Shown: in pieces, positions 1 through 64,000 of the stretch | How the letters are laid out: every line of letters starts with the position of its first letter | How positions within the stretch are numbered: the first letter of the stretch is position 1 | Origin: Oscillospiraceae bacterium | GTDB lineage: Bacteria; Bacillota; Clostridia; Oscillospirales; Oscillospiraceae | Direction of reading: 5' to 3' | DNA: 64,000 bases | Assembly: GCA_902767915.1 (NCBI GenBank) | Contig: CACXJE010000007.1 | Coordinates: 80,579-144,578 of the forward strand | Notes under the pieces: generated by a model | Told to the model about the DNA's origin: nothing | The model's database searches: none | What the model saw: only the letters and a program-made list of their open reading frames with translations | Made by a program: the position numbers and the translations under genes

Positions 1-678
1 TTTTGCGGCCACAAGGGGGACCCAGCGGCTGTCGTTGCGGCGGCCCCGGTGGGGCTCCGGCGCCATATAGGGGCAGTCGGTCTCGATCAGGATCCGGTCC
101 AGGGGCAGATCCCGCACCACCTCCACCGCCTTGCGGGCGTTCTTGAAGGTGACGACCCCGGTAAAGCCGATGTACCAGCCCCGCTTCACCAGCTCCCGGG
201 CCTGCTCCACAGCCCCGGAATAGCAATGGAAGACCCCGGTCACCCCGGGAAACTGCCGGATCAGCTCCATGCCGTCGGCATGGGCCTCCCGCTCGTGAAC
301 GATCACCGGCAGATCCAGCTCCGCAGCCAGCTCCAGCTGGGCCCGGAAGGCGGGCAGCTGGACCTCCCGGGGCGGGTCCTCATAGTGATAGTCCAGGCCG
401 ATCTCGCCGATGGCCTTCACCTTCTCGTCGGCGCAGAGTTGGCGATACAGGGCCAGCAGCTCGTCATTCACGGAGGCCGCGTCGTCCGGGTGGGAGCCCA
501 CAGCGGCGTAGACGAAGGGATATTTGTGGGCCAGGGCGATGCTCCGCAGACTGCTGGACAGGTCGCAGCCGACGTTCATGATCAGGCCCACGCCGTGGTT
601 GGGCAGGTCGGCAAAGATTTCCTCCCGGTCCGTTTCAAAGGCCCGGTCGTCCAGATGGGCGTGAGAGTCAAAGTACAT
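1..678 (-). CDS. tatD: TatD family metal-dependent hydrolase (3' end outside window)
   Basis: TatD-type hydrolases are TIM-barrel, divalent-metal phosphoesterases acting as 3'-5' exonucleases in DNA repair. Translation from the ATG at 678 begins MYFDSHAHLDD, whose HxH is the first metal-binding motif. Further family motifs follow: GEIGLDYH near residue 93, PVIVHERE, FHCYSG, and ETDCPYMAPEPHRGRRN near the C-terminus. The frame stays open for 226 codons to the window edge, so roughly the last 25-30 residues are missing. It lies one base downstream of the stop of the radical SAM gene at 680-1567, so the two are probably one transcript. Confidence 0.93.
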   Translation of the reverse strand, partial: MYFDSHAHLDDRAFETDREEIFADLPNHGVGLIMNVGCDLSSSLRSIALAHKYPFVYAAVGSHPDDAASVNDELLALYRQLCADEKVKAIGEIGLDYHYEDPPREVQLPAFRAQLELAAELDLPVIVHEREAHADGMELIRQFPGVTGVFHCYSGAVEQARELVKRGWYIGFTGVVTFKNARKAVEVVRDLPLDRILIETDCPYMAPEPHRGRRNDSRWVPLVAAK

Positions 679-679
679 A

Positions 680-1567
680 TCAGATTCCTCGCAGATACCG
701 GTTGATATAATTGATTACACGTTTCTTATCCGCCGACCACAGGGGGGCCAGCAGGTCTTTTTTTGCCCCGTCGCCGGTGAGCCGGTGAATCACCATGCCC
801 TCCGGCAGCACCGCCAGACAGGCAGCCAGGGTGTGGGCATACTGCTCCGGGGTCAGAATCGGAACCTCTCCCCTGCGCCAGAGCGCGGCCAGATCCGTGC
901 CCTCCAGCACGTGCAAAAGCTGGAGTTTCATGCCGTCGGCCCCGCTTTGGCCGATATAGCGGGCGGTGGCCACGGTCATTTCTTCGGTCTCGCCTGGCAG
1001 GCCCAGAATCATGTGGACCACGGTGTGGATCCCCAGGGCCTTCAGGGCCGCCACGGCCCGGTCATAGTCCTCCAGGGGGTAGCCCCGGCGGATGAAGGCG
1101 GCGGTCTCCGGATGGATGGTCTGCAGACCCAGCTCCACAATCACCGGCTTGATCCGGTTGAGCCGGTCCAGCAGGTCCAGCACCGGTCCGGGCAGGCAGT
1201 CAGGCCGGGTGGCGATCCCCAGGGCCACCACGTCCGGATGGGAAATTGCGGGAAGGAACAGGGCTTCCAGGTATTCCACCGGGGCGTAGGTATTGGTGAA
1301 GCTCTGGAAATAGGCGATATAGGCGGGCGCCTCCGCGCTCTTGAGCTTGGGGGCCACCCGGGCCTTGGCCCGCTCGATCTGGGTGAACACGTCCCCGCAG
1401 AGGGGCTCGGCAAAGTCGCCGCTGCCGGAGGCGGAGCAGAAGATGCAGCCCCGGTCCCCCTTGGCGCCGTCCCGGTTGGGGCAGGTCATACCGCCGCTGA
1501 GGGCCAGCTTATAGACCTTGCGGCCGAAGCGACGGCGGAAATATTCGTTGGCGGTGAGATACTGCAT
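680..1567 (-). CDS. TIGR01212 family radical SAM protein (YhcC-like)
   Basis: This 295-residue protein matches the TIGR01212/YhcC radical SAM family in length and motifs. Near residue 29 it has the family's unusual cysteine spacing, CPNRDGAKGDRGCIFC, which replaces the usual CxxxCxxC for the 4Fe-4S cluster that cleaves S-adenosylmethionine. ATRPDCLP and the later LGLPGETEEM segment are typical. Members are predicted cytosolic enzymes, perhaps acting on tRNA or another macromolecule; the substrate is not established. It lies between ksgA and tatD, a housekeeping context. The family call is strong, the reaction unknown. Confidence 0.88.
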   Translation of the reverse strand: MQYLTANEYFRRRFGRKVYKLALSGGMTCPNRDGAKGDRGCIFCSASGSGDFAEPLCGDVFTQIERAKARVAPKLKSAEAPAYIAYFQSFTNTYAPVEYLEALFLPAISHPDVVALGIATRPDCLPGPVLDLLDRLNRIKPVIVELGLQTIHPETAAFIRRGYPLEDYDRAVAALKALGIHTVVHMILGLPGETEEMTVATARYIGQSGADGMKLQLLHVLEGTDLAALWRRGEVPILTPEQYAHTLAACLAVLPEGMVIHRLTGDGAKKDLLAPLWSADKKRVINYINRYLRGI

Positions 1568-1680
1568 GGTCTCGTCCTTTGTTATAGCCTTCTATTGGTA
1601 TCGGGGCCGATGTGGGCATACGTCCGTGACGCTTCGAGTTCGGCCCCTACGGCCTGCCGGGGCGGTATGCGTTGTTGTAG

Positions 1681-1932
1681 CGGCGCACATTGTGCGCCAC
1701 GGAAAAACGTATGGGATGCGGCGTGGCGATCGATGATCGCCGCTACGGAGCGTCCGCTTTTTGGCGGCGCACGGCGTGCGCCACGGGAAAACGTATGGGA
1801 TGCGGCGTGGTGATCGATGATCGCCGCTACGGAGCGTCTGCTTTTTGACGGCGCACGGCGTGCGCCACGGAAAAACGTATGGGATGCGGCGTGGCGATCG
1901 ATGATCGCCGCTACGGAGCGTCCGCACTGTGC
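1681..1932. repeat. 84-bp tandem repeat, three copies, each holding two hairpins
   Basis: Copies start at 1681, 1765 and 1849 with an exact 84-bp period and only a few substitutions. Each unit holds two palindromes: GGCGCAC/GTGCGCC followed by ACGG, and GGCGATCGATGATCGCC followed by GCTACGG. The last unit runs into a third hairpin half (ACTGTGCGCCGCTAC) that supplies the TAG stop of ksgA. The rest of the 1568-1936 gap, with a decayed copy near 1610-1655, holds no gene. There are no spacers, so this is not CRISPR. Confidence 0.9.
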
Positions 1933-1936
1933 GCCG

Positions 1937-2785
1937 CTACAGCTTGTTGGCAATCTCCGCAAACTGCGCAATGGACAGGGTCTCGCCCCGGACGTCTGGG
2001 CGATGGCCCAGGGACACCAGCAGCTCCGTCAGCTCCGGCTTGGTTTTGTTGGGGAAGCCGGCGGCCAGGCCGTTGACCAGGGTCTTGCGGCGCATGGCAA
2101 AGCTGGATCGGACCACCTTGAAGAACAGCGCCTCATCCCGGATGTCCCAGGGCAGGGTCCGGCGGGTTTTCAGGGTGATTACCGAAGACGTCACCTTGGG
2201 CTGGGGCAGGAAGCAGGACGGCGGCACGTCGAACAGAATCTCCGGCTCGGCATAGTAATTGCAGAACACCGTGAAGGCGCTGTAATCCGGGCTGCCCGGT
2301 TTGGCACAAATCCGCTGCGCTACCTCCTTCTGAATCATGACCGTTACAGATTCGAAGCAGTTTGCCTCCAGCAGGGCGGTCAGCACCGGGGAGGTGATAT
2401 AGTAGGGCAGATTTGCGCAGGCCATTGGCCGCAGGCCTGCAAAGCGATCCTGCACCAGGGCGGCCAGGTCCAGCTTCATGGCGTCGGCAAACAGAAGCTC
2501 CAGGTTGTCAAATTCCCCCAGGGTCCTTTTGAGGATGGGCTTCAGGGTGGTATCCACCTCCACCGCCACCACCTTCTTTGCCCGCAGGCAAAGCTGCTGG
2601 GTCAGAGGGCCGATGCCGGGGCCGATCTCCAGCACGCCGGCAGTCTCGTCCACTCCCGCCTCCTCGGCGATCCGCTGGGGCACCCAGGCGGCGGTGAGAA
2701 AATTCTGGCCCTTGGCCTTGGAAAAGTGAAAGTCGTATTCCCCCAGCAGGGATTTCATCTCTTGTATGTTGCAAAGCTCCAGCAT
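1937..2785 (-). CDS. rsmA: 16S rRNA (adenine1518/1519-N6)-dimethyltransferase RsmA/KsgA
   Basis: RsmA (KsgA) dimethylates two adjacent adenines in helix 45 of 16S rRNA late in 30S assembly. The protein from the ATG at 2785 has 282 residues, the usual size. It opens MLELCNIQEMKSLL, then FHFSKAKGQNFL, the SAM motif VLEIGPGIGPLT, and the catalytic NLPYYITSP motif. An upstream in-frame extension to 2932 would cross the promoter at 2811-2839, so the shorter start is preferred. The TAG stop at 1937-1939 lies inside the CGCTAC tail of a hairpin repeat, so the repeat array begins exactly at the gene's end. Confidence 0.95.
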   Translation of the reverse strand: MLELCNIQEMKSLLGEYDFHFSKAKGQNFLTAAWVPQRIAEEAGVDETAGVLEIGPGIGPLTQQLCLRAKKVVAVEVDTTLKPILKRTLGEFDNLELLFADAMKLDLAALVQDRFAGLRPMACANLPYYITSPVLTALLEANCFESVTVMIQKEVAQRICAKPGSPDYSAFTVFCNYYAEPEILFDVPPSCFLPQPKVTSSVITLKTRRTLPWDIRDEALFFKVVRSSFAMRRKTLVNGLAAGFPNKTKPELTELLVSLGHRPDVRGETLSIAQFAEIANKL

Positions 2786-2810
2786 AGGCGCCTCCGAGGT
2801 ATTTTTCCCT

Positions 2811-2839
2811 ATTGTACACCATTCCGGCCGGAATGAAAA
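2811..2839 (-). promoter_or_regulatory. Sigma-A-type promoter for rsmA
   Basis: On the minus strand a -35 TTTTCA (2834-2839) and -10 TACAAT (2811-2816) are separated by 17 bp, about 25 bp before the rsmA start. The spacer holds the palindrome TTCCGGCCGGAA. Confidence 0.6.
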
Positions 2840-2877
2840 CAGTTTTTTTGCTTTTTCCGCCCGGTTTGGATTACATC

Positions 2878-2906
2878 TTGCATTCAGCGGGGGAATTTGA
2901 TATATT
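2878..2906 (+). promoter_or_regulatory. Sigma-A-type promoter for the DUF2079 gene
   Basis: TTGCAT (2878-2883), 17-bp spacer, TATATT (2901-2906), followed by a leader of about 110 bases before the ATG at 3025. It is divergent from the rsmA promoter. Confidence 0.6.
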
Positions 2907-3024
2907 GATGGCGTACAAATTCTGCACGACACACCGCATGCGGCATCGGGCTTCCCGCCTCCCGTCGGCTTCCCCCGGGGAAGGCCTGCCCGGTTCCGAG
3001 CCTAAACTCCGGAGATGAATCCCT

Positions 3025-4905
3025 ATGAATCCTGCCTCTGCCGACCGCGGTCTATCCGTTGGTGATCTGATCCGCAAGCTGTTGATTGCCTGGCTGACTG
3101 CGGTCTGCTTTTCTTATCTGCTTCTCCCCTCCCGGCTGAAGTCCCTGGCCGGCGTGGAGGGGGTATCCGCCGTTTCCCTGCCCCTGCTGGCCGGCGTTTT
3201 TGTGCTGGTTTTCGGGGCCCTGCTGGCGCTGGGTCTCCGTCGGGACACCCGCCGGGCGGAACGCTGGGTCCTGTTCGGTGCGGCTGCCCTCTGCGGCCTG
3301 CTCTCCGCAATCTGGAATCCCCGCCCCGCCTATCTGGTGCTTTGGGCGGTGCTGCTGGCCATTTTGCTGGTCTATGCCCGAAAGGGTTGGAGCCGGGAGG
3401 GCCCCGCGCCCCTGCCCGCCGCCGCTGCCGGCAAACGGTTCGGTCTGCTGACCGCCGGGGCCGCGCTGCTGATGTTCCTGGTTCTGGCGGGCTGGGGCGT
3501 GGCCCGGGTCCGGGGACTTGCCACCCCCACCTTTGACTTCGGCCTCTTTGCCCAGATGTTTGAGCGGATGCGGGTCACCGGGGCTCCGGTCACCACCCTG
3601 GAGCGGGATGGACTGCTGTCCCATTTCGCGGTGCACATGTCCCCGGTCTACTATCTGCTGCTGCCCTTTTATCTGATCTGGCCCCACCCCGAAGCCCTTC
3701 CGGTGCTCCAGGCTCTGGTGATGGTGCTGGCCGTGATCCCCCTGTGGCTGCTGGCCAAGGAGCTGGGCTACAGCCCCGCCTGGCGGTTCGGGTTCTGCCT
3801 GCTGCTGTTGGTGTTTCCGGCCTTCGGCGGCGGCGCCAACTTCGACATCCACGAAAACTGCTTTCTGACCCTGTTCCTGCTGTGGCTGTTCTACGGGGTG
3901 CAGCGGAAAAAGCCGGTCCTGACCGCCGTTTTCGCCCTGCTGGTGCTGACGGTGAAGGAGGACGCGGCGGTTTACGTGGCGGTGTATGGGCTGTATCTGC
4001 TGGTCTGCGGTCTGCTGGACCCCAAAAAAGCACGCTGGCAGCTCTTTGCCGGTCTGGCGCTGCTGGCCGTGTCGGTGGGCTGGTTCCTGGGGGCCACCGC
4101 CTATCTGCGCAACCGGGGCGACGGGGTCATGAACAACCGCTTCGAGAATCTGATGTGGAACGGCAGCGACTCCCTGTTTTCGGTGGTGCTCTGCGTGCTG
4201 ATCTCCCCCATGAAGGGCCTGTATGAGTGTGTAGACCCGGACAAGCTCCGCTACATTTTCCACACCATGCTGCCCCTGCTGGGCCTCCCGCTGCTGACCC
4301 GGAAATACGAGCGCTTCCTGCTGCTGATCCCCTTCTTCCTGATCAACCTGCTGGCGGATTACACCTTCCAGCACAGCATCTACTTCCAGTACAGCTTCGG
4401 CACTGTGGCCTTTTTGCTGCTGCTGGTGCTGCTGAATCTGCGGGATCTGCTGCCGAAGCTGCCCGGGAAGCCTGTGCTGCGGGCTTCCACGCTGGGCCTG
4501 CCCATCCTGATCTCCGCGGTCTGCTTCGGGATCTTCCTGGGGCCGAGGATCCTCCGCTACACCACCCGAAGCCTCCGTTACCGGGCCGAATGCGCGGTGA
4601 TCCGGGAAAAGCTGGGGCAGATCCCCAAGGACGCCACGGTCACCTCCAGCAAGTATCTGACCACCCCCATGTACGACTACCTGGTCCTCTACGACTGGCA
4701 GTTCTGCTCGGAGGCCCATGTGCTGGATTCGGAATACGTGGCGGTGGGAATGACCGCCTTCTGCGACTGGGGCACGGTTCCTGAGGACGAAACGGACAAG
4801 GCGGGCCGGGAGGCTCTGCTTGTCTTGCTGGAGGACCATGGCTACGTCTGCGTGGATGAATACGGAGACTGGCTGCGGATCTATCGCAAAGCATCCCAAG
4901 AATGA
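3025..4905 (+). CDS. DUF2079 polytopic membrane protein
   Basis: A 626-residue protein dominated by leucine-rich hydrophobic segments, roughly a dozen predicted membrane helices. The region around residues 165-240 (PTFDFGLFAQMFERM, a loop with HFAVHMSPVYYLLLP) is the hallmark of DUF2079, a GT-C-like fold family thought to be lipid-linked sugar transferases; no substrate is known. DIHENCF near residue 273 and TVKEDAAVY near 310 are also conserved-looking polar spots between helices. It is transcribed alone from its own promoter and closed by the hairpin at 4904-4943. Confidence 0.85.
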   Translation: MNPASADRGLSVGDLIRKLLIAWLTAVCFSYLLLPSRLKSLAGVEGVSAVSLPLLAGVFVLVFGALLALGLRRDTRRAERWVLFGAAALCGLLSAIWNPRPAYLVLWAVLLAILLVYARKGWSREGPAPLPAAAAGKRFGLLTAGAALLMFLVLAGWGVARVRGLATPTFDFGLFAQMFERMRVTGAPVTTLERDGLLSHFAVHMSPVYYLLLPFYLIWPHPEALPVLQALVMVLAVIPLWLLAKELGYSPAWRFGFCLLLLVFPAFGGGANFDIHENCFLTLFLLWLFYGVQRKKPVLTAVFALLVLTVKEDAAVYVAVYGLYLLVCGLLDPKKARWQLFAGLALLAVSVGWFLGATAYLRNRGDGVMNNRFENLMWNGSDSLFSVVLCVLISPMKGLYECVDPDKLRYIFHTMLPLLGLPLLTRKYERFLLLIPFFLINLLADYTFQHSIYFQYSFGTVAFLLLLVLLNLRDLLPKLPGKPVLRASTLGLPILISAVCFGIFLGPRILRYTTRSLRYRAECAVIREKLGQIPKDATVTSSKYLTTPMYDYLVLYDWQFCSEAHVLDSEYVAVGMTAFCDWGTVPEDETDKAGREALLVLLEDHGYVCVDEYGDWLRIYRKASQE

Positions 4906-4943
4906 GCAAGCAGCGCCCGGCGAATGCCGGGCGCTGCTTGCTC
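4904..4943 (+). terminator. Strong intrinsic terminator after the DUF2079 gene
   Basis: A near-perfect stem of 18 bp, GAGCAAGCAGCGCCCGGC paired with its complement around a short AAT loop, begins at the stop codon. T-rich sequence follows at 4950-4965. Confidence 0.8.
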
Positions 4944-5004
4944 AGACTGTCATTGTACCTTTTTATACAACGAAATGAAACCGCATGTCGAATTGAAAAT
5001 TGAA

Positions 5005-5300
5005 AGATACGCCGTAGGGGACGATGATGCGGCTTTGCCGCCATCGTCCCGCATGATTCAGCCACGGCTGCGAGGCTGCGGGCCGATGGCCCTTTGGGCA
5101 TCATCGGCCCCTACGGGCGCAGCCCGACAAATCGGGTTTGCGGGGGTGCTGCGTAGGGCGGCCAGACCTCTGGCCGCCGCGATGACCGCCAGCGTTTCGA
5201 CGGCGGCCTGGGGTCAGGCCGCCCTACGCAGGAATACTACAAATCCGAATTTGAACGATACCGCCATTTTCAATTTTCCATTTTCAATTTTCCATTTTTT
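5005..5300. repeat. Intergenic cluster of four long palindromes plus a heptad tract
   Basis: The 397-bp gap between 4906 and 5302 has no gene. It holds palindromic elements flanked by GTAGGG or CCCTAC: a GGGACGATG... element near 5014-5050, GGGCCGATG...CATCGGCCCCTACGG at 5079-5117, and a pair with GGCGGCC stems bounded by GCGTAGGG (5151) and CCCTACGC (5228). At 5262-5298 a tract of 7-bp units (ATTTTCA, ATTTTCC alternating) ends just before the stop of the next gene. Confidence 0.8.
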
Positions 5301-5302
5301 GA

Positions 5303-6091
5303 TCAATCCAGGGGAAGCGGCTCCATGGCCTCGTGGAGGCGGTCGGTCATGGCGCCGGCAAAGATCCGGTCGGCCTGGATGTGGATGGTCTGCAGGGCAG
5401 GGGCACATTGGGCCATGGGGAGCTTGCCGTTCATAAAGATGTCGTTATCCAGGATGAACTTCACCTCGTTGTCCTTCACCTTGCCCCGCTGGAGCATACC
5501 GGGTCCCGCGTGCATCTTCACCCGGCAGCCGCCGGAGATCTGCATCTCGATGTCCTGGCCGGACCGGGCGAAGCTCTCCTCCCGGACGTCGTCCTCCCCC
5601 AGCAGGCCCAGATAGCCCGGCTGGATCAGCTCCTTGAAGGGGATCCCCTCCAGATCCAGGGCTTTGCGGGAGATCACATTGATATACCGCAGGCCCACCC
5701 GCTCAAAATAGGCGGGCTCGTAGACAGGGATGAACTTGGAAAGCACCAGGTCCAGCTTGGCCGCGAAATCCTCCCACTTGGTATAGGCAGGGGTGGCCAG
5801 GGCGATGAAGCTGTTGGTCAGGTTCACCTTCCAGCGGCCGTCCGTCGACAGGAACTGGTAGTTGGTCACCTTCTCGCCCTCCTCTACCCGCATATTGCCG
5901 GGGCCGCCGGAGACCTTCGGGGCGGGCTGCTCCTGGAACCGCTTATACTGGGGGAACTCCTTGCGGATGGCCTCCTGGAAGTCTGCGGGCTCCCGGGCGG
6001 AGATGGACAGAATGGTGGGGAACCGAAGCTGACAGATCACCTCCACCAGCTGGTTTTTTTGATAAAGATAACGGTCTCGATCCAAAAACAT
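5303..6091 (-). CDS. TIGR04255 family protein of unknown function
   Basis: A 262-residue soluble protein opening MFLDRDRYLYQKNQLVEVICQLRFPTIL, the typical N-terminus of TIGR04255. The middle has VNLTNSFIALATPAYTKWEDF and FERVGLRYINVI, also typical. There is no signal peptide, membrane segment or catalytic motif that I recognise. Members often sit near defence or accessory genes, but here the gene follows a YfhO membrane protein with an 18-bp gap, suggesting co-transcription. Function is unknown; the family call rests on N-terminal similarity and length. Confidence 0.75.
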   Translation of the reverse strand: MFLDRDRYLYQKNQLVEVICQLRFPTILSISAREPADFQEAIRKEFPQYKRFQEQPAPKVSGGPGNMRVEEGEKVTNYQFLSTDGRWKVNLTNSFIALATPAYTKWEDFAAKLDLVLSKFIPVYEPAYFERVGLRYINVISRKALDLEGIPFKELIQPGYLGLLGEDDVREESFARSGQDIEMQISGGCRVKMHAGPGMLQRGKVKDNEVKFILDNDIFMNGKLPMAQCAPALQTIHIQADRIFAGAMTDRLHEAMEPLPLD

Positions 6092-6109
6092 GGTATCGCC
6101 TCCAAAAAT

Positions 6110-8956
6110 CTATTTGTTTTCTTTTGTTATTCTACCACGTTTTCCGCGTTTGCGCAAGAGGGAAGGCAGCAGTACCAGGACCGCAAAGACCGCCCAGGCT
6201 GCCAGGCTCACATACAGCCCCAGGCGGCCCAGGGGCCGCTCATAGCCCAAAACCAGGGTGTGGGTCCCGGGCTCCAGGAACAGGGCCATGCTCTTGAGAT
6301 TGGCCCGGGTCAGCTCGACGGGGCTGCCGTCCACCTCCGCGGTCCAGCCCTCGCTCCAGGGGATCGAAAGGCAGAGGGCCAGGGGCCGGTCCAGGGTCAC
6401 GGTGCCGCTGACCCGGTCTGCCTCCACCCGAACCTGCTCCAGCACCGCCTCCCGACGGGCCTCGATCAGATCGCTGACAGGCTCCAGAGGTTCTGCCCAG
6501 AACCGCAGGCTGTCATAGGTATAGACGCCCGGCTCCCGGAAGGAGAGAACAACCTCCCCCACAGCGGCCCCGCCGCTGCCCAGATTCTGGGCGAAATCAT
6601 GGCGTCCGTTGTAGAAGTTGTTCTCCGGGGTGCAGTAGTAGAGGGCGGTCTCTACGCCGGTATCTGTTGTGAAGTCCAGCCAGGTCTCGGCCACGGGAAG
6701 GTCATATTTCTTATGGGTCTTCATGGCTTTTCTGGCTTTTTCGGAAAGGGCGTTCCACTCCGCCTCCCCGTAGAGGTCCCGGGGATCCACAGCTTCCGGG
6801 CCGAAATACAGGTCGTAGTCCGCGGTGGCGGTAAAGTGCAGGCCGGTGATCTCCAGCAGGGTCTCGCTGTTGGCCGGGCCATCCAGTCGGAAGCGCACGC
6901 TTGCCCCGGCCTTGGTCACCACAAAGCTGTGGTCCAGCGCCGTGACCTCCGGATCCTCGGTCAGCAGCTCCGCCTGCAGCTCCACCGTGTCCAGGCTCCC
7001 GGACCAGCGGGGCAGCGCTTCGGCAGGCTCCTCCAGCACCATTGTGTGCAGAAGCAGCTCCTGGCGCTGGGTAAAGGAGAGGTCCTCCAGAGCGGAAGCC
7101 TCGATCCAGCTGTCATAGGCATAGCCCAGCGGCAGGGCGTATGCCCCGGAATAAATCCTGTGATCGGCGCTGGAAAGCCCTGTGTCGGTATAGCCGTAGG
7201 GCAGGAAGGCTTCGCTGTCCTTGGGCTGGGCGTAGTAGCGGACGCCGGTCAGAGCCAGCAGCGCGGTCCGGTCGTCATAGCCCTTGTAGCTGCTGGTGAG
7301 GGCCTCGTTGACCCCCATCAGGGTCCGGAACCGGGCCACCGCAGGGTTGGACAGGGACCAGTAGTACTGGGTGGAGGAGAGGTCGGCGTTGAGGCCCGCG
7401 TTCTGGGTCAGCTCCCGGCCGGAATAGCGGTAGAAATCATCCCTGCCCTCCGCCGCAGCGGCAGCGCGGATGGCGTCCGTTTCGTCGGAGGCCATTTTCT
7501 CCATCAGGTCCGAAGTCTTGAGAGATTCCTTGGAATAGGAGGCCTTGCCGGGGGCGTAGCGGCTGAAGGGAACCACCAGGGCGCAGAGCAGCACCGCCAG
7601 CAGGGCTGCCCGGGGCTTTCCCAGCCGAAGCAGGGCCTTGGGCAGGCGGGGCTGCCGCTTCCGGGGCCGCAGCAGCAGCAACAGCAGCAGGGCCGGGGCC
7701 CCCAGGGCCAGGATCTTGAAGCGGTAGGGGGTATAGAGCAGCAGGCAGAGGCCCAGATAGGCAAGGGTGCCGGCCAGCAGGTACAGGGCGTCCCTTTTGG
7801 TGAGGTGCATCAGGTCCTCCCAGCAGGCTGTTAGCCCGTAGGCGATCACCAGCGAGAATGCCCAGCTCCACCGGTTTGCGATATAGGCAAAGCCGTTTAA
7901 GGCCTGGCCGAAAATCGGAAGCAGGGTGAACAGGACACAGATGCAGAACAGCAGCAGCACCGTGCCTTTTCCCTTCCGGCGGCGAAACAGCAGCAGGGAG
8001 CTCAGCAGGGCCGGGGCAGCCACGCCGATACAGAGCCAGTAGCAGGCCTCCGGATTCAAAAACAGGTGGGGCAGCTTGGTATAGTAGCCCAGGGGATAGA
8101 ACAGGCGGCGGGCATTATCCGCGCCGGTCCGCACGTCATGGAGGAAGGTCCAGATCACCGGCGCCAGCACCAGGGCCGCCATAGCCGTCCCCAGGGCGGC
8201 GCAGAGCACCAGAAGCCCCAGCTTCCGAAGGGCGGTTTTCCAATCCCGGCCATAGACGGTGACCAGGCGGAGCAGCACATAGAGAACCGTGAGCAGCCCC
8301 AGCATATAAAAGAAATAGAAGTTACAGACCCCGGCAAAGCAGACCGCCAGGATCAGCGGCCAGGATTTTTTTCCCTGCAGCACCCGCTCCACGGCCCCCA
8401 GGATCAGGGGCAGCAGGATCATCGGGTTCAAAAAGAAGGGATGCCGGTTCACGTTGCGGACTGCCCAATAGCAGAAGAGATAGACAAAGCAGCCCGCCAG
8501 GATGCCCAGACTGTTTTTCTGCCCGGTCTGCCGGCAAAGCCAGGCGAAGGCCAGGCCCGCAAAATACAGCCGCAGCACCGCGGCAAAGCCGTAATACAGG
8601 AACATCCACTTCCCCGGCACCAGCACGGCCCCGAGGCAGAAGGGATCCCCCATGGCGTAGTAGTGCAGGGAGGCCAGCTGGTCGTTGCCCTCCCCCAGGG
8701 CAAAGCTCCACTGGGGAATCTGCCCGCCGGTGAACAGGGCCCTCAGGGCCTGCCGCAGAAACTGCCCGTAGTAGACCATGGCCCGATAGTGCTGGTGGTA
8801 GCCGTCCGGCACCCAGACCAGGGTCCTGCCCGCCAGGTAAAACCAGGAGAAGGCCAGGGCCGCCATGACCGCAAAGCAGATGCTGTATTGCAGAACAAAC
8901 CGTCTCCTGCCGGGCCATTCGCCTCTTGCGGAAAGCCGCAGTCCTTGTCCGTCCAT
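6110..8956 (-). CDS. YfhO family membrane protein
   Basis: A 948-residue protein: an N-terminal helix, then about a dozen membrane helices to residue 440, a large extracytoplasmic domain of some 450 residues, and one C-terminal helix followed by a basic tail (RKRGKRGRITKENK). This layout and motifs such as VPDGYHQHYRAMVYYGQFLRQ and LGEGNDQLASLHYY fit the YfhO family, GT-C-fold proteins linked in Bacillus and Listeria to glycosylation of lipoteichoic acid or other envelope polymers. The ATG at 8956 follows GGAGGTGG. The exact donor and acceptor cannot be read from sequence. Confidence 0.87.
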   Translation of the reverse strand: MDGQGLRLSARGEWPGRRRFVLQYSICFAVMAALAFSWFYLAGRTLVWVPDGYHQHYRAMVYYGQFLRQALRALFTGGQIPQWSFALGEGNDQLASLHYYAMGDPFCLGAVLVPGKWMFLYYGFAAVLRLYFAGLAFAWLCRQTGQKNSLGILAGCFVYLFCYWAVRNVNRHPFFLNPMILLPLILGAVERVLQGKKSWPLILAVCFAGVCNFYFFYMLGLLTVLYVLLRLVTVYGRDWKTALRKLGLLVLCAALGTAMAALVLAPVIWTFLHDVRTGADNARRLFYPLGYYTKLPHLFLNPEACYWLCIGVAAPALLSSLLLFRRRKGKGTVLLLFCICVLFTLLPIFGQALNGFAYIANRWSWAFSLVIAYGLTACWEDLMHLTKRDALYLLAGTLAYLGLCLLLYTPYRFKILALGAPALLLLLLLRPRKRQPRLPKALLRLGKPRAALLAVLLCALVVPFSRYAPGKASYSKESLKTSDLMEKMASDETDAIRAAAAAEGRDDFYRYSGRELTQNAGLNADLSSTQYYWSLSNPAVARFRTLMGVNEALTSSYKGYDDRTALLALTGVRYYAQPKDSEAFLPYGYTDTGLSSADHRIYSGAYALPLGYAYDSWIEASALEDLSFTQRQELLLHTMVLEEPAEALPRWSGSLDTVELQAELLTEDPEVTALDHSFVVTKAGASVRFRLDGPANSETLLEITGLHFTATADYDLYFGPEAVDPRDLYGEAEWNALSEKARKAMKTHKKYDLPVAETWLDFTTDTGVETALYYCTPENNFYNGRHDFAQNLGSGGAAVGEVVLSFREPGVYTYDSLRFWAEPLEPVSDLIEARREAVLEQVRVEADRVSGTVTLDRPLALCLSIPWSEGWTAEVDGSPVELTRANLKSMALFLEPGTHTLVLGYERPLGRLGLYVSLAAWAVFAVLVLLPSLLRKRGKRGRITKENK

Positions 8957-9102
8957 TCAACCACCTCCATGCACCGGGGTATCCGGCCATTTTGAATCAT
9001 TTTTCTTATTATCCGTTTTTTTCTTCGGCTTGTCAACCTGCGGGCGTGTTTTTTTCTCCGTCCGGGCGGACTGCCTGCAGGCTTCTGTTCCGCGGCAGGC
9101 CC

Positions 9103-9762
9103 TTATCCCGGCAAAGCTTCCGCGGTCAGAAGCCCCTCCAGCTCCGCCGGATCCGCCGCAATCCCCAAAACGCCGGCTGCCTCCAGCTCACCGGGAGCCC
9201 CATAGCCCCAGGCCACGCCCAGGCAGGCCACCTCGCAGCGGGCAGCGCCGATGGCGTCATATTTGGTGTCGCCCACCAGGACCGCAGCCTCCGGCGCGGT
9301 TTCGGAAAGCGCCAGGGCCCGCTGCACGATCTGCCATTTCTGGTCATTGCCGGGGCCCGGGGCACTGCCTACGATCACGTCAAAGCAGTCCTTCATATTC
9401 GCCCGCTCCAGCAGCAGCTCCGCCAGCGTCTGGGGCTTGGAGGTGGCCACGCCAAGCTTCAGGCCCGCCTGTCGAAGCCGAATCAGCAGCTCCTTGATGC
9501 CGGAAAAGGGGCTGCTTTCGTATACCCCGATGGGCACATAGCGCTCCCGGAACTCCGCCACAAGCTGCTCCGCCTCCGGCTGCGTGACCCCGTAGACCTC
9601 CATGAACTTCTCCGCCAGGGGCGGGCCCGCGAAGCAGCGGAGCCGGTCCAGCGGCTCGTGGATGCCGTGCTTGGCCAGGGCATATTGGGCGCTTTTTGTG
9701 ATGCCCTCCACGGTGTCGAAAATCGTCCCGTCAAAGTCAAATAAAACTGTTCTCCAGCGCAT
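9103..9762 (-). CDS. HAD-superfamily hydrolase, phosphoglycolate phosphatase-like
   Basis: A 219-residue HAD-IA phosphatase. Motif I is LFDFDGTIFDT with nucleophile Asp9 and acid/base Asp11. Motif II is GVATSKP, and motif III/IV is VLVGDTKYDAIGA. The cap domain between residues 15 and 80 is the small helical type of PGP and PPase subfamilies. The substrate could be phosphoglycolate, pyrophosphate or another small phosphoester. The start at 9762 follows GGAGGAA. It lies 33 bp downstream of the LysR gene in the same direction, so read-through is possible. Confidence 0.85.
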   Translation of the reverse strand: MRWRTVLFDFDGTIFDTVEGITKSAQYALAKHGIHEPLDRLRCFAGPPLAEKFMEVYGVTQPEAEQLVAEFRERYVPIGVYESSPFSGIKELLIRLRQAGLKLGVATSKPQTLAELLLERANMKDCFDVIVGSAPGPGNDQKWQIVQRALALSETAPEAAVLVGDTKYDAIGAARCEVACLGVAWGYGAPGELEAAGVLGIAADPAELEGLLTAEALPG

Positions 9763-9795
9763 CGCAATTCCTCCGTATTCTTTTTATTGTTCGGT

Positions 9796-10683
9796 TCAAA
9801 GCGGGAAGGCCACAGCGTCCCGGTAAAGCGCCTGCAAAAGGTCAATAAAGGCCCCGACAGAGGGCCTGTTGTCCTCCTTATGGGAACACAGAACACAGGA
9901 AAAGGTCTCCGGGCAGTCGAAGGGGATCCAGGCAAACTGGCCGCTGTGGTCGTTCAGAAAGCCCGGGGCCAGGCAGATGCCCCGGCCCGCCGCCACGTTG
10001 ATCCGCGTCGTATCGTGGTCCGGGCTGTTGAAATACTCCAGCTTGCCGGAGGCGATCAGTCTGTGCTGCACAGCCTTCAGAGCCGGCGGCGAGCCCCCGC
10101 CCACCATCAGGGTCCGGCCATAGAGGTCTGCCTCCGTGATCCGGTTCTTTGCCGCCAGGGGGTCGTCCCGCCGGGCAATCAGATAGACGCGGCTTTCAAA
10201 CAGCGCATGGACCCGGACGCCCGCCATCTGTCGGGTCTGCTCCTTCAGAGCGAAGAGCAGGTCCGCCTCATTGCGCAAGAATGAATCCACCCCGTTCTCA
10301 TATTGAAAAAGCGGCGTGATCTGGACCTGGGGGTGGCTTTGGGCAAACAGCCGTATGGCCTCCGGCAAAAAGTACAGGGCCTGGGCCACCATCAGACTGA
10401 CGGAAATGCTGTCCTGATACTTGCCGCTGAAATTCTGCCCCTGCTCAACGGCCCGCTTCAGATCCTCCCGCATTCCCGACAGAAAGCTCACAAACTGCGC
10501 GCCGGCAGGCGTCAGCGCCGCGCCCTTTCCGCTGCGCTCAAAAAGCGGGAAGCCGATCTCCTCCTCCAGGAGCCGGATCTGATAGGAAAAAGTAGGCTGG
10601 CTGACAAACAGGTTCTCCGCCGCCCGGCTGAAGTTCAGCGTCCGGGCCAGCTCGATGCAGTAATCGATCTGTTTTGTTGTCAT
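9796..10683 (-). CDS. LysR family transcriptional regulator
   Basis: A 295-residue regulator with the N-terminal LysR winged helix-turn-helix (residues 3-60, LNFSRAAENLFVSQPTFSYQIRLLEEEIG) and a periplasmic-binding-like effector domain from about residue 90. The ATG at 10683 follows a good GCAGGAGG site. It is divergent from the flavodoxin/NTF2/aldo-keto reductase operon, the usual layout for a LysR protein controlling its neighbour. The inducer is unknown; an oxidative or electrophile signal would suit the target genes. Confidence 0.9.
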   Translation of the reverse strand: MTTKQIDYCIELARTLNFSRAAENLFVSQPTFSYQIRLLEEEIGFPLFERSGKGAALTPAGAQFVSFLSGMREDLKRAVEQGQNFSGKYQDSISVSLMVAQALYFLPEAIRLFAQSHPQVQITPLFQYENGVDSFLRNEADLLFALKEQTRQMAGVRVHALFESRVYLIARRDDPLAAKNRITEADLYGRTLMVGGGSPPALKAVQHRLIASGKLEYFNSPDHDTTRINVAAGRGICLAPGFLNDHSGQFAWIPFDCPETFSCVLCSHKEDNRPSVGAFIDLLQALYRDAVAFPL

Positions 10684-10710
10684 AACTGCCTCCTGCTATT
10701 TAATTTCTAA

Positions 10711-10761
10711 ATTGATTATATAACATTTCAATTGGACTTTGCAATCGTTATTTGCTAAAAT
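10711..10761 (+). promoter_or_regulatory. Divergent LysR/flavodoxin control region: operator and promoter
   Basis: An interrupted palindrome ATTGA-N12-TCAAT (10711-10732) matches the T-N11-A pattern of LysR binding sites. It directly overlaps a promoter reading right: TTGGAC (10732-10737), 18 bp, TAAAAT (10756-10761). The ribosome site CAGGAGG follows at 10781. Confidence 0.5.
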
Positions 10762-10795
10762 GGGTGTAGAAAATAAAAAACAGGAGGTCACAACC

Positions 10796-11317
10796 ATGGC
10801 AAAGACATTGATCGCGTATTTTTCCAGAGCGGACGAGAACTATTTCGGCGGCGCTATGCGCTACATCAAGGTGGGCAACACCCAGGTCGTCTGCGAGATC
10901 ATCCAAAAGCTGATCCCGGCGGACAGCTTCAAAATCGAAATGAAGAACCCCTACTCCCCCGTATACATGACCTGCATCGACGAGGCCAAGCAGGATCTGC
11001 GGGCCAAAGCCCGGCCGGAGCTGGTTTCCCTGCCGGAATCCATCGACGGGTATGACACCGTTGTGCTGGCCTACCCCAACTACTGGGGAACCATGCCCAT
11101 GGCGGTGTTTACCTTCCTGGAGGCCTTTGACTTCACCGGAAAAACCATCCTGCCCCTGTGCACCAACGAGGGCAGCGGCATGGGAGGCAGTGAGCGGGAC
11201 ATCAAGCGTACCTGCCCCGGCGCCAACGTGAAGGCGGGCCTTCCCATCACCGGCTCCAACGCCGCCGGCTCCGAGCCCGCACTCCGGCGCTGGCTCTCAG
11301 CAGCGGGTCTGCTGTAA
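10796..11317 (+). CDS. Flavodoxin family protein
   Basis: A 173-residue FMN-binding flavodoxin-like protein. It opens MAKTLIAYFSRADENYF, where the strand plus Ser/Arg loop is the phosphate-binding site. VLAYPNYWGTMPMAVFTFLE is the 60s-loop region and ILPLCTNEGSGMGGSERDI the 90s loop, as in the Flavodoxin_4 group. The start is set by CAGGAGG eight bases before the ATG at 10796; an upstream in-frame ATG lacks such a site. It is the first gene of a three-gene oxidoreductase operon, probably under the divergent LysR regulator. Confidence 0.88.
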   Translation: MAKTLIAYFSRADENYFGGAMRYIKVGNTQVVCEIIQKLIPADSFKIEMKNPYSPVYMTCIDEAKQDLRAKARPELVSLPESIDGYDTVVLAYPNYWGTMPMAVFTFLEAFDFTGKTILPLCTNEGSGMGGSERDIKRTCPGANVKAGLPITGSNAAGSEPALRRWLSAAGLL

Positions 11318-11329
11318 GGGACGTGGAGC

Positions 11330-11701
11330 ATGGGCGAGGAGGAACAGATCCGGGCGCTGTACCGGGAATACTGGCGCTGTATGATCGCAAAGGATGCGGA
11401 GGGTCTGCGGGGGCTGATGTCTGCGGACTACACGCTGACGCACATGACGGGCCTGCGGCAGTCGGCTGAGGACTTTCTCGAGGGCCTGCAAAACGGAACC
11501 TTCAATTACGACTCCGCCGACCACGACAGCATTGTTGTGACGGTCCGGGGCGACACCGCCTCTATGATCGGAAAAAGCCGGGTCCTGGCGGCAGTCTACG
11601 GAGTCCGAAAGCATCTCTGGAGGCTGCGGGGAGATTTCACCCTGCGAAAAGAACAGGGTGTCTGGAAGCTCACCGGCTCCAGCGCATCTACATATGAATG
11701 A
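11330..11701 (+). CDS. NTF2-like / SnoaL-like small protein
   Basis: A 123-residue protein with the helix-then-curved-sheet pattern of NTF2-like proteins: EEEQIRALYREYWRCMIAKDAEGLRGLMSADYTLTHMTG at the N-terminus and TLRKEQGVWKLTGSSAS at the C-terminus. Such proteins are enzymes or ligand-binding pockets; many sit beside flavodoxins and aldo-keto reductases. It starts 13 bases after the flavodoxin stop and ends 17 bases before the next start, clearly inside the operon. The reaction cannot be assigned. Confidence 0.75.
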   Translation: MGEEEQIRALYREYWRCMIAKDAEGLRGLMSADYTLTHMTGLRQSAEDFLEGLQNGTFNYDSADHDSIVVTVRGDTASMIGKSRVLAAVYGVRKHLWRLRGDFTLRKEQGVWKLTGSSASTYE

Positions 11702-11717
11702 TTTTCAGGAGGAGACT

Positions 11718-12560
11718 ATGGAATATATTACTTTGAACAACGGCATCCCGTGCCCGGTGGTGGGCATTGGCACGTTTATGCTCAGTCCGGCGGATGCGGA
11801 AAACAGCGTCCGTGAGGCGCTGAAAATGGGCTATTCCCTGGTGGACACCGCCAACGCCTACGTGAACGAGCGGGCTGTGGGCCGCGGGATCCGGGAGAGC
11901 GGCCTACCCAGGGACCGGGTGTTCCTCTCCACCAAGCTCTGGCCCAGCGAATACGAGAACCCCGGGGCTGTGGACGAGACGCTGGAACGGCTGGGCGTTG
12001 ACTATGTGGATCTGCTCTACATCCACCAGCCTGCAGGCAACTGGCTGGCCGGCTACCGGCAGCTGGAAAAGGCCTGCCGGGAAGGAAAGGCTAAGGCCAT
12101 CGGCATCTCCAACTTTGAGGGCCGGTACATTGCCGAGCTGGAGACCGAATGGGAGATCCCGCCCCAGTTTATCCAGGTGGAGGCCCATCCCTATTTCACC
12201 CAGCAGGAGCTCCGGAAGACCCTGGACAAGTACGGGATCCGCCTCATGAGCTGGTACCCCCTGGGCCACGGAGACAAGACTCTGATCAACGAGCCTGTGT
12301 TTGCGGCTCTGGGCAAAAAATACGGCAAGACCCCCGCCCAGGTGATCCTTCGCTGGCACACCCAGATGGGCTTTGCCGTGATCCCCGGCAGCCGGAACGT
12401 GGCGCATATCCGGGACAATCTGAACATTCTCGATTTCACCCTGACCGGAGAGGAAATGGCGGAGATTGCCGGTTTGGACAAGGGTGCGCGGTACTATCAC
12501 CGGACAGACGAGCAGCTGAAGCAGTTCGCGCTCTGGCATCCCCAGTTCGAGCGGGCATAG
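11718..12560 (+). CDS. Aldo/keto reductase
   Basis: A 280-residue NADPH-dependent aldo/keto reductase. The catalytic tetrad is visible: Asp43 (LVDTANAY), Tyr48, Lys73 (STKLW) and His103 (YIHQP). The cofactor region VIPGSRNVAHIRDNL is near residue 220. An AGGAGGAG site fixes the ATG at 11718. It ends the LysR-linked operon. The likely role is cytosolic reduction of aldehydes or ketones; the natural substrate is unknown. Confidence 0.93.
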   Translation: MEYITLNNGIPCPVVGIGTFMLSPADAENSVREALKMGYSLVDTANAYVNERAVGRGIRESGLPRDRVFLSTKLWPSEYENPGAVDETLERLGVDYVDLLYIHQPAGNWLAGYRQLEKACREGKAKAIGISNFEGRYIAELETEWEIPPQFIQVEAHPYFTQQELRKTLDKYGIRLMSWYPLGHGDKTLINEPVFAALGKKYGKTPAQVILRWHTQMGFAVIPGSRNVAHIRDNLNILDFTLTGEEMAEIAGLDKGARYYHRTDEQLKQFALWHPQFERA

Positions 12561-12581
12561 TCGGGAATCGGCAGGCGGTCT

Positions 12582-12630
12582 GCAAAGAAAAAGCACGTCA
12601 AAGTGGGTTATCCACTGACGTGCTTTTTGC
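12582..12630 (+). terminator. Intrinsic terminator after the aldo/keto reductase operon
   Basis: AAAAAGCACGTCA and TGACGTGCTTTTT pair, with AGTGG/CCACT extending the stem around GTTAT. A-run and T-run make it usable from both sides. The rest of the gap to 12744 shows no clear gene. Confidence 0.85.
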
Positions 12631-12744
12631 AGTTCATCCGTTCCTCGGCCCCAGGTAATGCAGCGGCCAGGGTCTCATACTCGGCGCGCAGGGCCGGTTG
12701 GTTCGCCTCCGGCCGGGCATGGAGATCGGCTTCGATTCGTCGGT

Positions 12745-13059
12745 TCAGTCCGCGTCCTCCTCCAGGGTCTCCAGCAGAAAGCTCACCGGACGGAAGCCGT
12801 CGTTGCAGGAGAGCATGGCGGATCTGGGATTCTTCATCCAGCCGTCGTAGAAGTTCTCCCCGCCGTGGGCCAGAGCCAGGACGAAGGGAGACAAGGTGTC
12901 CCAGGCGCTGGTGCAGAAGCCTGCGGGCCGCTCCCAGCCGTTGGCGATCCAGGTCTGTCCAAGCTGCACCGAGCAGGCATGCTCGATTGGGTTTTCGTAT
13001 TCGGCACTCAGGTCGTCATAGCGGGCCATCCGCTTGACGGTGATGCGCACTTTTTTCAC
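12745..13059 (-). CDS. TIGR04076 family protein
   Basis: A 104-residue protein starting from GTG at 13059 (VKKVRITVKRM) with AAGGGGCGGAG before it. Motifs fit the TIGR04076 family: a conserved Cys in EHACSVQLGQ, WERPAGFCTSAWDTLSPFVLALAHGG and NDGFRPVSFLLE. The family is common in Clostridia and of unknown function. It is the last gene of a three-gene minus-strand operon, 14 bases after DUF5655. Confidence 0.75.
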   Translation of the reverse strand: MKKVRITVKRMARYDDLSAEYENPIEHACSVQLGQTWIANGWERPAGFCTSAWDTLSPFVLALAHGGENFYDGWMKNPRSAMLSCNDGFRPVSFLLETLEEDAD

Positions 13060-13073
13060 GTTCTCCGCCCCTT

Positions 13074-13454
13074 TCAGCGTTTTCTCTCGGAAAAGTCGTA
13101 TGCCAGTCTTGTCCAGGCCAGCAGCTCCTCGTCCAGCTCTGCCGGGTCCCCCAGGACGACGTGGACCGTCCAGCGGCCCGGATAGGGTTCCGTCTGCACC
13201 GCTGCCCGGGGAGATTCCAGCGGTGCGGGCAGGCCCAGGGTAAAGGTCAGCCAGGGCTCCGGGCGCTCCTCCTTTTTCCGCACCCGGGCAAAGCTGACGC
13301 AGGCGAACACATGCCGGTGAAAAAAAGTGATTTGGGTCTTCTGCACCCGCTTCTGAGCCGCGGGGAAGGCCGCCAGCAGCCAATCCTCCAGAGCCTCATA
13401 CAGTCCCAGGGCAGAGGGCTGCTCGTTCAAAAACAGCAGGGTGTCGGCGTCCAC
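13074..13454 (-). CDS. DUF5655 domain-containing protein
   Basis: A 126-residue protein from a GTG at 13454 preceded by AAAGGAGG at ideal distance. LYEALEDWLLAAFPAAQKRVQKTQITFFHRHVFACVSF is the DUF5655 pattern, a small domain often found alone or fused to DNA-related domains. No catalytic site is visible. It lies 29 bases downstream of the hydrolase gene and 14 upstream of the TIGR04076 gene. Confidence 0.72.
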   Translation of the reverse strand: MDADTLLFLNEQPSALGLYEALEDWLLAAFPAAQKRVQKTQITFFHRHVFACVSFARVRKKEERPEPWLTFTLGLPAPLESPRAAVQTEPYPGRWTVHVVLGDPAELDEELLAWTRLAYDFSERKR

Positions 13455-13483
13455 GGGGGCCTCCTTTCCGGAAGAGGATCCGG

Positions 13484-14233
13484 TTATTGATACTGCCGCA
13501 GCCAGTCCCGGATCAGGATCTTCATGGTCTCCCGGCTCCGGTCGAAGTGGTGGGTCTCCCCCTCCAGAATGACCAGCCGGCAATTTTCGTATCGACGGGC
13601 CGCCGCGACGGAATCTGCCGGCGGAACCAGATCGTCCAGCTCTCCCTGGAGCAGCAGCACCGGCCCCGGAAAGCGGTCTATCGCCTCCTCCGCCCGGAGC
13701 ATCTGGGCCGTGCGGATATAATTCCCCTCCAGGGTCAGACCCTTGATGGTGGGAAATTCCCGGGGAATGCGCGTCGGGTCAAAGGCTCGGCCCAGCATAT
13801 TCCCGGCCCGGGCGCCCCGAAGGATCATAAACGCGGGAGCCCGGAGGATCAGACCCCGGACCCGGTCCGGCGCCATGCCTCCCACCAGAGCCGCTGTCAG
13901 CCCACCCTGGGAATGGCCGGAGAGCCAGATCTCTGTGATATTGTCCAGGGTTTCGGCATAGTCCAGCACCGCCAGGGTGTTGGAGATCCATTTGAACAGG
14001 GTGTGTTTTTGGAAGGCGCCGCCGCTCTCTCCGTGGCCGTAGAGGTCGAAGCGGAGGGTGGCAAAGCCCGCAGCCCGCATAGCCTCGCAGGCGGCCAGGT
14101 TGTGGGGCCGGTCCTTGGAGCTGGTGAAGCCGTGCAGCACGATCACCAGAGGGCAGGGATCCTCTGTGGGCCGCTCCAGCACCCCAACCAGTCGGATCCC
14201 GTCGTCAAACAGTTCGATTCGTTGTTCCATCAT
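13484..14233 (-). CDS. Alpha/beta hydrolase (serine hydrolase)
   Basis: A 249-residue alpha/beta-hydrolase. The oxyanion strand is VIVLHGFTSSKDRPHNLA, the nucleophile elbow GHSQGG places Ser108, the acid is in LQGELDDLVPP and the base in EGETHHFD. Closest in style to bacterial cinnamoyl-ester or acyl esterases and peptidase-like hydrolases; the substrate is open. The start at 14233 (or 14230) is chosen over an upstream in-frame ATG because translation before it resembles nothing in the family. A near-consensus promoter lies at 14404-14432. Confidence 0.87.
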   Translation of the reverse strand: MMEQRIELFDDGIRLVGVLERPTEDPCPLVIVLHGFTSSKDRPHNLAACEAMRAAGFATLRFDLYGHGESGGAFQKHTLFKWISNTLAVLDYAETLDNITEIWLSGHSQGGLTAALVGGMAPDRVRGLILRAPAFMILRGARAGNMLGRAFDPTRIPREFPTIKGLTLEGNYIRTAQMLRAEEAIDRFPGPVLLLQGELDDLVPPADSVAAARRYENCRLVILEGETHHFDRSRETMKILIRDWLRQYQ

Positions 14234-14281
14234 GCTTGTATCTCTCTTATCGTTGTTTTTCCGTTGGGCACAGGTCGGGAT

Positions 14282-14380
14282 TTGGCGCACCGTAGGGGGC
14301 GGCGTCCTCGACGCCCCGAACGTCCCGTTTTCTGATACTTGCGGGCCGTCGGGGACGCCGGCCCCTACGGGTTGATCACA
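14282..14380. repeat. Palindromic element pair with GTAGGGG and CCCCTACGGG boundaries
   Basis: ACCGTAGGGGGCGGCGTCCTCGACGCC (14290-14316) and GCCGTCGGGGACGCCGGCCCCTACGGG (14345-14371) face each other, the boundary boxes being reverse complements. This lies between the hydrolase start and its promoter, so it is part of the mRNA leader. Confidence 0.7.
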
Positions 14381-14403
14381 ACAAATCCCGTTTTTCCAAT
14401 TCT

Positions 14404-14432
14404 ATTATACCATGCCATGCAGCGGCAATCAA
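14404..14432 (-). promoter_or_regulatory. Sigma-A promoter for the hydrolase operon
   Basis: Minus strand: TTGATT (14427-14432), exactly 17 bp, TATAAT (14404-14409). It gives a leader of about 165 bases containing the palindromic element. Confidence 0.75.
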
Positions 14433-14558
14433 GAAAAAGCCGTCTCTGTTGGGACAGGAAAGCTTTTCCCTTGATTTCATCGTCAGTTTCCATCTTTTTT
14501 ATTACATATTCACAGATAACCCTCAGCTCAAATCCCGATTTGTCGAGATTCTTTTCTA

Positions 14559-14915
14559 TCAATGATTCTTCTCTTTTATGGTTTTTATGGATGAAATAAG
14601 CATACGTCTGATCGCACCGCAGTTGTTTTTGATCGGTTTGTACGTTTGTTCATCCATATATCCGGTTTCAAACAGCAATTCAAGCCAATACTCTGTCTCA
14701 TATACTTCTTTAAGGGATATCTCAAACTTTGAAATAAAGTCTTTTGTCCCCTGCGCGTATTGTGCCTCATGAATATTTGCGCCTATTGAAGTACCGCTTC
14801 TGAGCAATTGATTTGTCAACACGGAATCGCGGTGTTCCTGCTTGATCGTTTTGCAAAGGAGAACGATCTGTTTCGCAAATTCTTTGGCTTTATCTCGGAG
14901 TATGCTGTCAGCCAT
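14559..14915 (-). CDS. Four-helix-bundle protein (S23 / Avd-like, TIGR02436)
   Basis: A 118-residue all-helical protein. KAKEFAKQIVLLCKTI, VLTNQLLRSGTSIGANIHEAQYAQGTKDFISKFEISLKEVYETEYWLELL and the Arg-rich tail match the TIGR02436 four-helix-bundle family, related to proteins encoded in 23S rRNA intervening sequences and to the Avd accessory protein of diversity-generating retroelements. These bind nucleic acid through a basic pentamer surface. The ATG at 14915 follows TTTGAGGTG. Base composition is distinctly more AT-rich than neighbours. No reverse transcriptase is near; instead two hairpin arrays follow upstream of the gene (14961-15420). Confidence 0.87.
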   Translation of the reverse strand: MADSILRDKAKEFAKQIVLLCKTIKQEHRDSVLTNQLLRSGTSIGANIHEAQYAQGTKDFISKFEISLKEVYETEYWLELLFETGYMDEQTYKPIKNNCGAIRRMLISSIKTIKEKNH

Positions 14916-14960
14916 AGTTTTCACCTCAAACGGATCATAACATAAAAACACAAATCTATC

Positions 14961-15135
14961 AAGTTATATTGCGCCTGCGACGCAGTTATATTGATCCTGT
15001 GGATCAGTTATATTTTGCGGCTGCACCGCAAAGTGATATTATATTCGCCTCCAAAGCTGCGCGCAGCGCAATATCACTCGGCGCAAGCCGAATATAACTG
15101 CAGCGCAATAAAACTCGCCGCAGGCGAATAAAACT
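14961..15135. repeat. Hairpin array 1: mini-hairpins separated by GTTATATT/GTGATATT boxes
   Basis: Four boxes (GTTATATT x3, GTGATATT) point one way, then AATATCAC, AATATAAC and two AATAAAAC boxes point the other. Between boxes lie small palindromes with different stems: GATCC/GGATC, TGCGG/CCGCA, GCGC/GCGC, CGGC/GCCG, CGCC/GGCG. The centre (15046-15074) has ATTCGCCTCCAAAGCTGCGCG. The whole is mirror-symmetric in box direction. Confidence 0.85.
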
Positions 15136-15136
15136 G

Positions 15137-15173
15137 AAAGAAACCTGATTTGGTAGACAAATCAGGTTTCTTT
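15137..15173. terminator. Perfect hairpin, bidirectional terminator-like
   Basis: AAAGAAACCTGATTT and its exact complement surround the loop GGTAGAC, with A-run and T-run flanks. It lies midway between the two hairpin arrays. Confidence 0.65.
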
Positions 15174-15242
15174 CTTGGCAATGGGGTACGAAAAAGATGG
15201 ATTTGCGTTTTTGGCGGATGGATTCGGACCATTGAAAAAATT

Positions 15243-15420
15243 AAGTGAAATATCTCGCTTGCGCTCGATGTGATATTTTCCGCTTGAGCGAAAAGTGATA
15301 TTGCTCCTTCGGAGCAGTGATATTCTATTCGCCTTCAAACTGCGCGAAGCGCAATATCACTCGGCGCAAGCTGAATATAACTGCGAAGCAATATCACTCG
15401 CCGCAGGCGAATAGAGTTGA
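15243..15420. repeat. Hairpin array 2, same plan as array 1 with different stems
   Basis: Boxes GTGAAATATC, GTGATATT x3, then AATATCAC, AATATAAC, AATATCAC. Inter-box stems here are TCGC/GCG(C)TCGA-type, CGCTTGAGCG, GCTCCTTCGGAGC, CGCGAAGCG, CGGCGCAAGCTG and CGCCGCAGGCG. The centre ATTCGCCTTCAAACTGCGCG matches array 1. Spacing of boxes and reversal point are conserved while stems differ. Confidence 0.85.
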
Positions 15421-15451
15421 AAAAACCTCGTCTTTCGACGAGGCTTTTTCT
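15421..15451 (-). terminator. Terminator of tRNA-Ser
   Basis: On the minus strand GCCTCGTC-GAAA-GACGAGG followed by a T-run begins one base after the CCA end of the tRNA. Confidence 0.85.
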
Positions 15452-15542
15452 GGCGGAGTGGGAGGGATTCGAACCCTCGGTACGCTTTTGACGTACACAC
15501 GATTTCCAGTCGTGCTCGTTATGACCGCTTCGATACCACTCC
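15452..15542 (-). tRNA. tRNA-Ser (anticodon GGA), CCA encoded
   Basis: The 91-base minus-strand sequence begins GGAGTGGTATCGAAGCGG and ends CCCACTCCG-CCA. The acceptor stem pairs GGAGTGG with CCACTCC. The anticodon arm is CACGA-CTGGAAA-TCGTG, giving GGA for UCC/UCU codons. A long variable arm (GTACG...CGTAC around TCAAAAG) is typical of serine tRNA, and the T arm reads GAGGGTTCGAATCCCTC. The terminator follows directly and a consensus promoter lies upstream. Confidence 0.97.
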
Positions 15543-15609
15543 AGATGCAATTGTCCGCGGCGATTGCTCCCGCTTCGGCCAAAGCGCGGTCGTGCGCTCA
15601 AGCCTGATT

Positions 15610-15638
15610 ATTATACCCATGATTCTTTCGTTTGTCAA
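15610..15638 (-). promoter_or_regulatory. Consensus promoter for tRNA-Ser
   Basis: Minus strand TTGACA (15633-15638), 17 bp, TATAAT (15610-15615): both hexamers perfect, as expected for a stable RNA gene. Confidence 0.85.
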
Positions 15639-15750
15639 CTGTTTTTTTCAAAATCCGGAAGATTCCTTTTTCATCCCGGTTCCGGGGCGAATGTCTCCCG
15701 CATCTCTTAATGCGCTGGACGAAAAAAACCGCTTCTGCTTCAAAAGTAGA

Positions 15751-15779
15751 TTGACAATTGCAAAAAAACGGAGTAAAAT
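15751..15779 (+). promoter_or_regulatory. Promoter for the zinc-ribbon membrane protein
   Basis: TTGACA (15751-15756), 17 bp, TAAAAT (15774-15779), then GGAGGA at 15811 before the ATG at 15823. Confidence 0.75.
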
Positions 15780-15822
15780 ATGAATGTCTGATAGACAATT
15801 ACTTATGACTGGAGGATACAAA

Positions 15823-16461
15823 ATGTTCTGTGAAAACTGCGGAACCCGCGTAGAAGACGGCCAGCCCTTCTGCCCCAACTGCGGCACTCGTCTGGGCGCT
15901 CCCGCTGCGCAGCCCAATCCCGTTCCCACTTACACCGCTCCGGCTCCCCGGGCCCCCAAGGCGCCCCGTGCCCCCACCGGCTCCATCCTGGACCGTTTCA
16001 TGGGCATGCCTGTGCTGAACAAGATCTTCACCCTCTGCACCCTGGGCCTCCTGCTCATTGGCATGATCATGTCCTGGCTCAAGGTCTTCGGCAAGAGCGT
16101 CTCTCAATCCTATTGGGGTGAGACCGTGAAGTTCCATGAGCACGCACATCTGAGCGAAGTCACCGGCACCTGGCTGCTGGTCATCACCGCCATCCTCAGC
16201 ACCCTGGCCATCGCTGCTCTGATCCTTTGGCTGATCGGCAAGCTGGACACCAAGTTCGTGTTCATTTTCGCCGGCGGCGTTGCCGGTCTGATTTTCCTGA
16301 TGCTGGTCATCAAGTGGATCGCCGGTTCCGACACCATGAAGGTCATCAACGGCAAGGCTGGTATGCACCTGTCCGTGGCCGGCTGGTTCTGGTTCTTTGC
16401 TGAAATGGGCGCCTGCGCCACCGGCATCCTGAACTTCATCATGATGCCCAAGGACAGATAA
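15823..16461 (+). CDS. Zinc-ribbon membrane protein
   Basis: A 212-residue protein. Residues 1-27 are a zinc ribbon (MFCENCGTRVEDGQPFCPNCG, two CxxC knuckles), followed by a Pro/Ala-rich linker to about residue 50. Four hydrophobic segments follow (near 66-85, 118-140, 148-170 and 185-205). Such proteins are common in Clostridia and unassigned. The long in-frame upstream extension is rejected because GGAGGATACAAA precedes this ATG. Its architecture resembles the protein at 24926-25942; both start FCxxCGT and are monocistronic with their own promoter and terminator. Confidence 0.8.
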   Translation: MFCENCGTRVEDGQPFCPNCGTRLGAPAAQPNPVPTYTAPAPRAPKAPRAPTGSILDRFMGMPVLNKIFTLCTLGLLLIGMIMSWLKVFGKSVSQSYWGETVKFHEHAHLSEVTGTWLLVITAILSTLAIAALILWLIGKLDTKFVFIFAGGVAGLIFLMLVIKWIAGSDTMKVINGKAGMHLSVAGWFWFFAEMGACATGILNFIMMPKDR

Positions 16462-16494
16462 GCTGCTGCTCCATTACATTTTAATCTGTCTCGC

Positions 16495-16526
16495 ACCTGC
16501 CGCGGCAACCCCGCGGCAGGTTTTTT
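16495..16526 (+). terminator. Terminator after the zinc-ribbon gene
   Basis: ACCTGCCGCGG-CAAC-CCGCGGCAGGT followed by six T residues. Confidence 0.88.
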
Positions 16527-16559
16527 GTCTGCACGACACGCAGCTGCTTGCCGACACGG

Positions 16560-16645
16560 CCGGCAGACTTGTGCCCTTCTCGGGTATTGCCGGCGCTGCA
16601 GGCAGGCCCGACCTCATGGCGCACACTGTGCGCCGCTACACAAGC
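16560..16645. repeat. Intergenic palindromes before trmB
   Basis: The 16527-16766 gap holds GGCGCAC-ACT-GTGCGCC followed by GCTACA (16618-16641) and a TATTGCCGGCGCTGCAGGC element (16585-16605). A near copy of the latter occurs at 45122-45142. No gene is seen. Confidence 0.65.
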
Positions 16646-16694
16646 CGTCTGCTGCACGGCGCCCGTTACCTGAAAAGAAATTTTTTTCGGGGGC

Positions 16695-16723
16695 TTTACG
16701 GACGTTGTTTCATTTGGTATAAT
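16695..16723 (+). promoter_or_regulatory. Promoter for trmB and the two-component system
   Basis: TTTACG (16695-16700), 17 bp, TATAAT (16718-16723), about 45 bases before the trmB start. Confidence 0.72.
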
Positions 16724-16766
16724 ATTTTGAAAAATATACTTTTCTGAGAAAAAGGGGTAGGACGCT

Positions 16767-17420
16767 ATGCGCATGCGTAAACGCAACAATTTAGAGCCCC
16801 GGATGGAGGCCGCCGCGGCGGTCTGGATCCGGAACCCGGAGGCGTATCGGGGCAGGTGGCGGGAGCTGCTGCCCGAGGCCCGGGCGCTGCACATTGAAAT
16901 CGGCTGCGGCAAGGGCAAGTTCACCGTGGAAATGGCCCGGCTCCATCCGGACATTCTCTTTGTGGCTGTGGAACGGGTCAAGGAGGCCATGATCCTGGCC
17001 ATGGAGAAAACCCTGGAAATGGGTCTGAAAAACGTATACTACCTGTCCGTGGACGCGGCGGAGCTGGAGCAGTATTTCGCCCCGGGTGAGGCGGACCGGA
17101 TGTATCTGAACTTCTGCGACCCCTGGCCCCGCAGCAAAAACGCCAAGCGCCGGCTTACCTATCACACCTTCCTGGAGAAATACCGGAAGGTCCTGACCCC
17201 CGACGGGGAAATCCACTTCAAAACTGACAACGAAAAGCTGTTTCAGTGGTCCCTGGAGGAGTTTGCCCGGTACGGCTACCCGGTCAAAAACGTCACCGAC
17301 GATCTGCACAAGGACGGCATCGTGGGCGTTATGACCGGCTATGAGGAGAAATTCCACGCCCTGGGCACCCCCATCCACCGCTGCGAAATCCAAATGCCGA
17401 AACAGGAGGAGCTGCCGTGA
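16767..17420 (+). CDS. trmB: tRNA (guanine46-N7)-methyltransferase TrmB
   Basis: TrmB makes m7G46 in the variable loop of tRNAs using S-adenosylmethionine. The 217-residue protein has HIEIGCGKGKFTVEMA (SAM motif I), VERVKEAMILAME, MYLNFCDPWPRSKNAKRRLTYHTFLEKYRKVL (the family-defining segment) and FKTDNEKLFQWS. The start at 16767 follows GGGGTAGG. Its last four bases overlap the start of the response regulator, so translation of the three genes here is probably coupled. Confidence 0.95.
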   Translation: MRMRKRNNLEPRMEAAAAVWIRNPEAYRGRWRELLPEARALHIEIGCGKGKFTVEMARLHPDILFVAVERVKEAMILAMEKTLEMGLKNVYYLSVDAAELEQYFAPGEADRMYLNFCDPWPRSKNAKRRLTYHTFLEKYRKVLTPDGEIHFKTDNEKLFQWSLEEFARYGYPVKNVTDDLHKDGIVGVMTGYEEKFHALGTPIHRCEIQMPKQEELP

Positions 17421-18085
17421 GCACCAAGATAATTCTGGCCGACGACGAAGAGCGTTGGCGCATGATCGTCCATGACTTCCTCGTTGAAGAAGGCTACCAG
17501 GTTCTGGAAGCCAAAAACGGCCGGATGGCCGTGGATCTGCTGCGGGAGAACCCGGACGCCGCTCTCGTGATCCTGGACGTGATGATGCCGGTGATGGACG
17601 GCCTGCAGGCCTGCCGGGAGATCCGGAGCTTTTCCCATGTCCCCATTCTGATGGTCACCGCCCGGGAGGACGAGGAGACCGAGATCTCCGGCGTCCGGGG
17701 CGGCGCCGATCAGTATATCTCCAAGCCCATCAAGATGCGGGCCTTTGTGGAACGGGTCCGGTCTCTGCTGCGCCGCAGCGGGAACCGGGAGATTTTGCGG
17801 TTCGGCAGGCTGGAAATCGACCCGGCCTCCAACACCGTCCGCAACGAAACCGGGCCTGTGGCTCTGACACCCAAGGAGTATGATTTGCTGATGTTCCTGG
17901 CCCAGGAGCCCAACACCGTCAAGACCCGGGAGCAGATCCTCCACGCGGTGTGGAACACCGACTACTACGGCGACGGCCGCACCGTGGACACCCACATCAA
18001 AAATCTGCGGATGAAGCTGGGCGACAGCGGCGACGTGGTCCGGACCGTCCGAAGCCGGGGCTATATGGTGGAGCGGGTTGAATGA
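17417..18085 (+). CDS. OmpR-family response regulator
   Basis: A 222-residue regulator with an N-terminal receiver domain (acidic pair Asp9/Asp10, phosphoacceptor Asp54 in VILDVMMPVMDG, Thr in MVTARED, Lys in ISKPIKM). The C-terminal winged helix (residues 130-220) contains LTPKEYDLLMFLAQ and RTVDTHIKNLRMKLG. It overlaps trmB by four bases and its kinase by four bases, so it forms a tight operon. The regulon is unknown; linkage to a tRNA methyltransferase gives no clear hint. Confidence 0.93.
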   Translation: MSTKIILADDEERWRMIVHDFLVEEGYQVLEAKNGRMAVDLLRENPDAALVILDVMMPVMDGLQACREIRSFSHVPILMVTAREDEETEISGVRGGADQYISKPIKMRAFVERVRSLLRRSGNREILRFGRLEIDPASNTVRNETGPVALTPKEYDLLMFLAQEPNTVKTREQILHAVWNTDYYGDGRTVDTHIKNLRMKLGDSGDVVRTVRSRGYMVERVE

Positions 18086-19626
18086 AAAAGCAGCAGAAAA
18101 AACGCCTGCACTTCAAGCCCAGGCTGTGGGTCATTCTGGCCATGACCGCCATCGTGATGATTGTGCTGGTGGTGGGCGGCACGATCTTTTTCTACCGGGT
18201 CCTGCTGGAAAACCGATATGTGGCAAAGCTGAGCCGGCAGCTCTATGACAGCGCGGAGCTGCTGGAGCGGCACTGCTTTGCAGAGGAGGATGTGGCCGAG
18301 GTCCAGAGCCGGGGCATCTGGCTGCTGATTCTTCGGGAGCCTGAAGACCAGATCCTCTACCGAAGCACCGCCGGCAGAACCATGTTCCGGGCGGACGATG
18401 AGGACGGCTCCACATTGCATGAGCCTCCGCAGTCTGTGCAGCAGGAGGTCCGATACTTCCGCCGGTTGATCGACGCGAATCTCGGCCTCGCCCCGGGAAA
18501 AACCGTGGTGCTGGATCCCCATGACACCGCCCATTCCCGGCCCCTGGACAGCCGGGATATGTTCCTGCTGGGCCGCAAGGGCGACACGATCTACTGTCTG
18601 TATCTGCCGGTGGAATCCACCAACGCCGCCATCAATCTGGCCGTCCGCTATTCCACCATCGCAGCTCTGATCGGCATACTGGCCGGTGTTTTCCTGGTTT
18701 ACCTGGTGAGCCGGTCCGTCACCCACCCCCACAGGGATATCGTCCGCACCGCCGGCAAAATTGCCGAGCTGGATTTCTCCGCGCGCTGCCAGCCGGTGCC
18801 TGTCCGGGAGCTGGATGAGCTGAGCACCAGCATCAACACCATGGCCGACCGATTGCAGGCAGCCATCTCCGAGCTGCAGTCCACCAACGAGCAGCTTCAG
18901 CGGGAGCTGGACGACCGGACCCGCCAGCAGAAGGAACACACAGAGCTGCTGGCAAATCTGTCCCATGATCTGAAAACACCCATTGCTATTATCTCCGGCT
19001 ACGCCGAGGGTCTGCAGGAGGGCATTGCCCACACCCCGGAGCAGCGGGAAAAATATTACAGCATCCTCATGAAGGAAAGCGAGGATATGTCCCGGATCGT
19101 CTCCCGAATGCTGGCCTCCACCCGACTGGACAGCGGCAGCATTCCCCTGGTGATCGAGGACTTTGACCTGGCAGCCCTGCTGGACGAGATGTTTGGCCTG
19201 TTCCAGAGAGACATTGAGCGAGCCGGCCTTGAGGTGGAGCTGGACTACCCCCGGCCCCTGATGGCCCGGACCGACTATGAGAGCATCCGCCAGTCCGTGC
19301 TCAACTATGCCCAGAACGCCGTCCACCATATCAACCACGGAAATAAGATCCGGGTCTCGGTGGAGCGGAAGGATAAGCTCCTGCGGCTGTCGGTGATCAA
19401 TTCCAGCGCACCCATCAGCCGGGAGGAGCAGTCCCGGATCTGGGAGAAGCTCTATCGCGGAGACCACGCCCGACAGCGGAGCCACGGAGAGGCCGGCCTG
19501 GGTCTGGCCATCGTCCGGGGCAATATGGAGCGGCTGGGCCTGGACTACGGCTGCCGCAACCTGGAGGGCAACCGGGTGGAGTTCTGGCTCTGCATCCCGG
19601 CAGGAGAGGAAACAATTGAGAATTGA
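18082..19626 (+). CDS. Membrane sensor histidine kinase
   Basis: A 514-residue kinase: membrane helix at 14-37, an extracellular sensor of about 150 residues, second helix at 190-215, HAMP, a coiled linker (ISELQSTNEQLQRELDD), HisKA with the phosphorylated His in ANLSHDLKTPIAIISGYAEGL, then HATPase_c. The N box is SVLNYAQNAVHH and the G2 box GLGLAIV. The G1 position reads INSSAPIS rather than DxGxGI, as in VanS-like kinases. The final codons (ETIEN, TGA) lie in the ATTGAGA heptad tract at 19614-19660. The stimulus is unknown. Confidence 0.92.
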   Translation: MKKQQKKRLHFKPRLWVILAMTAIVMIVLVVGGTIFFYRVLLENRYVAKLSRQLYDSAELLERHCFAEEDVAEVQSRGIWLLILREPEDQILYRSTAGRTMFRADDEDGSTLHEPPQSVQQEVRYFRRLIDANLGLAPGKTVVLDPHDTAHSRPLDSRDMFLLGRKGDTIYCLYLPVESTNAAINLAVRYSTIAALIGILAGVFLVYLVSRSVTHPHRDIVRTAGKIAELDFSARCQPVPVRELDELSTSINTMADRLQAAISELQSTNEQLQRELDDRTRQQKEHTELLANLSHDLKTPIAIISGYAEGLQEGIAHTPEQREKYYSILMKESEDMSRIVSRMLASTRLDSGSIPLVIEDFDLAALLDEMFGLFQRDIERAGLEVELDYPRPLMARTDYESIRQSVLNYAQNAVHHINHGNKIRVSVERKDKLLRLSVINSSAPISREEQSRIWEKLYRGDHARQRSHGEAGLGLAIVRGNMERLGLDYGCRNLEGNRVEFWLCIPAGEETIEN

Positions 19627-19660
19627 GAATTGACAATTGAAAATTGACAATTGTCAATTT
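19614..19660. repeat. Heptad tract at the kinase 3' end
   Basis: Units ATTGAGA, ATTGAGA, ATTGACA, ATTGAAA, ATTGACA, ATTGTCA in strict 7-bp register. The tract supplies the kinase's TGA stop. Confidence 0.85.
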
Positions 19661-19672
19661 ATGGAGGCTTAC

Positions 19673-20554
19673 ATGAAAATTCTGAACTTCGGTTCTCTGA
19701 ACATCGACCACACCTACCGGCTGCCCAGGCGGATCCTGCCCGGGGAGACCCTCTCCGCGGCGGTCTATCTGAAGGGCTGCGGCGGCAAGGGGCTGAATCA
19801 GTCCGTGGCCCTGGCCCGGGCCGGCGCCCCCGTGTTCCACGCGGGACTGGTGGGCGAGGGCGGAGACTTTCTCCGCAAACGCCTGGCGGAAAGCGGCGTG
19901 GACTGCCGGTATCTGAAAAACACCGATTTGCCCAACGGTCACGCTATCATTCAGGTGGACCCCTCCGGGGAGAACTCCATCGTCCTCTACCCCGGCAGCA
20001 ACCACGCGCTGACCCCGGACTTTGTGAATCAGGTCCTGGCAAACTTCGGGCCCGGGGATCTGCTGCTGCTGCAAAATGAGACCAACATGGTCCCCTATCT
20101 GATCCGGGCCGGCAGGGCCCGGGGCATGGACGTGGCCTTCAACGCCGCACCCATGGAGGAGGCTGTCAAAGGCTATCCCCTGGAGCTGCTGCGGTTTCTG
20201 CTGATCAATGAAACCGAGGGTGCTGCCCTCACCGGCTGCACAGATCCGGAGGCCATTGCCGACGCCGTCTGCAGCGCCTATCCGGAGCTGGAGCTGGTGC
20301 TGACCCTGGGCGGCGAGGGGGCCATCTATCGGAAGGGCAGCTTCTCCCACCTGCAGCCCGCCCGGCAGGTCCGGGCTCTGGACACCACCGGCGCAGGCGA
20401 CGCCTTCATCGGGTATTTCCTGGCGGGCATTGCCGAGAAGGCGGATCCGCTCTACTGTCTCTACCTGGCCACCGCCGCCTCCGCCATCGCCGTGACCCGC
20501 CCTGGCGCCTCCGATTCCATCCCGGAAGCCGCCGAGGTCAAACGCACGCTGTAA
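19673..20554 (+). CDS. PfkB-family carbohydrate kinase, ribokinase-like
   Basis: A 293-residue PfkB kinase. The N-terminus MKILNFGSLNIDHTYRLPRRILPGET, the GGKGLNQSVALARAG substrate loop and the C-terminal DTTGAGDAFIGYF with catalytic Asp define it; length and GGKGxNQ fit ribokinase. ATP would phosphorylate ribose at O5. The two nucleoside hydrolases downstream would release ribose from nucleosides, so a nucleoside-salvage role is a reasonable inference. A 515-bp repeat-rich gap separates it from them, so one transcript is uncertain. The start at 19673 follows ATGGAGGC. Confidence 0.88.
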   Translation: MKILNFGSLNIDHTYRLPRRILPGETLSAAVYLKGCGGKGLNQSVALARAGAPVFHAGLVGEGGDFLRKRLAESGVDCRYLKNTDLPNGHAIIQVDPSGENSIVLYPGSNHALTPDFVNQVLANFGPGDLLLLQNETNMVPYLIRAGRARGMDVAFNAAPMEEAVKGYPLELLRFLLINETEGAALTGCTDPEAIADAVCSAYPELELVLTLGGEGAIYRKGSFSHLQPARQVRALDTTGAGDAFIGYFLAGIAEKADPLYCLYLATAASAIAVTRPGASDSIPEAAEVKRTL

Positions 20555-21055
20555 GGCAATCGAGAATTGACGATTGAGAATTCTGGTTATCGGGTTTACT
20601 CAGCAAACACGCCGTAGCGGCGAACATTGTTCGCCACGCATACGAAGTATGCATCGTTTGTTGCGTCAGCAAACGATCTGACTGCCTTCCACATCGAAGC
20701 CAGGTTGGATTTGCCTCCGGCAAATTGTCCGCTTATGGCGGACCGGGCGCACACTGTGCGCCCCTACGGCCTCGATCGAACGGTCCGGCATCTATGCTGA
20801 CTTAAGCCGATAACCAGATGGACAATTATTGTGTTTTGCAGATTGCAATCTGAAAAACTCCGAACCTATTCACTTTTCACTATTCCCTATTCACTCAACG
20901 GAACCCCTCCACCACCGCGCTTTGCGCGGCGGTCCCCCTCCCCTAAAACCTCTTCGAGGTGTTAGGAGAGGTTTGGCGGAGCCCTGATCCCCAGTGCCTC
21001 GGGCGGGCGGCCAATGACCGCCCCTACGTGCCTGGTGTCTGTTGCCTGGTGCCTG
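20555..21055. repeat. Repeat-filled 515-bp gap with at least five repeat families
   Basis: No gene is seen. In order: heptads GAGAATTGACGATTGAG (20561-20580); a composite palindrome block 20589-20682 with a reverse-oriented near copy at 36301-36390; GGCGCACACTGTGCGCC plus CCTACGG (about 20748-20770); a TTTTGCAGATTGCAATCTG element (20830-20855); heptads ATTCACT/TTTCACT/ATTCCCT (20867-20895); the CCCCTCCACC element with two hairpins (20903-20972); GGGCGGCCAATGACCGCCC plus CTACG (21003-21028); and GTGCCTG heptads (21028-21056). Confidence 0.85.
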
Positions 21056-21069
21056 AAAAAGGAGTTTTT

Positions 21070-22011
21070 ATGGAACCTTTCCCGATTCCCGTCGTCTGTG
21101 ATTGTGACCCCGGCCATGACGACGCCATAATGCTGCTTCTGGCCAAGGCCAGTCCCCGGCTGCGGGTGCTGGCTGTCACCACCTCCTGCGGCAATCAGAC
21201 CATTGAAAAAACCACCTGGAACGCCCGGCGGATCTGCACCCTGCTGGGGCTGGAGGCACCCATCGCCATGGGCGCCGCGAAGCCCCTCTGCGGCCAGCCC
21301 ATCACCGCCCCCAACATCCACGGCCAGTCCGGTCTGGACGGTCCCAGGCTGCCGGAGCCCCGGCTGCCTCTGTCTGCGCTGACCGCTGTGGAGCTGACGG
21401 CAAAGGTGATCTCCGAGTGTTCCGAGCCGGTAACCATCATTTCCACCGGCCCGCTGACCAACACCGCCTGCTTCCTGCTGGCCCACCCGGAGCTGAAGCC
21501 CCGGATCCGGCAGATCTCCCTGATGGGCGGCGGCCTGGCCCACGGCAACTGGACGCCCGCAGCGGAGTTTAACATTCTGGTGGATCCGGAGGCTGCGGAC
21601 ATTGTGTTCCGCTCCGGCGTTCCGATTCTGATGTCCGGTCTGGACGTGACCCTCAAGGCCCTAATCACCGAGGCGGACATTGCCCGGATTCGGGCCATCG
21701 GCGGGGAAATCTCCCGGGTCACTGCGGAATGGCTGGACTATTTCTATGTCTTCCACAAGGGCATCGGCTATGCCGGCGCCCCCCTCCACGACCCCTGCGC
21801 CGCCGCGGTGCTGATCCGGCCGGAGCTCTTTGACATCCGGCCCATGCACGTGGAAATCGAGACCGGCGGTGAGTTTTGCCGGGGCGCCACCGTGGGCGCT
21901 CTGCCCGGGGTGGAGGACGAATACGCCCCCAACGTGCGCTGCGTCATGGGGCTGGACCGGGAAGGCTTTGTGGATCTTTTGTGTGAGGCGGTGGCAAGCT
22001 ATGGGTACTGA
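21070..22011 (+). CDS. Ribonucleoside hydrolase (inosine-uridine preferring type)
   Basis: A 313-residue nucleoside N-ribohydrolase. The calcium-binding signature DCDPGHDDA is at residues 11-19. The NIHGQSGLDG segment, IISTGPLTNTACFL, SLMGGGLAHGN and AEFNILVDPEAAD follow, and the C-terminal HDPCAAAVL loop carries the catalytic His and Asp. It hydrolyses nucleosides to base plus ribose in the cytosol, most like the pyrimidine-specific RihA/RihB type. GGAG eight bases upstream sets the ATG at 21070. It overlaps the next hydrolase gene by 11 bases. Confidence 0.92.
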   Translation: MEPFPIPVVCDCDPGHDDAIMLLLAKASPRLRVLAVTTSCGNQTIEKTTWNARRICTLLGLEAPIAMGAAKPLCGQPITAPNIHGQSGLDGPRLPEPRLPLSALTAVELTAKVISECSEPVTIISTGPLTNTACFLLAHPELKPRIRQISLMGGGLAHGNWTPAAEFNILVDPEAADIVFRSGVPILMSGLDVTLKALITEADIARIRAIGGEISRVTAEWLDYFYVFHKGIGYAGAPLHDPCAAAVLIRPELFDIRPMHVEIETGGEFCRGATVGALPGVEDEYAPNVRCVMGLDREGFVDLLCEAVASYGY

Positions 22012-22945
22012 GAAGCATCTGATCTGGCTGGACTGCGATTTCGGCACCGACGACGCCGCTGCCCTGCTCTGTGCCCACGGGGCCGCGTCTTTGGAGATTC
22101 TCGGGATCTCCACCCTGGCAGGCAATGTGGAGGCCCACAAGACCTTCCGCAACGCCCTGCGGCTGAACCGGCTGCTGGGCGCCGATTACCCGGTTTATCC
22201 CGGGGCGGAGGCTCCGCTGGTATATCCAGCCGAGCCCGGTTATCGGTTCCACGGGGAAAACGGTCTGGGCGGCGTGGAGCTGCCCCTGCCGGACCGCTGG
22301 GAAACGCCTGCAGAGAAGGCCTGGGACGCCCTGTACCGCACTGCGGCAGCCCATCCGGGTGCGCTGGAGCTGATTGCCACCGGGCCCCTCACCAATGTGG
22401 CCCTGGCTCTGAACCTCCATCCGGAGCTGCAAAAGCTGCTGCGCCGGATCGTGATCATGGGTGGCGCCGCTGTGGGCGGCAACAAGACCCCCGCTGCGGA
22501 ATTCAACATTTACTCCGATCCCCACGCCGCGAAGATCGTCTTTGAGGCAGGGATCCCCCTGACCATGTGCGGACTTGACGTGACCAACAAGGCCTGGTTT
22601 TCCGAGACGGAGCTGGCAAGGGTGGGCGCCTGCGGGACCCCCGCCGCCCGGTTCTTCGCCGAAAGCCTCAAAACTCCGCTGCAGGCCAGCGGCCAGGGCA
22701 CCGTCCGGCTGCACGACGTGACGGCGGTGCTGTTTGTGTCGAACCCGGAGCTGTTCACGGGCCAATTGGCCGGCGTTCGGGTGGAGACCCGGAGCGCCCT
22801 CACCCGGGGCAAGACCGTGACGGACCTCTGGTCCGATCAGAAATTCCCCTCCCGGAACGCCTTCGTGGTGCTGGGCGTGGACCGGCCGGCCTTCGTCCGC
22901 CGGGTGTCGGAGCTGGTCTGCAGCCTGAAGGCGGTTGAAAATTGA
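22001..22945 (+). CDS. Second nucleoside hydrolase
   Basis: A 314-residue paralogue of the preceding gene. The metal site reads DCDFGTDDA (residues 11-19), with Phe and Thr in place of the usual Pro and His/Asp but all aspartates kept. FHGENGLGGVELP, LIATGPLTNVALAL, IVIMGGAAVGGNKTPAAEFNIYSDPHAA and LHDVTAV follow. The changed positions suggest a different nucleoside preference from its neighbour. The start lies within the end of the first hydrolase gene, so translation is coupled. Its stop (GAA AAT TGA) is formed by a heptad tract at 22935. Confidence 0.9.
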   Translation: MGTEKHLIWLDCDFGTDDAAALLCAHGAASLEILGISTLAGNVEAHKTFRNALRLNRLLGADYPVYPGAEAPLVYPAEPGYRFHGENGLGGVELPLPDRWETPAEKAWDALYRTAAAHPGALELIATGPLTNVALALNLHPELQKLLRRIVIMGGAAVGGNKTPAAEFNIYSDPHAAKIVFEAGIPLTMCGLDVTNKAWFSETELARVGACGTPAARFFAESLKTPLQASGQGTVRLHDVTAVLFVSNPELFTGQLAGVRVETRSALTRGKTVTDLWSDQKFPSRNAFVVLGVDRPAFVRRVSELVCSLKAVEN

Positions 22946-23032
22946 CAATTGAGAATGCATTGTGTTTTGCAGCTTGCAATCTGCAAAACTCCGACCCTGT
23001 TCCCTGTTCCCGGTTCCCTGTTCCCTGATTCA
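22935..23032. repeat. Heptad tracts and a TTTTGCA palindrome after the nucleoside hydrolases
   Basis: TTGAAAATTGACAATTGAGA at 22935-22954 forms the upstream gene's stop. TTTTGCAGCTTGCAATCTGC at 22966-22985 is a palindromic element. GTTCCCT/GTTCCCG/GTTCCCT/GTTCCCT heptads run 22999-23026. Confidence 0.8.
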
Positions 23033-23044
23033 AAAAGAAAACCC

Positions 23045-23073
23045 TTGCATTTTTCGACTGCTTCGGGTATAAT
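23045..23073 (+). promoter_or_regulatory. Promoter for the phosphodiester glycosidase gene
   Basis: TTGCAT (23045-23050), 17 bp, TATAAT (23068-23073), with AAAGGAGGG at 23108 before the ATG at 23124. Confidence 0.78.
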
Positions 23074-23123
23074 ATATGCTCTGTGAAAAAAATACCACGT
23101 ATCTATGAAAGGAGGGTGAACGA

Positions 23124-24617
23124 ATGGCTGCTTATTCCCAGTCCGCCGGCGGCAGATTTGCCGCGCAGGCACCCCGTTCTTCCAAAAAATATCGCCAAAA
23201 GCTTCATCCCGCTGCGCAGTGGATCCTGGCGTTCCTGATGATGATCGTCCTGTTCGCCACCTACTTTGTCCTCTGCCTGCTGCTCACAAAATACAACCTC
23301 TTCGCCATGAGCGTCACCGTCCGGCTGGCTCTGCTCCTGGGCCTGGTGGTGATCCTGCTGCTGCTGACTCTGATCATGAGTCTCTACGGCGACTGGAAGC
23401 GCATCCTCTGCGCCCTGCTGATCTGCCTGGCTGTTTATATCCCCCTGAACTACAGCAGGCTCCCCAAGCTGGAGCAGCACCGGAAATGGCTGATCCAGAC
23501 CGCTTACTCCACCATGCGGCACCAGGGCCTGATGCACTTCTATCTGCCCTGGATCTGCGATGACGAGATCGCCCTCTACACCGGCGTGCTGGAGGAGCAG
23601 ATCGGCAACAACACCCAGGACACCTTCGTCAACGACGGCGACGACTGGATGGCAAACCCCGAACAGGATTCCGAAAACTGGGAAGAGCTGCTCAGAGAGG
23701 ACCCGGGTCTGACCGAGCTGCCCGCCGATCAGCAGCATTTTTACGCGGTGTTCTACGAGCTGGACCGTTCCAGCTTTGAGGCCTATGCAGCTGAACATCC
23801 GGAGGTACTGGCCAACGGCTTCGAGCACATCCTCATCAACAAGACCAGCATCCAGACCGCCGGCACCGGCATCTTGACCAAGTCCGGCGACGAGGTTCTG
23901 GCCATCGACGCGGACAACGGCATCCTGATCCTGGAGCTGCGGATACACGACACCCGCACCGACACCTACTCCCGGGGCGTGCTGGCCATCGGCAAGGATC
24001 CCTCCCGGCTCCATCTGTACCCGGCCACCACCCTGCCCGCCTACGGTCAGCGGGCCGGCGTCATCGCCAAAAACAACGGCGGCGTCCTGGCCATGACCGG
24101 CAGCGGCTTCATTGACGAGGGCGGCGTGGGCAACGGCGGCGAAATCGCCGGCTTTGCCCGCTGCGACGGCAAGGACTACGGCACCCACATGAAATGGGGC
24201 TCAAAACGACTGGAGCTCCACAAGAACAACTGGTTCTATCTGAAGGACGCCCCCACCGAGACCTCCTCCGACACCACCGACTGTATGGAATTCCAGCCTG
24301 CCATGGTCATCAACGGCCAGGCCCAGGACATCGGGTATTGGTACGACGTGAACCCCAGAGCCTGCATCGGCCAGTCCAGCAAGGGCGAGATTCTGATGCT
24401 GGTGGTGGAGGGCCGCGGCGTGGGCGGATCTCCCGGCGTCAGCCTGAAGGAATGCGTCAAGGTTCTGATGGACCACAACTGCCAGACCGCCATGAACTGC
24501 GACGGCGGCACCACCGCCATCCTCTGGTATCGGGGCGAGCCCATCATCCGCTGCTCCAACACCCGGACCCCCGAGGGCCGTTACCTGCCCAACGCCTGGG
24601 TCTACGTGGGAAAATAA
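23124..24617 (+). CDS. Phosphodiester glycosidase (NAGPA-domain) membrane protein
   Basis: A 497-residue protein. Three membrane helices occupy residues 32-55, 64-88 and 93-112. An extracytoplasmic domain from about 240 on matches the NAGPA/phosphodiester glycosidase fold: RAGVIAKNNGGVLAMTGSGF, PRACIGQSSKGEILMLVVEGRG, GVSLKECVKVLMDHNCQTAMNCDGGTTAILWY. The family cleaves phosphodiester-linked alpha-N-acetylglucosamine in mammals and is implicated in envelope or spore polymers in bacteria. The substrate here is unknown. It is monocistronic. Confidence 0.85.
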   Translation: MAAYSQSAGGRFAAQAPRSSKKYRQKLHPAAQWILAFLMMIVLFATYFVLCLLLTKYNLFAMSVTVRLALLLGLVVILLLLTLIMSLYGDWKRILCALLICLAVYIPLNYSRLPKLEQHRKWLIQTAYSTMRHQGLMHFYLPWICDDEIALYTGVLEEQIGNNTQDTFVNDGDDWMANPEQDSENWEELLREDPGLTELPADQQHFYAVFYELDRSSFEAYAAEHPEVLANGFEHILINKTSIQTAGTGILTKSGDEVLAIDADNGILILELRIHDTRTDTYSRGVLAIGKDPSRLHLYPATTLPAYGQRAGVIAKNNGGVLAMTGSGFIDEGGVGNGGEIAGFARCDGKDYGTHMKWGSKRLELHKNNWFYLKDAPTETSSDTTDCMEFQPAMVINGQAQDIGYWYDVNPRACIGQSSKGEILMLVVEGRGVGGSPGVSLKECVKVLMDHNCQTAMNCDGGTTAILWYRGEPIIRCSNTRTPEGRYLPNAWVYVGK

Positions 24618-24627
24618 AATACACCTG

Positions 24628-24656
24628 AAAAACCTCCGGGAAACCGGGGGTTTTTT
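24628..24656 (+). terminator. Terminator after the glycosidase gene
   Basis: AAAACCTCCGG-GAAA-CCGGGGGTTTTTT just after the stop codon. Confidence 0.75.
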
Positions 24657-24726
24657 CGCAGCTGCAGACCGGACCGGTCGTTTCCATGAACCATTTGCGT
24701 TTACAAATCGGGATTTTGCGATTTGA

Positions 24727-24806
24727 ATGTAGCGCGGGCTATCAGCCCGCAAATTCGACGGGCTGGTGCGGATCGGGCGGGCAGATTGCCCGCGCTACAT
24801 TGCGGA
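24727..24806. repeat. Facing palindromes with GTAGCGC / GCGCTAC ends
   Basis: GTAGCGCGGGCTATCAGCCCGC (24728-24749, split as box plus GCGGGCT/AGCCCGC stem) faces GGCGGGCAGATTGCCCGCGCTAC near 24777-24800. The boundary boxes are mutual complements. The remaining gap 24657-24842 holds nothing else recognisable. Confidence 0.7.
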
Positions 24807-24842
24807 GGCCGGCGCATTTTCCTGCCGGAGGTTTGTTTTTCC

Positions 24843-24872
24843 TTGACTTTTGTCCCGGGATGGGTGTATGAT
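24843..24872 (+). promoter_or_regulatory. Promoter for the second zinc-ribbon gene
   Basis: TTGACT (24843-24848), 18 bp, TATGAT (24867-24872). Confidence 0.65.
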
Positions 24873-24925
24873 AGAAACGGTAGATTATACAATCTTGAAA
24901 ATGAAAATCGATTGGAGGTCGTTTT

Positions 24926-25942
24926 ATGTTCTGTCCCAAATGCGGAACCAAGCTGCCGGATGACGTGATTTTCTGCATCCATTGCGGAAACCGGATCGGC
25001 GGCAAGGTCACTCCTCCGGAGGTTCAGCAGCCGGCTCCCGCGCCTGCTGCGCCGGTGGTTGCAGCTGTCGACGCCATCCCCCAGGCTCCCGCTTCTGACT
25101 TTGTGGCTGCCGTTCAGCCGGAGTTCCCCCCTGTTCCCGAGGTCCCGGAGGCTCCCGTCCTTGCACCGGTGATGGAAAAGGCCCCGGCCTTTGAACCGGA
25201 ACAGCCCCCTGCAGCCGTGCCCCCCGCGCCCCCTGCGCCTCCCGTTCCGCCCCAGAATCCCGTTCCCAATTACGGCCAGTATCCGGTCTACGGCGCGCAG
25301 CAGCCCAAACCGCAGCCGGAGCCTCCGGTGCAGCCCGCGCCTCCCCAGCCAAAGCCCAAAAAGGCCGTCGCCAAGAAGCGGCTCTCCGCCGGCTCCAAGG
25401 TGCTGGCGATCCTGGCTGCCCTGCTGATGATCGGGTCCGCCGTGGTCTTCTTCCTGATGAAAACCATCCACATGGATTTCGAGGTCATCATCAACAACGG
25501 CAAGCTGGTGCCCTGGAATGAATTCAAGCTCACAGAGCTGGGCAACGACACCCTTTTGAAGATCCTCTCCTACGCGATCCCCGGCTGCCTGGCTCTGGGC
25601 GGAATCCTGCTGCTTTTGAGCGGCTTCGGCGTCCCCAGCAAGCTTCCCTGCGTCCTGGGTTTCCTCTTCGGTCTCCTCGGCGTGGGCGGCTTTGTGGCTT
25701 TCTGGATTCTGCTGTTCAAGGCCACGGAGGGCACCGGCTGGAGTCAGTTCCTGCCTGCTCTGGAGGATCCCAACTGGCCCGGCGGCTGGCTGGAATGCTT
25801 CCGCGCCTACAACACCGCCCCCACTACCACCACCATGCCGGCAATGCCCTTTGGCTGGATTGCGCTGGGCTGCGGCGGTCTCGGCACCCTGTTCGCCCTG
25901 GTTGCAGCCTTTATCCCCAAGAAAACCGGCAAGGCGCAATAA
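24926..25942 (+). CDS. Zinc-ribbon membrane protein with a long proline-rich linker
   Basis: A 338-residue protein. Residues 1-24 form a zinc ribbon (MFCPKCGTKLPDDVIFCIHCG). Residues 30-145 are a Pro/Ala/Glu-rich disordered linker, followed by a basic patch KPKKAVAKKR and hydrophobic segments near 158-180, 212-232, 238-268 and 305-330. It shares its plan with the protein at 15823-16461 but has a much longer linker. The ribosome site TTGGAGG lies seven bases before the ATG. Function is unknown; a membrane sensor or scaffold is possible. Confidence 0.8.
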   Translation: MFCPKCGTKLPDDVIFCIHCGNRIGGKVTPPEVQQPAPAPAAPVVAAVDAIPQAPASDFVAAVQPEFPPVPEVPEAPVLAPVMEKAPAFEPEQPPAAVPPAPPAPPVPPQNPVPNYGQYPVYGAQQPKPQPEPPVQPAPPQPKPKKAVAKKRLSAGSKVLAILAALLMIGSAVVFFLMKTIHMDFEVIINNGKLVPWNEFKLTELGNDTLLKILSYAIPGCLALGGILLLLSGFGVPSKLPCVLGFLFGLLGVGGFVAFWILLFKATEGTGWSQFLPALEDPNWPGGWLECFRAYNTAPTTTTMPAMPFGWIALGCGGLGTLFALVAAFIPKKTGKAQ

Positions 25943-25951
25943 TCGAACCAG

Positions 25952-25991
25952 CACAAAACTCCCTGCGGCAATTGCCGCAGGGAGTTTTGTG
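25952..25991 (+). terminator. Bidirectional terminator between convergent genes
   Basis: CACAAAACTCCCTGCGGC and its exact complement around AATT; serves the zinc-ribbon gene and the opposing gene that ends at 25998. Confidence 0.85.
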
Positions 25992-25997
25992 TCGCTT

Positions 25998-26429
25998 TCA
26001 GTTTTCCCAGCAGGTGGTCAGATTCCCCGCCAGGTCCACGGTATAGACCGCTTCCCCGTCGCTGGATATTCCGATCAGGGAAGCAGACCGGACCTGCTGC
26101 TTCAGCCGGGTCTCGATCCCCAGGCAGAGATCCTCCAGCCGGTCCTTCTGGGCCAGGGCGTCCGCGTCAAAGTCCAGCTCCGCCCCGTACTTGCAAAACT
26201 GCTCATAGGTCAGCTTCTGGGGGTATTCCAGCACCAGCTCCCCTGTGTCCTCGTTCCAGGAGCGGAGTCGGTACATGGTCCATTTTTCCGCCAGATAGGT
26301 CTCCAGGTCCGCAGGGGCCTCCGGGGTTTTCACCTTCGGCAGACGGCTGATAAAATACCAGAGGCCTCCCGCCACCAGCAGGATCAGCACCAGGGCCACA
26401 GCGGACAGAATTATCATTGTTTTTTTCAT
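25998..26429 (-). CDS. Small membrane-anchored extracytoplasmic protein
   Basis: A 143-residue protein with a basic start (MKKT), one long hydrophobic helix at residues 5-28 and a soluble outer part. No known family is recognised. A YLAEKWTMYRLRSWNEDTGELVLEYPQKLTYEQFCKYGAEL segment suggests an alpha/beta domain. It is 45 bases downstream of the lipoprotein gene in the same direction, so they are probably co-expressed. Confidence 0.65.
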   Translation of the reverse strand: MKKTMIILSAVALVLILLVAGGLWYFISRLPKVKTPEAPADLETYLAEKWTMYRLRSWNEDTGELVLEYPQKLTYEQFCKYGAELDFDADALAQKDRLEDLCLGIETRLKQQVRSASLIGISSDGEAVYTVDLAGNLTTCWEN

Positions 26430-26474
26430 AGCTTTTTGGATCCTTTTGTGATATAGTATTGAGGAAGGCGGCTG

Positions 26475-26990
26475 CTAAGCGCCTTCGTCAATATACAGGC
26501 CGTAGTTGGCGTAGACCTCGCTGCAAAGAGCCCGGGTCTCCGGACCGGCGTCCTCCCGCCAGCAGACCGCCATACCGTAGCAATAGTTTTCGTCCCGGTG
26601 CACCTGTCCCATGCAGAGATAGGTCCCATCCTCATTGTTGGCGGTCCAGCTGAACCGGTATTCCTCCATGCCGAACCGTTCCTGCCGGAAGGGGTGCAGC
26701 TGGGCGGCCTCGAAGCCCGTCAGCTCCCGGATCGCCTGTTCCGGATCCGGGTCGCTGAGGGTGGTCACCCAGCAGCATTCTCCGTCCGGAGATTCCCAGC
26801 AGGTTCCCGAGGGGCTTTCGGAAATCAGATTCATCTTCAGATCCGACCAGGGCATCACCGCGCTGCAGGGCTGCGCCTGCTCCACGCCTGCCGGAATCGG
26901 CTCTCCCACCGGCGCAGGCGCCGGCTTCTGACGGCCGCAGCCGCAAAGCAGCAGCGCTGTCACCACTGCAAGTATCCGGATTTTTCGCAT
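26475..26990 (-). CDS. Predicted lipoprotein of unknown function
   Basis: A 171-residue protein from the ATG at 26990, chosen because GCGGAGG lies just upstream. The signal peptide MRKIRILAVVTALLLCGCG carries a lipobox (LLCGC) with Cys17 or Cys19 as lipidation site. The mature part has GTCWESPDGECCWVTTLSD and ends YANYGLYIDEGA. No family is recognised. It pairs with the membrane protein downstream at 25998-26429. Confidence 0.68.
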   Translation of the reverse strand: MRKIRILAVVTALLLCGCGRQKPAPAPVGEPIPAGVEQAQPCSAVMPWSDLKMNLISESPSGTCWESPDGECCWVTTLSDPDPEQAIRELTGFEAAQLHPFRQERFGMEEYRFSWTANNEDGTYLCMGQVHRDENYCYGMAVCWREDAGPETRALCSEVYANYGLYIDEGA

Positions 26991-27034
26991 TTTCAACCTC
27001 CGCAGATCCACTTTTTTGAAAGGAGCTTCCTTCC

Positions 27035-27325
27035 ATGCTTAAGTATATGTCCCTGCTCGGTTATTGTATTCTGGCAATCAACGTTGTGTCCTTGGTCTGC
27101 TTCGCCGTCGACAAGCTGCTTGCCGTAAAAAAGCTCCGCCGGATTCCGGAGTTTGTACTGCTGCTGCTCTGTGCGTTCTGGGGCAGTCTCGGCGGACTGC
27201 TGGGCATGGTCCTGTTTCGCCACAAGATCAACGGCCGGCGGCACCCGGCCTTTGTGATCGGCGTACCGGTGCTGCTGGTCATCCAGCTGGTCGTGTCGTT
27301 TTTCCTGGTTTACAAATACGGTTGA
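27035..27325 (+). CDS. DUF1294 membrane protein
   Basis: A 96-residue protein with three or four membrane helices. CFAVDKLLAVKKLRRIPE and GSLGGLLGMVLFRHKINGRRHPAF are the DUF1294 signature, including the conserved DK and RHK groups. The family is widespread and uncharacterised. GAAAGGAG at 27016 precedes the ATG. It is divergent from the lipoprotein gene with only 44 bases between starts. Confidence 0.87.
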   Translation: MLKYMSLLGYCILAINVVSLVCFAVDKLLAVKKLRRIPEFVLLLLCAFWGSLGGLLGMVLFRHKINGRRHPAFVIGVPVLLVIQLVVSFFLVYKYG

Positions 27326-27332
27326 GTTTTTT

Positions 27333-27367
27333 CAGGCACGCTCCGACCTCGGAGCGTGCCTGCTTTT
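27333..27367. terminator. Terminator between DUF1294 and DUF896 genes
   Basis: CAGGCACGCTCCG-ACCT-CGGAGCGTGCCTG followed by a T-run on the plus strand; A/T flanks on both sides allow use by both converging genes. Confidence 0.85.
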
Positions 27368-27568
27368 TTATTTCTGCTTCAGGGGCCGCTTGTTGCCCTT
27401 CTCGTCCACCACCCAGGTGTTGTCCAGGTGGCCCACCAGACTGGCCTTCACCGCGTCGATGTATTCCCGGCGCAGGATCTCCCGCTCCCGGAGCTCCTCA
27501 GGGGTCAGGCCCTCGGCCTTCGCCTTCCGGGCCAGCTCGTTGATGCGATCAATTCGTTCCTGTTTCAT
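27368..27568 (-). CDS. DUF896 (YnzC/UPF0291) family protein
   Basis: A 66-residue protein, MKQERIDRINELARKAKAEG then LREREILRREYIDAVKASLVGHLDNTWVVDEKG, matching the DUF896 family in full length. Bacillus YnzC is a small helical hairpin linked to the SOS-induced yneA operon; the function is not settled. Highly charged, soluble. It follows the beta-propeller lipoprotein gene by 10 bases and ends at the shared terminator. Confidence 0.88.
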   Translation of the reverse strand: MKQERIDRINELARKAKAEGLTPEELREREILRREYIDAVKASLVGHLDNTWVVDEKGNKRPLKQK

Positions 27569-27577
27569 GGTTCATAA

Positions 27578-29536
27578 TCACCCCACTGCGTTGGAAATGG
27601 TCGTCAGAAGTTCTCCGTTTGCAGGATCAATGACATAGGTGGCGCCGGCGCTGCAGACGTAGAGCAGCCCGTCGGAAAAGAGCGTCACCGCGTCGCTGGG
27701 CAAATAGTCCAGCTCTGTGACAGCGATGGTGCGAAGGCCGTCGGCCGTGAATTCGCACAAAACGTAGCCGTATTCGGTTTCGATCCGCAGGGGGAAGCCC
27801 ACCCGACCGGTGTCCGGATCCTGCCAGACAGAGCCCGGGAAGCTGATGGCGTCGGTGTACACCGACGGCACGGTTCCCGCCGCTGCCGGCTGATCGAAGC
27901 CCTCACCGTCTGCATCATAGACCGAAACAGAAACGCCGTCCTTGGTCTCTGTGAGACAGAGCACCCGGGTCTCGGTGTAGGGCCGCAGCAGCCAGCCCTC
28001 CGGCATCAGCGTCACAGGCGCCCCCACCGTGGGGTTCTCGGGATCGGTCAGATCCAGGGGATAGAAGCACTCCGGCTTGGAATAGGTCATCAGCCAGCCC
28101 TTGAGACCCGCGTAGCCGCAGAGATAGATCCGGTCGTTTTCCGCAAAATCCGTCAGCGTGCCAATCTCCTGCAGATTCCTGTCCAGCACCGTCAGCCGGT
28201 TGCCGGTGACGGCTGTGCCGGCCCGGTCGATGCTCCAGCCCTGGGCCGCGTCGGTATAGCTGCTGTAGCTGCCCCGGTCCTCCCGGGTGACCAGCCGCAG
28301 CATCCCGTCCCAGGGACTGAGCCCGTACATACAGGCGGTGCTGCCCTCTACAAGGCAGGATGCCTCCGGCTCCAGGATCCCTTCCTCCGTTCGGATCAAG
28401 CGCTTGATTTCGGTCTGGCAGCGGTCGGCATAGTCCACCACCGTGTAGACCCCGTCGGCATAGGGTTCGGAGGCCGTCCAGGACCAGACGTCCCGGGCCA
28501 GATACATGCCATCGGCATCCATGGCGAACCAGTCCGTGGTGTCTGTGAAGGCCAGAGCGTCCACCGGCGCTCCGTCTGTCAGGCGCAGGCCCAGCAGGGC
28601 GGTGAAGCCGGCTCTGCCGGGATTGGCGCAGAGCCAGATCCGCTCCGCCTCCATGGGGGTTCCGCCGTCTTCGGTGCGGATGTTGGGGACCAGGGTCTCA
28701 AGCTCCATGTCCGCTTCCAGGTTCACCAGGTAATGGTTGGCAACCAGGTACAGGGTGCCGTCTGCCAGGCGGGAGGTCAGATACCTGCCGTCCACGCCCA
28801 CGTCCCGCACCAGCTCCGGGCGGGTCGGATCGGTCACGTCGAAGATTGCGGCATGGGTTTCGCTGCGGTCAAACCAGTCCCCGTTTTCATCGGTGCCGAA
28901 GGCGGAGACCTCATAGACCACGGCGACCCGGTCTTCCAGAGCGTAGAGATCAATCAGGTGGCCGAACGAATTGTCCTGGCCCATTTTCACCTCCGTATAG
29001 GAGAGCTGTTCACTGGCGGCTCCGGCAGCAGACTGAATGATCAGGCCGTAGCTGTCGATCAGGTAGATCCGGCCGCCGTCGGCAACGGCCCTGCTGCCCT
29101 TCTCCACCCCGGGGATCGGAAGCACGGCGGAGGTGTCCTCCAGCTCGGCCGCATAGACCGGCTCGTCGCCCTCCTCCTCCGGCCGGGACTTGGTGTAGAA
29201 CGCATACCGACTGTCATAATCCTGGGCCAGCAGGGCGCTGCGGATCTGCGCGTAATCCCCGGCAGCCGCAGGCTCCGGAATGGGCGCAAAGGAAAGCTCC
29301 GGCCGGTCCAGCTCTGAAATCGGGTCTGTTTCCGGCACCACGGGCTCCGGTTCTGTCACAGGCGCCTCGGTCTCCGGTTCTGTCTGCACCGGGGCAGTCA
29401 CAGATTCCGGCTCCTCGGAAACGACGTCCGGGAGATCGGCGGTGGCAGGCTCGGTATTTCCGGTATTTTTCCCGCCGCAGGCGCTCAGCAGCACCAGGAG
29501 CGACAAAAGCACCGCAAGGTATTGGATTCGTTTCAT
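27578..29536 (-). CDS. Beta-propeller domain lipoprotein
   Basis: A 652-residue protein from the ATG at 29536, set by GGGAGGAGG upstream. The signal peptide ends LSACGG (lipobox, Cys about residue 20), followed by a Thr/Glu/Pro-rich linker to residue 90. The remainder is beta-rich with repeated DRVAVVYEVS, ADGTLYLVAN and LTVLDRNLQEIGTLTDF blades, fitting the secreted beta-propeller family (Beta_propel) found in Clostridia and Bacillus. It acts outside the membrane; ligand unknown. Confidence 0.83.
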   Translation of the reverse strand: MKRIQYLAVLLSLLVLLSACGGKNTGNTEPATADLPDVVSEEPESVTAPVQTEPETEAPVTEPEPVVPETDPISELDRPELSFAPIPEPAAAGDYAQIRSALLAQDYDSRYAFYTKSRPEEEGDEPVYAAELEDTSAVLPIPGVEKGSRAVADGGRIYLIDSYGLIIQSAAGAASEQLSYTEVKMGQDNSFGHLIDLYALEDRVAVVYEVSAFGTDENGDWFDRSETHAAIFDVTDPTRPELVRDVGVDGRYLTSRLADGTLYLVANHYLVNLEADMELETLVPNIRTEDGGTPMEAERIWLCANPGRAGFTALLGLRLTDGAPVDALAFTDTTDWFAMDADGMYLARDVWSWTASEPYADGVYTVVDYADRCQTEIKRLIRTEEGILEPEASCLVEGSTACMYGLSPWDGMLRLVTREDRGSYSSYTDAAQGWSIDRAGTAVTGNRLTVLDRNLQEIGTLTDFAENDRIYLCGYAGLKGWLMTYSKPECFYPLDLTDPENPTVGAPVTLMPEGWLLRPYTETRVLCLTETKDGVSVSVYDADGEGFDQPAAAGTVPSVYTDAISFPGSVWQDPDTGRVGFPLRIETEYGYVLCEFTADGLRTIAVTELDYLPSDAVTLFSDGLLYVCSAGATYVIDPANGELLTTISNAVG

Positions 29537-29671
29537 CGGGTCTCCTCCTCCCGGGCCGGGCCCGGCTGTTTTCCCTTTTTTGACGTACAGGCAGGCCGCC
29601 TGGTTCCGGGTTCGGATATGGAATTCCCCATGCAAGGCTGTGCTTTGCATGGGGAATGGAAGATTCAATGC

Positions 29672-31666
29672 TTATTCGGCCTCGACGGGCTCAGCCTCTT
29701 CCGCCAGGGCAGCAGCCTGCTCCTCGACGGTGGGCTCCAGCAGGGCCCGGATGGACAGGGAGATCCGCTTGTTCTCGGCGTCCACGTCGATGATCTTGGC
29801 GTCCACTTCCTGACCGACGGTCAGCACGTCCTCGGGCTTGCCGATGCGGCGATCCGCGATCTGGGAGATGTGAATCAGGCCGTCCACACCGGGAACGATT
29901 TCGGCAAAGGCGCCGAAGGTCATCATCTTGACGATCTTCACCTTGGCCACGTCGCCCACGCTGTACTTGGCGGTGAACTGGTTCCAGGGGTTCATCTCCG
30001 CGGTCTTGTAGCCCAGGGAGATCTTCTTCTTCTCGGGATCCAGCGCGATGACATAGACGTCGATGACGTCGCCGACCTTGACCACCTCAGCGGGGTTCTT
30101 GATCCGGTTCCAGCTCAGCTCGGAAACATGAACCATGCCGTCCACGCCGCCGATATCCACAAAGGCGCCGTAGGAAGTCAGAGACTTGACGGTGCCGGTG
30201 TACTTCTTGCCGACTTCGATCTCAGACCAGATCTTCTCCTGGGCAGCGCGGCGCTCTTCATTGGCCACCGCACGGATGGAGCCCACAACACGGCCGCCGC
30301 GACGCTCGCGGTTGACCTCGGTGATGCGGATCTTGACGGTCTGACCCTTCAGCTCTTCCAGGTTGCCGCCGCGGGCCACACCGGAGGCGGAAGCGGGGAT
30401 GAACACCCGAACGCCCTTGACGTTGGCCACCAGGCCGCCCTTGTTGGTCTCGGTGATCTTGGCTTCCACGGGGGTCTTGGTGTCGGCTGCTTCCTGCAGC
30501 TCGTCCCACACGCGCATGCCGTCGAGCTTCTTGCGGCTCAGCTGCACAGTGCCCTCCTGGTCGTTGACACGAACCACGAAGACCTTGATCTCGTCGCCCA
30601 CATGGAGCACGTCTTCGGGCTTGGTGTTGGGATCAGCGCTGACTTCATCACAGGGGATATAACCGGCATGCTTAGTGCCCAGGTCAACTTGGACTTCGGT
30701 GGTGCCGATGGCGACTACTGTGCCTGTGACCGTATCTCCTGTCGTTAGAGTTTTGATACTTGCGTCAAGCAGCGCCTCAAAGCTTTCCTCCGTTGCAGTA
30801 TCTACTGTTTTGTTTTCATCCATGGTTTGATTGACCTCCTTTATTATCCACGCAGGGGTTGATGCTCCTGCTGTGATGCCGATGGAATGAACGCCTGAAA
30901 AATCAACGGCAGCAAGCTCTGACGCGTTGTCCACCGGATAGACCCGAGGGCATCCGGCCCGGCAGATGGCAACCAGCTGACGAGTGTTGGAGCTGGTTTT
31001 GTCGCCAACCACGATCATCGCGTCATTTTTTGCAGCCAGTTCGGCTGCCTCCTGCTGCCTGTTTTCAGTCGCTTCGCATATTGTATCAAATATTTTTGCG
31101 TTTGTACATACCTTTTTTGTAATTTTTTCAGTTTTTTTCCACAAAACTTGGTTCGAGGTGGTCTGAGCCACCAGAGTCAGGGGGATTTCCGGGTGCTTCG
31201 GGTCCGCATGCAGCCAGGCTTCCCACTCCTCGGGGCTTTCAACGATCAGGGCGGATCTGCACCAGCCGGAGATTCCGATCACCTCCGGGTGGGTCCGGGA
31301 GCCGAAGATCACCGGCTGCCGGCCCTCCTCCTCCGCCTGGCGGACCAGCCTGTGGATCCGCTCTACGAAGGGGCAGGTGGCATCCACCACCGTCAGCCCC
31401 CGGGCCTGCAGCGCTTCCGTCACCGCCCGGCCCACCCCGTGGGCACGGATGATCACGGTGCTGCCCTCCGGGGCCTCCGATACCTCCGAGATTTCCCGGA
31501 CGCCCATGGCCTCGAAGTGCTCCACCACGTGGCGATTATGGACGATGGGCCCCAGGGTCACCACGGTGCCGCCGGACCCGGCCACCCGCTCCACGGTCTC
31601 CACCGCACGGCGGACGCCGAAGCAGAAGCCGGCGGTACGCGCCAGCGTAACAGTCAATTGATTCAT
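29672..31666 (-). CDS. ispH: Bifunctional 4-hydroxy-3-methylbut-2-enyl diphosphate reductase / ribosomal protein S1
   Basis: A 664-residue fusion. Residues 1-282 are IspH, the last MEP-pathway enzyme, with the 4Fe-4S cysteines at 15 (AGFCFGV), 98 (DATCPFV) and 197 (DTICEAT) and the HGVGR and TSSNTRQL motifs. A short linker (about 283-305) leads to four S1 RNA-binding repeats (about 306-375, 393-460, 478-548, 563-635). The last two are most canonical (GAFVDIGGVDGMVHVSEL). The fusion is well known in Clostridia. It overlaps plsC by four bases. Confidence 0.95.
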   Translation of the reverse strand: MNQLTVTLARTAGFCFGVRRAVETVERVAGSGGTVVTLGPIVHNRHVVEHFEAMGVREISEVSEAPEGSTVIIRAHGVGRAVTEALQARGLTVVDATCPFVERIHRLVRQAEEEGRQPVIFGSRTHPEVIGISGWCRSALIVESPEEWEAWLHADPKHPEIPLTLVAQTTSNQVLWKKTEKITKKVCTNAKIFDTICEATENRQQEAAELAAKNDAMIVVGDKTSSNTRQLVAICRAGCPRVYPVDNASELAAVDFSGVHSIGITAGASTPAWIIKEVNQTMDENKTVDTATEESFEALLDASIKTLTTGDTVTGTVVAIGTTEVQVDLGTKHAGYIPCDEVSADPNTKPEDVLHVGDEIKVFVVRVNDQEGTVQLSRKKLDGMRVWDELQEAADTKTPVEAKITETNKGGLVANVKGVRVFIPASASGVARGGNLEELKGQTVKIRITEVNRERRGGRVVGSIRAVANEERRAAQEKIWSEIEVGKKYTGTVKSLTSYGAFVDIGGVDGMVHVSELSWNRIKNPAEVVKVGDVIDVYVIALDPEKKKISLGYKTAEMNPWNQFTAKYSVGDVAKVKIVKMMTFGAFAEIVPGVDGLIHISQIADRRIGKPEDVLTVGQEVDAKIIDVDAENKRISLSIRALLEPTVEEQAAALAEEAEPVEAE

Positions 31667-32349
31667 TTCTTCTTCCCCATCCCGTAGATCTTCTCCATCA
31701 GCTCAGCGGTGAGCTTGTCCAGCTCGTCGTTTTCGGGACGGCGGCAGGAATAGGCCGGCACGTAGGGCTCGCCGAAGATGACCTTGATCGGCTGGAAGGG
31801 CTTCCGGTTTGTGGTGATGTACACGGGGACAATGGGCACCTCCGCCCGATTGGCCAGAAGCAGAGCCCCGGACTTGGGCTGGCTGACCTTGCCCTTCTTG
31901 ATCCGGGTGCCCTCGGGGAAGATCAGCAGCTTCTCGCCCCGCTTGAGGACCGTCAGAGACTTCTTCACCGCTGCCATATCCACGGCCTTCCGGTTCACCG
32001 GGAAGGCCCGGAAGGCAGAGAGAAAGGCCCCGAAAATCGGCTTGTCAAACAGCTTTTTCTTGGCCATGGTCCAGGGGGGATACCGGGTCTGCATGGCAAG
32101 GAAGATCCAGATGGGATCCGCAAAGCCCGCGTGGTTGGCGCAGAGCATACAGGCTCCCTCCGGGAGATTTTCCCGGCCGCGGAAGGTGGGCCAATGATAG
32201 AATCGCAGAACCACCCACAGCAGCCAATAGAAAAACGGGTACAACACCTTTACAGCAAAGCCGTTGCCCGGTTCCTTCTTTTTCTTTTTTTCGGAAGCGG
32301 GCGTCTCGGGCGGGCGGCCAGTGACCGCCCCTACGGATTTGTTATCCAT
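31663..32349 (-). CDS. plsC: 1-acyl-sn-glycerol-3-phosphate acyltransferase, with a repeat-encoded N-terminus
   Basis: A 228-residue PlsC-type acyltransferase making phosphatidic acid at the membrane. A hydrophobic helix (KVLYPFFYWLLWVVLRFYH) precedes the catalytic NHAGFADPIW (family NHxxxxD: His, Asp) and the FPEGTRIKKGK motif. The N-terminus is odd: residues 4-16 (KSVGAVTGRPPET) are the translation of a palindromic element at 32304-32340 otherwise seen between genes. The ATG at 32349 overlaps the cmk stop, and no later ATG precedes the helix, so the element seems to be translated. Confidence 0.9.
   Translation of the reverse strand: MDNKSVGAVTGRPPETPASEKKKKKEPGNGFAVKVLYPFFYWLLWVVLRFYHWPTFRGRENLPEGACMLCANHAGFADPIWIFLAMQTRYPPWTMAKKKLFDKPIFGAFLSAFRAFPVNRKAVDMAAVKKSLTVLKRGEKLLIFPEGTRIKKGKVSQPKSGALLLANRAEVPIVPVYITTNRKPFQPIKVIFGEPYVPAYSCRRPENDELDKLTAELMEKIYGMGKKK
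32304..32340. repeat. CCCTACGG-type palindrome inside the plsC reading frame
   Basis: TCTCGGGCGGGCGGCCAGTG then ACCGCCCCTACGG; differs by one base from the intergenic copy at 20997-21028 in its core (CCAGTGACC versus CCAATGACC). Confidence 0.85.
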
Positions 32350-33028
32350 TTGATTCCGCCTTCTTTCGGATGATTGCAATCATCTCCGCCACCACCTGAT
32401 CAACGGTCAGATAGGAGCAGTCCAGGACCTCGGCGTCTTCGGCACACTTCAGGGGCGCGATCTTCCGGTTCATATCGGCCTCGTCCCGCTTCACCACGTC
32501 GGTGTACACGTCCTCATAGCGGACGTTCTCCCCCTTGGCCTGCAGCTCCTTGAACCGCCGATCGGCCCGGACCTCCGCGGAGGCGGTCAGATAGACCTTG
32601 ACCTGGGCATTGGGCAGCACCACGGTGCCGATGTCCCGGCCGTCCATCACCACATTGCGGGTGGCAGCCAGATTCCGCTGCATGTCCAGCAGATAGTCCC
32701 GGACGCAGCTCTGGGCCGCCACGCCGGAGGCCATCATGGACATCTCCGGGGTCCGGATCCGGTCGGTGACGTCGTCGCCGTTCAGGATCATATGCTGCAG
32801 ACCGTCCTCGCCGTAGACGATCTCGATGTTGACGTCGTCGATGCAGCGCTTTATGCCGTCGGCATCCTTGGGGCCGATGCCCATCAGGCTCATGTGGTAG
32901 CCCACGGTGCGGTAGATGGCGCCGGTGTCCACGTAGAGATAGCCCAGCTCCTTGGCAACCCGCTTGGCGATGGTACTCTTGCCTGCCCCGGCGGGGCCGT
33001 CAATGGCGACGGAAATATACTTGTCCAT
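32342..33028 (-). CDS. cmk: Cytidylate kinase
   Basis: Cmk phosphorylates CMP and dCMP with ATP. The 228-residue protein has the P-loop IDGPAGAGKSTIAK, YVDTGAIYRTVGYH, the CMP-binding VVMDGRDIGTVVLP and the lid RRFKELQAKG. The position between the BaiN-like gene and plsC-ispH/rpsA is the conserved clostridial order. The start at 33028 follows a CAGGAGG site at about 33037, immediately beside a heptad repeat tract (33045-33081) in the leader. Its stop overlaps the plsC start. Confidence 0.95.
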   Translation of the reverse strand: MDKYISVAIDGPAGAGKSTIAKRVAKELGYLYVDTGAIYRTVGYHMSLMGIGPKDADGIKRCIDDVNIEIVYGEDGLQHMILNGDDVTDRIRTPEMSMMASGVAAQSCVRDYLLDMQRNLAATRNVVMDGRDIGTVVLPNAQVKVYLTASAEVRADRRFKELQAKGENVRYEDVYTDVVKRDEADMNRKIAPLKCAEDAEVLDCSYLTVDQVVAEMIAIIRKKAESNG

Positions 33029-33044
33029 ATGTAAACCTCCTGTG

Positions 33045-33140
33045 TTGAGAATTGAGAATTGAGAGTTGAGAATTGAGAATTATTTCCTATGTAGGGACAA
33101 GCACCTGTGCCCTTCATGGGTATTGCTTGTCCGCGGTTTT
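33045..33140. repeat. Heptad tract and a GGACAAGCA palindrome upstream of cmk
   Basis: Five TTGAGAA/TTGAGAG heptads (33045-33081), then GTAGGGACAAGCA (33091-33103) pairing at a distance with TGCTTGTCCGCGG (33124-33136). Confidence 0.8.
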
Positions 33141-33155
33141 GCGGAAAGCTCAGAA

Positions 33156-33581
33156 TCAACAGCGGTGCGTTTCTTCCGAAAAGCCCTCGGGCCATTGCAG
33201 CTGGTCCAGGAACACCGATTCACACGCCGCTTCAAAGCACAAGCCCTGCAGCGATTCTTGTGGCTTGCGCATTTTCCAAGCATTCACGGCGCCTTCAGCC
33301 GCTTCCTTGTCGCCGAAAAAGCCAAGAATGTGCCAGTCCTCTTCCTCGAACGTATCGTCATGAATCCAGACCCACGCCTGATAAACAGCAGCGTTTTCCG
33401 GTTCGGAGTCGGCAACTGCCCGCGGAACGATTTAATATCCCTCTGGGTGATCCCGGAATCCCGGAAGCACGGAGCTTTCCGCAATCGCGGCGCGAGCCTT
33501 TTCCGGCGTTGAAAAATGACCAAGGGATTTGAGCTTTCCGCCGTCATGGCTGTGCAGAAGCTCATAAATAAACATTGTCAT
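33156..33581 (-). pseudogene. DUF7336-like small protein interrupted by an in-frame TAA
   Basis: Reading from the ATG at 33581 (or 33575) gives MFIYELLHSHDGGKLKSLGH then FSTPEKARAAIAE and PGFRDHPEGY, followed by a TAA at 33432-33434. The same frame continues cleanly for about 90 codons: IVPRAVADSEPENAAVYQAW, HILGFFGDKEAAEGAVNAW, ending at the TGA at 33156. PGFRDxPEGFxI is the signature of the DUF7336 family, and the stop falls exactly where its variable residue between Tyr and Ile belongs. The second part looks like a weaker repeat of the first. One substitution (for example AAA to TAA) would explain it. Sequencing error is possible. Confidence 0.6.
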
Positions 33582-33639
33582 TGCTTTGTCGCTCCGTCCT
33601 TGCGGGCCGCGGCGGAACAAGGAACGCTTAACCCTGCAG

Positions 33640-33872
33640 CGTGGGTGGGTATTGGAATTTGCCTGCGGCAAATTGCATTCGTTCCGAATGCCGGACAAGC
33701 ACGGCTTGTCCCTACGGCATAGAGGGGAGGATTCCGCCTCTGGCGGGCGGGGAACAAGGGCCGATGTGGGCATCGGCCCCTACGGGCGGGACTTCTGCCT
33801 CGGGCGGGCGATCAATGATCGCCCCTACGGTTTAATTCTTACTTATTACTTCTTACTTATTACTTCTTACTT
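33640..33872. repeat. Cluster of three different CCCTACGG palindromes and a heptad tract
   Basis: GGACAAGCACGGCTTGTCC plus CTACGG (33693-33719); GGGCCGATGTGGGCATCGGC plus CCCTACGGG (33757-33785); GGGCGATCAATGATCGCCC plus CTACGG (33804-33831). Heptads TTCTTAC/TTATTAC run 33838-33872 and contribute the stop of the flavoprotein gene. Confidence 0.88.
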
Positions 33873-35245
33873 GCGGCGGCGGCCTGTGCCGCTGCGAAGC
33901 CTGTGGCCCAGGCGATCTGCAGGTTGAAGCCGCCGGTGTAGGCGTCCACGTCGATGACCTCCCCGGCGAAGTAGAGGCCGGGCACCAGCTTGCTTTCCAT
34001 GGTTTTGGGGTCGATCTCCTTGACGCTGACGCCGCCGGAGGTGACGATGGCCTCCTCCACGGGGCGCTTGCCGCTGATCTCCACGGTGAAATGCTTGGTC
34101 AGCTCCAGCAGCTGCCGGCGCTGCTCCTTGGTAATAGAGTGGACCTTGGTATCCCCAGGGATGCCGGACCGCTCCACCATCACCGGGATCATGGTCTTGG
34201 GATAGAGCCCCGACAGGGCGTTTTCAAAGCTGCGGTTCTGCACCGCGCCGAAGTCCCGGAGGATCCGGGCGTCCAGGGCGGCCTCGTCCAGGGCGGGCTT
34301 CAGATCGATGGAAATGAGGTAAGCCTTCCCCTGCTCCATGTGGGCGGAAGCCGAGAGGATCACCGGGCCGGAAAGGCCGAAGTGGGTGAAGAGCAGCTCG
34401 CCAAATTCTTCAAAGACGGGCTTGCCAATACCGGAGGGAGCGGACAAGCAAGGCTTGTCCCTACAGGCATCGTCGGAAGGAGCGTCATAGAGCCTGACGT
34501 TGACGTTTTTCAGGGCCAGGCCCTGCATTTTGGCGCACCAGGGGCCCTCCTCCACCAGAGGAACCAGGGAGCCCACGGGCGGGACGATGCTGTGGCCCAG
34601 GGCCTTGGCCATCCGATAGCCGTCGCCGGTGGAGCCGGTGGCGGGATAGGATTTGCCGCCGGTGGCCAGGATCACGGCGGAAGCATGGAAGTCGCCCCGG
34701 TCTGTGTGGACGCCGCTGACAACGGAGGGCGGGGAATACGGATTGCCACGACCAGTCTGCGGACTGGTCTCGCAATGACAAGACCGAGACGTTTCCGTTG
34801 CAGGGGCGGTCATTGGCCGCCCGCCGTTTTCCGTTAGGATTTCCTTGGCCCGGGCACGGCGGATCTCCACCCCGGCATAGCCCAGGGCGGTTTTCAGCGC
34901 GTCGATCACCGAGGCGGATTTGTCCGACACCGGGAAGACCCGATTGCCCCGCTCGGTCTTGGTCTCGCAGCCGTGGCTTTCAAAAAAGGTGATGGCGTCC
35001 TCCGGAGTAAAGCCGGAAAGAGCGGAATATAAGAAGCGGGCGTTTCTCGGGACGTTTTTCAGAACCTCCTGCCAGGAGCAGTTGTTGGTAAGGTTGCAGC
35101 GGCCCTTGCCCGTGATGTACAGTTTTTTGCCCAGGCGTTCGTTGGGCTCCAGCAGCAGGACCTTGGCCCCGGCGTAGCCCGCCTGAATGGCGGCAAACAT
35201 GCCGGCAGCACCGCCACCGATCACGATTACGTCGTATTGCGTCAT
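33860..35245 (-). CDS. BaiN/HI0933-type flavoprotein with two repeat-derived insertions
   Basis: A 461-residue FAD-dependent oxidoreductase of the HI0933/BaiN group. The dinucleotide fold is VIVIGGGAAGMFAAIQAGYAG at the N-terminus; GRCNLTNNC, ATGGKSYPATGSTGDGYRMA and GLYFAGEVIDVDAYTGGFNLQIAWATGF are diagnostic. The family is usually nearer 410 residues. The excess lies in two segments translated from repeats: ENGGRPMTAPATETSRSCHC with the next 15 residues, and DDACRDKPCLSAPSG. The C-terminus ASKK and stop come from a heptad tract. Start at 35245 follows GAAAGGAA. Substrate unknown. Confidence 0.9.
   Translation of the reverse strand: MTQYDVIVIGGGAAGMFAAIQAGYAGAKVLLLEPNERLGKKLYITGKGRCNLTNNCSWQEVLKNVPRNARFLYSALSGFTPEDAITFFESHGCETKTERGNRVFPVSDKSASVIDALKTALGYAGVEIRRARAKEILTENGGRPMTAPATETSRSCHCETSPQTGRGNPYSPPSVVSGVHTDRGDFHASAVILATGGKSYPATGSTGDGYRMAKALGHSIVPPVGSLVPLVEEGPWCAKMQGLALKNVNVRLYDAPSDDACRDKPCLSAPSGIGKPVFEEFGELLFTHFGLSGPVILSASAHMEQGKAYLISIDLKPALDEAALDARILRDFGAVQNRSFENALSGLYPKTMIPVMVERSGIPGDTKVHSITKEQRRQLLELTKHFTVEISGKRPVEEAIVTSGGVSVKEIDPKTMESKLVPGLYFAGEVIDVDAYTGGFNLQIAWATGFAAAQAAAASKK
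34438..34474. repeat. GGACAAGC palindrome inside the flavoprotein gene
   Basis: GCGGACAAGCAAGGCTTGTCC plus CTACAGG (split, 34440-34467) is read in frame as CRDKPCLS. It is the same type as the intergenic copy at 33693-33719. Confidence 0.82.
34735..34830. repeat. Two adjoining repeat elements inside the flavoprotein gene
   Basis: GATTGCCACG-ACCAGTC-TGC-GGACTGGT-CTCGCAATGAC (34742-34781) is a constant-flank hairpin of the type at 44932-45022. GGGGCGGTCATTGGCCGCCC (34804-34823) is a CCCTACGG-type palindrome core. Both are read in frame. Confidence 0.82.
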
Positions 35246-35261
35246 AGTGATTCCTTTCGAG

Positions 35262-35362
35262 TTGAAAGTGGAAAGTTGAAAGTTGAAAATGAATGTGTTT
35301 TTCAAATAGCAATTTGAAAAACTCCGATAACTTTCAATTTTCAACTTTCAATTTTCAACTGC
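35262..35362. repeat. Heptad tracts and a TTTTTCAAAT palindrome between two genes
   Basis: GTTGAAA-type heptads (35262-35290), TTTTTCAAATAGCAATTTGA palindrome (35297-35316), then ATTTTCA/ACTTTCA heptads to 35360, which enter the 3' end of the RluB-like gene and form its stop. Confidence 0.82.
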
Positions 35363-36255
35363 TGCAGCTCCGCCTCGCTCAGCTCCCGCCACTGGCCGGG
35401 CTTCAGCTCGCCCAGCTTCAGAGGGCCCTCGGCCACCCGCTTGAGGCGGGTCGGGGTCAGACCGGCGGCCTGGGCCATACGGCGGATCTGCCGGTTGCGG
35501 CCCTCGTGGATGGTGATCTCCAGCAGGGCGGTGGCGCCGCGCGTCATCGTTTCGATTTTGTCGTCCTGAGCGGAGCGCAGCGGAGTCGAAGGACCCGTTC
35601 CCGCGTCCCCGGTTCCCGATTCCCGATTCCCGATTCCCTGCCCTGTTGCCTCATCGGAGCGGGGTTCCTGTGGCGAGCAATGCTCGCCGCTACAGGCGGG
35701 TGCGTCCCCTGTTGCCTGTTGCCTGTTGCCTGTTGCCTGACGCACCCACACCAGCCGAACCTCCGGTGGCTTGATCCGGTAGCCGTCCAGTTCGATGGGG
35801 CGTCGCAGCAGAGCGAGCGCTCCCTCCTGCCAGTCGGAGACCCAGAGGTGATAGGTCTTGTTCACCTCGCCTCCGGGATGGGTCAGAGCGTTGGCAAGGG
35901 TCCCGTCGTTCGTCATCAGCAGCAGGCCCTCGGAGAATTGGTCCAGCCGGCCCACCGGATAGAGCCGGGGCAGGTCCCCGGGCAGCAGCTGCGCCACGGT
36001 GGGTCTCCCCTTCTCGTCGGAAAGGGTTGTCACATAGCCCCGGGGCTTATAGAGCAGGATCGTTGTGGTCCGGACAGGGGCCGCCGGCAGGAGGCTCCCG
36101 TTCACAAGGATTTCATCCTGTTCCGGATCCGCGGAATCGCCAAGCCGGGCAAGGTCTCCGTTTACGGTGACCTTGCCCTCCCGGATCCATTCCTCCGCCC
36201 TGCGCCGGGAACAGAGCCCGGCGGCGGAGATCAATTTCTGTAAGCGTTCTATCAT
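35341..36255 (-). CDS. RluB/RsuA-family pseudouridine synthase carrying a 65-residue repeat-built insertion
   Basis: A 304-residue rRNA pseudouridine synthase: S4 domain (MIERLQKLISAAGLCSRRRAEEWIREGKV), catalytic VGRLDQFSEGLLLMTNDG with the Asp in GRLD, and HEGRNRQIRRM at the C-terminus. RluB proteins are near 240 residues. The extra length is one block of about 65 residues just before RGATALLEITIHEG, translated from at least four repeat types at 35545-35745. The last residues (LKIES) come from a heptad tract. The block falls between two strands before the active-site-closing motif, so activity may survive. Start at 36255. Confidence 0.9.
   Translation of the reverse strand: MIERLQKLISAAGLCSRRRAEEWIREGKVTVNGDLARLGDSADPEQDEILVNGSLLPAAPVRTTTILLYKPRGYVTTLSDEKGRPTVAQLLPGDLPRLYPVGRLDQFSEGLLLMTNDGTLANALTHPGGEVNKTYHLWVSDWQEGALALLRRPIELDGYRIKPPEVRLVWVRQATGNRQQATGDAPACSGEHCSPQEPRSDEATGQGIGNRESGTGDAGTGPSTPLRSAQDDKIETMTRGATALLEITIHEGRNRQIRRMAQAAGLTPTRLKRVAEGPLKLGELKPGQWRELSEAELQQLKIES
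35545..35745. repeat. Nested repeat mosaic inside the RluB-like gene
   Basis: In order on the plus strand: TGTCGTCCTGAGCGGAGCGC element (35559-35600); GTTCCCG/ATTCCCG/ATTCCCT heptads (35615-35645); TGGCGAGCAATGCTCGCCGC plus TACAGG palindrome (35672-35699); GTTGCCT x4 heptads (35711-35738). All are in the open frame. Confidence 0.88.
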
Positions 36256-36277
36256 AGCTGTAAGCCGTCGTATTCGA

Positions 36278-36420
36278 ATTGACAATTGAGAATTAACGGA
36301 GATATCGTTTGCTGACGCAAACGATGCATACTTCGTATGCGTGGCGAACAATGTTCGCCGCTACGGCGTGTTTACTGAACAAAGCCGATCGCGAGAATCA
36401 CAATTTGCAAAACGCAATCA
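36278..36420. repeat. Composite repeat between rluB-like and dacF genes
   Basis: ATTGACAATTGAG heptads (36280-36297), then 36301-36390: ATCGTTTGC-TGAC-GCAAACGAT, GCATAC-TTC-GTATGC, GCGAACA-ATG-TTCGC plus CGCTACGGCG, TGTTTACTGAACAAAG. The block is a reverse-oriented near copy of 20589-20682. A TTTGCAAAAC half-element follows. Confidence 0.85.
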
Positions 36421-36422
36421 TT

Positions 36423-37223
36423 TCAATGATCAATTGCATACGCCCAGTCGTACAGGGCGCAGTGGTCCTGCCAGTCGTCGGGCGCATTGAGGGTCACGCA
36501 GATCAGAGTTCTGCCGCCCCGCTGGCAGGCGCTGACCAGGATCCGGCCCGCGGCCTTGGTATAGCCGGTCTTCACGCCGATGCAGCCCTCACAGCGCCAA
36601 AGCAGCTTATTGTGATTGGTCAGGGTCCGGTCCCCGTCCACGGTGATGGTCTTGGTGGAGACCACCCGGCGGAAGGTCTCGTCCCGCAGGGCCGCCGCGG
36701 TCAGCGTCGCCAGGTCCCGGGCGGTGCTGTAATTGCCCTCGCTGTCCAGCCCGTGGGGGTTGGCATACGAAGTATTTTCCATGCCCAGAGCCCGGGCCGC
36801 CCGGTTCATCCGGGCCGTAAAGGCCTCCTGGCTGCCTCGGCAGGCCACCGCCAGGGTCACCGCCGCGTCATTGCCGGAGTGGAGCATCAGCCCGTAGAGC
36901 AAAGCTTCGCCGGTGAGGGTCTCCCCCTCCTGCAGATACAGGGAGGAGCCCTCCACGCCCACCGCTTCCGGGGGCACCGAATAGGTTTCCTCCAGATCCA
37001 GATCCCGACAGACCAGCCAGCCCGTCATGATTTTGGTGGTGGAGGCGATCAGGCTCCGCTGATCCGGGTTTTTCGCATAGAGAACCTCACCGGTCTCCGC
37101 GTCCGTCACAATCGCGCATTGGGCGGAAACAGACGGGGCAGACGCCGGCGCAGCGGCTGCGGGCAGACTGAGACAGCCGACGGCTGTCAGAATCGCCGCC
37201 AGCAGGGAAATCGTTCGTTTCAT
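36423..37223 (-). CDS. dacF: D-alanyl-D-alanine carboxypeptidase (DacF-like, S11 family)
   Basis: A 266-residue exported penicillin-binding protein that trims the terminal D-Ala from peptidoglycan stem peptides. It has a signal peptide (residues 1-25, cleavage near AAAA), the catalytic STTK at 61-64, SGN at 116-118 and KTG at 218-220. It ends right after the catalytic domain, without the PBP5 C-terminal domain and membrane anchor, as in several clostridial sporulation-associated forms. It sits directly downstream of ytfJ, the usual clostridial order. Confidence 0.92.
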   Translation of the reverse strand: MKRTISLLAAILTAVGCLSLPAAAAPASAPSVSAQCAIVTDAETGEVLYAKNPDQRSLIASTTKIMTGWLVCRDLDLEETYSVPPEAVGVEGSSLYLQEGETLTGEALLYGLMLHSGNDAAVTLAVACRGSQEAFTARMNRAARALGMENTSYANPHGLDSEGNYSTARDLATLTAAALRDETFRRVVSTKTITVDGDRTLTNHNKLLWRCEGCIGVKTGYTKAAGRILVSACQRGGRTLICVTLNAPDDWQDHCALYDWAYAIDH

Positions 37224-37299
37224 ATTTCATCACCCGGTTCAGTTTTCCCCGAATCGGGACGAAATATGCGGATTTTTGCAAATCGGGGTTTGTGGGGAT

Positions 37300-37385
37300 G
37301 ATTCCGTAGGGGCCGATGCCCACATCGGCCCTCCGTATCATCCGGGGAAAGGGCCGATGTGGGCATCGGCCCCTACGGGCGTTTC
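37300..37385. repeat. Two facing GGGCCGATG palindromes upstream of dacF
   Basis: CCGTAGGGGCCGATGCCCAC (37304-37323) and GGGCCGATGTGGGCATCGGC plus CCCTACGGGCG (37352-37382) face each other; the second is identical in core to 33757-33785. Confidence 0.85.
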
Positions 37386-37410
37386 CGCCCGAAAAATCCG
37401 AATTTGGCGC

Positions 37411-37812
37411 TCAGGCCTCGTCCTTGGTCTTGCGGCTGTCCAGGAAGTCGGCCAGCTTGTCCAGCAGGTCGGGCGCCTGCTCCACCACCCGGTCAATGGT
37501 GCTGCTGGCGGGCTCCGCCACGGGCAGCATCCGGACGCTGTCGCCCTTGATGATCAGGAAGGCCACGGGATTGATGTTCACGCCCGCGCCGATGCCGCCG
37601 CCGAAGGGATCCTTCTTGGCGGACAGAGCGTTCTTGGTGGCAAAGTCGCTGCCGCCGCCGCCCATGCCGATGTGGACCTTGGAAATCGGGATGATGGTGG
37701 TGCCGTCGCCCACGTTGATAGGCTTGCCGATGATGGTGTTTACGTCCACCACCCGCTGGAGCTTCTCCATGGAGGAGGTCAGCATTTCAGAAATATTGTT
37801 ATTCATATTCAT
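37411..37812 (-). CDS. ytfJ: GerW/YtfJ family spore protein
   Basis: A 133-residue protein of the GerW (YtfJ) family, required in Bacillus for normal spore germination. MNNNISEMLTSSMEKLQRVVDVNTIIGKPI, IPISKVHIGMGGGGSDF, the glycine-rich GGGIGAGVNINPVAFLII and VEQAPDLLDKL are all characteristic. It overlaps the DUF2953 gene by four bases, so translation is coupled. Together with spoIIID it marks the organism as a spore former. Confidence 0.93.
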   Translation of the reverse strand: MNMNNNISEMLTSSMEKLQRVVDVNTIIGKPINVGDGTTIIPISKVHIGMGGGGSDFATKNALSAKKDPFGGGIGAGVNINPVAFLIIKGDSVRMLPVAEPASSTIDRVVEQAPDLLDKLADFLDSRKTKDEA

Positions 37813-38561
37813 ACCGCCTTTTCAAGTCGTTTATTCTGCTGGTTTTTGGATTCGGAGGCCGCCGGGAGCTGCTTTTCCCCTTCGGAGGTTTCGGCTCGTT
37901 CGGTCTTTTTCTGCTTTTTCTCTTTTTTGGAGGCGATCAGGAGCTTGATGGCCCGGAAGGCGTAGCGCAGCAGCATCAGCACGACGCCGCCCACCCGGAG
38001 CCGGACGTAGATCTCCGCCTCCACGTCGGTCTTGTCCGCCACAAAGTCGGGATAGACCACCAGATGCCGCTCCTTGATCTTAAAGGCCTGCTCCAGCAGG
38101 GGAATCATGGCCCCGATCACGGCCCAGGCCTTGCCGTTGGTTTCCGCCAGCTTGGCCGGGTCGCCCCCCGCCAGCGCTGCCCGGACGTTCAGCTTCCGGA
38201 TGCAGAGCCGCCGGTGGAAGAACTCACCGACGAACCGGACGCCCAGCTTTGCCCAGGGCAGCAGGCCCGAGATCTTGTCGGTGATGGGCTGCTTGGGCTT
38301 CGGGGGCTCCGGGGGCTTTGCTATCAGTCTCTGGGCCTGCTTCTTTTTCTTTTTTTCGGCCTTCTTGGCCTCTTTTTTCGTCTTTTTGGCCTTGGCCTTT
38401 TCGATCTGCTTCCGGGTCTTGGGCTTCTTGGGCAGGATCTTCAACCGCAGGAAGGCCAGAACCAGCTTCAGCTCCACGTCTCCGTGGTAGCGGAAGATCA
38501 CGCCCACGGGGATCATGCCGATCAGAAGCAGTACGCCGAGTATGATCAGCAATACCTTCAT
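37809..38561 (-). CDS. DUF2953 domain membrane protein
   Basis: A 250-residue protein with an N-terminal helix (residues 1-20, MKVLLIILGVLLLIGMIPVGV), a lysine-rich charged stretch (about 45-90), and the DUF2953 core (GVRFVGEFFHRRLCIRKLNVRAALAGGDPA, PDFVADKTDVEAEIYVRLR). DUF2953 genes adjoin ytfJ across Clostridia and are thought to be sporulation-related. Overlaps scpB and ytfJ by four bases each. Function unproven. Confidence 0.87.
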   Translation of the reverse strand: MKVLLIILGVLLLIGMIPVGVIFRYHGDVELKLVLAFLRLKILPKKPKTRKQIEKAKAKKTKKEAKKAEKKKKKQAQRLIAKPPEPPKPKQPITDKISGLLPWAKLGVRFVGEFFHRRLCIRKLNVRAALAGGDPAKLAETNGKAWAVIGAMIPLLEQAFKIKERHLVVYPDFVADKTDVEAEIYVRLRVGGVVLMLLRYAFRAIKLLIASKKEKKQKKTERAETSEGEKQLPAASESKNQQNKRLEKAV

Positions 38562-39139
38562 TCGGTCACCTCCTGGGGCTCCCGCCCAGCTTCGGCCTCC
38601 GGCTGCTCCGGAAGGCCCTGGTCAAAGCGGGTCAGCTCCATCTCCGGCAGCTCCTCCAGAGAGGACAGGCCGAAGGTCCGCAGGAAATCCGGCGTGGTCC
38701 GGTAGAGGATCGGTCTGCCGGGGGCGTTGAGCCGGCCGCTTTCCTCGATCAGCTTTTTATTGAGCAGGGCGGACACGCTGTAGGAGCTGTCCACGCCCCG
38801 GATCTGCTCCACCAGGGTTTTCGTGGTGGGCTGATAGTAGGCGATCACGGTCAGGGTCTCCAGCTGGGAGGCGGAAAGCTTGGGGGGCTTCCGGGTCTCC
38901 AGGGCCTTTGTGACCCAGGGGGCCAGCTCGTTGGCCGAGCACATCTGCCAGCTGCTTTCCAGCCGCAGGATCCGGATGCCCCGCCGCTCAAAGGCGTAGC
39001 GGTCCATCAGCTCCTTCATGGCCTCCTGCACCTCCTCCGGGGCACACTCCGCCGCAAAGGCAAGCCGATCCGTTTCCACGGGATCGCCGGAGGCAAACAG
39101 AATGGCCTCACAGATGCGGGCAAGCTCTTTACGGTCCAT
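38558..39139 (-). CDS. scpB: Segregation and condensation protein B
   Basis: ScpB bridges the ScpA kleisin in the SMC condensin complex that folds and segregates chromosomes. The 193-residue protein has two winged-helix domains: ELARICEAILFASGDPVETDRLA and LETLTVIAYYQPTTKTLVEQIRGVDSSYSVSALLNKKLIEESGR; GRPILYRTTPDFLRTFGLSSLEELP is diagnostic. The ATG at 39139 is favoured over one six bases upstream because AAAGGAGG directly abuts the latter. Separated from scpA by a small membrane gene and repeats. Confidence 0.94.
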   Translation of the reverse strand: MDRKELARICEAILFASGDPVETDRLAFAAECAPEEVQEAMKELMDRYAFERRGIRILRLESSWQMCSANELAPWVTKALETRKPPKLSASQLETLTVIAYYQPTTKTLVEQIRGVDSSYSVSALLNKKLIEESGRLNAPGRPILYRTTPDFLRTFGLSSLEELPEMELTRFDQGLPEQPEAEAGREPQEVTE

Positions 39140-39290
39140 GGGCATCCTCCTTTCCTGTAGGGTGCGGCGTAAATAATTGAAAATTGACAGTTGAAAATTG
39201 AAAATTGTGGTATCGTTCAAATTTCCATTTGAACGATGAAATCATTTTGAATACCGCCGTTATGCTGCGGCCAAACGACAAACTATCGTC

Positions 39291-39506
39291 TCAAAAGAAG
39301 CAGCTCAGGAGAATCGTGCCTCCCGCAGCGCCGGCGAGCAGAATCCAAAACCATCGGCGCAGCTTGCGTTCGCCGGGCTTTGCTTTTTGATAGGCCTCTC
39401 CGGTTTTGTCCCTCGTTTTCACAAACAGGTGCCGCCATACAAAACCGACTGCCAGCGCGGCAAGCAACAGCAGCAGCGTCAAGCCTTTCAGCCCTGTTTC
39501 AAGCAT
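39291..39506 (-). CDS. Possible small two-helix membrane protein
   Basis: A 71-residue reading frame (MLETGLKGLTLLLLLAALAV...) with two hydrophobic segments separated by a basic loop rich in Lys and Arg (KTRDKTGEAYQKAKPGERKLRR). The alternation of helices and positive loop looks protein-like, but the ribosome site is weak and no family is known. It lies between scpA and scpB, where other Clostridia usually have no gene. Confidence 0.45.
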   Translation of the reverse strand: MLETGLKGLTLLLLLAALAVGFVWRHLFVKTRDKTGEAYQKAKPGERKLRRWFWILLAGAAGGTILLSCFF

Positions 39507-39527
39507 GCAATCACCCGAAAACAATTC

Positions 39528-39728
39528 CAAATGTTTTTCAAATGGCAATTTGAAAAACACCGAAATTTTCAACTTTCAATTTTCCATTTTCAATTTGTTA
39601 ACGTGGGTGCGGCGGGACGGGGGACCCGTCCCCTACGATGGCGGGACGGGGGACCCGTCCCCTACGACGGCGGGACGGGAAAGCCGTCCCCTACGACGGC
39701 GGGACGGGGAACCCGTCCCCTACGAGCC
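39528..39728. repeat. Palindrome, heptad tract and a four-copy 29-bp tandem hairpin array at the scpA end
   Basis: TTTTTCAAATGGCAATTTGA (39534-39553), ATTTTCA/ACTTTCA/ATTTTCC heptads (39566-39598), then four 29-bp units starting at 39613, 39642, 39671 and 39700: CGGGACGGGGGACCCGTCCC plus CTACGA and linker. Copy 3 has GGAAAGCC in place of GGGGACCC. The last copy supplies the TAG stop of scpA at 39720-39722. Confidence 0.9.
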
Positions 39729-40502
39729 GTCCTGCTTCGGGGCCCGGAGCAGGCGGACGGCGGGCTCTCCCCGCTCCTCGATCAGCTCCACGCTGTTGGA
39801 TTTACAGAGCTCCAGCACCGCCAGAAAGGTGGCCACGATCTCCGAACGGCTCCTGGCCCCCCGGAACAGCTGCCGCAGCTTGCTGATGCCCCGCAAAAGC
39901 AGCTTTCGCATCAGCTCGGCGGTCTTTTTCGTGACGGGATAGGGTTCCCGGCCCACGATGCCCTCAAAGCTGGCCGTGGGGGGCGGCAGCTGCTTCTGGG
40001 CCCGGTCTTCAATGACCGCGAAGGCCCGCAGCAGATCCTCCGGGGTATGGCGGTAGCGATAGGTCCGGTCCCGCTCGAAGGGCTCCTGCTCCTTGGGAAA
40101 GGCCCCGAGGCCCAGCTCGCTGCGGCCTTCCAGGAAGCCCGCGGCCTCCTTGAGCCGCTCCAGCGCCTCCCGGCGCTGCCGCTCCCGGAGGGATTGGATC
40201 AGCTGCTCCATCTCCGACTGGGCCTCCGCCTGCTCGGCGGCGGACAGCAGCATCTTGGTTTTGATCAGCATCAGGTGGGAGGCCATGGCGATGAACTCGC
40301 TGGCGATCTCCATGTCCATCCGCTTCATCTCGTCCAGATAGGCCAGATACTGCTCCAGAATCGAGGCGATGGAGATGTCCTGGATCTCTATTTTGTTTTT
40401 GCTCAGCAGCAGGAGGATCACGTCCAGGGGGCCGTCGAAGTCCTCGGCGGTCTCGTCCCGGGAGCGGATGACGCCTGTCAGATGGTATTTCGGTTCGTCC
40501 AT
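39720..40502 (-). CDS. scpA: Segregation and condensation protein A
   Basis: ScpA is the kleisin of bacterial condensin. The 260-residue protein has DFDGPLDVILLLLSKNKIEIQDISIASILEQYLAYL at the N-terminus (SMC-binding), the EFIAMASHLMLIKTKMLL helix, and VATFLAVLELCKSNSVEL near the C-terminal winged helix. The ATG at 40502 fits the known start; an upstream extension has no homology. Its stop codon is inside the last unit of the 29-bp repeat array, so the natural C-terminus may have been altered by the insertion (ends KQDGS). Confidence 0.94.
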   Translation of the reverse strand: MDEPKYHLTGVIRSRDETAEDFDGPLDVILLLLSKNKIEIQDISIASILEQYLAYLDEMKRMDMEIASEFIAMASHLMLIKTKMLLSAAEQAEAQSEMEQLIQSLRERQRREALERLKEAAGFLEGRSELGLGAFPKEQEPFERDRTYRYRHTPEDLLRAFAVIEDRAQKQLPPPTASFEGIVGREPYPVTKKTAELMRKLLLRGISKLRQLFRGARSRSEIVATFLAVLELCKSNSVELIEERGEPAVRLLRAPKQDGS

Positions 40503-40536
40503 GCAGGATACTCCGGTGAAGATTGAAAGGTTGTGG

Positions 40537-41304
40537 TTACAGGCCAACCATAAGCTCAAACTGATACCGCAGCCAGCCCGCCGTTAGGTCCGTCCCCGTC
40601 AGGAGCCGGGCGATCGGCAGGGTCAGCGCGTAGATGCCCCGGATCAGACCGCCCCGGAGGAAGGTCAGAGGGCCGTCCAGCCAGCCAAGGAACAGCAGGC
40701 CCATCAGGATCAAAAAGCCGTAACGCTCATACAGCATCAGCTGGCGATAGATCCGTTCCGGCAGGACGATGGCCAGGATCTTGGAGCCGTCCAGAGGGGA
40801 AATCGGGATCAGATTAAAGATCGCCAGGCCGGTATTCAGCACGAAGTTGATGGCGAAAAACAGATAGACGTAATACCGGAAGTTATGGATGCCGATGGTC
40901 CCGGCATAGAACTTCTCATAAAATTCGATCCCGGAGATCTCCATCAGCAGGCCGAAAATCAGGGCCAGCAGAATGTTGGAAATCGGGCCGGCCGCGGCAG
41001 TCAGGGCCATGCCCACCTTGGGGTTCTTGATTTTTGTCATCCGATAGGGGTTCACCGGCACAGGCTTGGCCCAGCCGAAATGGGCCACCACCATCATCAA
41101 AAAGCCGAAGGGATCCAGATGGTGCAGGGGGTTCAGGCTGATGCGGCCCTGGCGTTTGGCGGTGTCGTCCCCCAGCCAATAGGCCGACAGGCCGTGGGCG
41201 CTTTCGTGGACGCAAATCGCGATCAGCGCCGCCACCGCATACATGGCCCATTGTATGATCCGATCCAGGTCGATGCCCCGGAACCATTGATTCAATGCGT
41301 TCAT
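40537..41304 (-). CDS. Site-2 protease family (M50) membrane metalloprotease
   Basis: A 255-residue polytopic protease with HESAH at residues 33-37 (the HExxH zinc site in the first helix) and the second metal motif in NLIPISPLDGSKI. Six or so helices fill the rest. Proteins of this subgroup head the scpA-scpB operon in many Clostridia and Bacillus; the substrate is unknown. GGAG six bases before the ATG at 41304 supports that start over the ATG four codons upstream. The promoter lies at 41356-41384. Confidence 0.9.
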   Translation of the reverse strand: MNALNQWFRGIDLDRIIQWAMYAVAALIAICVHESAHGLSAYWLGDDTAKRQGRISLNPLHHLDPFGFLMMVVAHFGWAKPVPVNPYRMTKIKNPKVGMALTAAAGPISNILLALIFGLLMEISGIEFYEKFYAGTIGIHNFRYYVYLFFAINFVLNTGLAIFNLIPISPLDGSKILAIVLPERIYRQLMLYERYGFLILMGLLFLGWLDGPLTFLRGGLIRGIYALTLPIARLLTGTDLTAGWLRYQFELMVGL

Positions 41305-41355
41305 GGTTTTCTCCATTCGGGATTCTCATAAAAATAGCTATATTTATACTTGTAT

Positions 41356-41384
41356 AGTATACCACAGATCCTTCGGTTTCGCAA
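41356..41384 (-). promoter_or_regulatory. Promoter of the site-2 protease-scp operon
   Basis: Minus strand TTGCGA (41379-41384), 17 bp, TATACT (41356-41361). Confidence 0.72.
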
Positions 41385-41419
41385 GAGCGGCTTTGTAAAT
41401 GGTTTGTTAATGTTCGCGC

Positions 41420-41446
41420 ATGAATGCGCGAACAGACGCATACACT
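41420..41446 (+). promoter_or_regulatory. Candidate sigma-E promoter for spoIIID
   Basis: CATACACT (41439-41446) matches the sigma-E -10 consensus CATACAMT. An ATG triplet at 41420-41422, 16 bp upstream, stands for the ATA core of the -35. In Bacillus subtilis spoIIID is transcribed by mother-cell sigma-E. The palindrome GTTCGCGCATGAATGCGCGA overlaps the -35 region. Confidence 0.55.
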
Positions 41447-41475
41447 GTTCCGACATACGGTTTGGAGGTGCGGTC

Positions 41476-41733
41476 ATGACAGATCATATCGACAAGCGCA
41501 CACAGGAAATCGCCGTTTATATGCTGGAAACCGGAGCCACCGTCCGCGCTGCGGCGGCCCGCTTCGGGATCTCCAAGTCCACCGTACACAAGGATCTGAC
41601 AGAGCGGCTGGAGGACGTGAACCGGGGTCTATTCCTCCGGGTGCGGGAGCTGCTGGACCGGAACAAGGCCGAGCGCCACCTGCGGGGCGGAGAGGCCACC
41701 CGAAAAAAATACCGGTCAGCCGTTGACAAATGA
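41476..41733 (+). CDS. spoIIID: Sporulation transcription factor SpoIIID
   Basis: An 85-residue DNA-binding protein: TQEIAVYMLETGATVRAAAARFGISKSTVHKDLTERL is the helix-turn-helix and HLRGGEATRKKY the conserved basic C-terminal helix. SpoIIID reshapes mother-cell gene expression after sigma-E. TGGAGGTG sets the ATG at 41476. The predicted sigma-E promoter fits. It is divergent from the scp operon, and the next gene's promoter overlaps its last codons. Confidence 0.96.
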   Translation: MTDHIDKRTQEIAVYMLETGATVRAAAARFGISKSTVHKDLTERLEDVNRGLFLRVRELLDRNKAERHLRGGEATRKKYRSAVDK

Positions 41734-41751
41734 CCTGTTTTTTAGGATAAT
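41723..41751 (+). promoter_or_regulatory. Promoter for the pyrophosphatase gene
   Basis: TTGACA (41723-41728), 17 bp, GATAAT (41746-41751); the -35 overlaps the spoIIID stop. AAAGGAG lies at 41780. Confidence 0.75.
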
Positions 41752-41795
41752 ATTACCACAATCATCATCTTACATACAGAAAAGGAGTTGCCGTT

Positions 41796-43412
41796 ATGGA
41801 GCAGGTTTACGTCACAGGCCACCGCAATCCGGATACCGACTCGATCGTCTCTGCCATGGCCTATGCCGCGCTGCGCAACGCCCTGGGAGACCGGGAATAC
41901 GTTGCCGCCAGACTGGGGCATCTGAACGATGAATCCAAGCGGATTCTCGATCGGTTCGGGTTTGAACCCCCGCTCTACATTCAAAATATGAAGACCCAGG
42001 TCAAGGATCTGGAATATGACACCCCTCCGGCTCTGGCTGCCGGTCTCACCGTGAACCGGGGCTGGTCCACCCTGAAGAACGATTCCACCATCGCCGCCAT
42101 TCCCGTCACCTCTGCGGACGGGGAGCTCTACGGTATGCTCACCTCGGGAGACGTGGCCTCCTACGACATGGAGACCGTGGCCGACCCCATGATTCGGGAG
42201 GTGCCGCTGTTCAATCTCCTCTCCGCCCTGGAGGGCAAGGTCCTCAACGACGCCGGCAGCGACATGGACACCATCTCCGGCCAGGTCGTTCTGGCCCTGC
42301 CGAAGGGCGCAGGCCAGCATCTGTTCGACGGGGAAAATTACATTGCCATCTGCGGCGACCAGCCGGAGGTGATCCGCTGGGCCCTGGAAGCCAATATCCG
42401 CTGTCTGATCCTCTGCGAGGCGGAGCTCAGCCCGGAGCTCCGGGCGCTCCCCACCCGGACCTGCATCATCTCCACGCCGTTGGACGCCTATCGGGTAGCC
42501 CGGCAGATCTTCCAGGCCATTCCCATCGAACGGATCTGCCAGACCAAGGATCTGGTCACCTTCCACCTGGAGGACTATCTGGATGATGTGAAGGAGGTCG
42601 TTTCCAAGAGCCGTTATCGCTGCTACCCGATCCTGGACGAAAACGAGAAGGTGGTGGGCACTCTGTCCCGCTACCACCTGATCAAGCCCCGCCGCAAGAA
42701 GGTCGTTCTGGTGGATCACAACGAGATCGCCCAGTCCGTCCCCGGCCTGGAGCAGGTGGAGATCCTGGGCATCATCGACCACCACCGGCTGGCGGACATT
42801 CAATCCGCCAATCCCATCTTCTTCCGCAATGAAATCATCGGCTCCACCACCACGATTGTGGCGGAGATGTACCAGGAAAAGGGCCTCATGCCCTCCAAAA
42901 AGATGGCGGGCCTGATGTGCGCGGCCATCCTCTCCGACACGGTCATTTTCAAGTCCCCCACCGCCACCCCGAAGGATCGGGTCATTGCCGAGCGTCTGGC
43001 CCGGATCGGCGGGATCGATCTGGAGGAGCTGGGAAAATTCATCTTTGCCGCCTCTCTGGGTGAGGGCAAGACCGCCAGGGATCTGATGTTCACCGACTTC
43101 AAGGACTTCCACATCGCCGGCCACTATCTGGGCGTGAGCCAGATCACCTGCGTGGACTCGGTTTCCATGCTCAGCCGGAAGGCGGAATTCCTGGCCGAGA
43201 TGGAAAAGTCCCGGGCGGAGAAGGCATACGACATTATGATCATTATGCTCACCGACGTGCTGCTGGAGGGCACCCAGATCATCTTCCTGGGCAACCCGGA
43301 CGACATCGCCCAGGCCTTCGGGGTGGAGCCCAAGGACAACACCCTGTTCCTGCCCGGCGTGATGAGCCGGAAAAAGCAGGTCATTCCCATGCTTTCCGCT
43401 CTGTGGGGCTGA
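41796..43412 (+). CDS. ppaC: CBS-domain manganese-dependent inorganic pyrophosphatase (family II)
   Basis: A 538-residue family II pyrophosphatase with a regulatory insert. The DHH metal motifs are GHRNPDTDS (residues 8-16), DHNE and IIDHHRLAD. Between the first motif and the DHH core lies an insert: a CBS half (about 65-125), a DRTGG-like region and a second CBS half (about 245-305), known in clostridial enzymes to bind adenine nucleotides. The SRKKQVIP segment at the C-terminus is the substrate-binding SRKxQ. It cleaves pyrophosphate in the cytosol, driving biosynthesis; AMP/ADP control is expected from the family. Confidence 0.94.
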   Translation: MEQVYVTGHRNPDTDSIVSAMAYAALRNALGDREYVAARLGHLNDESKRILDRFGFEPPLYIQNMKTQVKDLEYDTPPALAAGLTVNRGWSTLKNDSTIAAIPVTSADGELYGMLTSGDVASYDMETVADPMIREVPLFNLLSALEGKVLNDAGSDMDTISGQVVLALPKGAGQHLFDGENYIAICGDQPEVIRWALEANIRCLILCEAELSPELRALPTRTCIISTPLDAYRVARQIFQAIPIERICQTKDLVTFHLEDYLDDVKEVVSKSRYRCYPILDENEKVVGTLSRYHLIKPRRKKVVLVDHNEIAQSVPGLEQVEILGIIDHHRLADIQSANPIFFRNEIIGSTTTIVAEMYQEKGLMPSKKMAGLMCAAILSDTVIFKSPTATPKDRVIAERLARIGGIDLEELGKFIFAASLGEGKTARDLMFTDFKDFHIAGHYLGVSQITCVDSVSMLSRKAEFLAEMEKSRAEKAYDIMIIMLTDVLLEGTQIIFLGNPDDIAQAFGVEPKDNTLFLPGVMSRKKQVIPMLSALWG

Positions 43413-43420
43413 TTGCGCAA

Positions 43421-43470
43421 GAAAACACACAGGCCCCGGACGCCTTTGCGTCCGGGGCCTGTGTGTTTTC
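43421..43470. terminator. Bidirectional terminator between convergent genes
   Basis: GAAAACACACAGGCCCCGGA and its complement meet around CGCCTTTGCG; 20-bp stem serving ppaC and the desulfidase gene. Confidence 0.9.
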
Positions 43471-43478
43471 TTTCTCCT

Positions 43479-44756
43479 TTATCGCTCCATCATCAGCTCG
43501 ATGATTTCTTTATCGGTCTGCTCCATGCCGCAGCGAGCCAATCTGCCCACGGCGGCGATGGTGTTCTCCACGCCGGTCTTCACGATGCCGTCCCCGCCGA
43601 AGAACTGGTTGCCGTCCTCGTACATGGCCAGGCCCAGCAGGCCCGCGTCCACAGCGGCGGCAATCTTGGCGGCGCAGCTGGCCTTGGCCCCATCGCATAT
43701 AATGCCGGAGGTGACCGCCACGGCGTTGACCACGGTATGGGCGATCATTTCGAACCGGCCGCCCTTGAGATAGGCGAGGCCCGCGCCCGCACCCACGCCG
43801 GCGCTGACCGCCCCGCAGTAGGCGGAGAGCCGGCCGATGCCGGTTTTCAGATGGGTGGTGATCAGATTGGATACGCACAGGGCCCGCAGCAGCTCCTCAT
43901 GGGTCTTGCCGGTCTCCCGGGCGTAAACGATGACGGGAACAGAGGCGGTGATGCCCTGGTTGCCGGAGCCGGAATTGATGACCACCGGCAGCTCGCAGCC
44001 GTTCATCCGGGCATCGCTGCCGGCGGCTGCCCAGGCCCGCATCTTGTAGTTGATGTCGTTCTCTCGTCCCCGGAGGACGGTTCTGCCGATGTTGGCGCCG
44101 TAATTGCCCCGCAGGCCCTCGGCGGCAATCGCCATGTTATAGGAGATCTGCCGCTCCAGCACCGCCCGGACATTCTCCACATCCACCGACTCGGCAAAGT
44201 CCACGATGCCCGCCACCGACAGGCAGGTCCGGTCCGTCAGGCCCTCGTCCTGCTGCCGGGTGATTTCCTTCTCCAGCAGGGTCTCCTGATTCCGGCGAAC
44301 CGTCACCAGGTTGGTATGATAATCCACGATCCGGGCAAAGGCGCTGTCCGCACCCCGGAAGGCGGTGATCATAATATCGAAAATGTGTCCGGTATTCGCA
44401 TGGTGGACCTCGATGGGGGTCCGCTCCAGGAAGGCGGCCATGGCCGCGATCTGCTCCGGGGTCACCTTGGAGAGGACCTCCAGCTCCGCCTCCGCATCGC
44501 CGGCCACGACGCCTGCGGCAGCCGCCGCGGGAATGCCCCGCAGACCGCCGGTATGGGGGACCACCACGCTCTTGACATTCTTGATGATGTTGCCGCTGAC
44601 CTCGATCAGCAGCCGGTCCGGCATGCCGCCCAGGACAGACCGGGCCTTGGCAGCCGCATAGGCGATGGCGATGGGCTCGGTGCAGCCCATAGCAGGCCGC
44701 AGCTCCTCCTTCAGGATTTGGACGTATTGGCTGTAACACGGATCCGTTGGCAGCAT
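43479..44756 (-). CDS. L-cysteine desulfidase family protein (UPF0597, CyuA/YhaM-like)
   Basis: A 425-residue protein of the serine dehydratase alpha-chain-like UPF0597 family, which uses a 4Fe-4S cluster to degrade L-cysteine to pyruvate, ammonia and sulfide. ELRPAMGCTEPIAIAYAAAKA carries the first conserved Cys. VINSGSGNQGITASVPVIVYA, SAYCGAVSAGVGAGAGLAYL and GIICDGAKASCAAKIA contain the others. The cytosolic enzyme probably serves cysteine catabolism. Start at 44756 fits homologues; upstream residues do not. Confidence 0.88.
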   Translation of the reverse strand: MLPTDPCYSQYVQILKEELRPAMGCTEPIAIAYAAAKARSVLGGMPDRLLIEVSGNIIKNVKSVVVPHTGGLRGIPAAAAAGVVAGDAEAELEVLSKVTPEQIAAMAAFLERTPIEVHHANTGHIFDIMITAFRGADSAFARIVDYHTNLVTVRRNQETLLEKEITRQQDEGLTDRTCLSVAGIVDFAESVDVENVRAVLERQISYNMAIAAEGLRGNYGANIGRTVLRGRENDINYKMRAWAAAGSDARMNGCELPVVINSGSGNQGITASVPVIVYARETGKTHEELLRALCVSNLITTHLKTGIGRLSAYCGAVSAGVGAGAGLAYLKGGRFEMIAHTVVNAVAVTSGIICDGAKASCAAKIAAAVDAGLLGLAMYEDGNQFFGGDGIVKTGVENTIAAVGRLARCGMEQTDKEIIELMMER

Positions 44757-44890
44757 GACAGCTTCCCCCTTGGTTTGACTTTCCTCTATTGTAGCCGAAA
44801 ACGGCGAAAAGTGCAAGAGGGAGTTGGGAGAGATTCGGGATTTGAGATTTGGAACCGCAAATTGTCATTTCGGGCGGGCGGGTTCGGCGG

Positions 44891-45142
44891 GACGGGGAAC
44901 CCGTCCCCTACGGGCGGGAAACGGCCCGATATTGTCATTGCGAGGCCCGAAGGCCCGTGGCAATCTCTACGGTGATTTCATGAGATTCCCACGCCAGTGT
45001 GCGCACTGGCTCGGAATGACAATTAATTCAATGTTTTGCAAATTGCTATTTGCAAAACACATCAAATTCTCAATTCTCAATTTTCAATTCTCAATTCATC
45101 CGTGCGGGGGACGGCGGCCGGCATATTACCGGCGCTGCAGGC
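44891..45142. repeat. Repeat cluster in the 474-bp gap after 44756
   Basis: No gene is seen. GGGACGGGGAACCCGTCCC plus CTACGGG (44889-44914), a double element 44932-45022 with two facing constant-flank hairpins, TTTTGCAAATTGCTATTTGC palindrome (45034-45053), ATTCTCA/ATTTTCA heptads (45065-45098), and GGCATATTACCGGCGCTGCA (45120-45139). Confidence 0.87.
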
Positions 45143-45162
45143 GGGTCTGAGACCTGATGCCC

Positions 45163-45203
45163 GAACACAAAAACCGGACGCGGAGCGTCCGGTTTTTGTG
45201 TTC
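45163..45203. terminator. Terminator of the GGGtGRT operon
   Basis: GAACACAAAAACCGGACGC and its complement around GGA; symmetric A/T flanks. Confidence 0.88.
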
Positions 45204-45230
45204 AGCCAGCGCAGCTTCTGCGCGGGGAGC

Positions 45231-46229
45231 TTATTTCAGGCTTTCCGCAACAGCCACGGCCACGGCCACGGTGGCGCCGACCATTGGGTTGTTGCCCATG
45301 CCCAGGAAGCCCATCATTTCCACGTGGGCGGGCACGGAGGAGGAGCCGGCAAACTGGGCGTCGGAGTGCATACGGCCCATGGTGTCGGTCATGCCGTAGG
45401 AGGCGGGGCCGGCGGCCATGTTGTCGGGATGCAGGGTGCGGCCCGTGCCGCCGCCGGAGGCGACGGAGAAGTACTTCTTGCCCTGCTCGTTGCATTCCTT
45501 CTTGTAGGTGCCTGCAACGGGGTGCTGGAAGCGGGTGGGGTTGGTGGAGTTGCCGGTGATGGAGACGTCCACGCCCTCAAAATGCATGATGGCAACGCCT
45601 TCCCGGACATCGTCGGCACCGTAGCAGCGGACATTGGCCCGCTCGCCCTCGGAGTAGCGGATCTCCCGGACGACCTTCAGCTCGGAGGTGTAGTAGTCGA
45701 ACTGGGTCTGCACATAGGTGAAGCCGTTGATTCTGGAGATGATCTGGGCGGCGTCCTTGCCCAGGCCGTTCAGGATGACCCGCAGGGGCTCCTTCCGGGC
45801 CTTGTTGGCGTTGCGGACGATGCCGATGGCGCCTTCGGCGGCGGCAAAGGACTCGTGGCCGGCCAGGAAAGCAAAGCACTTGCTCTCCTCGCTCAGCAGC
45901 ATGGCGCCCAGGTTGCCGTGGCCGAGACCGACCTTCCGGTCCTCGGCGACAGAGCCGTCGATGCAGAAGGCCTGCAGGCCCTCGCCGATCTTCTTGGCGG
46001 CTTCGGCAGCGGTCTTGACGCCGGCCTTCAGGGCGATGGCTGCGCCTACGGTGTAGGCCCAGCAGGCGTTCTCGAAGCAGATGGGCTGAATGCCCTTGAC
46101 GATCTCATAGGGATCAAAGCCCTTGGCCTTGCAGATCTCTCTGCACTCTTCCACGGAGCCGATGCCGTACTTGGCGAGGACACCGTTGATCTTATCAATT
46201 CTTCTTTCGTAGCTCTCAAACAAAGCCAT
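45231..46229 (-). CDS. GGGtGRT protein
   Basis: A 332-residue protein of the family named after its glycine motif, seen here as SGGGTGRTLHPDNMAAGP near residue 270. MALFESYERRIDKINGVLAKYGI at the N-terminus and the Ala/Gly-rich C-terminus NNPMVGATVAVAVAVAESLK are typical. The family is restricted mainly to anaerobic Firmicutes and related bacteria and always adjoins an Fe-S scaffold-like gene; its biochemical role is not established. It is 17 bases downstream of that partner here, so they are one operon. Confidence 0.93.
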   Translation of the reverse strand: MALFESYERRIDKINGVLAKYGIGSVEECREICKAKGFDPYEIVKGIQPICFENACWAYTVGAAIALKAGVKTAAEAAKKIGEGLQAFCIDGSVAEDRKVGLGHGNLGAMLLSEESKCFAFLAGHESFAAAEGAIGIVRNANKARKEPLRVILNGLGKDAAQIISRINGFTYVQTQFDYYTSELKVVREIRYSEGERANVRCYGADDVREGVAIMHFEGVDVSITGNSTNPTRFQHPVAGTYKKECNEQGKKYFSVASGGGTGRTLHPDNMAAGPASYGMTDTMGRMHSDAQFAGSSSVPAHVEMMGFLGMGNNPMVGATVAVAVAVAESLK

Positions 46230-46246
46230 TTTCGTGTCCTCCTTTC

Positions 46247-46939
46247 TTATTCCTGGCGCGGGTCAATATACTTGACCGCGGCGTCGAACTGGCCGTAGTG
46301 ACCCTTGGCCTTCTCGACAGCTTCGTTGGCGGGGATTCCCTTCTTGATGGAGTCCATCATCTTGCCCAGGTTCACAAACTCATAGCCGATGATCTCGTTC
46401 TCGGCGTTCAGAGCGCAGCGGGTGACGTAGCCCTCGGCCATTTCCATATAGCGGGGTCCCTTGGCCTTGGTGGCAAACATGGTGCCCACCTGGGAGCGCA
46501 GGCCCTTGCCCAAATCCTCCATGGAGGCGCCGATGGACAGACCGCCCTCGGAGAAGGCAGACTGGGTGCGGCCGTAGACGATCTGCAGGAAGAGCTCCCG
46601 CATGGCGGTGTTGATGGCGTCGCAGACCAGGTCGGTGTTCAGAGCCTCGATGAGGGTCTTGCCGATGAGGATCTCAGCGGCCATGGCGGCGGAGTGGGTC
46701 ATGCCGGAGCAGCCCAGAGTTTCCACCAGAGCCTCTTCAATGATGCCTTCCTTCACGTTGAGGGTCAGCTTGCAGGCGCCCTGCTGGGGAGCACACCAGC
46801 CGACACCGTGGGTAAAACCGGAGATATCCTTGAGCTCCTTGGCCTGAACCCACTTGCCCTCCTCGGGGATGGGAGCCGGGCCGTGATATGCGCCCTTGGC
46901 AACCGGGCACATGTGCTGGACTTCGGTAGTATAGATCAT
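46247..46939 (-). CDS. Iron-sulfur cluster assembly scaffold protein (IscU/NifU-like)
   Basis: A 230-residue protein related to IscU/NifU scaffolds but longer. Conserved cysteines include HMCPVAKGAY, GWCAPQQGACKL, VETLGCSGMTHSAAMAAEIL and DLVCDAINTAMREL; the GCSGMTHS loop corresponds to the IscU active-site Cys region. It is the first gene of the operon with the GGGtGRT protein and has a consensus promoter. The partner and cluster target are unknown. Confidence 0.9.
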   Translation of the reverse strand: MIYTTEVQHMCPVAKGAYHGPAPIPEEGKWVQAKELKDISGFTHGVGWCAPQQGACKLTLNVKEGIIEEALVETLGCSGMTHSAAMAAEILIGKTLIEALNTDLVCDAINTAMRELFLQIVYGRTQSAFSEGGLSIGASMEDLGKGLRSQVGTMFATKAKGPRYMEMAEGYVTRCALNAENEIIGYEFVNLGKMMDSIKKGIPANEAVEKAKGHYGQFDAAVKYIDPRQE

Positions 46940-46997
46940 AAAGCAACTGTCCTTTCTGAATGGTACAGAATGGGCGTTCTACCGCATTCTTGGCGAT

Positions 46998-47026
46998 ATT
47001 ATACAGTTTTTTCACCGGGTTGTCAA
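46998..47026 (-). promoter_or_regulatory. Consensus promoter of the scaffold-GGGtGRT operon
   Basis: Minus strand TTGACA (47021-47026), 17 bp, TATAAT (46998-47003): both perfect, implying strong expression. Confidence 0.85.
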
Positions 47027-47141
47027 TCAACCAGATTCCTCTCCGTTCATTTTTTTCAGTTTTCCCGAATATCCCATGCATAATCCCGATTATTTTATGA
47101 ATCTTCACAAGTAGAATCCGGCTGTTTTTTTCAAAAAAGGC

Positions 47142-47170
47142 TTGTATTCTTTCTGAATTTCGAGTATAGT
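47142..47170 (+). promoter_or_regulatory. Promoter of the ddl operon
   Basis: TTGTAT (47142-47147), 17 bp, TATAGT (47165-47170), divergent from the scaffold promoter. Confidence 0.7.
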
Positions 47171-47200
47171 AGATTGGATTATTATGGAGGTAACTTCAAC

Positions 47201-48277
47201 ATGAAAAAATACAACGTCTGCGTGCTCTTCGGCGGCGTTTCGCCGGAGCATGAGGTTTCCCTGCGGTCCGCGGAATCCGTGCTGAACCACATGGACCCCG
47301 AAAAATACAACATCTATCCTGTCGGCATCACCAAGGAGGGCAACTGGATCCTCTTCGGCAGCTCCGACTATTCTCAGCTGCCCGGCAACGAGTGGCTCCA
47401 CTGCCCGGAAAACCGTCGGGTGGTCTTCTCCCCGATTCGGGGGCAGGGCCTGCTGATCTTCGATGGCGACACCGTTTCCCACGCCCACATCGACGTGGTC
47501 TTCCCGGTGCTCCACGGCGAGAACGGCGAGGACGGCTCGGTCCAGGGCCTGTTCCAGCTGGCTGGCGTACCCTACGTGGGCTGCCACGTGGCCGCCTCCG
47601 CCTCCTGCATGGACAAGTGCATGACCAAGCTGATGGCCGACCACACCAACGTCCGTCAGGCCGACTGGGAGCTGGTGACCCGGCCCCAGCTCCGGGCCCA
47701 TCCGGAGGATGTGCTGGATCGGATCGAGCGCCGCTTCTCCTACCCGGTCTTTGTCAAGCCCGCCGGCACCGGCTCCTCCGTGGGCGTCAGCAAGGCGCGG
47801 GGGCGGGAGGCTCTGCTGGCAGCTTTGGAGGACGCCGTCCGCTATGACCGCAAGGTTCTGGTGGAGGAGTTCATCCACGGCCGGGAGGTGGAGGTTGCCG
47901 TTCTGGGCAACAACACCCCGGTGGCCTCCATCCCCGGCGAAATTGACGCCGGCGCCGAATTCTACGACTACGACACCAAGTACGTCACCGACACCTCGAC
48001 CCTCTATATCCCCGCCCGGCTGTCCGAGGCCGCGGCGGAGCAGGTGCGGCAGAGCGCGGTCACGGTCTATCAGGCCATGGGCTGCCAGGGTCTGGCCCGG
48101 GTGGACTTCTTTGTGACCTATGAGACCGAGGAGGTGGTCTTCAACGAGATCAACACCATGCCCGGCTTCACCTCGATCTCCATGTACCCCAAGCTCTTTG
48201 AGGCCAGCGGCATTCCCTACGGCGATCTGATCGACAAGCTGCTGGACTACGCCGTGGAGGCCTTCTATGAAGCCTGA
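47201..48277 (+). CDS. ddl: D-alanine--D-alanine ligase
   Basis: Ddl joins two D-Ala with ATP for the peptidoglycan stem peptide. The 358-residue ATP-grasp enzyme has FGGVSPEHEVSLRSAESV, VFPVLHGENGEDGSVQG, the ATP loop YPVFVKPAGTGSSVGVSKA, LVEEFIHGREVEVAVLG and metal ligands in FNEINTMPGFTSISMYPKL. The active-site Tyr of D-Ala-D-Ala type (DYDTKYV) is present, arguing against a D-Ala-D-Lac ligase. ATGGAGG sets the start. It overlaps the DUF1934 gene by 11 bases. Confidence 0.96.
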   Translation: MKKYNVCVLFGGVSPEHEVSLRSAESVLNHMDPEKYNIYPVGITKEGNWILFGSSDYSQLPGNEWLHCPENRRVVFSPIRGQGLLIFDGDTVSHAHIDVVFPVLHGENGEDGSVQGLFQLAGVPYVGCHVAASASCMDKCMTKLMADHTNVRQADWELVTRPQLRAHPEDVLDRIERRFSYPVFVKPAGTGSSVGVSKARGREALLAALEDAVRYDRKVLVEEFIHGREVEVAVLGNNTPVASIPGEIDAGAEFYDYDTKYVTDTSTLYIPARLSEAAAEQVRQSAVTVYQAMGCQGLARVDFFVTYETEEVVFNEINTMPGFTSISMYPKLFEASGIPYGDLIDKLLDYAVEAFYEA

Positions 48278-48716
48278 TTTTCTGCTGACCGTCCGGGGTA
48301 CCCAACGGTACGCCGATCACGAGCCGGAAACCATTGAACTCACCACGGAAGCGGAAATGCAGCACAAGGACGGGGTTCTGTTTCTGAGCTATCCGGAGTC
48401 TGCCCTCACCGGCCTGCAGGGAACCGTCACCACCTTTGCCCTGCATCCCCACCGGGTTGTTCTGAAGCGGGTCGGAACCGTCAACAGCGAGATGGTGTTC
48501 GAGCTGGGCAGAGTCCATCAGTCTCTCTATGACACCGGCCACGGCGCGCTGATGATCACCGTCCGGACCACCGCCATTGAGGACAACATGACCCTGGAGG
48601 GCGGCAGCCTGCTGGTGGCCTATGACATCTCCATTGAGGGATTGGGCATGGGCCGCATCGAATATCAGCTTCAGGCCCGGCGCCTTTCGTCCCAGCATCG
48701 GGAAAAGGAGGCTTGA
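48267..48716 (+). CDS. DUF1934 (YwiB) family protein
   Basis: A 149-residue protein of the DUF1934/YwiB family, a calycin-like beta-barrel. YPESALTGLQGTVTTFALHPHRVVLKRVG and GALMITVRTTAIEDNMTLEGGSLLVAYDISIEGLGMGRIEYQL are typical. Function unknown; often near argS or cell-wall genes. It starts inside the end of ddl, so it is translationally coupled. Confidence 0.88.
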   Translation: MKPDFLLTVRGTQRYADHEPETIELTTEAEMQHKDGVLFLSYPESALTGLQGTVTTFALHPHRVVLKRVGTVNSEMVFELGRVHQSLYDTGHGALMITVRTTAIEDNMTLEGGSLLVAYDISIEGLGMGRIEYQLQARRLSSQHREKEA

Positions 48717-48717
48717 C

Positions 48718-49011
48718 ATGAAACATCGGATGATACTGGCTGCGCTGCTGTTTGCCGTGCTTTTCACGGTTCTGCTCAGCGCCTGCTCCTTTGTCCCGGA
48801 GGAAATCCGTGCTCTGGAGGACACCGAAACCGCCGCAACCGCCGCAACCGCGGATGCAACCGTCGAAACCGCGGTCCCGGAGTCTGCAAAGCAGGTGGAA
48901 GCCCTGCCCGGCGCCCCCCTCTGGCCCTGGCTCCTGGGCGAGGCTGTGCTGCTGATTGCCCTGGCGGCCTTTGTGATTCTGCGGCACAACCGGGAAAAAC
49001 AGAAATCATAG
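48718..49011 (+). CDS. Small protein with lipobox-like signal and C-terminal membrane helix
   Basis: A 97-residue protein right after the DUF1934 stop, with AAGGAGG before the ATG at 48718. The N-terminus MKHRMILAALLFAVLFTVLLSACS is a lipoprotein-like signal (Cys23). A Thr/Ala/Glu-rich spacer (ETAATAATADATVETAVPE) leads to a second helix (WPWLLGEAVLLIALAAFVILR) and a charged tail. No family is known; a small envelope protein anchored at both ends is suggested. Confidence 0.7.
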   Translation: MKHRMILAALLFAVLFTVLLSACSFVPEEIRALEDTETAATAATADATVETAVPESAKQVEALPGAPLWPWLLGEAVLLIALAAFVILRHNREKQKS

Positions 49012-49060
49012 TCCCTGTTCTGCAGGGTCTCCCTTTCAGCCGAACGGAAAGGAACAGTAT

Positions 49061-51283
49061 ATGAAAATCATTCACATGATCTCAGGCGGAGACGTGGGCG
49101 GCGCGAAAACCCACGTCCACACGCTGCTGGCCGGGCTGTCCAAAACAGAGGAGGTTCTGCTGGTCTGCTTTACAAACGGCCCCTTTGTGGAGGAAGCAAA
49201 GGCCCTGGGCATTCCCACCCTTGTGATTCCGGGCAGCTTGCGAAAGGCTGTCTCCAAGCTGGAGACCATGATCCGGGAGGAGGGCTTTGAGCTGATCCAC
49301 TGCCACGGCTCCAAGGCCAACCTGGTGGGCAGCCTGCTGCGGCCGAAGCTGGGACTCCCCACGGTCACCACCATCCACAGCGACTACCGGAAGGACTATA
49401 TGGGGCGGCCCTTTGCCGCCATGACCTACGGGCAGATCAACCGGCATGCTCTGCGGAAGATGGACTACTGGATCGGCGTCTCCGACATTACGGTGGATAT
49501 GCTCCACGAGCGGGGCTTCGACCCGAACCGCACCTTTGTGATCTTCAACGGCGTCCCCTTTGATCTCCCGGCGCCGAAGCTGGACCGGGAGGCCTATCTG
49601 CGGAGCCTGGGAATCGAACCGGAGCCCGGCATGACCGTCTTCGGCATCGCCGCCCGCATCAATCCCGTGAAGGATATGGCCACCCTGATCCGGGGCTTTG
49701 CGAAAACCGTGCAGGTCTGCCCCAAGGCCCGGCTTATCATTGCCGGTGACGGCGAGCTGCGGCAGCAGATGGAGGCCCTTGCCCGGGAGCTCTGTCCGGC
49801 GGGGACCGTGGTCTTTGCCGGCTGGGTCCAGGACACCCACAGCTTCTACTCCGCCCTGGACGTGAATATGCTGACCTCTCTCTCCGAGGGCTTCCCCTAC
49901 GCTCTGCCCGAGGGCGCCAGCCGGCACTGCGCCACCATCGCCACCCGGGTGGGCGGCGTGCCCAGTCTGGTGGACCATGAGGTCAACGGTCTGCTGTTCC
50001 AGCCCAAGGATGTGGACACCCTGGCGGAATATATGATCCGCCTGGCCAAGGATCACGATCTGATCCGGACCTACGCCGACCGGATCTACGAAAAGACCCG
50101 GGAAAAGTTCTCCGTGGACGCCACGGTGGCCCGGCAGAAGGAGATCTACGCCACGATCCTTCGCCGCTTCGCCCGCCAGAAGAGCCGGAAAAAGGACGGC
50201 ATCATGATCTGCGGTGCCTACGGCAAGGGCAACTCCGGCGACGAAGCCATTCTGGGCTCCATCGTATCCCAGCTTCGTGCGAAGGATCCGGACGTTCCCA
50301 TCTACGTCACCTCCCGCTCTCCCAAGCAGACGGCCCACGACGTCCGGGTGGGCAGCGTATATACCTTCCGCCCCGGGAAGATCCGCAGGCTCCTCAAGAA
50401 GACTGCCCTCTATCTCTCCGGCGGCGGCAGCCTGATCCAGGACGCCACCAGCAGCCGGTCCTTGTGGTATTATCTGAATTCGATCCGCAGCGCCAAGCGG
50501 GCCGGCAACAAGGTGATGATGTTCAGCTGCGGCATCGGCCCGGTCCATTGGAAACACAACCGGAAACGGGCGGCCAAAACCATTCAGAAGTACGTAGACA
50601 CCATCACCCTGCGGGATCAGGCCTCCCTGGATGAGCTGAAGACGATGCAGGTTCAAAACGTCCCCGCCCGGGTCACGGCGGACATGGCCTTTCTGATCGA
50701 GCCCGCCCCGGAGAGCACCGTCAACCGGTTCTGTGCCGAGAACGGCTTGGACAGCAGCTGTCCCTGGCTGATCATCGCACCGCGGCCATGGGAGGGAACA
50801 AAGCAGCATTTGGACGACCTGGCCCAGGCTGCTGTTTATGCCTCGAAAACCTATGGCCTGACGCCGGTGTTCCTGGCCATGGAGCCCGGAAAGGACAACC
50901 AGGTCTGCCGGGAGGTCGCGGAGCTGACCCGGAAGGAAGCGGCCTGCGTTGTGGTTGAGGCGCCGAAGGACGCCGCTCTGGCTGTGGCCCTGATTCAACG
51001 GGCCGCCTGCGTGCTGGGCATGCGGCTGCACTCCCTGATCTTTGCGGCTGCTGCGGGGGTTCCCTTCTGCGGCATCGCCTATGACCCGAAAATCACCGGC
51101 TTTATGGACTACGCGGGCCAGGGAATGTGCTGCGACATCAGCGAAGCCCAGGCTGACACGCTTTGTCACATGATCGACTACATGACCCAAGCCCAATCCC
51201 GGGGAGGCTACGACGACTGCGCGGCGCGGCTTCGCGCCAAGGCCCGGGAAAACACCGAAATTGCTTTTAGCCTGATCTCCTGA
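49061..51283 (+). CDS. csaB: Fused GT4 glycosyltransferase and CsaB-type polysaccharide pyruvyl transferase
   Basis: A 740-residue two-domain enzyme. Residues 1-370 are a GT-B family 4 glycosyltransferase: MKIIHMISGGDVGGAKTHVHTLL, HGSKANLVGSLLRPK, RINPVKDMATLIRGF, AGDGELRQQME and the EX7E motif with Glu276 and Glu284. Residues 380-735 are a CsaB-like pyruvyl transferase: GAYGKGNSGDEAILGSIV, YLSGGGSLIQDATSSRSLWYY, and GMRLHSLIFAAAAGVPF. CsaB transfers pyruvate from PEP to a cell-wall polysaccharide, which in other species retains S-layer-type proteins. The fusion suggests one sugar is added and then pyruvylated. A SPY-box SLH protein is not in the window. Confidence 0.9.
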   Translation: MKIIHMISGGDVGGAKTHVHTLLAGLSKTEEVLLVCFTNGPFVEEAKALGIPTLVIPGSLRKAVSKLETMIREEGFELIHCHGSKANLVGSLLRPKLGLPTVTTIHSDYRKDYMGRPFAAMTYGQINRHALRKMDYWIGVSDITVDMLHERGFDPNRTFVIFNGVPFDLPAPKLDREAYLRSLGIEPEPGMTVFGIAARINPVKDMATLIRGFAKTVQVCPKARLIIAGDGELRQQMEALARELCPAGTVVFAGWVQDTHSFYSALDVNMLTSLSEGFPYALPEGASRHCATIATRVGGVPSLVDHEVNGLLFQPKDVDTLAEYMIRLAKDHDLIRTYADRIYEKTREKFSVDATVARQKEIYATILRRFARQKSRKKDGIMICGAYGKGNSGDEAILGSIVSQLRAKDPDVPIYVTSRSPKQTAHDVRVGSVYTFRPGKIRRLLKKTALYLSGGGSLIQDATSSRSLWYYLNSIRSAKRAGNKVMMFSCGIGPVHWKHNRKRAAKTIQKYVDTITLRDQASLDELKTMQVQNVPARVTADMAFLIEPAPESTVNRFCAENGLDSSCPWLIIAPRPWEGTKQHLDDLAQAAVYASKTYGLTPVFLAMEPGKDNQVCREVAELTRKEAACVVVEAPKDAALAVALIQRAACVLGMRLHSLIFAAAAGVPFCGIAYDPKITGFMDYAGQGMCCDISEAQADTLCHMIDYMTQAQSRGGYDDCAARLRAKARENTEIAFSLIS

Positions 51284-51325
51284 CAGTCATTCGGCAAAAA
51301 AAGAGAAGAAAAGAGAAGAAACACC

Positions 51326-52747
51326 ATGAAAAAAAGAGTCTGCTACACCGCCTCCCGGCGGAACCCTATGGTCTGGCTCTCGGCCTTGACAGTGATCGCG
51401 GCGGCTGCCGGATACATCGCCAATGCCGTCTGCGGCGGCGCTCCCGGTGCCGCAGGGCTGTGGCTGCGGGTCATTTTGCCCGTGCTCGCCTGCCTGTATT
51501 TTACTTACCAGCTTTTGGCCAACGGAAAAGAACGGGTCTTCCGGCTGTCGCTTCCCTTCTGGATGCTGGGCATCAGCCTGTTTTACGCCCTGCTCCGGCT
51601 GGGACTGGCCTGGTACTGGACGGTTCTGCTGGCCCTGGCCCTGGCTGTCCTCTGCGTTTTGATGCACCGCTGCCTCAACGGCACCTTCGGGGCCGATTGG
51701 ATGGTGATCGTGATCGCCGGTCTGTGCATGGCTGCCATCGTCTGGTTCCACAACCCCGCCCTCCACGCCCGCTTCACCTGGACCGGCTGGCTGGTGTTCA
51801 TGCCGGATCTGATCTTCCTGTGCGGGTACATCCTGCTCTGCTTCGGCCTGTCCCACTTCCGGGACAACCGGTATCACCCCACCTGGGGCGACCGGTTTGA
51901 CGGCCGCCGGGTCCGCTCTCTGAGTCCGATTTCAGTGGTGGGCTCCTACGTGATGCCCGAACGGAACCAGGCCAACGTCTTTTTCCAGGACACCCTGGAG
52001 ATCACCCGTCTGGAACGGTACATTCGGAAAAAGCGGGAATCCGGGATGGAGGACTTCGGCATGACCGAGGTACTGCTGGCCGCCTACGTGCGGACGGTCT
52101 CCAAGTTCCCGGGGCTGAACCGATTCCTCTCCGGCCAGAAGATCTTCAACCGGGACGAGGACATTCAGTTCTGCATGACCGTCAAGAAGGAAATGACCCA
52201 GGAAGCCCCCGACACCGTGATCAAGATCCATCTGAGGCCCGGTGACGGCGTTCCGGAGGTCTACAAGAAGTTCCATGAAGCTGTGGCGGAGGTCCGCAAA
52301 TCCACGGAGCTGGATTCCAGTCTGGACGGGGTCGCTGCTCTCATCGGGAAGATTCCCGGCGTCGTTCTCAAATTCGTCATATGGCTGCTGAAGCTGCTGG
52401 ACTATTTCGGCCTGCTGCCCCGGTTTTTGCTGGAGGTGAGCCCCTTCCACGGCTCCATCTTCTTCACCTCCATGGGCTCGCTGGGCATTCCCCCGGTCTA
52501 CCACCATCTGTACAACTTCGGCAACCTGCCGATCTTCCTGGCCTTTGGCAAGAAGTACCGCAAAACCGAGCTGGACGAGGCCGGTCAGCCCATCCAGAAA
52601 CGGTACATGGACTATGCCTTCAACGTGGACGAGCGGACCGTGGACGGCTTCTACTACGCCACCACCATCAAATACTTCCACAAGCTCCTGCTCCATCCCG
52701 AGCGTCTTGACGATCCGGAAATGGAGATCAACCGGGATATCCCGTAA
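51326..52747 (+). CDS. Membrane-anchored E2/CAT-fold acyltransferase-like protein, catalytic His replaced
   Basis: A 473-residue protein. Five hydrophobic segments occupy residues 15-35, 46-65, 76-112, 125-142 and 153-175. The soluble remainder (about 195-465) resembles the catalytic core of 2-oxo acid dehydrogenase E2 and chloramphenicol acetyltransferase: FGMTEVLLAAYVRTVSKFPGLNRF, SIFFTSMGSLGIPPVYHHLYNFGNLPIFLAFG and VDERTVDGFYYATTIKYFHKLLLHPERL. The usual HxxxD reads E436-R-T-V-D440, so the general base is glutamate. The gene follows the GT4-CsaB fusion by 42 bases. An envelope acyl-transfer or binding role is an inference. Confidence 0.72.
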   Translation: MKKRVCYTASRRNPMVWLSALTVIAAAAGYIANAVCGGAPGAAGLWLRVILPVLACLYFTYQLLANGKERVFRLSLPFWMLGISLFYALLRLGLAWYWTVLLALALAVLCVLMHRCLNGTFGADWMVIVIAGLCMAAIVWFHNPALHARFTWTGWLVFMPDLIFLCGYILLCFGLSHFRDNRYHPTWGDRFDGRRVRSLSPISVVGSYVMPERNQANVFFQDTLEITRLERYIRKKRESGMEDFGMTEVLLAAYVRTVSKFPGLNRFLSGQKIFNRDEDIQFCMTVKKEMTQEAPDTVIKIHLRPGDGVPEVYKKFHEAVAEVRKSTELDSSLDGVAALIGKIPGVVLKFVIWLLKLLDYFGLLPRFLLEVSPFHGSIFFTSMGSLGIPPVYHHLYNFGNLPIFLAFGKKYRKTELDEAGQPIQKRYMDYAFNVDERTVDGFYYATTIKYFHKLLLHPERLDDPEMEINRDIP

Positions 52748-52916
52748 GGATCCGGCATCAGGCAATCGGTGTAAGCCAAGAATCAATGTTCGGGATTCGA
52801 GAGTTCCTGCTGAATTCTCGGGGAAGCGGCTATCGTGTGCGCAAGGAAATTACGCCGAAGGTTCCTCCGCAGCGGCGCTTATTCAACGTCCGCTGTTCCA
52901 TCGTTACATCACATAC

Positions 52917-52969
52917 GCAAAGAAACGAGGTAAAAGGATCAATCAATCCCTTTTACCTCGTTTCTTTGC
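52917..52969. terminator. Bidirectional terminator between convergent genes
   Basis: GCAAAGAAACGAGGTAAAAG and its complement around GATCAATCAATC. The remaining gap 52748-52916 shows no gene. Confidence 0.88.
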
Positions 52970-53012
52970 CTCGTGTTGCGGCGGGAGGTCACTGTTAGCC
53001 CGTTCCCTGAGC

Positions 53013-54638
53013 CTACGGGATCTCCACCTCGAAGGTCTGCTCCAGATTTCCAAACTCGTCGATGTAGCATACTACAGCGACCATCTTTTTACCTTCTTTG
53101 CGGATCTCAGTGAGTCTCAGAAGACCGTTGTCGTTCCGATACTCCAGCTTTCCCTCACTTTCTCGCACCACCCTGGCAAGGCAGAATTCCAGCAGTTCAT
53201 CGCTGTCAGAATAGCCCTCCATCATATTATGGATCGCCTTGAGGTTTTCCTCATAATCCATTGATGTATGGAACCATCCGTCCTCAAGCTCCTTTGCATT
53301 AATGAATCTTGTGCCGGAACCTGCCATCATCATAAACTCCAGCGGCGTTTCCAGCAGAAAGCTGTGGATGTAAATTACGTTATAGCTTGCGTAGAAGGCG
53401 TCTGTATCGTCAAACAAATCCTCGGCCAGGGACGGCAGAACGGTCTGGGTGCAGCGTTGGACGTATTCCGTATTCTTCGCATCCTCCCGATCAAAAAAGC
53501 GGGGATAATAGTCGATCATGTCCTGCCAGGAGACAGCAAAAAACTGATACATAGACGGCGGAACACCCACATCCCAGGTGGAATCAAACATGTAATACTG
53601 TCCGTCCAGCGCCGCCATATTCCAGATATGACTGCCAACGTCCAGCTGGCCCTTGACGCCGACACTGCCGCTGACCGTGATGCAGTCCAGCCCAGCCAGA
53701 TTGAACAGATAATACAGGCTCTCCGTAAAGCCGGAGCAGACGGTCTCATGGTTGATCAACGTATCATAGAGCAGGACCCAGTCTGTCTTATAATACATGC
53801 CCGCCCGCTCGTCATCATCAAAGTATTCCACGTTTTCGGTAAGCCAACTGTAGAGATACATCGCTTTCTGGTAATCCGTGTAGTCCTTTGGCATCCCGTC
53901 CACCAGGTCACGGGCTGCATCCAGGCCCTGTTGACAGCGGTCCCAGGTCTTTTTCAGTGAGGAAAATGTGTACGCCACCTGCAGATAATTCAGTGTTCCT
54001 CCGTCCTCCAGGTCGAAGGATTTCACGTTCAAAGCGGTGGGCCAATAGCCGTTGATCGGGAAAAGCCCGGGCATCCGGTCGATGTCTACGCCGTTGAGCT
54101 CGGTGGAAGGGAAGCAGAATTTGGGGCAGCCGTTATTGAGTGCATAAGTGATTGCGGCTTCGAAGACCTCCATGTCTCCCGGCAGCTCCTCGTCAAAAAA
54201 ATGCGTCCGGGAAATGGGCGGCGCGGTCTCCACGTAGGTCATCAGCTCCTCAATGGGCAGAATCTCCGCATAAGGCTTCCCGTCCTCATCCAGCCGGTAG
54301 AAAGCAACGGCGTCATCTGTCAGGTACTCCTTCGGCGCATCCGGCCAGCGGAAGGCTGTTTTCAAAGAGATCGGATGCCGATCCTCCTCCGGCGCCTCCA
54401 CAGGTTCCGACGTATCCGAGGGCTTCTCTGTTTCCCCAGGTTCCGGCGCGGTCTCGCTTTCCGTCAGCGTCTCAGCTTCCAGGGCACCGGTTGTCTCCGG
54501 GTCAGAGGATGTCGACGAAAGCGGGACCTCGGACCGAGTCTCATCGGCCCCGGAGTATCGGCTTCCTGCCACGCTGCAGCCTGATAACAGCAGCAGCGCA
54601 AGCAGGACGCAGCACCATCTACGAATGATTGATTTCAT
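53013..54638 (-). CDS. Transglutaminase-like lipoprotein
   Basis: A 541-residue exported protein. The signal ends LLLLSGC (lipobox, Cys21), followed by a Ser/Thr/Glu/Pro linker to about residue 90. The transglutaminase/cysteine-protease triad is Cys301 (HETVCSGFTESLYYLF), His337 (GSHIWNMAALDGQYYMFDSTWD) and Asp352. Such domains act as peptidases or peptidoglycan/protein cross-linking enzymes outside the cell. TGGAGGAATT sets the ATG at 54638. Transcribed alone; substrate unknown. Confidence 0.87.
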   Translation of the reverse strand: MKSIIRRWCCVLLALLLLSGCSVAGSRYSGADETRSEVPLSSTSSDPETTGALEAETLTESETAPEPGETEKPSDTSEPVEAPEEDRHPISLKTAFRWPDAPKEYLTDDAVAFYRLDEDGKPYAEILPIEELMTYVETAPPISRTHFFDEELPGDMEVFEAAITYALNNGCPKFCFPSTELNGVDIDRMPGLFPINGYWPTALNVKSFDLEDGGTLNYLQVAYTFSSLKKTWDRCQQGLDAARDLVDGMPKDYTDYQKAMYLYSWLTENVEYFDDDERAGMYYKTDWVLLYDTLINHETVCSGFTESLYYLFNLAGLDCITVSGSVGVKGQLDVGSHIWNMAALDGQYYMFDSTWDVGVPPSMYQFFAVSWQDMIDYYPRFFDREDAKNTEYVQRCTQTVLPSLAEDLFDDTDAFYASYNVIYIHSFLLETPLEFMMMAGSGTRFINAKELEDGWFHTSMDYEENLKAIHNMMEGYSDSDELLEFCLARVVRESEGKLEYRNDNGLLRLTEIRKEGKKMVAVVCYIDEFGNLEQTFEVEIP

Positions 54639-54931
54639 AAGAATTCCTCCATTTCTCAACCTCTCAACGATTCTCTACATATTATAAGAGTCTACAATCC
54701 AGAAAAATGTGACAGAGAATCCCAAAAAAACTCCTCTGTTTTTTCCGATGGCTGTTCTGATACACGCAGAAAGATTGTTTTGTTGAAAAAACGGGAACCA
54801 ATCAACTTTCCGTATAATTGAGCTGCGCCCCTCGCCCCGAAGAGGCCGCTGATCCCGGCTGCCTGGGGCGAGGGGCAGGTATGGACGCAGCGGTCTATCC
54901 AAGAGGGACAGCGGCCCGCTACGGGCCACCT

Positions 54932-56002
54932 TCAATTTTCATCTGATAATTCACCGCCGCCCAGGACTACGTCGCCCAGATAGGCTACGGCGGATTGGCC
55001 GGGGGTGATGGCCCGCTGGGGTTCGTCGAACAGGATCTCGGCGCCCCCCTCCGGGGTGGGCCGAAGCAGGGCCGGCTGCTCCGGGTGGCGGTAACGGATC
55101 TTCACGCCGCAGCGGATCGGCGCCTCCGGCGCCCGGCCGGAGATCCAATGGAAGGCCGGCACAAAGGCCCGCTTGGAGAACAGGGCCTCCTTCGGCCCCA
55201 GGGTCACGGTGTTTTCCGCCGGGTCGATGCGGACCACGTAATAGGGCCGGTCGAAGGACAGGCCCAGGCCCCGGCGCTGGCCCACCGTATAGTGGATCAC
55301 GCCCCGATGGGTTCCGAGGGTATTGCCCGCCAGGTCCACAAAGCGGCCGGGTGTCGGCGTCCGGCCCGTCAGCGACTCGATCACCCGGGCGTAGTCCCCG
55401 TCCGGGACAAAGCAGATGTCCTGACTGTCCGGCTTTTCGGCATTCACAAAGCCGTGCTCCGCCGCCAGGGCCCGGGTCTCGGCCTTGGTCATGGCCCCCA
55501 GGGGGAACCGGGTGTGGGCCAGCTGGGTTTGGGTCAGGGTATAGAGCACATAGCTCTGATCCTTGTCGGGATCCAGGGCCTTTTTCAGCACCCAGCCCTC
55601 CGGCGTCTGCTCGATGCGGGCGTAGTGACCCGTCACCACGCAGTCGCAGCCCAACTCCCGGGCCCGCTGATGCAGCTTGCCGAATTTCAGATAGTTATTG
55701 CAGTCGATGCAGGGATTCGGCGTGCGGCCGCTCAGATAGCTGGCTGTGAACTTATCCATGACCTTGGCCCGAAACTCGTCTGTAAAATTAAAGGTATGGT
55801 GCGGAATCCCCATTCGCCTGGCCACCGCCTTGGCGTCCTCCACGTCGTCCAGGGAACAGCAGCTCCGGTCCGGCGCAACACAGGCATCCTCGTTTCGGTA
55901 CAGCCGCATGGTGCAGCCCAGGCAATCCCAGCCCTCCTGCTGCATCAAAAGAGCTGCAACGGCGGAATCCACGCCGCCGCTCATGGCAATCAGCGCTTTC
56001 AT
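54932..56002 (-). CDS. mnmA: tRNA-specific 2-thiouridylase MnmA
   Basis: MnmA thiolates U34 of tRNA Lys, Glu and Gln using ATP and a persulfide sulfur donor. The 356-residue protein opens MKALIAMSGGVDSAVAALLM (PP-loop SGGVDS), with catalytic Cys98 in RTPNPCIDCN and the second Cys in DSQDICFVPDGDY. GQRRGLGLSFDRPYYVV and the C-terminal beta barrel follow. It lies 12 bases downstream of the DUF2207 gene. The 293-bp gap beyond its stop and the next gene holds a GCCCCTCGCCCC/GGGGCGAGGGGC hairpin (54827-54876) but no gene. Confidence 0.96.
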   Translation of the reverse strand: MKALIAMSGGVDSAVAALLMQQEGWDCLGCTMRLYRNEDACVAPDRSCCSLDDVEDAKAVARRMGIPHHTFNFTDEFRAKVMDKFTASYLSGRTPNPCIDCNNYLKFGKLHQRARELGCDCVVTGHYARIEQTPEGWVLKKALDPDKDQSYVLYTLTQTQLAHTRFPLGAMTKAETRALAAEHGFVNAEKPDSQDICFVPDGDYARVIESLTGRTPTPGRFVDLAGNTLGTHRGVIHYTVGQRRGLGLSFDRPYYVVRIDPAENTVTLGPKEALFSKRAFVPAFHWISGRAPEAPIRCGVKIRYRHPEQPALLRPTPEGGAEILFDEPQRAITPGQSAVAYLGDVVLGGGELSDEN

Positions 56003-56014
56003 GCTGTGTCCTCC

Positions 56015-57715
56015 TTATCTCAGGCGACGGCGGGGCCGGTACAGCAGCGGCACCCGCTCCCCCCGCAGGCCGGCCAGCAGCCGGACAAACCGGGCGTAAA
56101 AGCCCCGGGCAGTCTTGGTGGGCTTGCCCTCCCAATCCAGCCAATCGCAGGGCTCCAGCTGCAGCCGGTCAAAGCTTCCGGAGAAGATTCTGCCCACCTG
56201 CAGGGCCTCCGCATAGGGCAGGGTGCGATAGAAAAACTGGGGATCCGAGGCCACATTGGCCTTGGCGGTGGAATCCGGCATGGTCAGCAGATAGCGGCGA
56301 TAGCCCAAAAGCTCTGAGGCCATGGCCTTGCCCACCTTGGAGCGGCGGCCGCCGCAGCGGAGGGCCATGCCCACCAGGATCTGCAGCAGGATGCACAGCA
56401 GCATCAAAAAGCCCTGGCCGCCCTTGCCGCCGGCCACCAGCAGGAAGATCGCCCCGGCCAGCGCCAGCGCCGCGGTGCGGATCGGATGCCGCCGCAGCAG
56501 ACAGCCGCCGATCCACTGCAGCAGCCAGCAAGCGCCGCCCCCCGCAAGGGTCAGCGGGATGATCACATACCAGCGCCAGCTTCTGGGCGCCACGCAGGCA
56601 TCGAAGCAGGCCAGGCAAATTGCCAGTCCTGCAGCCACGGCCAGCAGCCGCAGCACCGTCGGGTTGCCTCTGGCCCGGAAGAGCCGCCCGTTCCAGTAGC
56701 GTTTTGTCTTCTCCGCCGCCAGGGATCTGGCCCGGAGATATTCCCCGCTGCTGACGCTGCAGGTGTCGCTCCGGCCGAAAAGGCTCCGGAACACCACCAC
56801 CTCAAAATCCTTCCGTTCGTTGCTCATTTCGATCTGTCGCTTCAGCAGGATCTTTCCGTTCTTCCTCCGATGGATGGTCAGATAGCCCAGGGCAGCCCAC
56901 TGAACCACCATCAGATCCAGATCCGCTTTCCGGCCTGTCAGCACAAAGGGAACCGCGCCGGCGTTACCGCCCTCCGGAGGCATGGCCTGCCGTTTGGGCA
57001 GAATGGGCCTGCTGCGCAGGAAAATCACCCAATAGGCCCCCGTGAGCACCGCCAGGATCAGAAACACCAGCCGGTCCGCGGCCACGGTCTTGCCTGCCAG
57101 AAACCGCAGGTCAAAATAGTCCTCGGGCAGCTTCAGCGACAGGCTGAGGGTCTCGTGGTCCAGCAGGCTTTGGCTCGGGATCAGCGCCGCGGAGATGGTC
57201 CCCTCGTTGATCTGAATATCCATATAATTGTCGATCAGGTCCTGATAATAGCCGGACAGGATCGTCGGCATCTCTTCAAAGGGCTTCGGCAGATGGATCT
57301 CCGCCCGATAATTGCTGATGGCACAGTTCCAATCGGGATAGAGCAGGGTCACCCGGAACAGCTGCTCGCCGTCGGCAGGCGTGACCGTCTCGGCAAGGCT
57401 GTAGGAAACCCACAGCTCTGTGGAGCCCGCTCGCAGGTCCGTGAACCGGACCGTCGTATATTTTCCGCCCTCGGTGACCGAATACCGGCCGCCCTCGGCT
57501 GTCACATGCTCGGCCTTGGGGGAGACCGGAACGGAGAAGGAATCCGTATCGGCGGACAGCTCCACCCGAAAATGCAGAACCACCTGGCAGCTTCCGTCTT
57601 CCGCAACCGTGCATACGGTGTCCATTGTGCTGACGGAGGTCTCTTCCGCCCAGACAGTCCCGGCCCCGACAAGCAGCAACAGCAGCGTCGCCAGCGTCAG
57701 CAGCAGCTTTCGCAT
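56015..57715 (-). CDS. DUF2207 membrane protein
   Basis: A 566-residue protein: signal peptide (MRKLLLTLATLLLLLVGAGTVWAEE), an extracytoplasmic beta-rich domain (25-205, DUF2207 N-terminal part), a helix at 212-235, a cytosolic segment with LDLMVVQWAALGYLTIHRRKNGKILLKRQIEMSNERKDFEVVVFRSLFG, then paired helices at 352-375 and 380-450, and a basic C-terminus (RLLAGLRGERVPLLYRPRRRLR). The middle motif is the family signature. Function unknown. Probably co-transcribed with mnmA. Confidence 0.85.
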   Translation of the reverse strand: MRKLLLTLATLLLLLVGAGTVWAEETSVSTMDTVCTVAEDGSCQVVLHFRVELSADTDSFSVPVSPKAEHVTAEGGRYSVTEGGKYTTVRFTDLRAGSTELWVSYSLAETVTPADGEQLFRVTLLYPDWNCAISNYRAEIHLPKPFEEMPTILSGYYQDLIDNYMDIQINEGTISAALIPSQSLLDHETLSLSLKLPEDYFDLRFLAGKTVAADRLVFLILAVLTGAYWVIFLRSRPILPKRQAMPPEGGNAGAVPFVLTGRKADLDLMVVQWAALGYLTIHRRKNGKILLKRQIEMSNERKDFEVVVFRSLFGRSDTCSVSSGEYLRARSLAAEKTKRYWNGRLFRARGNPTVLRLLAVAAGLAICLACFDACVAPRSWRWYVIIPLTLAGGGACWLLQWIGGCLLRRHPIRTAALALAGAIFLLVAGGKGGQGFLMLLCILLQILVGMALRCGGRRSKVGKAMASELLGYRRYLLTMPDSTAKANVASDPQFFYRTLPYAEALQVGRIFSGSFDRLQLEPCDWLDWEGKPTKTARGFYARFVRLLAGLRGERVPLLYRPRRRLR

Positions 57716-57831
57716 CCAATCTCTCCTTTCCGATCATTTGTTTTTTTATCTTACCACAAAGCCCGACAAAATGCAATCCGTCCCGGCGATTTTCCGGCGG
57801 GCATCCCGGCCCGAAAATCTTCCATTTTTTA

Positions 57832-57860
57832 TTTACTTTTTTCCCGGGGTGTAGTATAAT
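57832..57860 (+). promoter_or_regulatory. Promoter for the DUF308 gene
   Basis: TTTACT (57832-57837), 17 bp, TATAAT (57855-57860); GAAGGAGG at 57908 before the ATG at 57923. Confidence 0.75.
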
Positions 57861-57922
57861 ATATATTAGCCCTTTGGTTGCCCCGAGGGGATACCGGGGC
57901 GCGAAGCGAAGGAGGTCATTCT

Positions 57923-58468
57923 ATGAGACAGACGAAAATGCTCCATATTTTTGAAATGCTGCTGATTTGCGGCCTGGGTCTCACGCTGATCCTGTATCCG
58001 GGGAAATCCTGGAATACCGCCATGTTTATTTTGGGCATTGCTCTGGCGATCTGCGGCGTAGTTGCGGTGGGGTACTACTACTTTGTGCTCCGGAACAAGC
58101 CCGACGCCCGGCAGAACGGCATTCTGGTCTGCGTGGCCGGCGGCGTTGCCATCATCCTCGGCCTGATTGTGATGATCGCGCCCAACGTTTTCAAAAAGCT
58201 GTTCCAGTCAATTGCCGGCATTCTGGTCGCCTTCAGCGGCATCCTGAATCTGGTCAAGGCCATGGATGTCAAAAAGGCCGAGGCAAACGCCAACGAGCGG
58301 TTCAACGAATGGCCGATCCTGCTGGGTCTGTCTCTCGTCACCATCGCCCTGGGCGTGCTGATCTTTATCAACCCCTTCCGGCGGGAATCCACCCTGGTGG
58401 TTCTGGTGGGCGGCGTATTGATCTACAACGGCGTGCTCGGCATTGTCACCGCCATTCAGGATAAATAA
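57923..58468 (+). CDS. DUF308 (HdeD-like) membrane protein
   Basis: A 181-residue protein with six hydrophobic segments in pairs (near 9-30, 34-54, 68-88, 92-112, 130-150, 155-175), as in DUF308/HdeD. LYPGKSWNTAMFILGIALAICGVVAV and INPFRRESTLVVLVGGVLIYNGVLGIVTAI are typical. The E. coli relative is linked to acid resistance; nothing further can be inferred. Monocistronic between promoter 57832 and terminator 58480. Confidence 0.83.
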   Translation: MRQTKMLHIFEMLLICGLGLTLILYPGKSWNTAMFILGIALAICGVVAVGYYYFVLRNKPDARQNGILVCVAGGVAIILGLIVMIAPNVFKKLFQSIAGILVAFSGILNLVKAMDVKKAEANANERFNEWPILLGLSLVTIALGVLIFINPFRRESTLVVLVGGVLIYNGVLGIVTAIQDK

Positions 58469-58479
58469 GATTCTAATTC

Positions 58480-58521
58480 AAAGGAAGCCCCTGCGTCGCT
58501 GCAGACGCAGGGGCTTCCTTT
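58480..58521. terminator. Bidirectional terminator between DUF308 and the radical SAM maturase
   Basis: AAAGGAAGCCCCTGCGTC and its complement around GCTGCA, serving both converging genes. Confidence 0.9.
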
Positions 58522-58533
58522 GGTTTTAGCGCA

Positions 58534-60021
58534 TCACTCCGCCAGGGGCTTCAGGGGATAGTCCGCCGGCAGGTTGGTGCAGCGGGCCTGGGGCACCGTT
58601 TCCGCCAGGCGGGCCAGGACCCGCTCCACATACTGGCCGAAGAAGAATTCACATCTGTGGCGGTCCATGGCCAAAAAGTCGTTTTCATCAAACTCCAGCG
58701 CCTGGGCCCGGCAGCCGCCCCGGCAGTAGCTCCGATAGGCGCAGGCGGCGCATTCCGGGTTATGGGCCTCGTAGTCCTCCACGGTCCGGTAGGCGCAGCG
58801 GGAGAATTCGGAATCCGTCACCGCCTGCTTCAGGCTCATTTGGGCGAGATCCGCAAAGTTCTTCTGCTGGCCGTCGATTCCCGCAATGGAGATGCAGGGG
58901 GCCACCTTTCCGTCTCCGTTGATGAACAGCGTCCGGTACATGGCCCGGCAAACGCATTCCTCCCCACAGGCGGGGGCACTCTTGACGGCAGAAAACTGAT
59001 AGTCATAGCTGCCCTTGTGCAGGGAGATCATCCGGTTCAGAAACAGGTCAATGGGCATTCCGTCCTCGAAGAAATGGGGAAGGTACTCCAGATAGGTCTC
59101 AAAAACCTCTCTGTGGGTGATGTTGAAATCCTGCCCGTACTGCCGCCATTCCCCGAAATTCAGCATCCGATTGATAATGGCGCTCTGGGCGCCCACGGAG
59201 GCCAGCCGGTTGATGGATTCCCGCAGCACGCCCCTGTTCAGCCGGTGCATGGTGAAGGCGCTCCCGGTTTTGAACCCCCGCTTGGCCAGAAGCTCAAACT
59301 TGCCCATCAGCATCTTTTCCGCGCCTTCCATGCCCCGGAGCCAGTCATGCCAGCCCACGCCGTCAAAGCTCATAAAAAAGGTGGGCTTCAGACCCCGGTC
59401 CTCCAGCTGGTCCAGAAGACGATCATTGACCAGGGCGCCATTGGAGGAGATGCTTTTCAGATGAATCCCGTTTTTCACCAGCTCATCCACGAGCTCCATG
59501 AAATCAGATCGAATCAATGCCTCTCCGCCGGTCATCGAAACCGCCTGCAGGCCGATCTCCGCCATCTCCCGGATGATTCTTTTGCAATCCTCCGTGGAAA
59601 GCTCTCCGAATCTGGCGCCGGGGGCGGAAAGAAAGCAGTGCTTGCACTTGAAATTACACCGGCCGGTCACCGCCCAGTTCGCGCTCAAAATCAGATGATT
59701 GTCGTATTGCCGGAAGCCTTCGGCCGGCGCACCGTAGGCGCAGCGCTCCAGACAGCCCTGCTGCTCCAGCTTTCCCGCGGCAGACCGGATCTGCTCCGGC
59801 ACAATGGGAAGATTGAAATTCACCCTTCCGTTTGCCAGATCGGCGGCCGCTTTCCGCAGGCCCTCAAGGCGGACGTAGGTCAGGCTCCTCCGGTCAACGA
59901 TCGCCGCAGCCAGATCGGACCAGCCCCCATAGGTGCGGTTTGGCGCGATGCGGTAATACAAGGCGTCCGCCGCTTCGGGATGCATGGCCCGGGTTGCCAG
60001 CTCAAGCGCTTTGATGTTCAT
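58534..60021 (-). CDS. Radical SAM/SPASM peptide maturase (RiPP type)
   Basis: A 495-residue enzyme. Residues 45-95 (SLTYVRLEGLRKAAADLANG...QIRSAAGKLEQQGCLERC) have the strand-helix-winged-helix look of a PqqD-like peptide recognition element. The radical SAM site is CNFKCKHC (Cys122, 126, 129) with SMTGGEALIRSDF. The SPASM region holds Cys352, 356, 358, 376, 409, 424, 427, 433, 437 and 457, including CAACAYRSYCRGGC, enough for two auxiliary 4Fe-4S clusters. It lies downstream of a 44-residue peptide gene on the same strand, separated by a hairpin-rich 129-bp spacer. This fits a peptide-modifying enzyme forming C-S, C-C or C-O cross-links; which one is unknown. Confidence 0.88.
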   Translation of the reverse strand: MNIKALELATRAMHPEAADALYYRIAPNRTYGGWSDLAAAIVDRRSLTYVRLEGLRKAAADLANGRVNFNLPIVPEQIRSAAGKLEQQGCLERCAYGAPAEGFRQYDNHLILSANWAVTGRCNFKCKHCFLSAPGARFGELSTEDCKRIIREMAEIGLQAVSMTGGEALIRSDFMELVDELVKNGIHLKSISSNGALVNDRLLDQLEDRGLKPTFFMSFDGVGWHDWLRGMEGAEKMLMGKFELLAKRGFKTGSAFTMHRLNRGVLRESINRLASVGAQSAIINRMLNFGEWRQYGQDFNITHREVFETYLEYLPHFFEDGMPIDLFLNRMISLHKGSYDYQFSAVKSAPACGEECVCRAMYRTLFINGDGKVAPCISIAGIDGQQKNFADLAQMSLKQAVTDSEFSRCAYRTVEDYEAHNPECAACAYRSYCRGGCRAQALEFDENDFLAMDRHRCEFFFGQYVERVLARLAETVPQARCTNLPADYPLKPLAE

Positions 60022-60059
60022 AGTGGACGGTCTCCTTTCCGCAGAGCTCTGCAGAAATT

Positions 60060-60133
60060 AAGAAAGGCCTGAAACTACGTTCAAGCCTTGAATTGTTTTC
60101 TTTAGGGGCCCGGTATGTCCGGGCCCCTACTGC
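60060..60133 (-). promoter_or_regulatory. Double hairpin between peptide and maturase genes
   Basis: GGGGCCCGG-TATGT-CCGGGCCCC (60102-60127) and AAGGCCTGAA...TTCAAGCCTT (60063-60089) lie between the genes, the latter followed on the minus strand by TTAATTTCTG. The first is a CCCTACT-tailed palindrome. Together they may act as a partial terminator, keeping peptide mRNA in excess over enzyme mRNA. Confidence 0.55.
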
Positions 60134-60150
60134 TTGTGTGAAGGATTATC

Positions 60151-60285
60151 TTAGTGGCCGTCGGTGGGGCAGACGTCTTCGGGCTCGCTCACAGTCTCGC
60201 TGGGCTCATCTCCGCCTTCGCCGGACGCAGTCAGAATGTCCTCCAGTTCAAATTCCACCAGGTTCAGGATGGGCTTCTCAAACAT
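60151..60285 (-). CDS. Candidate RiPP precursor peptide, 44 residues
   Basis: The ATG at 60285 follows AAGAAAGGAG. The peptide begins MFEKPILNLVEFELEDILTA (residues 1-20) and continues SGEGGDEPSETVSEPEDVCP then TDGH. Residues 1-19 form a leader of alternating hydrophobic and acidic residues, of the FEKPxLxLxxFxxEDI type often seen beside radical SAM maturases. Residues 21-44 form a very acidic, Gly/Ser/Thr/Pro-rich core with a single Cys39. Thirteen acidic residues oppose one lysine. An upstream in-frame extension to 60411 is rejected as it lacks the ribosome site. The peptide class is not one I can name. Confidence 0.8.
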   Translation of the reverse strand: MFEKPILNLVEFELEDILTASGEGGDEPSETVSEPEDVCPTDGH

Positions 60286-60443
60286 AGTCGCAATCTCCTT
60301 TCTTGGTATTATGTCATCTGCTGGTGCAGATCGGCAACATAGGTATTTCCGTCGGCCCCGGAGGATCGACGGCTTGACAGAATCAAAGCCCATTGAGATG
60401 GGCGTAATCATACTTTTTGACTCTATCCTATTTGTTCGACTTT

Positions 60444-60472
60444 ACTATAGCAAATTCCAACCCGGATTTCAA
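60444..60472 (-). promoter_or_regulatory. Promoter of the peptide-maturase operon
   Basis: Minus strand TTGAAA (60467-60472), 17 bp, TATAGT (60444-60449). An overlapping alternative is TTGCTA (60448-60453), 17 bp, TAGGAT (60425-60430). Either leaves a leader of about 130-155 bases with short palindromes (CCCATCTCAATGGG). Confidence 0.6.
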
Positions 60473-60577
60473 GATTTTTTTCTTGTTGTTTCTGTAAATT
60501 TTTACCGGCCCTCGGATTATACTGGATCCGTTCCCCGCTGGGGCATCATCACTTTCTCTTCCGGGAGGGACTCTTCG

Positions 60578-61414
60578 ATGGATTTCCGCACACGGTTTTC
60601 GGCCTTTTTGCGCCGGATCCGGCTTTCTGAGGTCAACATTTATGCTGCCTATGCCTCGTTTTTTATCGTTCTTTCCATGTTTCCGGCCATGATGCTGATC
60701 ATCAGTCTGCTGCAGTACACCCCGATCACGGACCGGGATCTGCGGACCATCCTGCAGCGGATCGTGCCCGCCTCTCTGGGGCCGCTGCTGGACTATATGA
60801 TCGAGGAGCTCTTTGTGGTGAACTCGGTGACCGTCCTTTCCCTGTCGGCAGTCATGGCCCTCTGGATGGCCTCCAAGGGGATCTATTGTCTCCAGCGGGG
60901 GCTCAACAAGGTCTACAGCGCCCGGGAAACCCGGAGCTTTCTCCGGCTGCGGCTGCGCTGTATGGGCTTTACGGTGCTTTTGCTGCTGGCCCTGCTGCTG
61001 ACCGGGGCAATCCGTCTGGCAGGCCGGGATCTGATCACCTCCCTGGAGCCCTCCCCCGTCCCGGCGGCCCGGATCCTGCTGCGGATCATCCGGCTTCGGA
61101 CCCTGATCACGGTGCTGCTGCTGAGCCTGGTGTTCCTGGGCCTCTACTGCATTTTCCCCAATCGGGCAGTCCGGGCTGTCTCCGCCCTGCCCGGGGCGTT
61201 TTCCAGCGCGGTGCTGTGGGTGGTCTTTTCCCGGCTGTTTTCCCGGTACGTGGATCGGTTTGGGAACTATTCCTTATATTATGGGAGCCTTTCCGTGATG
61301 GCTCTGGCCATGCTCTGGATTTACAGCTGCATGTACCTGCTGCTCTGCGGCGGCCTGTTGAACTGCGAGCTGGAGCGGCTGCGGCGGCGAAAAGGCTTCT
61401 GCGCAGAAAAATAG
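60578..61414 (+). CDS. YihY/BrkB family membrane protein
   Basis: A 278-residue protein with six hydrophobic segments and the BrkB/YihY pattern: NIYAAYASFFIVLSMFPAMMLIISLLQY, ALWMASKGIYCLQRGLNKVYSARETRSFLRLRLRCMGFTVLLL and FPNRAVRAVSALPGAFSSAVLWVVFSRLFSRYVDRFGNYSLYYGSLS. The family was once thought to include RNase BN; function remains unclear. CCGGGAGGG sets the start at 60578. Divergent from the peptide operon with 292 bases between starts. Confidence 0.9.
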   Translation: MDFRTRFSAFLRRIRLSEVNIYAAYASFFIVLSMFPAMMLIISLLQYTPITDRDLRTILQRIVPASLGPLLDYMIEELFVVNSVTVLSLSAVMALWMASKGIYCLQRGLNKVYSARETRSFLRLRLRCMGFTVLLLLALLLTGAIRLAGRDLITSLEPSPVPAARILLRIIRLRTLITVLLLSLVFLGLYCIFPNRAVRAVSALPGAFSSAVLWVVFSRLFSRYVDRFGNYSLYYGSLSVMALAMLWIYSCMYLLLCGGLLNCELERLRRRKGFCAEK

Positions 61415-61417
61415 GCC

Positions 61418-61446
61418 TTTACCTTTTTGCAAAAATCCTGTAGAAT
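61418..61446 (+). promoter_or_regulatory. Promoter for the helicase gene
   Basis: TTTACC (61418-61423), 17 bp, TAGAAT (61441-61446), just after the BrkB stop. Confidence 0.6.
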
Positions 61447-61477
61447 AGGAGGGAATCATACAAGGCAGGTACGACAC

Positions 61478-63859
61478 ATGACTGAGGCATTCACTGAAAG
61501 ATTTCTCACTGCCCGGCGGGAGCTGATCCGGCGGGAGTTTTCCGATCTCAACGAAAGGCAGCGGGAGGCTGTCCTCACCACAGAGGGCCCTCTGCTGCTA
61601 TTGGCCGGCGCAGGCTCCGGCAAAACCACGGTGCTGATCCATCGGATCGCCAATCTGATCCGCTTCGGCTGCGCCTCCGATTCCCGGGAGTGCCCGGACT
61701 GGATCACGGAAGCCGACGTGGAACAGATGGAGCAGGCGCTGCGGCTTCCGGGACCCATGACGCCGGAAATTGCCGCCCGTTGCGCCCTGCGGCCGGTGGC
61801 GCCCTGGAGCATCATTGCCATCACCTTCACCAACAAGGCCGCCGGCGAGCTGAAGGACCGGCTGGAAGCCATGCTGGGAGCCCAGGCCCAGGACATCTGG
61901 GCCATGACCTTCCACTCCGCCTGCTGCCGGATCCTGCGGCGGGAGATCGACCGGCTGGGCTACACGGGCCGCTTTACGATCTACGACACCGCAGACTCCG
62001 AGCGGGTCATGAAGGACGTGATGCACGACGCCCACATCGACGAGCGGGAGCTGCCCGCCCGGCTCATTCTGAACCAGATCAGCCGGGCCAAGGACCGGAT
62101 GCTCTTTCCGGAGGACTATGAAAAACGGGCCGCGGACTATCGGGAGCAGCTGGTTTCCCGCTGCTACGTGGACTATCAGCGCCGGCTCCGGGAGGCCAAC
62201 GCCCTGGACTTTGACGACATCATCCTGCTGACGGTCAAGCTGCTGCAGGACTATGAGGAGGTCCGGGAGGCCTACCAGCGAAAGTTCCGCTACGTCCTGG
62301 TGGACGAGTATCAGGACACCAACAACCTCCAGTATCTGCTCACCGCCCTGCTGGCCGGTGGTTATGAGAATCTCTGCGTGGTGGGCGACGACGACCAGAG
62401 CATCTACCGCTTCCGGGGCGCCACCATCGAGAACATTCTGAACTTTGAAAACCAGTTCAAAAACGCCAAGCTGATCCGCCTGGAGCAGAACTACCGGTCC
62501 ACCAAGGCCATCCTGGACGCCGCCAACGCGGTGATCAAACACAACCGGGGCCGCAAGGGCAAGACCCTCTGGACCAAAAACGAGGACGGCGTGGGCATCA
62601 CCCTCAAGCGGGCCGTCAATGAGGCCGAGGAGGCCAACTATGTGGCCGGCCGGATCTTTGCCATGAAGGGCAGCGGCAGCTATCGGGATTTCGCCATTCT
62701 CTACCGGACCAACGCCCAGTCCAACGCCTTGGAGCGGGCCTTCAAATTCAACGGCATTCCCTACCGGATCATCGGCGGCACCCGGTTCTTTGACCGGGCC
62801 GAGGTCAAGGACATGCTGGCCTACTTATGGGTCATCAACAACCGGGCGGACAATCTCCGGCTGCTGCGGGTCGTGAACAATCCCCCCCGGGGCATCGGCG
62901 CCAAGACCCTGGAAACCGTGGACCGGCTGGCGGAGGCTGCAGGTCTGCCTCTGTACCTGGTGCTCTCCGACCCCTACCACTACCCCGCTCTGGAGAAAAG
63001 CGCCGCCAAGCTGATGAGCTTTGTGCTGCTGATTGAGGAATGTGCTGCCCTGCTGGACACCCTGTCCCTGCCGGACTTCTACGACGCCCTGGTGGAGAAA
63101 ACCGGCTACGCCGCCATGCTGGAGGCCAAGGGAGACGTGGAAAGCCGGACCAGGCTGGAAAACGTCCGCGAGCTTCGCTCCTCCCTGGTGGGTTATGTGG
63201 AAAACCATCCCGACGACGCCAGTCTCAACGGCTTTTTGGAGGAAATCGCCCTCTACACCGACATTGAAGCCTACGACGCCAGCGCCGACGCAGTAGTCAT
63301 GATGACCATGCACGCCGCCAAGGGTCTGGAATTCCCCCACGTCTTTCTGGTGGGCATGGAGGAGGGCCTCTTCCCCAGCCTGCGGTGCATCGGCGAGCAG
63401 GAGGAGATGGAGGAGGAGCGGCGGCTCTGCTATGTGGCCATGACCCGGGCAAAAAAGAGCCTGACCGTCACCTGCGCCCAGCAGCGCATGCTCTACGGCC
63501 GCACTACAGCCAACAAGGTCTCCCGCTTTGTGGAGGAGATCCCCCAGGACTGTCTGGCCAACCCGGTGCAAAAGCAGCGTCAGAGCCTCGGCCCCCAGCC
63601 CCGGCAGAGTCCTGGCCTCCCCTATCCCCCCCAGCACAGGCCCTCCCGGCCCTTCCAGAGCTTCGTCCAGAACGCACCGGCAAAGGAGCTGCCCGAGTAC
63701 CGCCCAGGCGACAGCGTGGTCCACACCGCCTTCGGCCGGGGCATGGTCATCAGCGTGAACAAGATGGGCAACGACGCCCTGCTGGAGATCGCCTTTGACG
63801 GCAAGGGCACCAAGCGCCTCATGGCCCGCACCGCCTCGGCACATATGAAAAAGGCGTAA
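61478..63859 (+). CDS. pcrA: UvrD/PcrA-type superfamily 1A DNA helicase
   Basis: A 793-residue 3'-5' DNA helicase for repair and replication. LNERQREAVLTTEGPLLLLAGAGSGKTT holds the Q motif and Walker A (residues 43-51), then AITFTNKAAGELKDR, VDEYQDTNNLQY (motif II), VVGDDDQSIYRFRGA (III), YRSTKAIL (IV), MTMHAAKGLEFPHVFLVGMEEGLFPS (V) and EERRLCYVAMTRAKKSL (VI). An extra stretch of about 40 residues (CASDSRECPDWITEADVEQM...) lies between motifs I and Ia. The C-terminus ends in a Tudor-like RNAP-binding domain (YRPGDSVVHTAFGRGMVISV). Start at 61478; its ribosome site is weak. Confidence 0.93.
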   Translation: MTEAFTERFLTARRELIRREFSDLNERQREAVLTTEGPLLLLAGAGSGKTTVLIHRIANLIRFGCASDSRECPDWITEADVEQMEQALRLPGPMTPEIAARCALRPVAPWSIIAITFTNKAAGELKDRLEAMLGAQAQDIWAMTFHSACCRILRREIDRLGYTGRFTIYDTADSERVMKDVMHDAHIDERELPARLILNQISRAKDRMLFPEDYEKRAADYREQLVSRCYVDYQRRLREANALDFDDIILLTVKLLQDYEEVREAYQRKFRYVLVDEYQDTNNLQYLLTALLAGGYENLCVVGDDDQSIYRFRGATIENILNFENQFKNAKLIRLEQNYRSTKAILDAANAVIKHNRGRKGKTLWTKNEDGVGITLKRAVNEAEEANYVAGRIFAMKGSGSYRDFAILYRTNAQSNALERAFKFNGIPYRIIGGTRFFDRAEVKDMLAYLWVINNRADNLRLLRVVNNPPRGIGAKTLETVDRLAEAAGLPLYLVLSDPYHYPALEKSAAKLMSFVLLIEECAALLDTLSLPDFYDALVEKTGYAAMLEAKGDVESRTRLENVRELRSSLVGYVENHPDDASLNGFLEEIALYTDIEAYDASADAVVMMTMHAAKGLEFPHVFLVGMEEGLFPSLRCIGEQEEMEEERRLCYVAMTRAKKSLTVTCAQQRMLYGRTTANKVSRFVEEIPQDCLANPVQKQRQSLGPQPRQSPGLPYPPQHRPSRPFQSFVQNAPAKELPEYRPGDSVVHTAFGRGMVISVNKMGNDALLEIAFDGKGTKRLMARTASAHMKKA

Positions 63860-63865
63860 TGATTT

Positions 63866-63927
63866 ACCCCTCCACCGCTTCGCGGTCCCCCTCCCCTAAA
63901 GCCTTTCGGCGTTAGGGGAGGTTTTTT
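63866..63927 (+). terminator. Terminator within a CCCCTCCACC-type repeat element
   Basis: CCCCTCCACCGC-TTC-GCGGTCCC then CCTCCCCTAA-AGCCTTTCGGCG-TTAGGGGAGG and a T-run. The same constant parts with different stems occur at 20903-20972. Confidence 0.8.
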
Positions 63928-63961
63928 CATAAAAAAATTAATGTTTTTCGTTAAAAAGTAC

Positions 63962-63990
63962 TTGACAAACGCAAATCACTGTGATATGAT
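63962..63990 (+). promoter_or_regulatory. Strong promoter for a gene beyond the window
   Basis: TTGACA (63962-63967), 17 bp, TATGAT (63985-63990). The transcribed gene is not in the window. Confidence 0.75.
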
Positions 63991-64000
63991 GTCGCCAGAA

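Follow-up and report, generated by a model that had tools for sequence, protein, structure and literature searches.

Organization of the locus

The DNA analysed here, referred to as the window, is a stretch of 64,000 nucleotides from a gut-type Oscillospiraceae bacterium. Its minus strand contains a gene encoding a radical SAM/SPASM maturase of 495 aa (58534..60021) and, by open reading frame reading, a small gene 129 nt upstream on the same strand (60151..60285). The latter encodes a precursor peptide of 44 residues plus stop, with a leader (residues 1-21) and a core (residues 22-44). As reported in a preliminary description of this DNA, the 44-codon gene has a good ribosome site, GAAAGGAGA (60294..60302, minus strand), and the stretch AAGAAAGGAGAT of this strong site is invariant across the three loci found to carry the pair. 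The same description had placed a promoter ahead of the peptide gene. A consensus scan gives a promoter-like site there, TTGAAA-17-TATAGT (60444..60472, minus strand, read from 60472 to 60444), with 10 of 12 consensus matches and a TG before the second hexamer. Since the 3 kb scanned contain five such sites, and 1.4 would be expected, the site is weak on its own. Its spacing is matched in both genus relatives, in which inspection by eye places TTGCCT/TATAAT and TTGCAT/TATAAT, again 17 bp apart, ahead of the peptide gene.

The hairpin spacer mentioned in the preliminary description was also recovered. The 129 nt between the two genes fold at -52 kcal/mol (z -5.8, with 0 of 200 shuffles as good) and form two stable hairpins on the minus strand, at 60103..60129 and 60064..60089. 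The second, found by folding and pattern scan, has a U-rich tail and is terminator- or attenuator-like; it might keep the peptide in excess over the enzyme. Terminator-like patterns are not enriched at the locus (3 found, 4.6 expected in shuffles). In both relatives a GC-rich hairpin directly follows the peptide stop, and their spacers are less striking (z -1.4 and -2.9).

Downstream, a perfect 19-bp inverted repeat (58479..58522) between the maturase gene and a convergent DUF308 gene is probably a two-way terminator shared by both. Around this repeat (58407-58536) Rfam gives four matches with E values of at most 1, none of which reaches the gathering score; the peptide gene and the spacer have no match up to the same E value. 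The neighbours of the pair encode DUF308, DUF2207 and YihY/BrkB proteins according to a Pfam scan, and MnmA-like and UvrD-like proteins by eye. Reading of the adjoining genes and their Pfam scan showed no gene for a transporter, a peptidase or an immunity protein, in agreement with what had been stated previously. Matches were obtained with 217 records of the plasmid collection; none of these records spans 80% of the query at a single site.

The precursor peptide and its pairing with the maturase

The peptide contains 13 acidic residues, one basic residue and a single cysteine at position 39, exactly the acidic and cysteine counts given before. Its leader reads F2-x-x-P5-x-L7 ... D16-I17 ... 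A20-S21, with FEKPIL as the leader motif, and the core, rich in Asp, Glu and Thr, carries Cys39-Pro-Thr41-Asp42 near the C-terminus. The preliminary description had regarded the two genes as a minimal precursor/maturase pair and had proposed a search for a conserved pair together with an alignment of the core. The maturase was found in 3 of 23 genus genomes (E 1e-25, the window's own genome included), and in all three the peptide lies just upstream of the enzyme, in the same order and with similar spacing; the enzymes of the two relatives are 52-53% identical to that of the window. The reading as a minimal precursor/maturase pair is supported.

The leader is under constraint. In the first 21 codons third-position changes are the most frequent in each of the three pairwise comparisons (9 of 14, 13 of 21 and 8 of 12 substitutions), with dN of 0.14, 0.24 and 0.12 and dS of 1.15, not computable and 0.91, respectively. 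Both relatives have a second cysteine, which lies in the leader at position 18, where the window peptide has Leu. Beyond residue 21 the peptides diverge, and in this comparison of only three sequences, with a core alignment that needs gaps, Cys39 and Thr41 are the sole invariant residues. They belong to a C-terminal C-x-T-[D/E] motif present in all three (CPTD, CGTD and CDTE). A conserved adjacent precursor, a constrained leader and a variable core are among the features of radical SAM/SPASM RiPP systems, and all three are found at this locus.

The maturase

The assignment of the 495-residue product to the radical SAM/SPASM enzymes with a CxxxCxxC motif is confirmed by PF04055 Radical_SAM (68 bits, cut-off 29.5) and PF13186 SPASM (29.1 bits, cut-off 21.5). 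The radical SAM motif C122xxxC126xxC129 is invariant in 29 aligned rows. From residue 352 onward there are eleven cysteines, close to the ten or so SPASM cysteines counted at first, and seven of them, also invariant in the 29 rows, are spaced as Cys 358-x12-G-x4-376, 424-x2-427-x5-433-x3-437 and 457. This seven-cysteine arrangement is the SPASM pattern.

A recognition element is common, although not universal, among radical SAM/SPASM RiPP maturases. A PqqD-like N-terminal region had been suspected in this enzyme, and a fold prediction had been suggested to look for such an element. In the predicted fold, residues 21-94 (59740..59961, minus strand) have lasso B1 proteins as their six best Foldseek matches (among them 5v1u and 5v1v, TbiB1, and 6jx3), with weak E values of 0.028-0.30. 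The model favours the suspicion, and a RiPP recognition element fused to the N-terminus of the maturase is predicted. It is preceded by a helical extension of about 20 residues (residues 1-20, 59962..60021, minus strand) that is present in the window clade, most other aligned relatives starting near YYRL. SkfB and SuiB are nearly full-length structural matches of the maturase; where they align, identity to it is 20% for SkfB and 13% for SuiB. Both are RiPP maturases with an N-terminal recognition element, and their precursors are not known to have the leader or the core of the window peptide.

Relatives of the enzyme (E 1e-25) occur in 19 of 400 sampled family genomes, and a search for related loci returned 57, many of them distant. 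The partner peptides of 32 relatives were classed by pattern, with L070 added to the set, leaving out the fragments L008, L078, L079 and L082 and the distant loci L023-L065. A precursor-like gene lies near 27 of the 32; 24 have a GG-type (Nif11-like) peptide and three an FxxP peptide (L003, L004 and L074), while no precursor was found in five (L009, L021, L022, L077 and L081). In a tree built by a quick method and rooted at midpoint, the three window-type enzymes form a clade with full support that lies among GG-pairing enzymes. On this tree FxxP needs two changes; L074 sits on a long branch of unsure placement, and a single origin is also possible. Because 24 of the 32 relatives are accompanied by GG-leader peptides, a swap of leader within this maturase lineage is suggested as the simplest reading, within the limits set by the root and the long branches. 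The GG-leader partners at L071:2918-3187, L072:1206-1436 and L012 have Cys/Gly-rich cores with repeats like CxCxxxGGG.

Comparison with known systems

Among the NCBIfam matches listed for the maturase (25 of 78), none reaches its cut-off. TIGR04103 (Nif11-class radical SAM maturase 3) is fourth among them, with E 6e-24 and 84.4 bits against a cut-off of 725, and the GG leader end of the Nif11-class peptides is absent from all three window-type precursors, for which reasons this class was rejected. The single core cysteine of each of the three peptides also speaks against sactipeptides, in which several core cysteines are joined to alpha carbons. In lasso peptides, the leader motif is given as [Y/W]xxPx[L/V/I/A/F/Y] (PMC13381572). 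The leader FEKPIL has Phe in place of the initial Tyr or Trp and is otherwise near this motif; the predicted recognition element is fused to a radical SAM enzyme. Lasso clusters carry genes for a protease B2 and a cyclase C, and neither was seen among the adjoining genes read or Pfam-scanned, which speaks against a lasso peptide cluster at this locus. In type, the pair belongs with known RiPP systems; what is new is the way in which leader, recognition element and maturase lineage are brought together.

The product could be an intracellular cofactor or metal-binding peptide, like PQQ or mycofactocin, instead of a secreted antimicrobial or signal, and this would be compatible with the presence of a thioether. 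We regard it as unlikely. It would agree with a strongly acidic core and with the lack of an exporter, peptidase or immunity gene seen adjoining the pair; a C39-type peptidase domain occurs in only one of the three genomes with the pair and was therefore rejected as a conserved partner. However, the cores diverge strongly between species, unlike what is known of cofactor precursors, and the models for PQQ PqqE (63.7 bits, NCBIfam equivalog cut-off 381.35) and mycofactocin MftC (81.7 bits, cut-off 265) score far below their cut-offs, so both assignments were rejected.

Core cysteine and adjacent radical SAM genes

A profile built from 22 leader peptides matched in 46 of the 400 sampled family genomes (E 0.001). 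The consensus of this leader family is [FY]-x-x-P-x-[LV]...F-x-x-D-[VI]-[IL]-T-[AT]-S, followed by acidic cores. Seventy of its peptides were compared, with enzymes found by pattern and adjacency defined as the same strand within 1000 nt, contig ends being able to hide neighbours. A truncated contig-edge copy at L126, with a core of one residue, was left out of the counts. A core cysteine is present in 12 of 15 peptides beside a radical SAM gene and in 6 of 55 others (p 6e-7), loci that are not independent, the enzymes falling in three groups. The difference persists when the window-type pairs are excluded (9 of 12 versus 6 of 55, p 2e-5) and when peptides are grouped by genome and adjacency, any cysteine counting (10/10 versus 3/34). 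In the held-out loci, unseen when the idea was set down and excluding the already seen peptides L137, L138 and L139, the counts are 5 of 7 versus 4 of 36 (p 0.0023), or 4/4 versus 2/25 by genome. A narrower radical SAM pattern, which missed several enzymes and was loosened afterwards, gave 7/7 versus 11/63 (p 2.7e-5). At each of the 11 loci with a radical SAM gene, the peptide closest to that gene carries a core cysteine.

It is very improbable that peptide and enzyme are mere neighbours, the enzyme having another target and the peptide being an independent small acidic protein. In the leader family, no radical SAM gene was detected next to 55 of the 70 peptides, and 29 of the 70 are preceded by a gene encoding a large protein, which could be taken in this sense. 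Against it are the co-occurrence in 3/3 genomes, with order and spacing kept despite enzymes only 52-53% identical, the precursor-like genes near most of the enzyme relatives, and the predicted recognition element of the enzyme itself.

As the core cysteine tracks the adjacent radical SAM gene, Cys39 is probably the substrate of the maturase. For the ranthipeptide maturase PapB, one Cys-Xn-Asp suffices as a substrate site, with n = 0-6 (incompletely at n = 0 and 6), and Glu is accepted as well (PMC9413430). A single cysteine near Asp or Glu is accordingly a possible thioether site. The PapB family (NF047865) likewise comprises radical SAM/SPASM enzymes acting on Cys near Asp or Glu, and its model is absent among the NCBIfam matches listed for the maturase. 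As sequence, C-x-T-[D/E] is only compatible with a ranthipeptide, in which the Cys sulfur is joined to a non-alpha carbon. The preliminary description had held that the core, with its one cysteine, does not fit multi-Cys sactipeptides or ranthipeptides, nor the streptide KGR or darobactin aromatic patterns; the motif kept in 3/3 peptides, the distribution of the core cysteine and the PapB precedent speak against the view that such a core is unsuited to any thioether chemistry.

Proposed mechanism

The mechanism that we favour, with moderate confidence, begins with the leader (residues 1-21), which would dock through FxxPxL on the predicted recognition element at the enzyme N-terminus. The radical SAM domain, aided by the SPASM iron-sulfur clusters, would then oxidise the C-terminal part of the core, and the sulfur of Cys39 would be joined to a nearby carbon of C-x-T-[D/E], most likely in Asp42 or Thr41. 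The product would be a very acidic peptide with one small thioether ring (a loss of 2 Da) near its end. Leader removal and export, if any, would depend on proteins encoded elsewhere.

Somewhat unlikely is a RiPP pair in which Cys39 is not used, the enzyme crosslinking, epimerising or otherwise oxidising Thr, Asp or Glu of the core and the cysteine being incidental or redox-active. The abundance of these three residues in the core would suit such a reaction, as would the structural match to SuiB, which makes a carbon-carbon bond, and the lack of a core cysteine in 3 of the 15 radical SAM-adjacent peptides. The conservation of Cys39 with Thr41 alone in an otherwise divergent core, and the association of the core cysteine with radical SAM neighbours across the leader family, argue against this alternative.

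With the thioether proposal the pair becomes testable, having a predicted handle (FxxPxL on a lasso B1-like fused domain), a predicted target (Cys39) and few acceptors. If true, it would mean that a recognition handle can pass from one RiPP class to another and that the type of leader can be exchanged within a maturase family, with consequences for our view of the evolution of RiPP pathways and for the engineering of leader-guided enzymes.

The leader family beyond the pair

Neither NCBIfam nor Pfam gave a match at E 0.1 for the window peptide and 21 other members of the leader family, and the wider family would be a sizeable unmapped group. No report joining the F-x-x-P leader family to a radical SAM enzyme was found in the part of the literature covered. 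The radical SAM enzymes beside its peptides form three groups by blastp. The first is the window type, with three loci; the second (L117, L121, L126 and L169) has enzymes 30-79% identical with a short N-terminal part; and the third (L135, L146, L160 and L163) has enzymes 27-65% identical. The enzyme of L135 has its best score with TIGR04463 and also matches PapB models, all below cut-off.

The FxxP family is common in this bacterial family, and it can tentatively be proposed, at somewhat less than even confidence, that one lasso-like handle serves several processing systems. These would be at least three radical SAM groups and a cassette that encodes an ABC transporter together with an S24-like peptidase, the peptides often following genes for large proteins that are probably secreted. 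The window would hold a reduced version of such a system, its maturase, of the GG lineage, having been retargeted to the handle for a single thioether ring.

Other arrangements were observed in the family. At L169:247-1002 a single radical SAM gene of 354 residues is preceded by a tandem array of four FxxP peptides, whose leaders are nearly identical, and a cysteine is found near the end of two of the cores and is absent from the other two. At L131:860-4185, where no radical SAM gene was detected, an FxxP peptide without core cysteine is accompanied by a 251-residue protein, an S24-like peptidase and an ABC transporter. The 251-residue protein is weakly like SynChlorMet ScmC (21.9 bits, cut-off 125). 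The cassettes of L132 and L140 resemble by eye that of L131, the one covered by the Pfam scan.

A large upstream gene (at least 400 aa) precedes 29 of the 70 leader-family peptides; of the 15 radical SAM-adjacent peptides, 3 are so placed. The FxxP peptide often begins less than 100 nt after it, as in L135, L121, L128, L118, L140, L132, L147, L154, L163, L166 and others. The large proteins encoded there are probably secreted, and many of them share, by eye, a similar tail, e.g. ALYQYWFTAQQYFSK or AIYNYGASAKNYIS.
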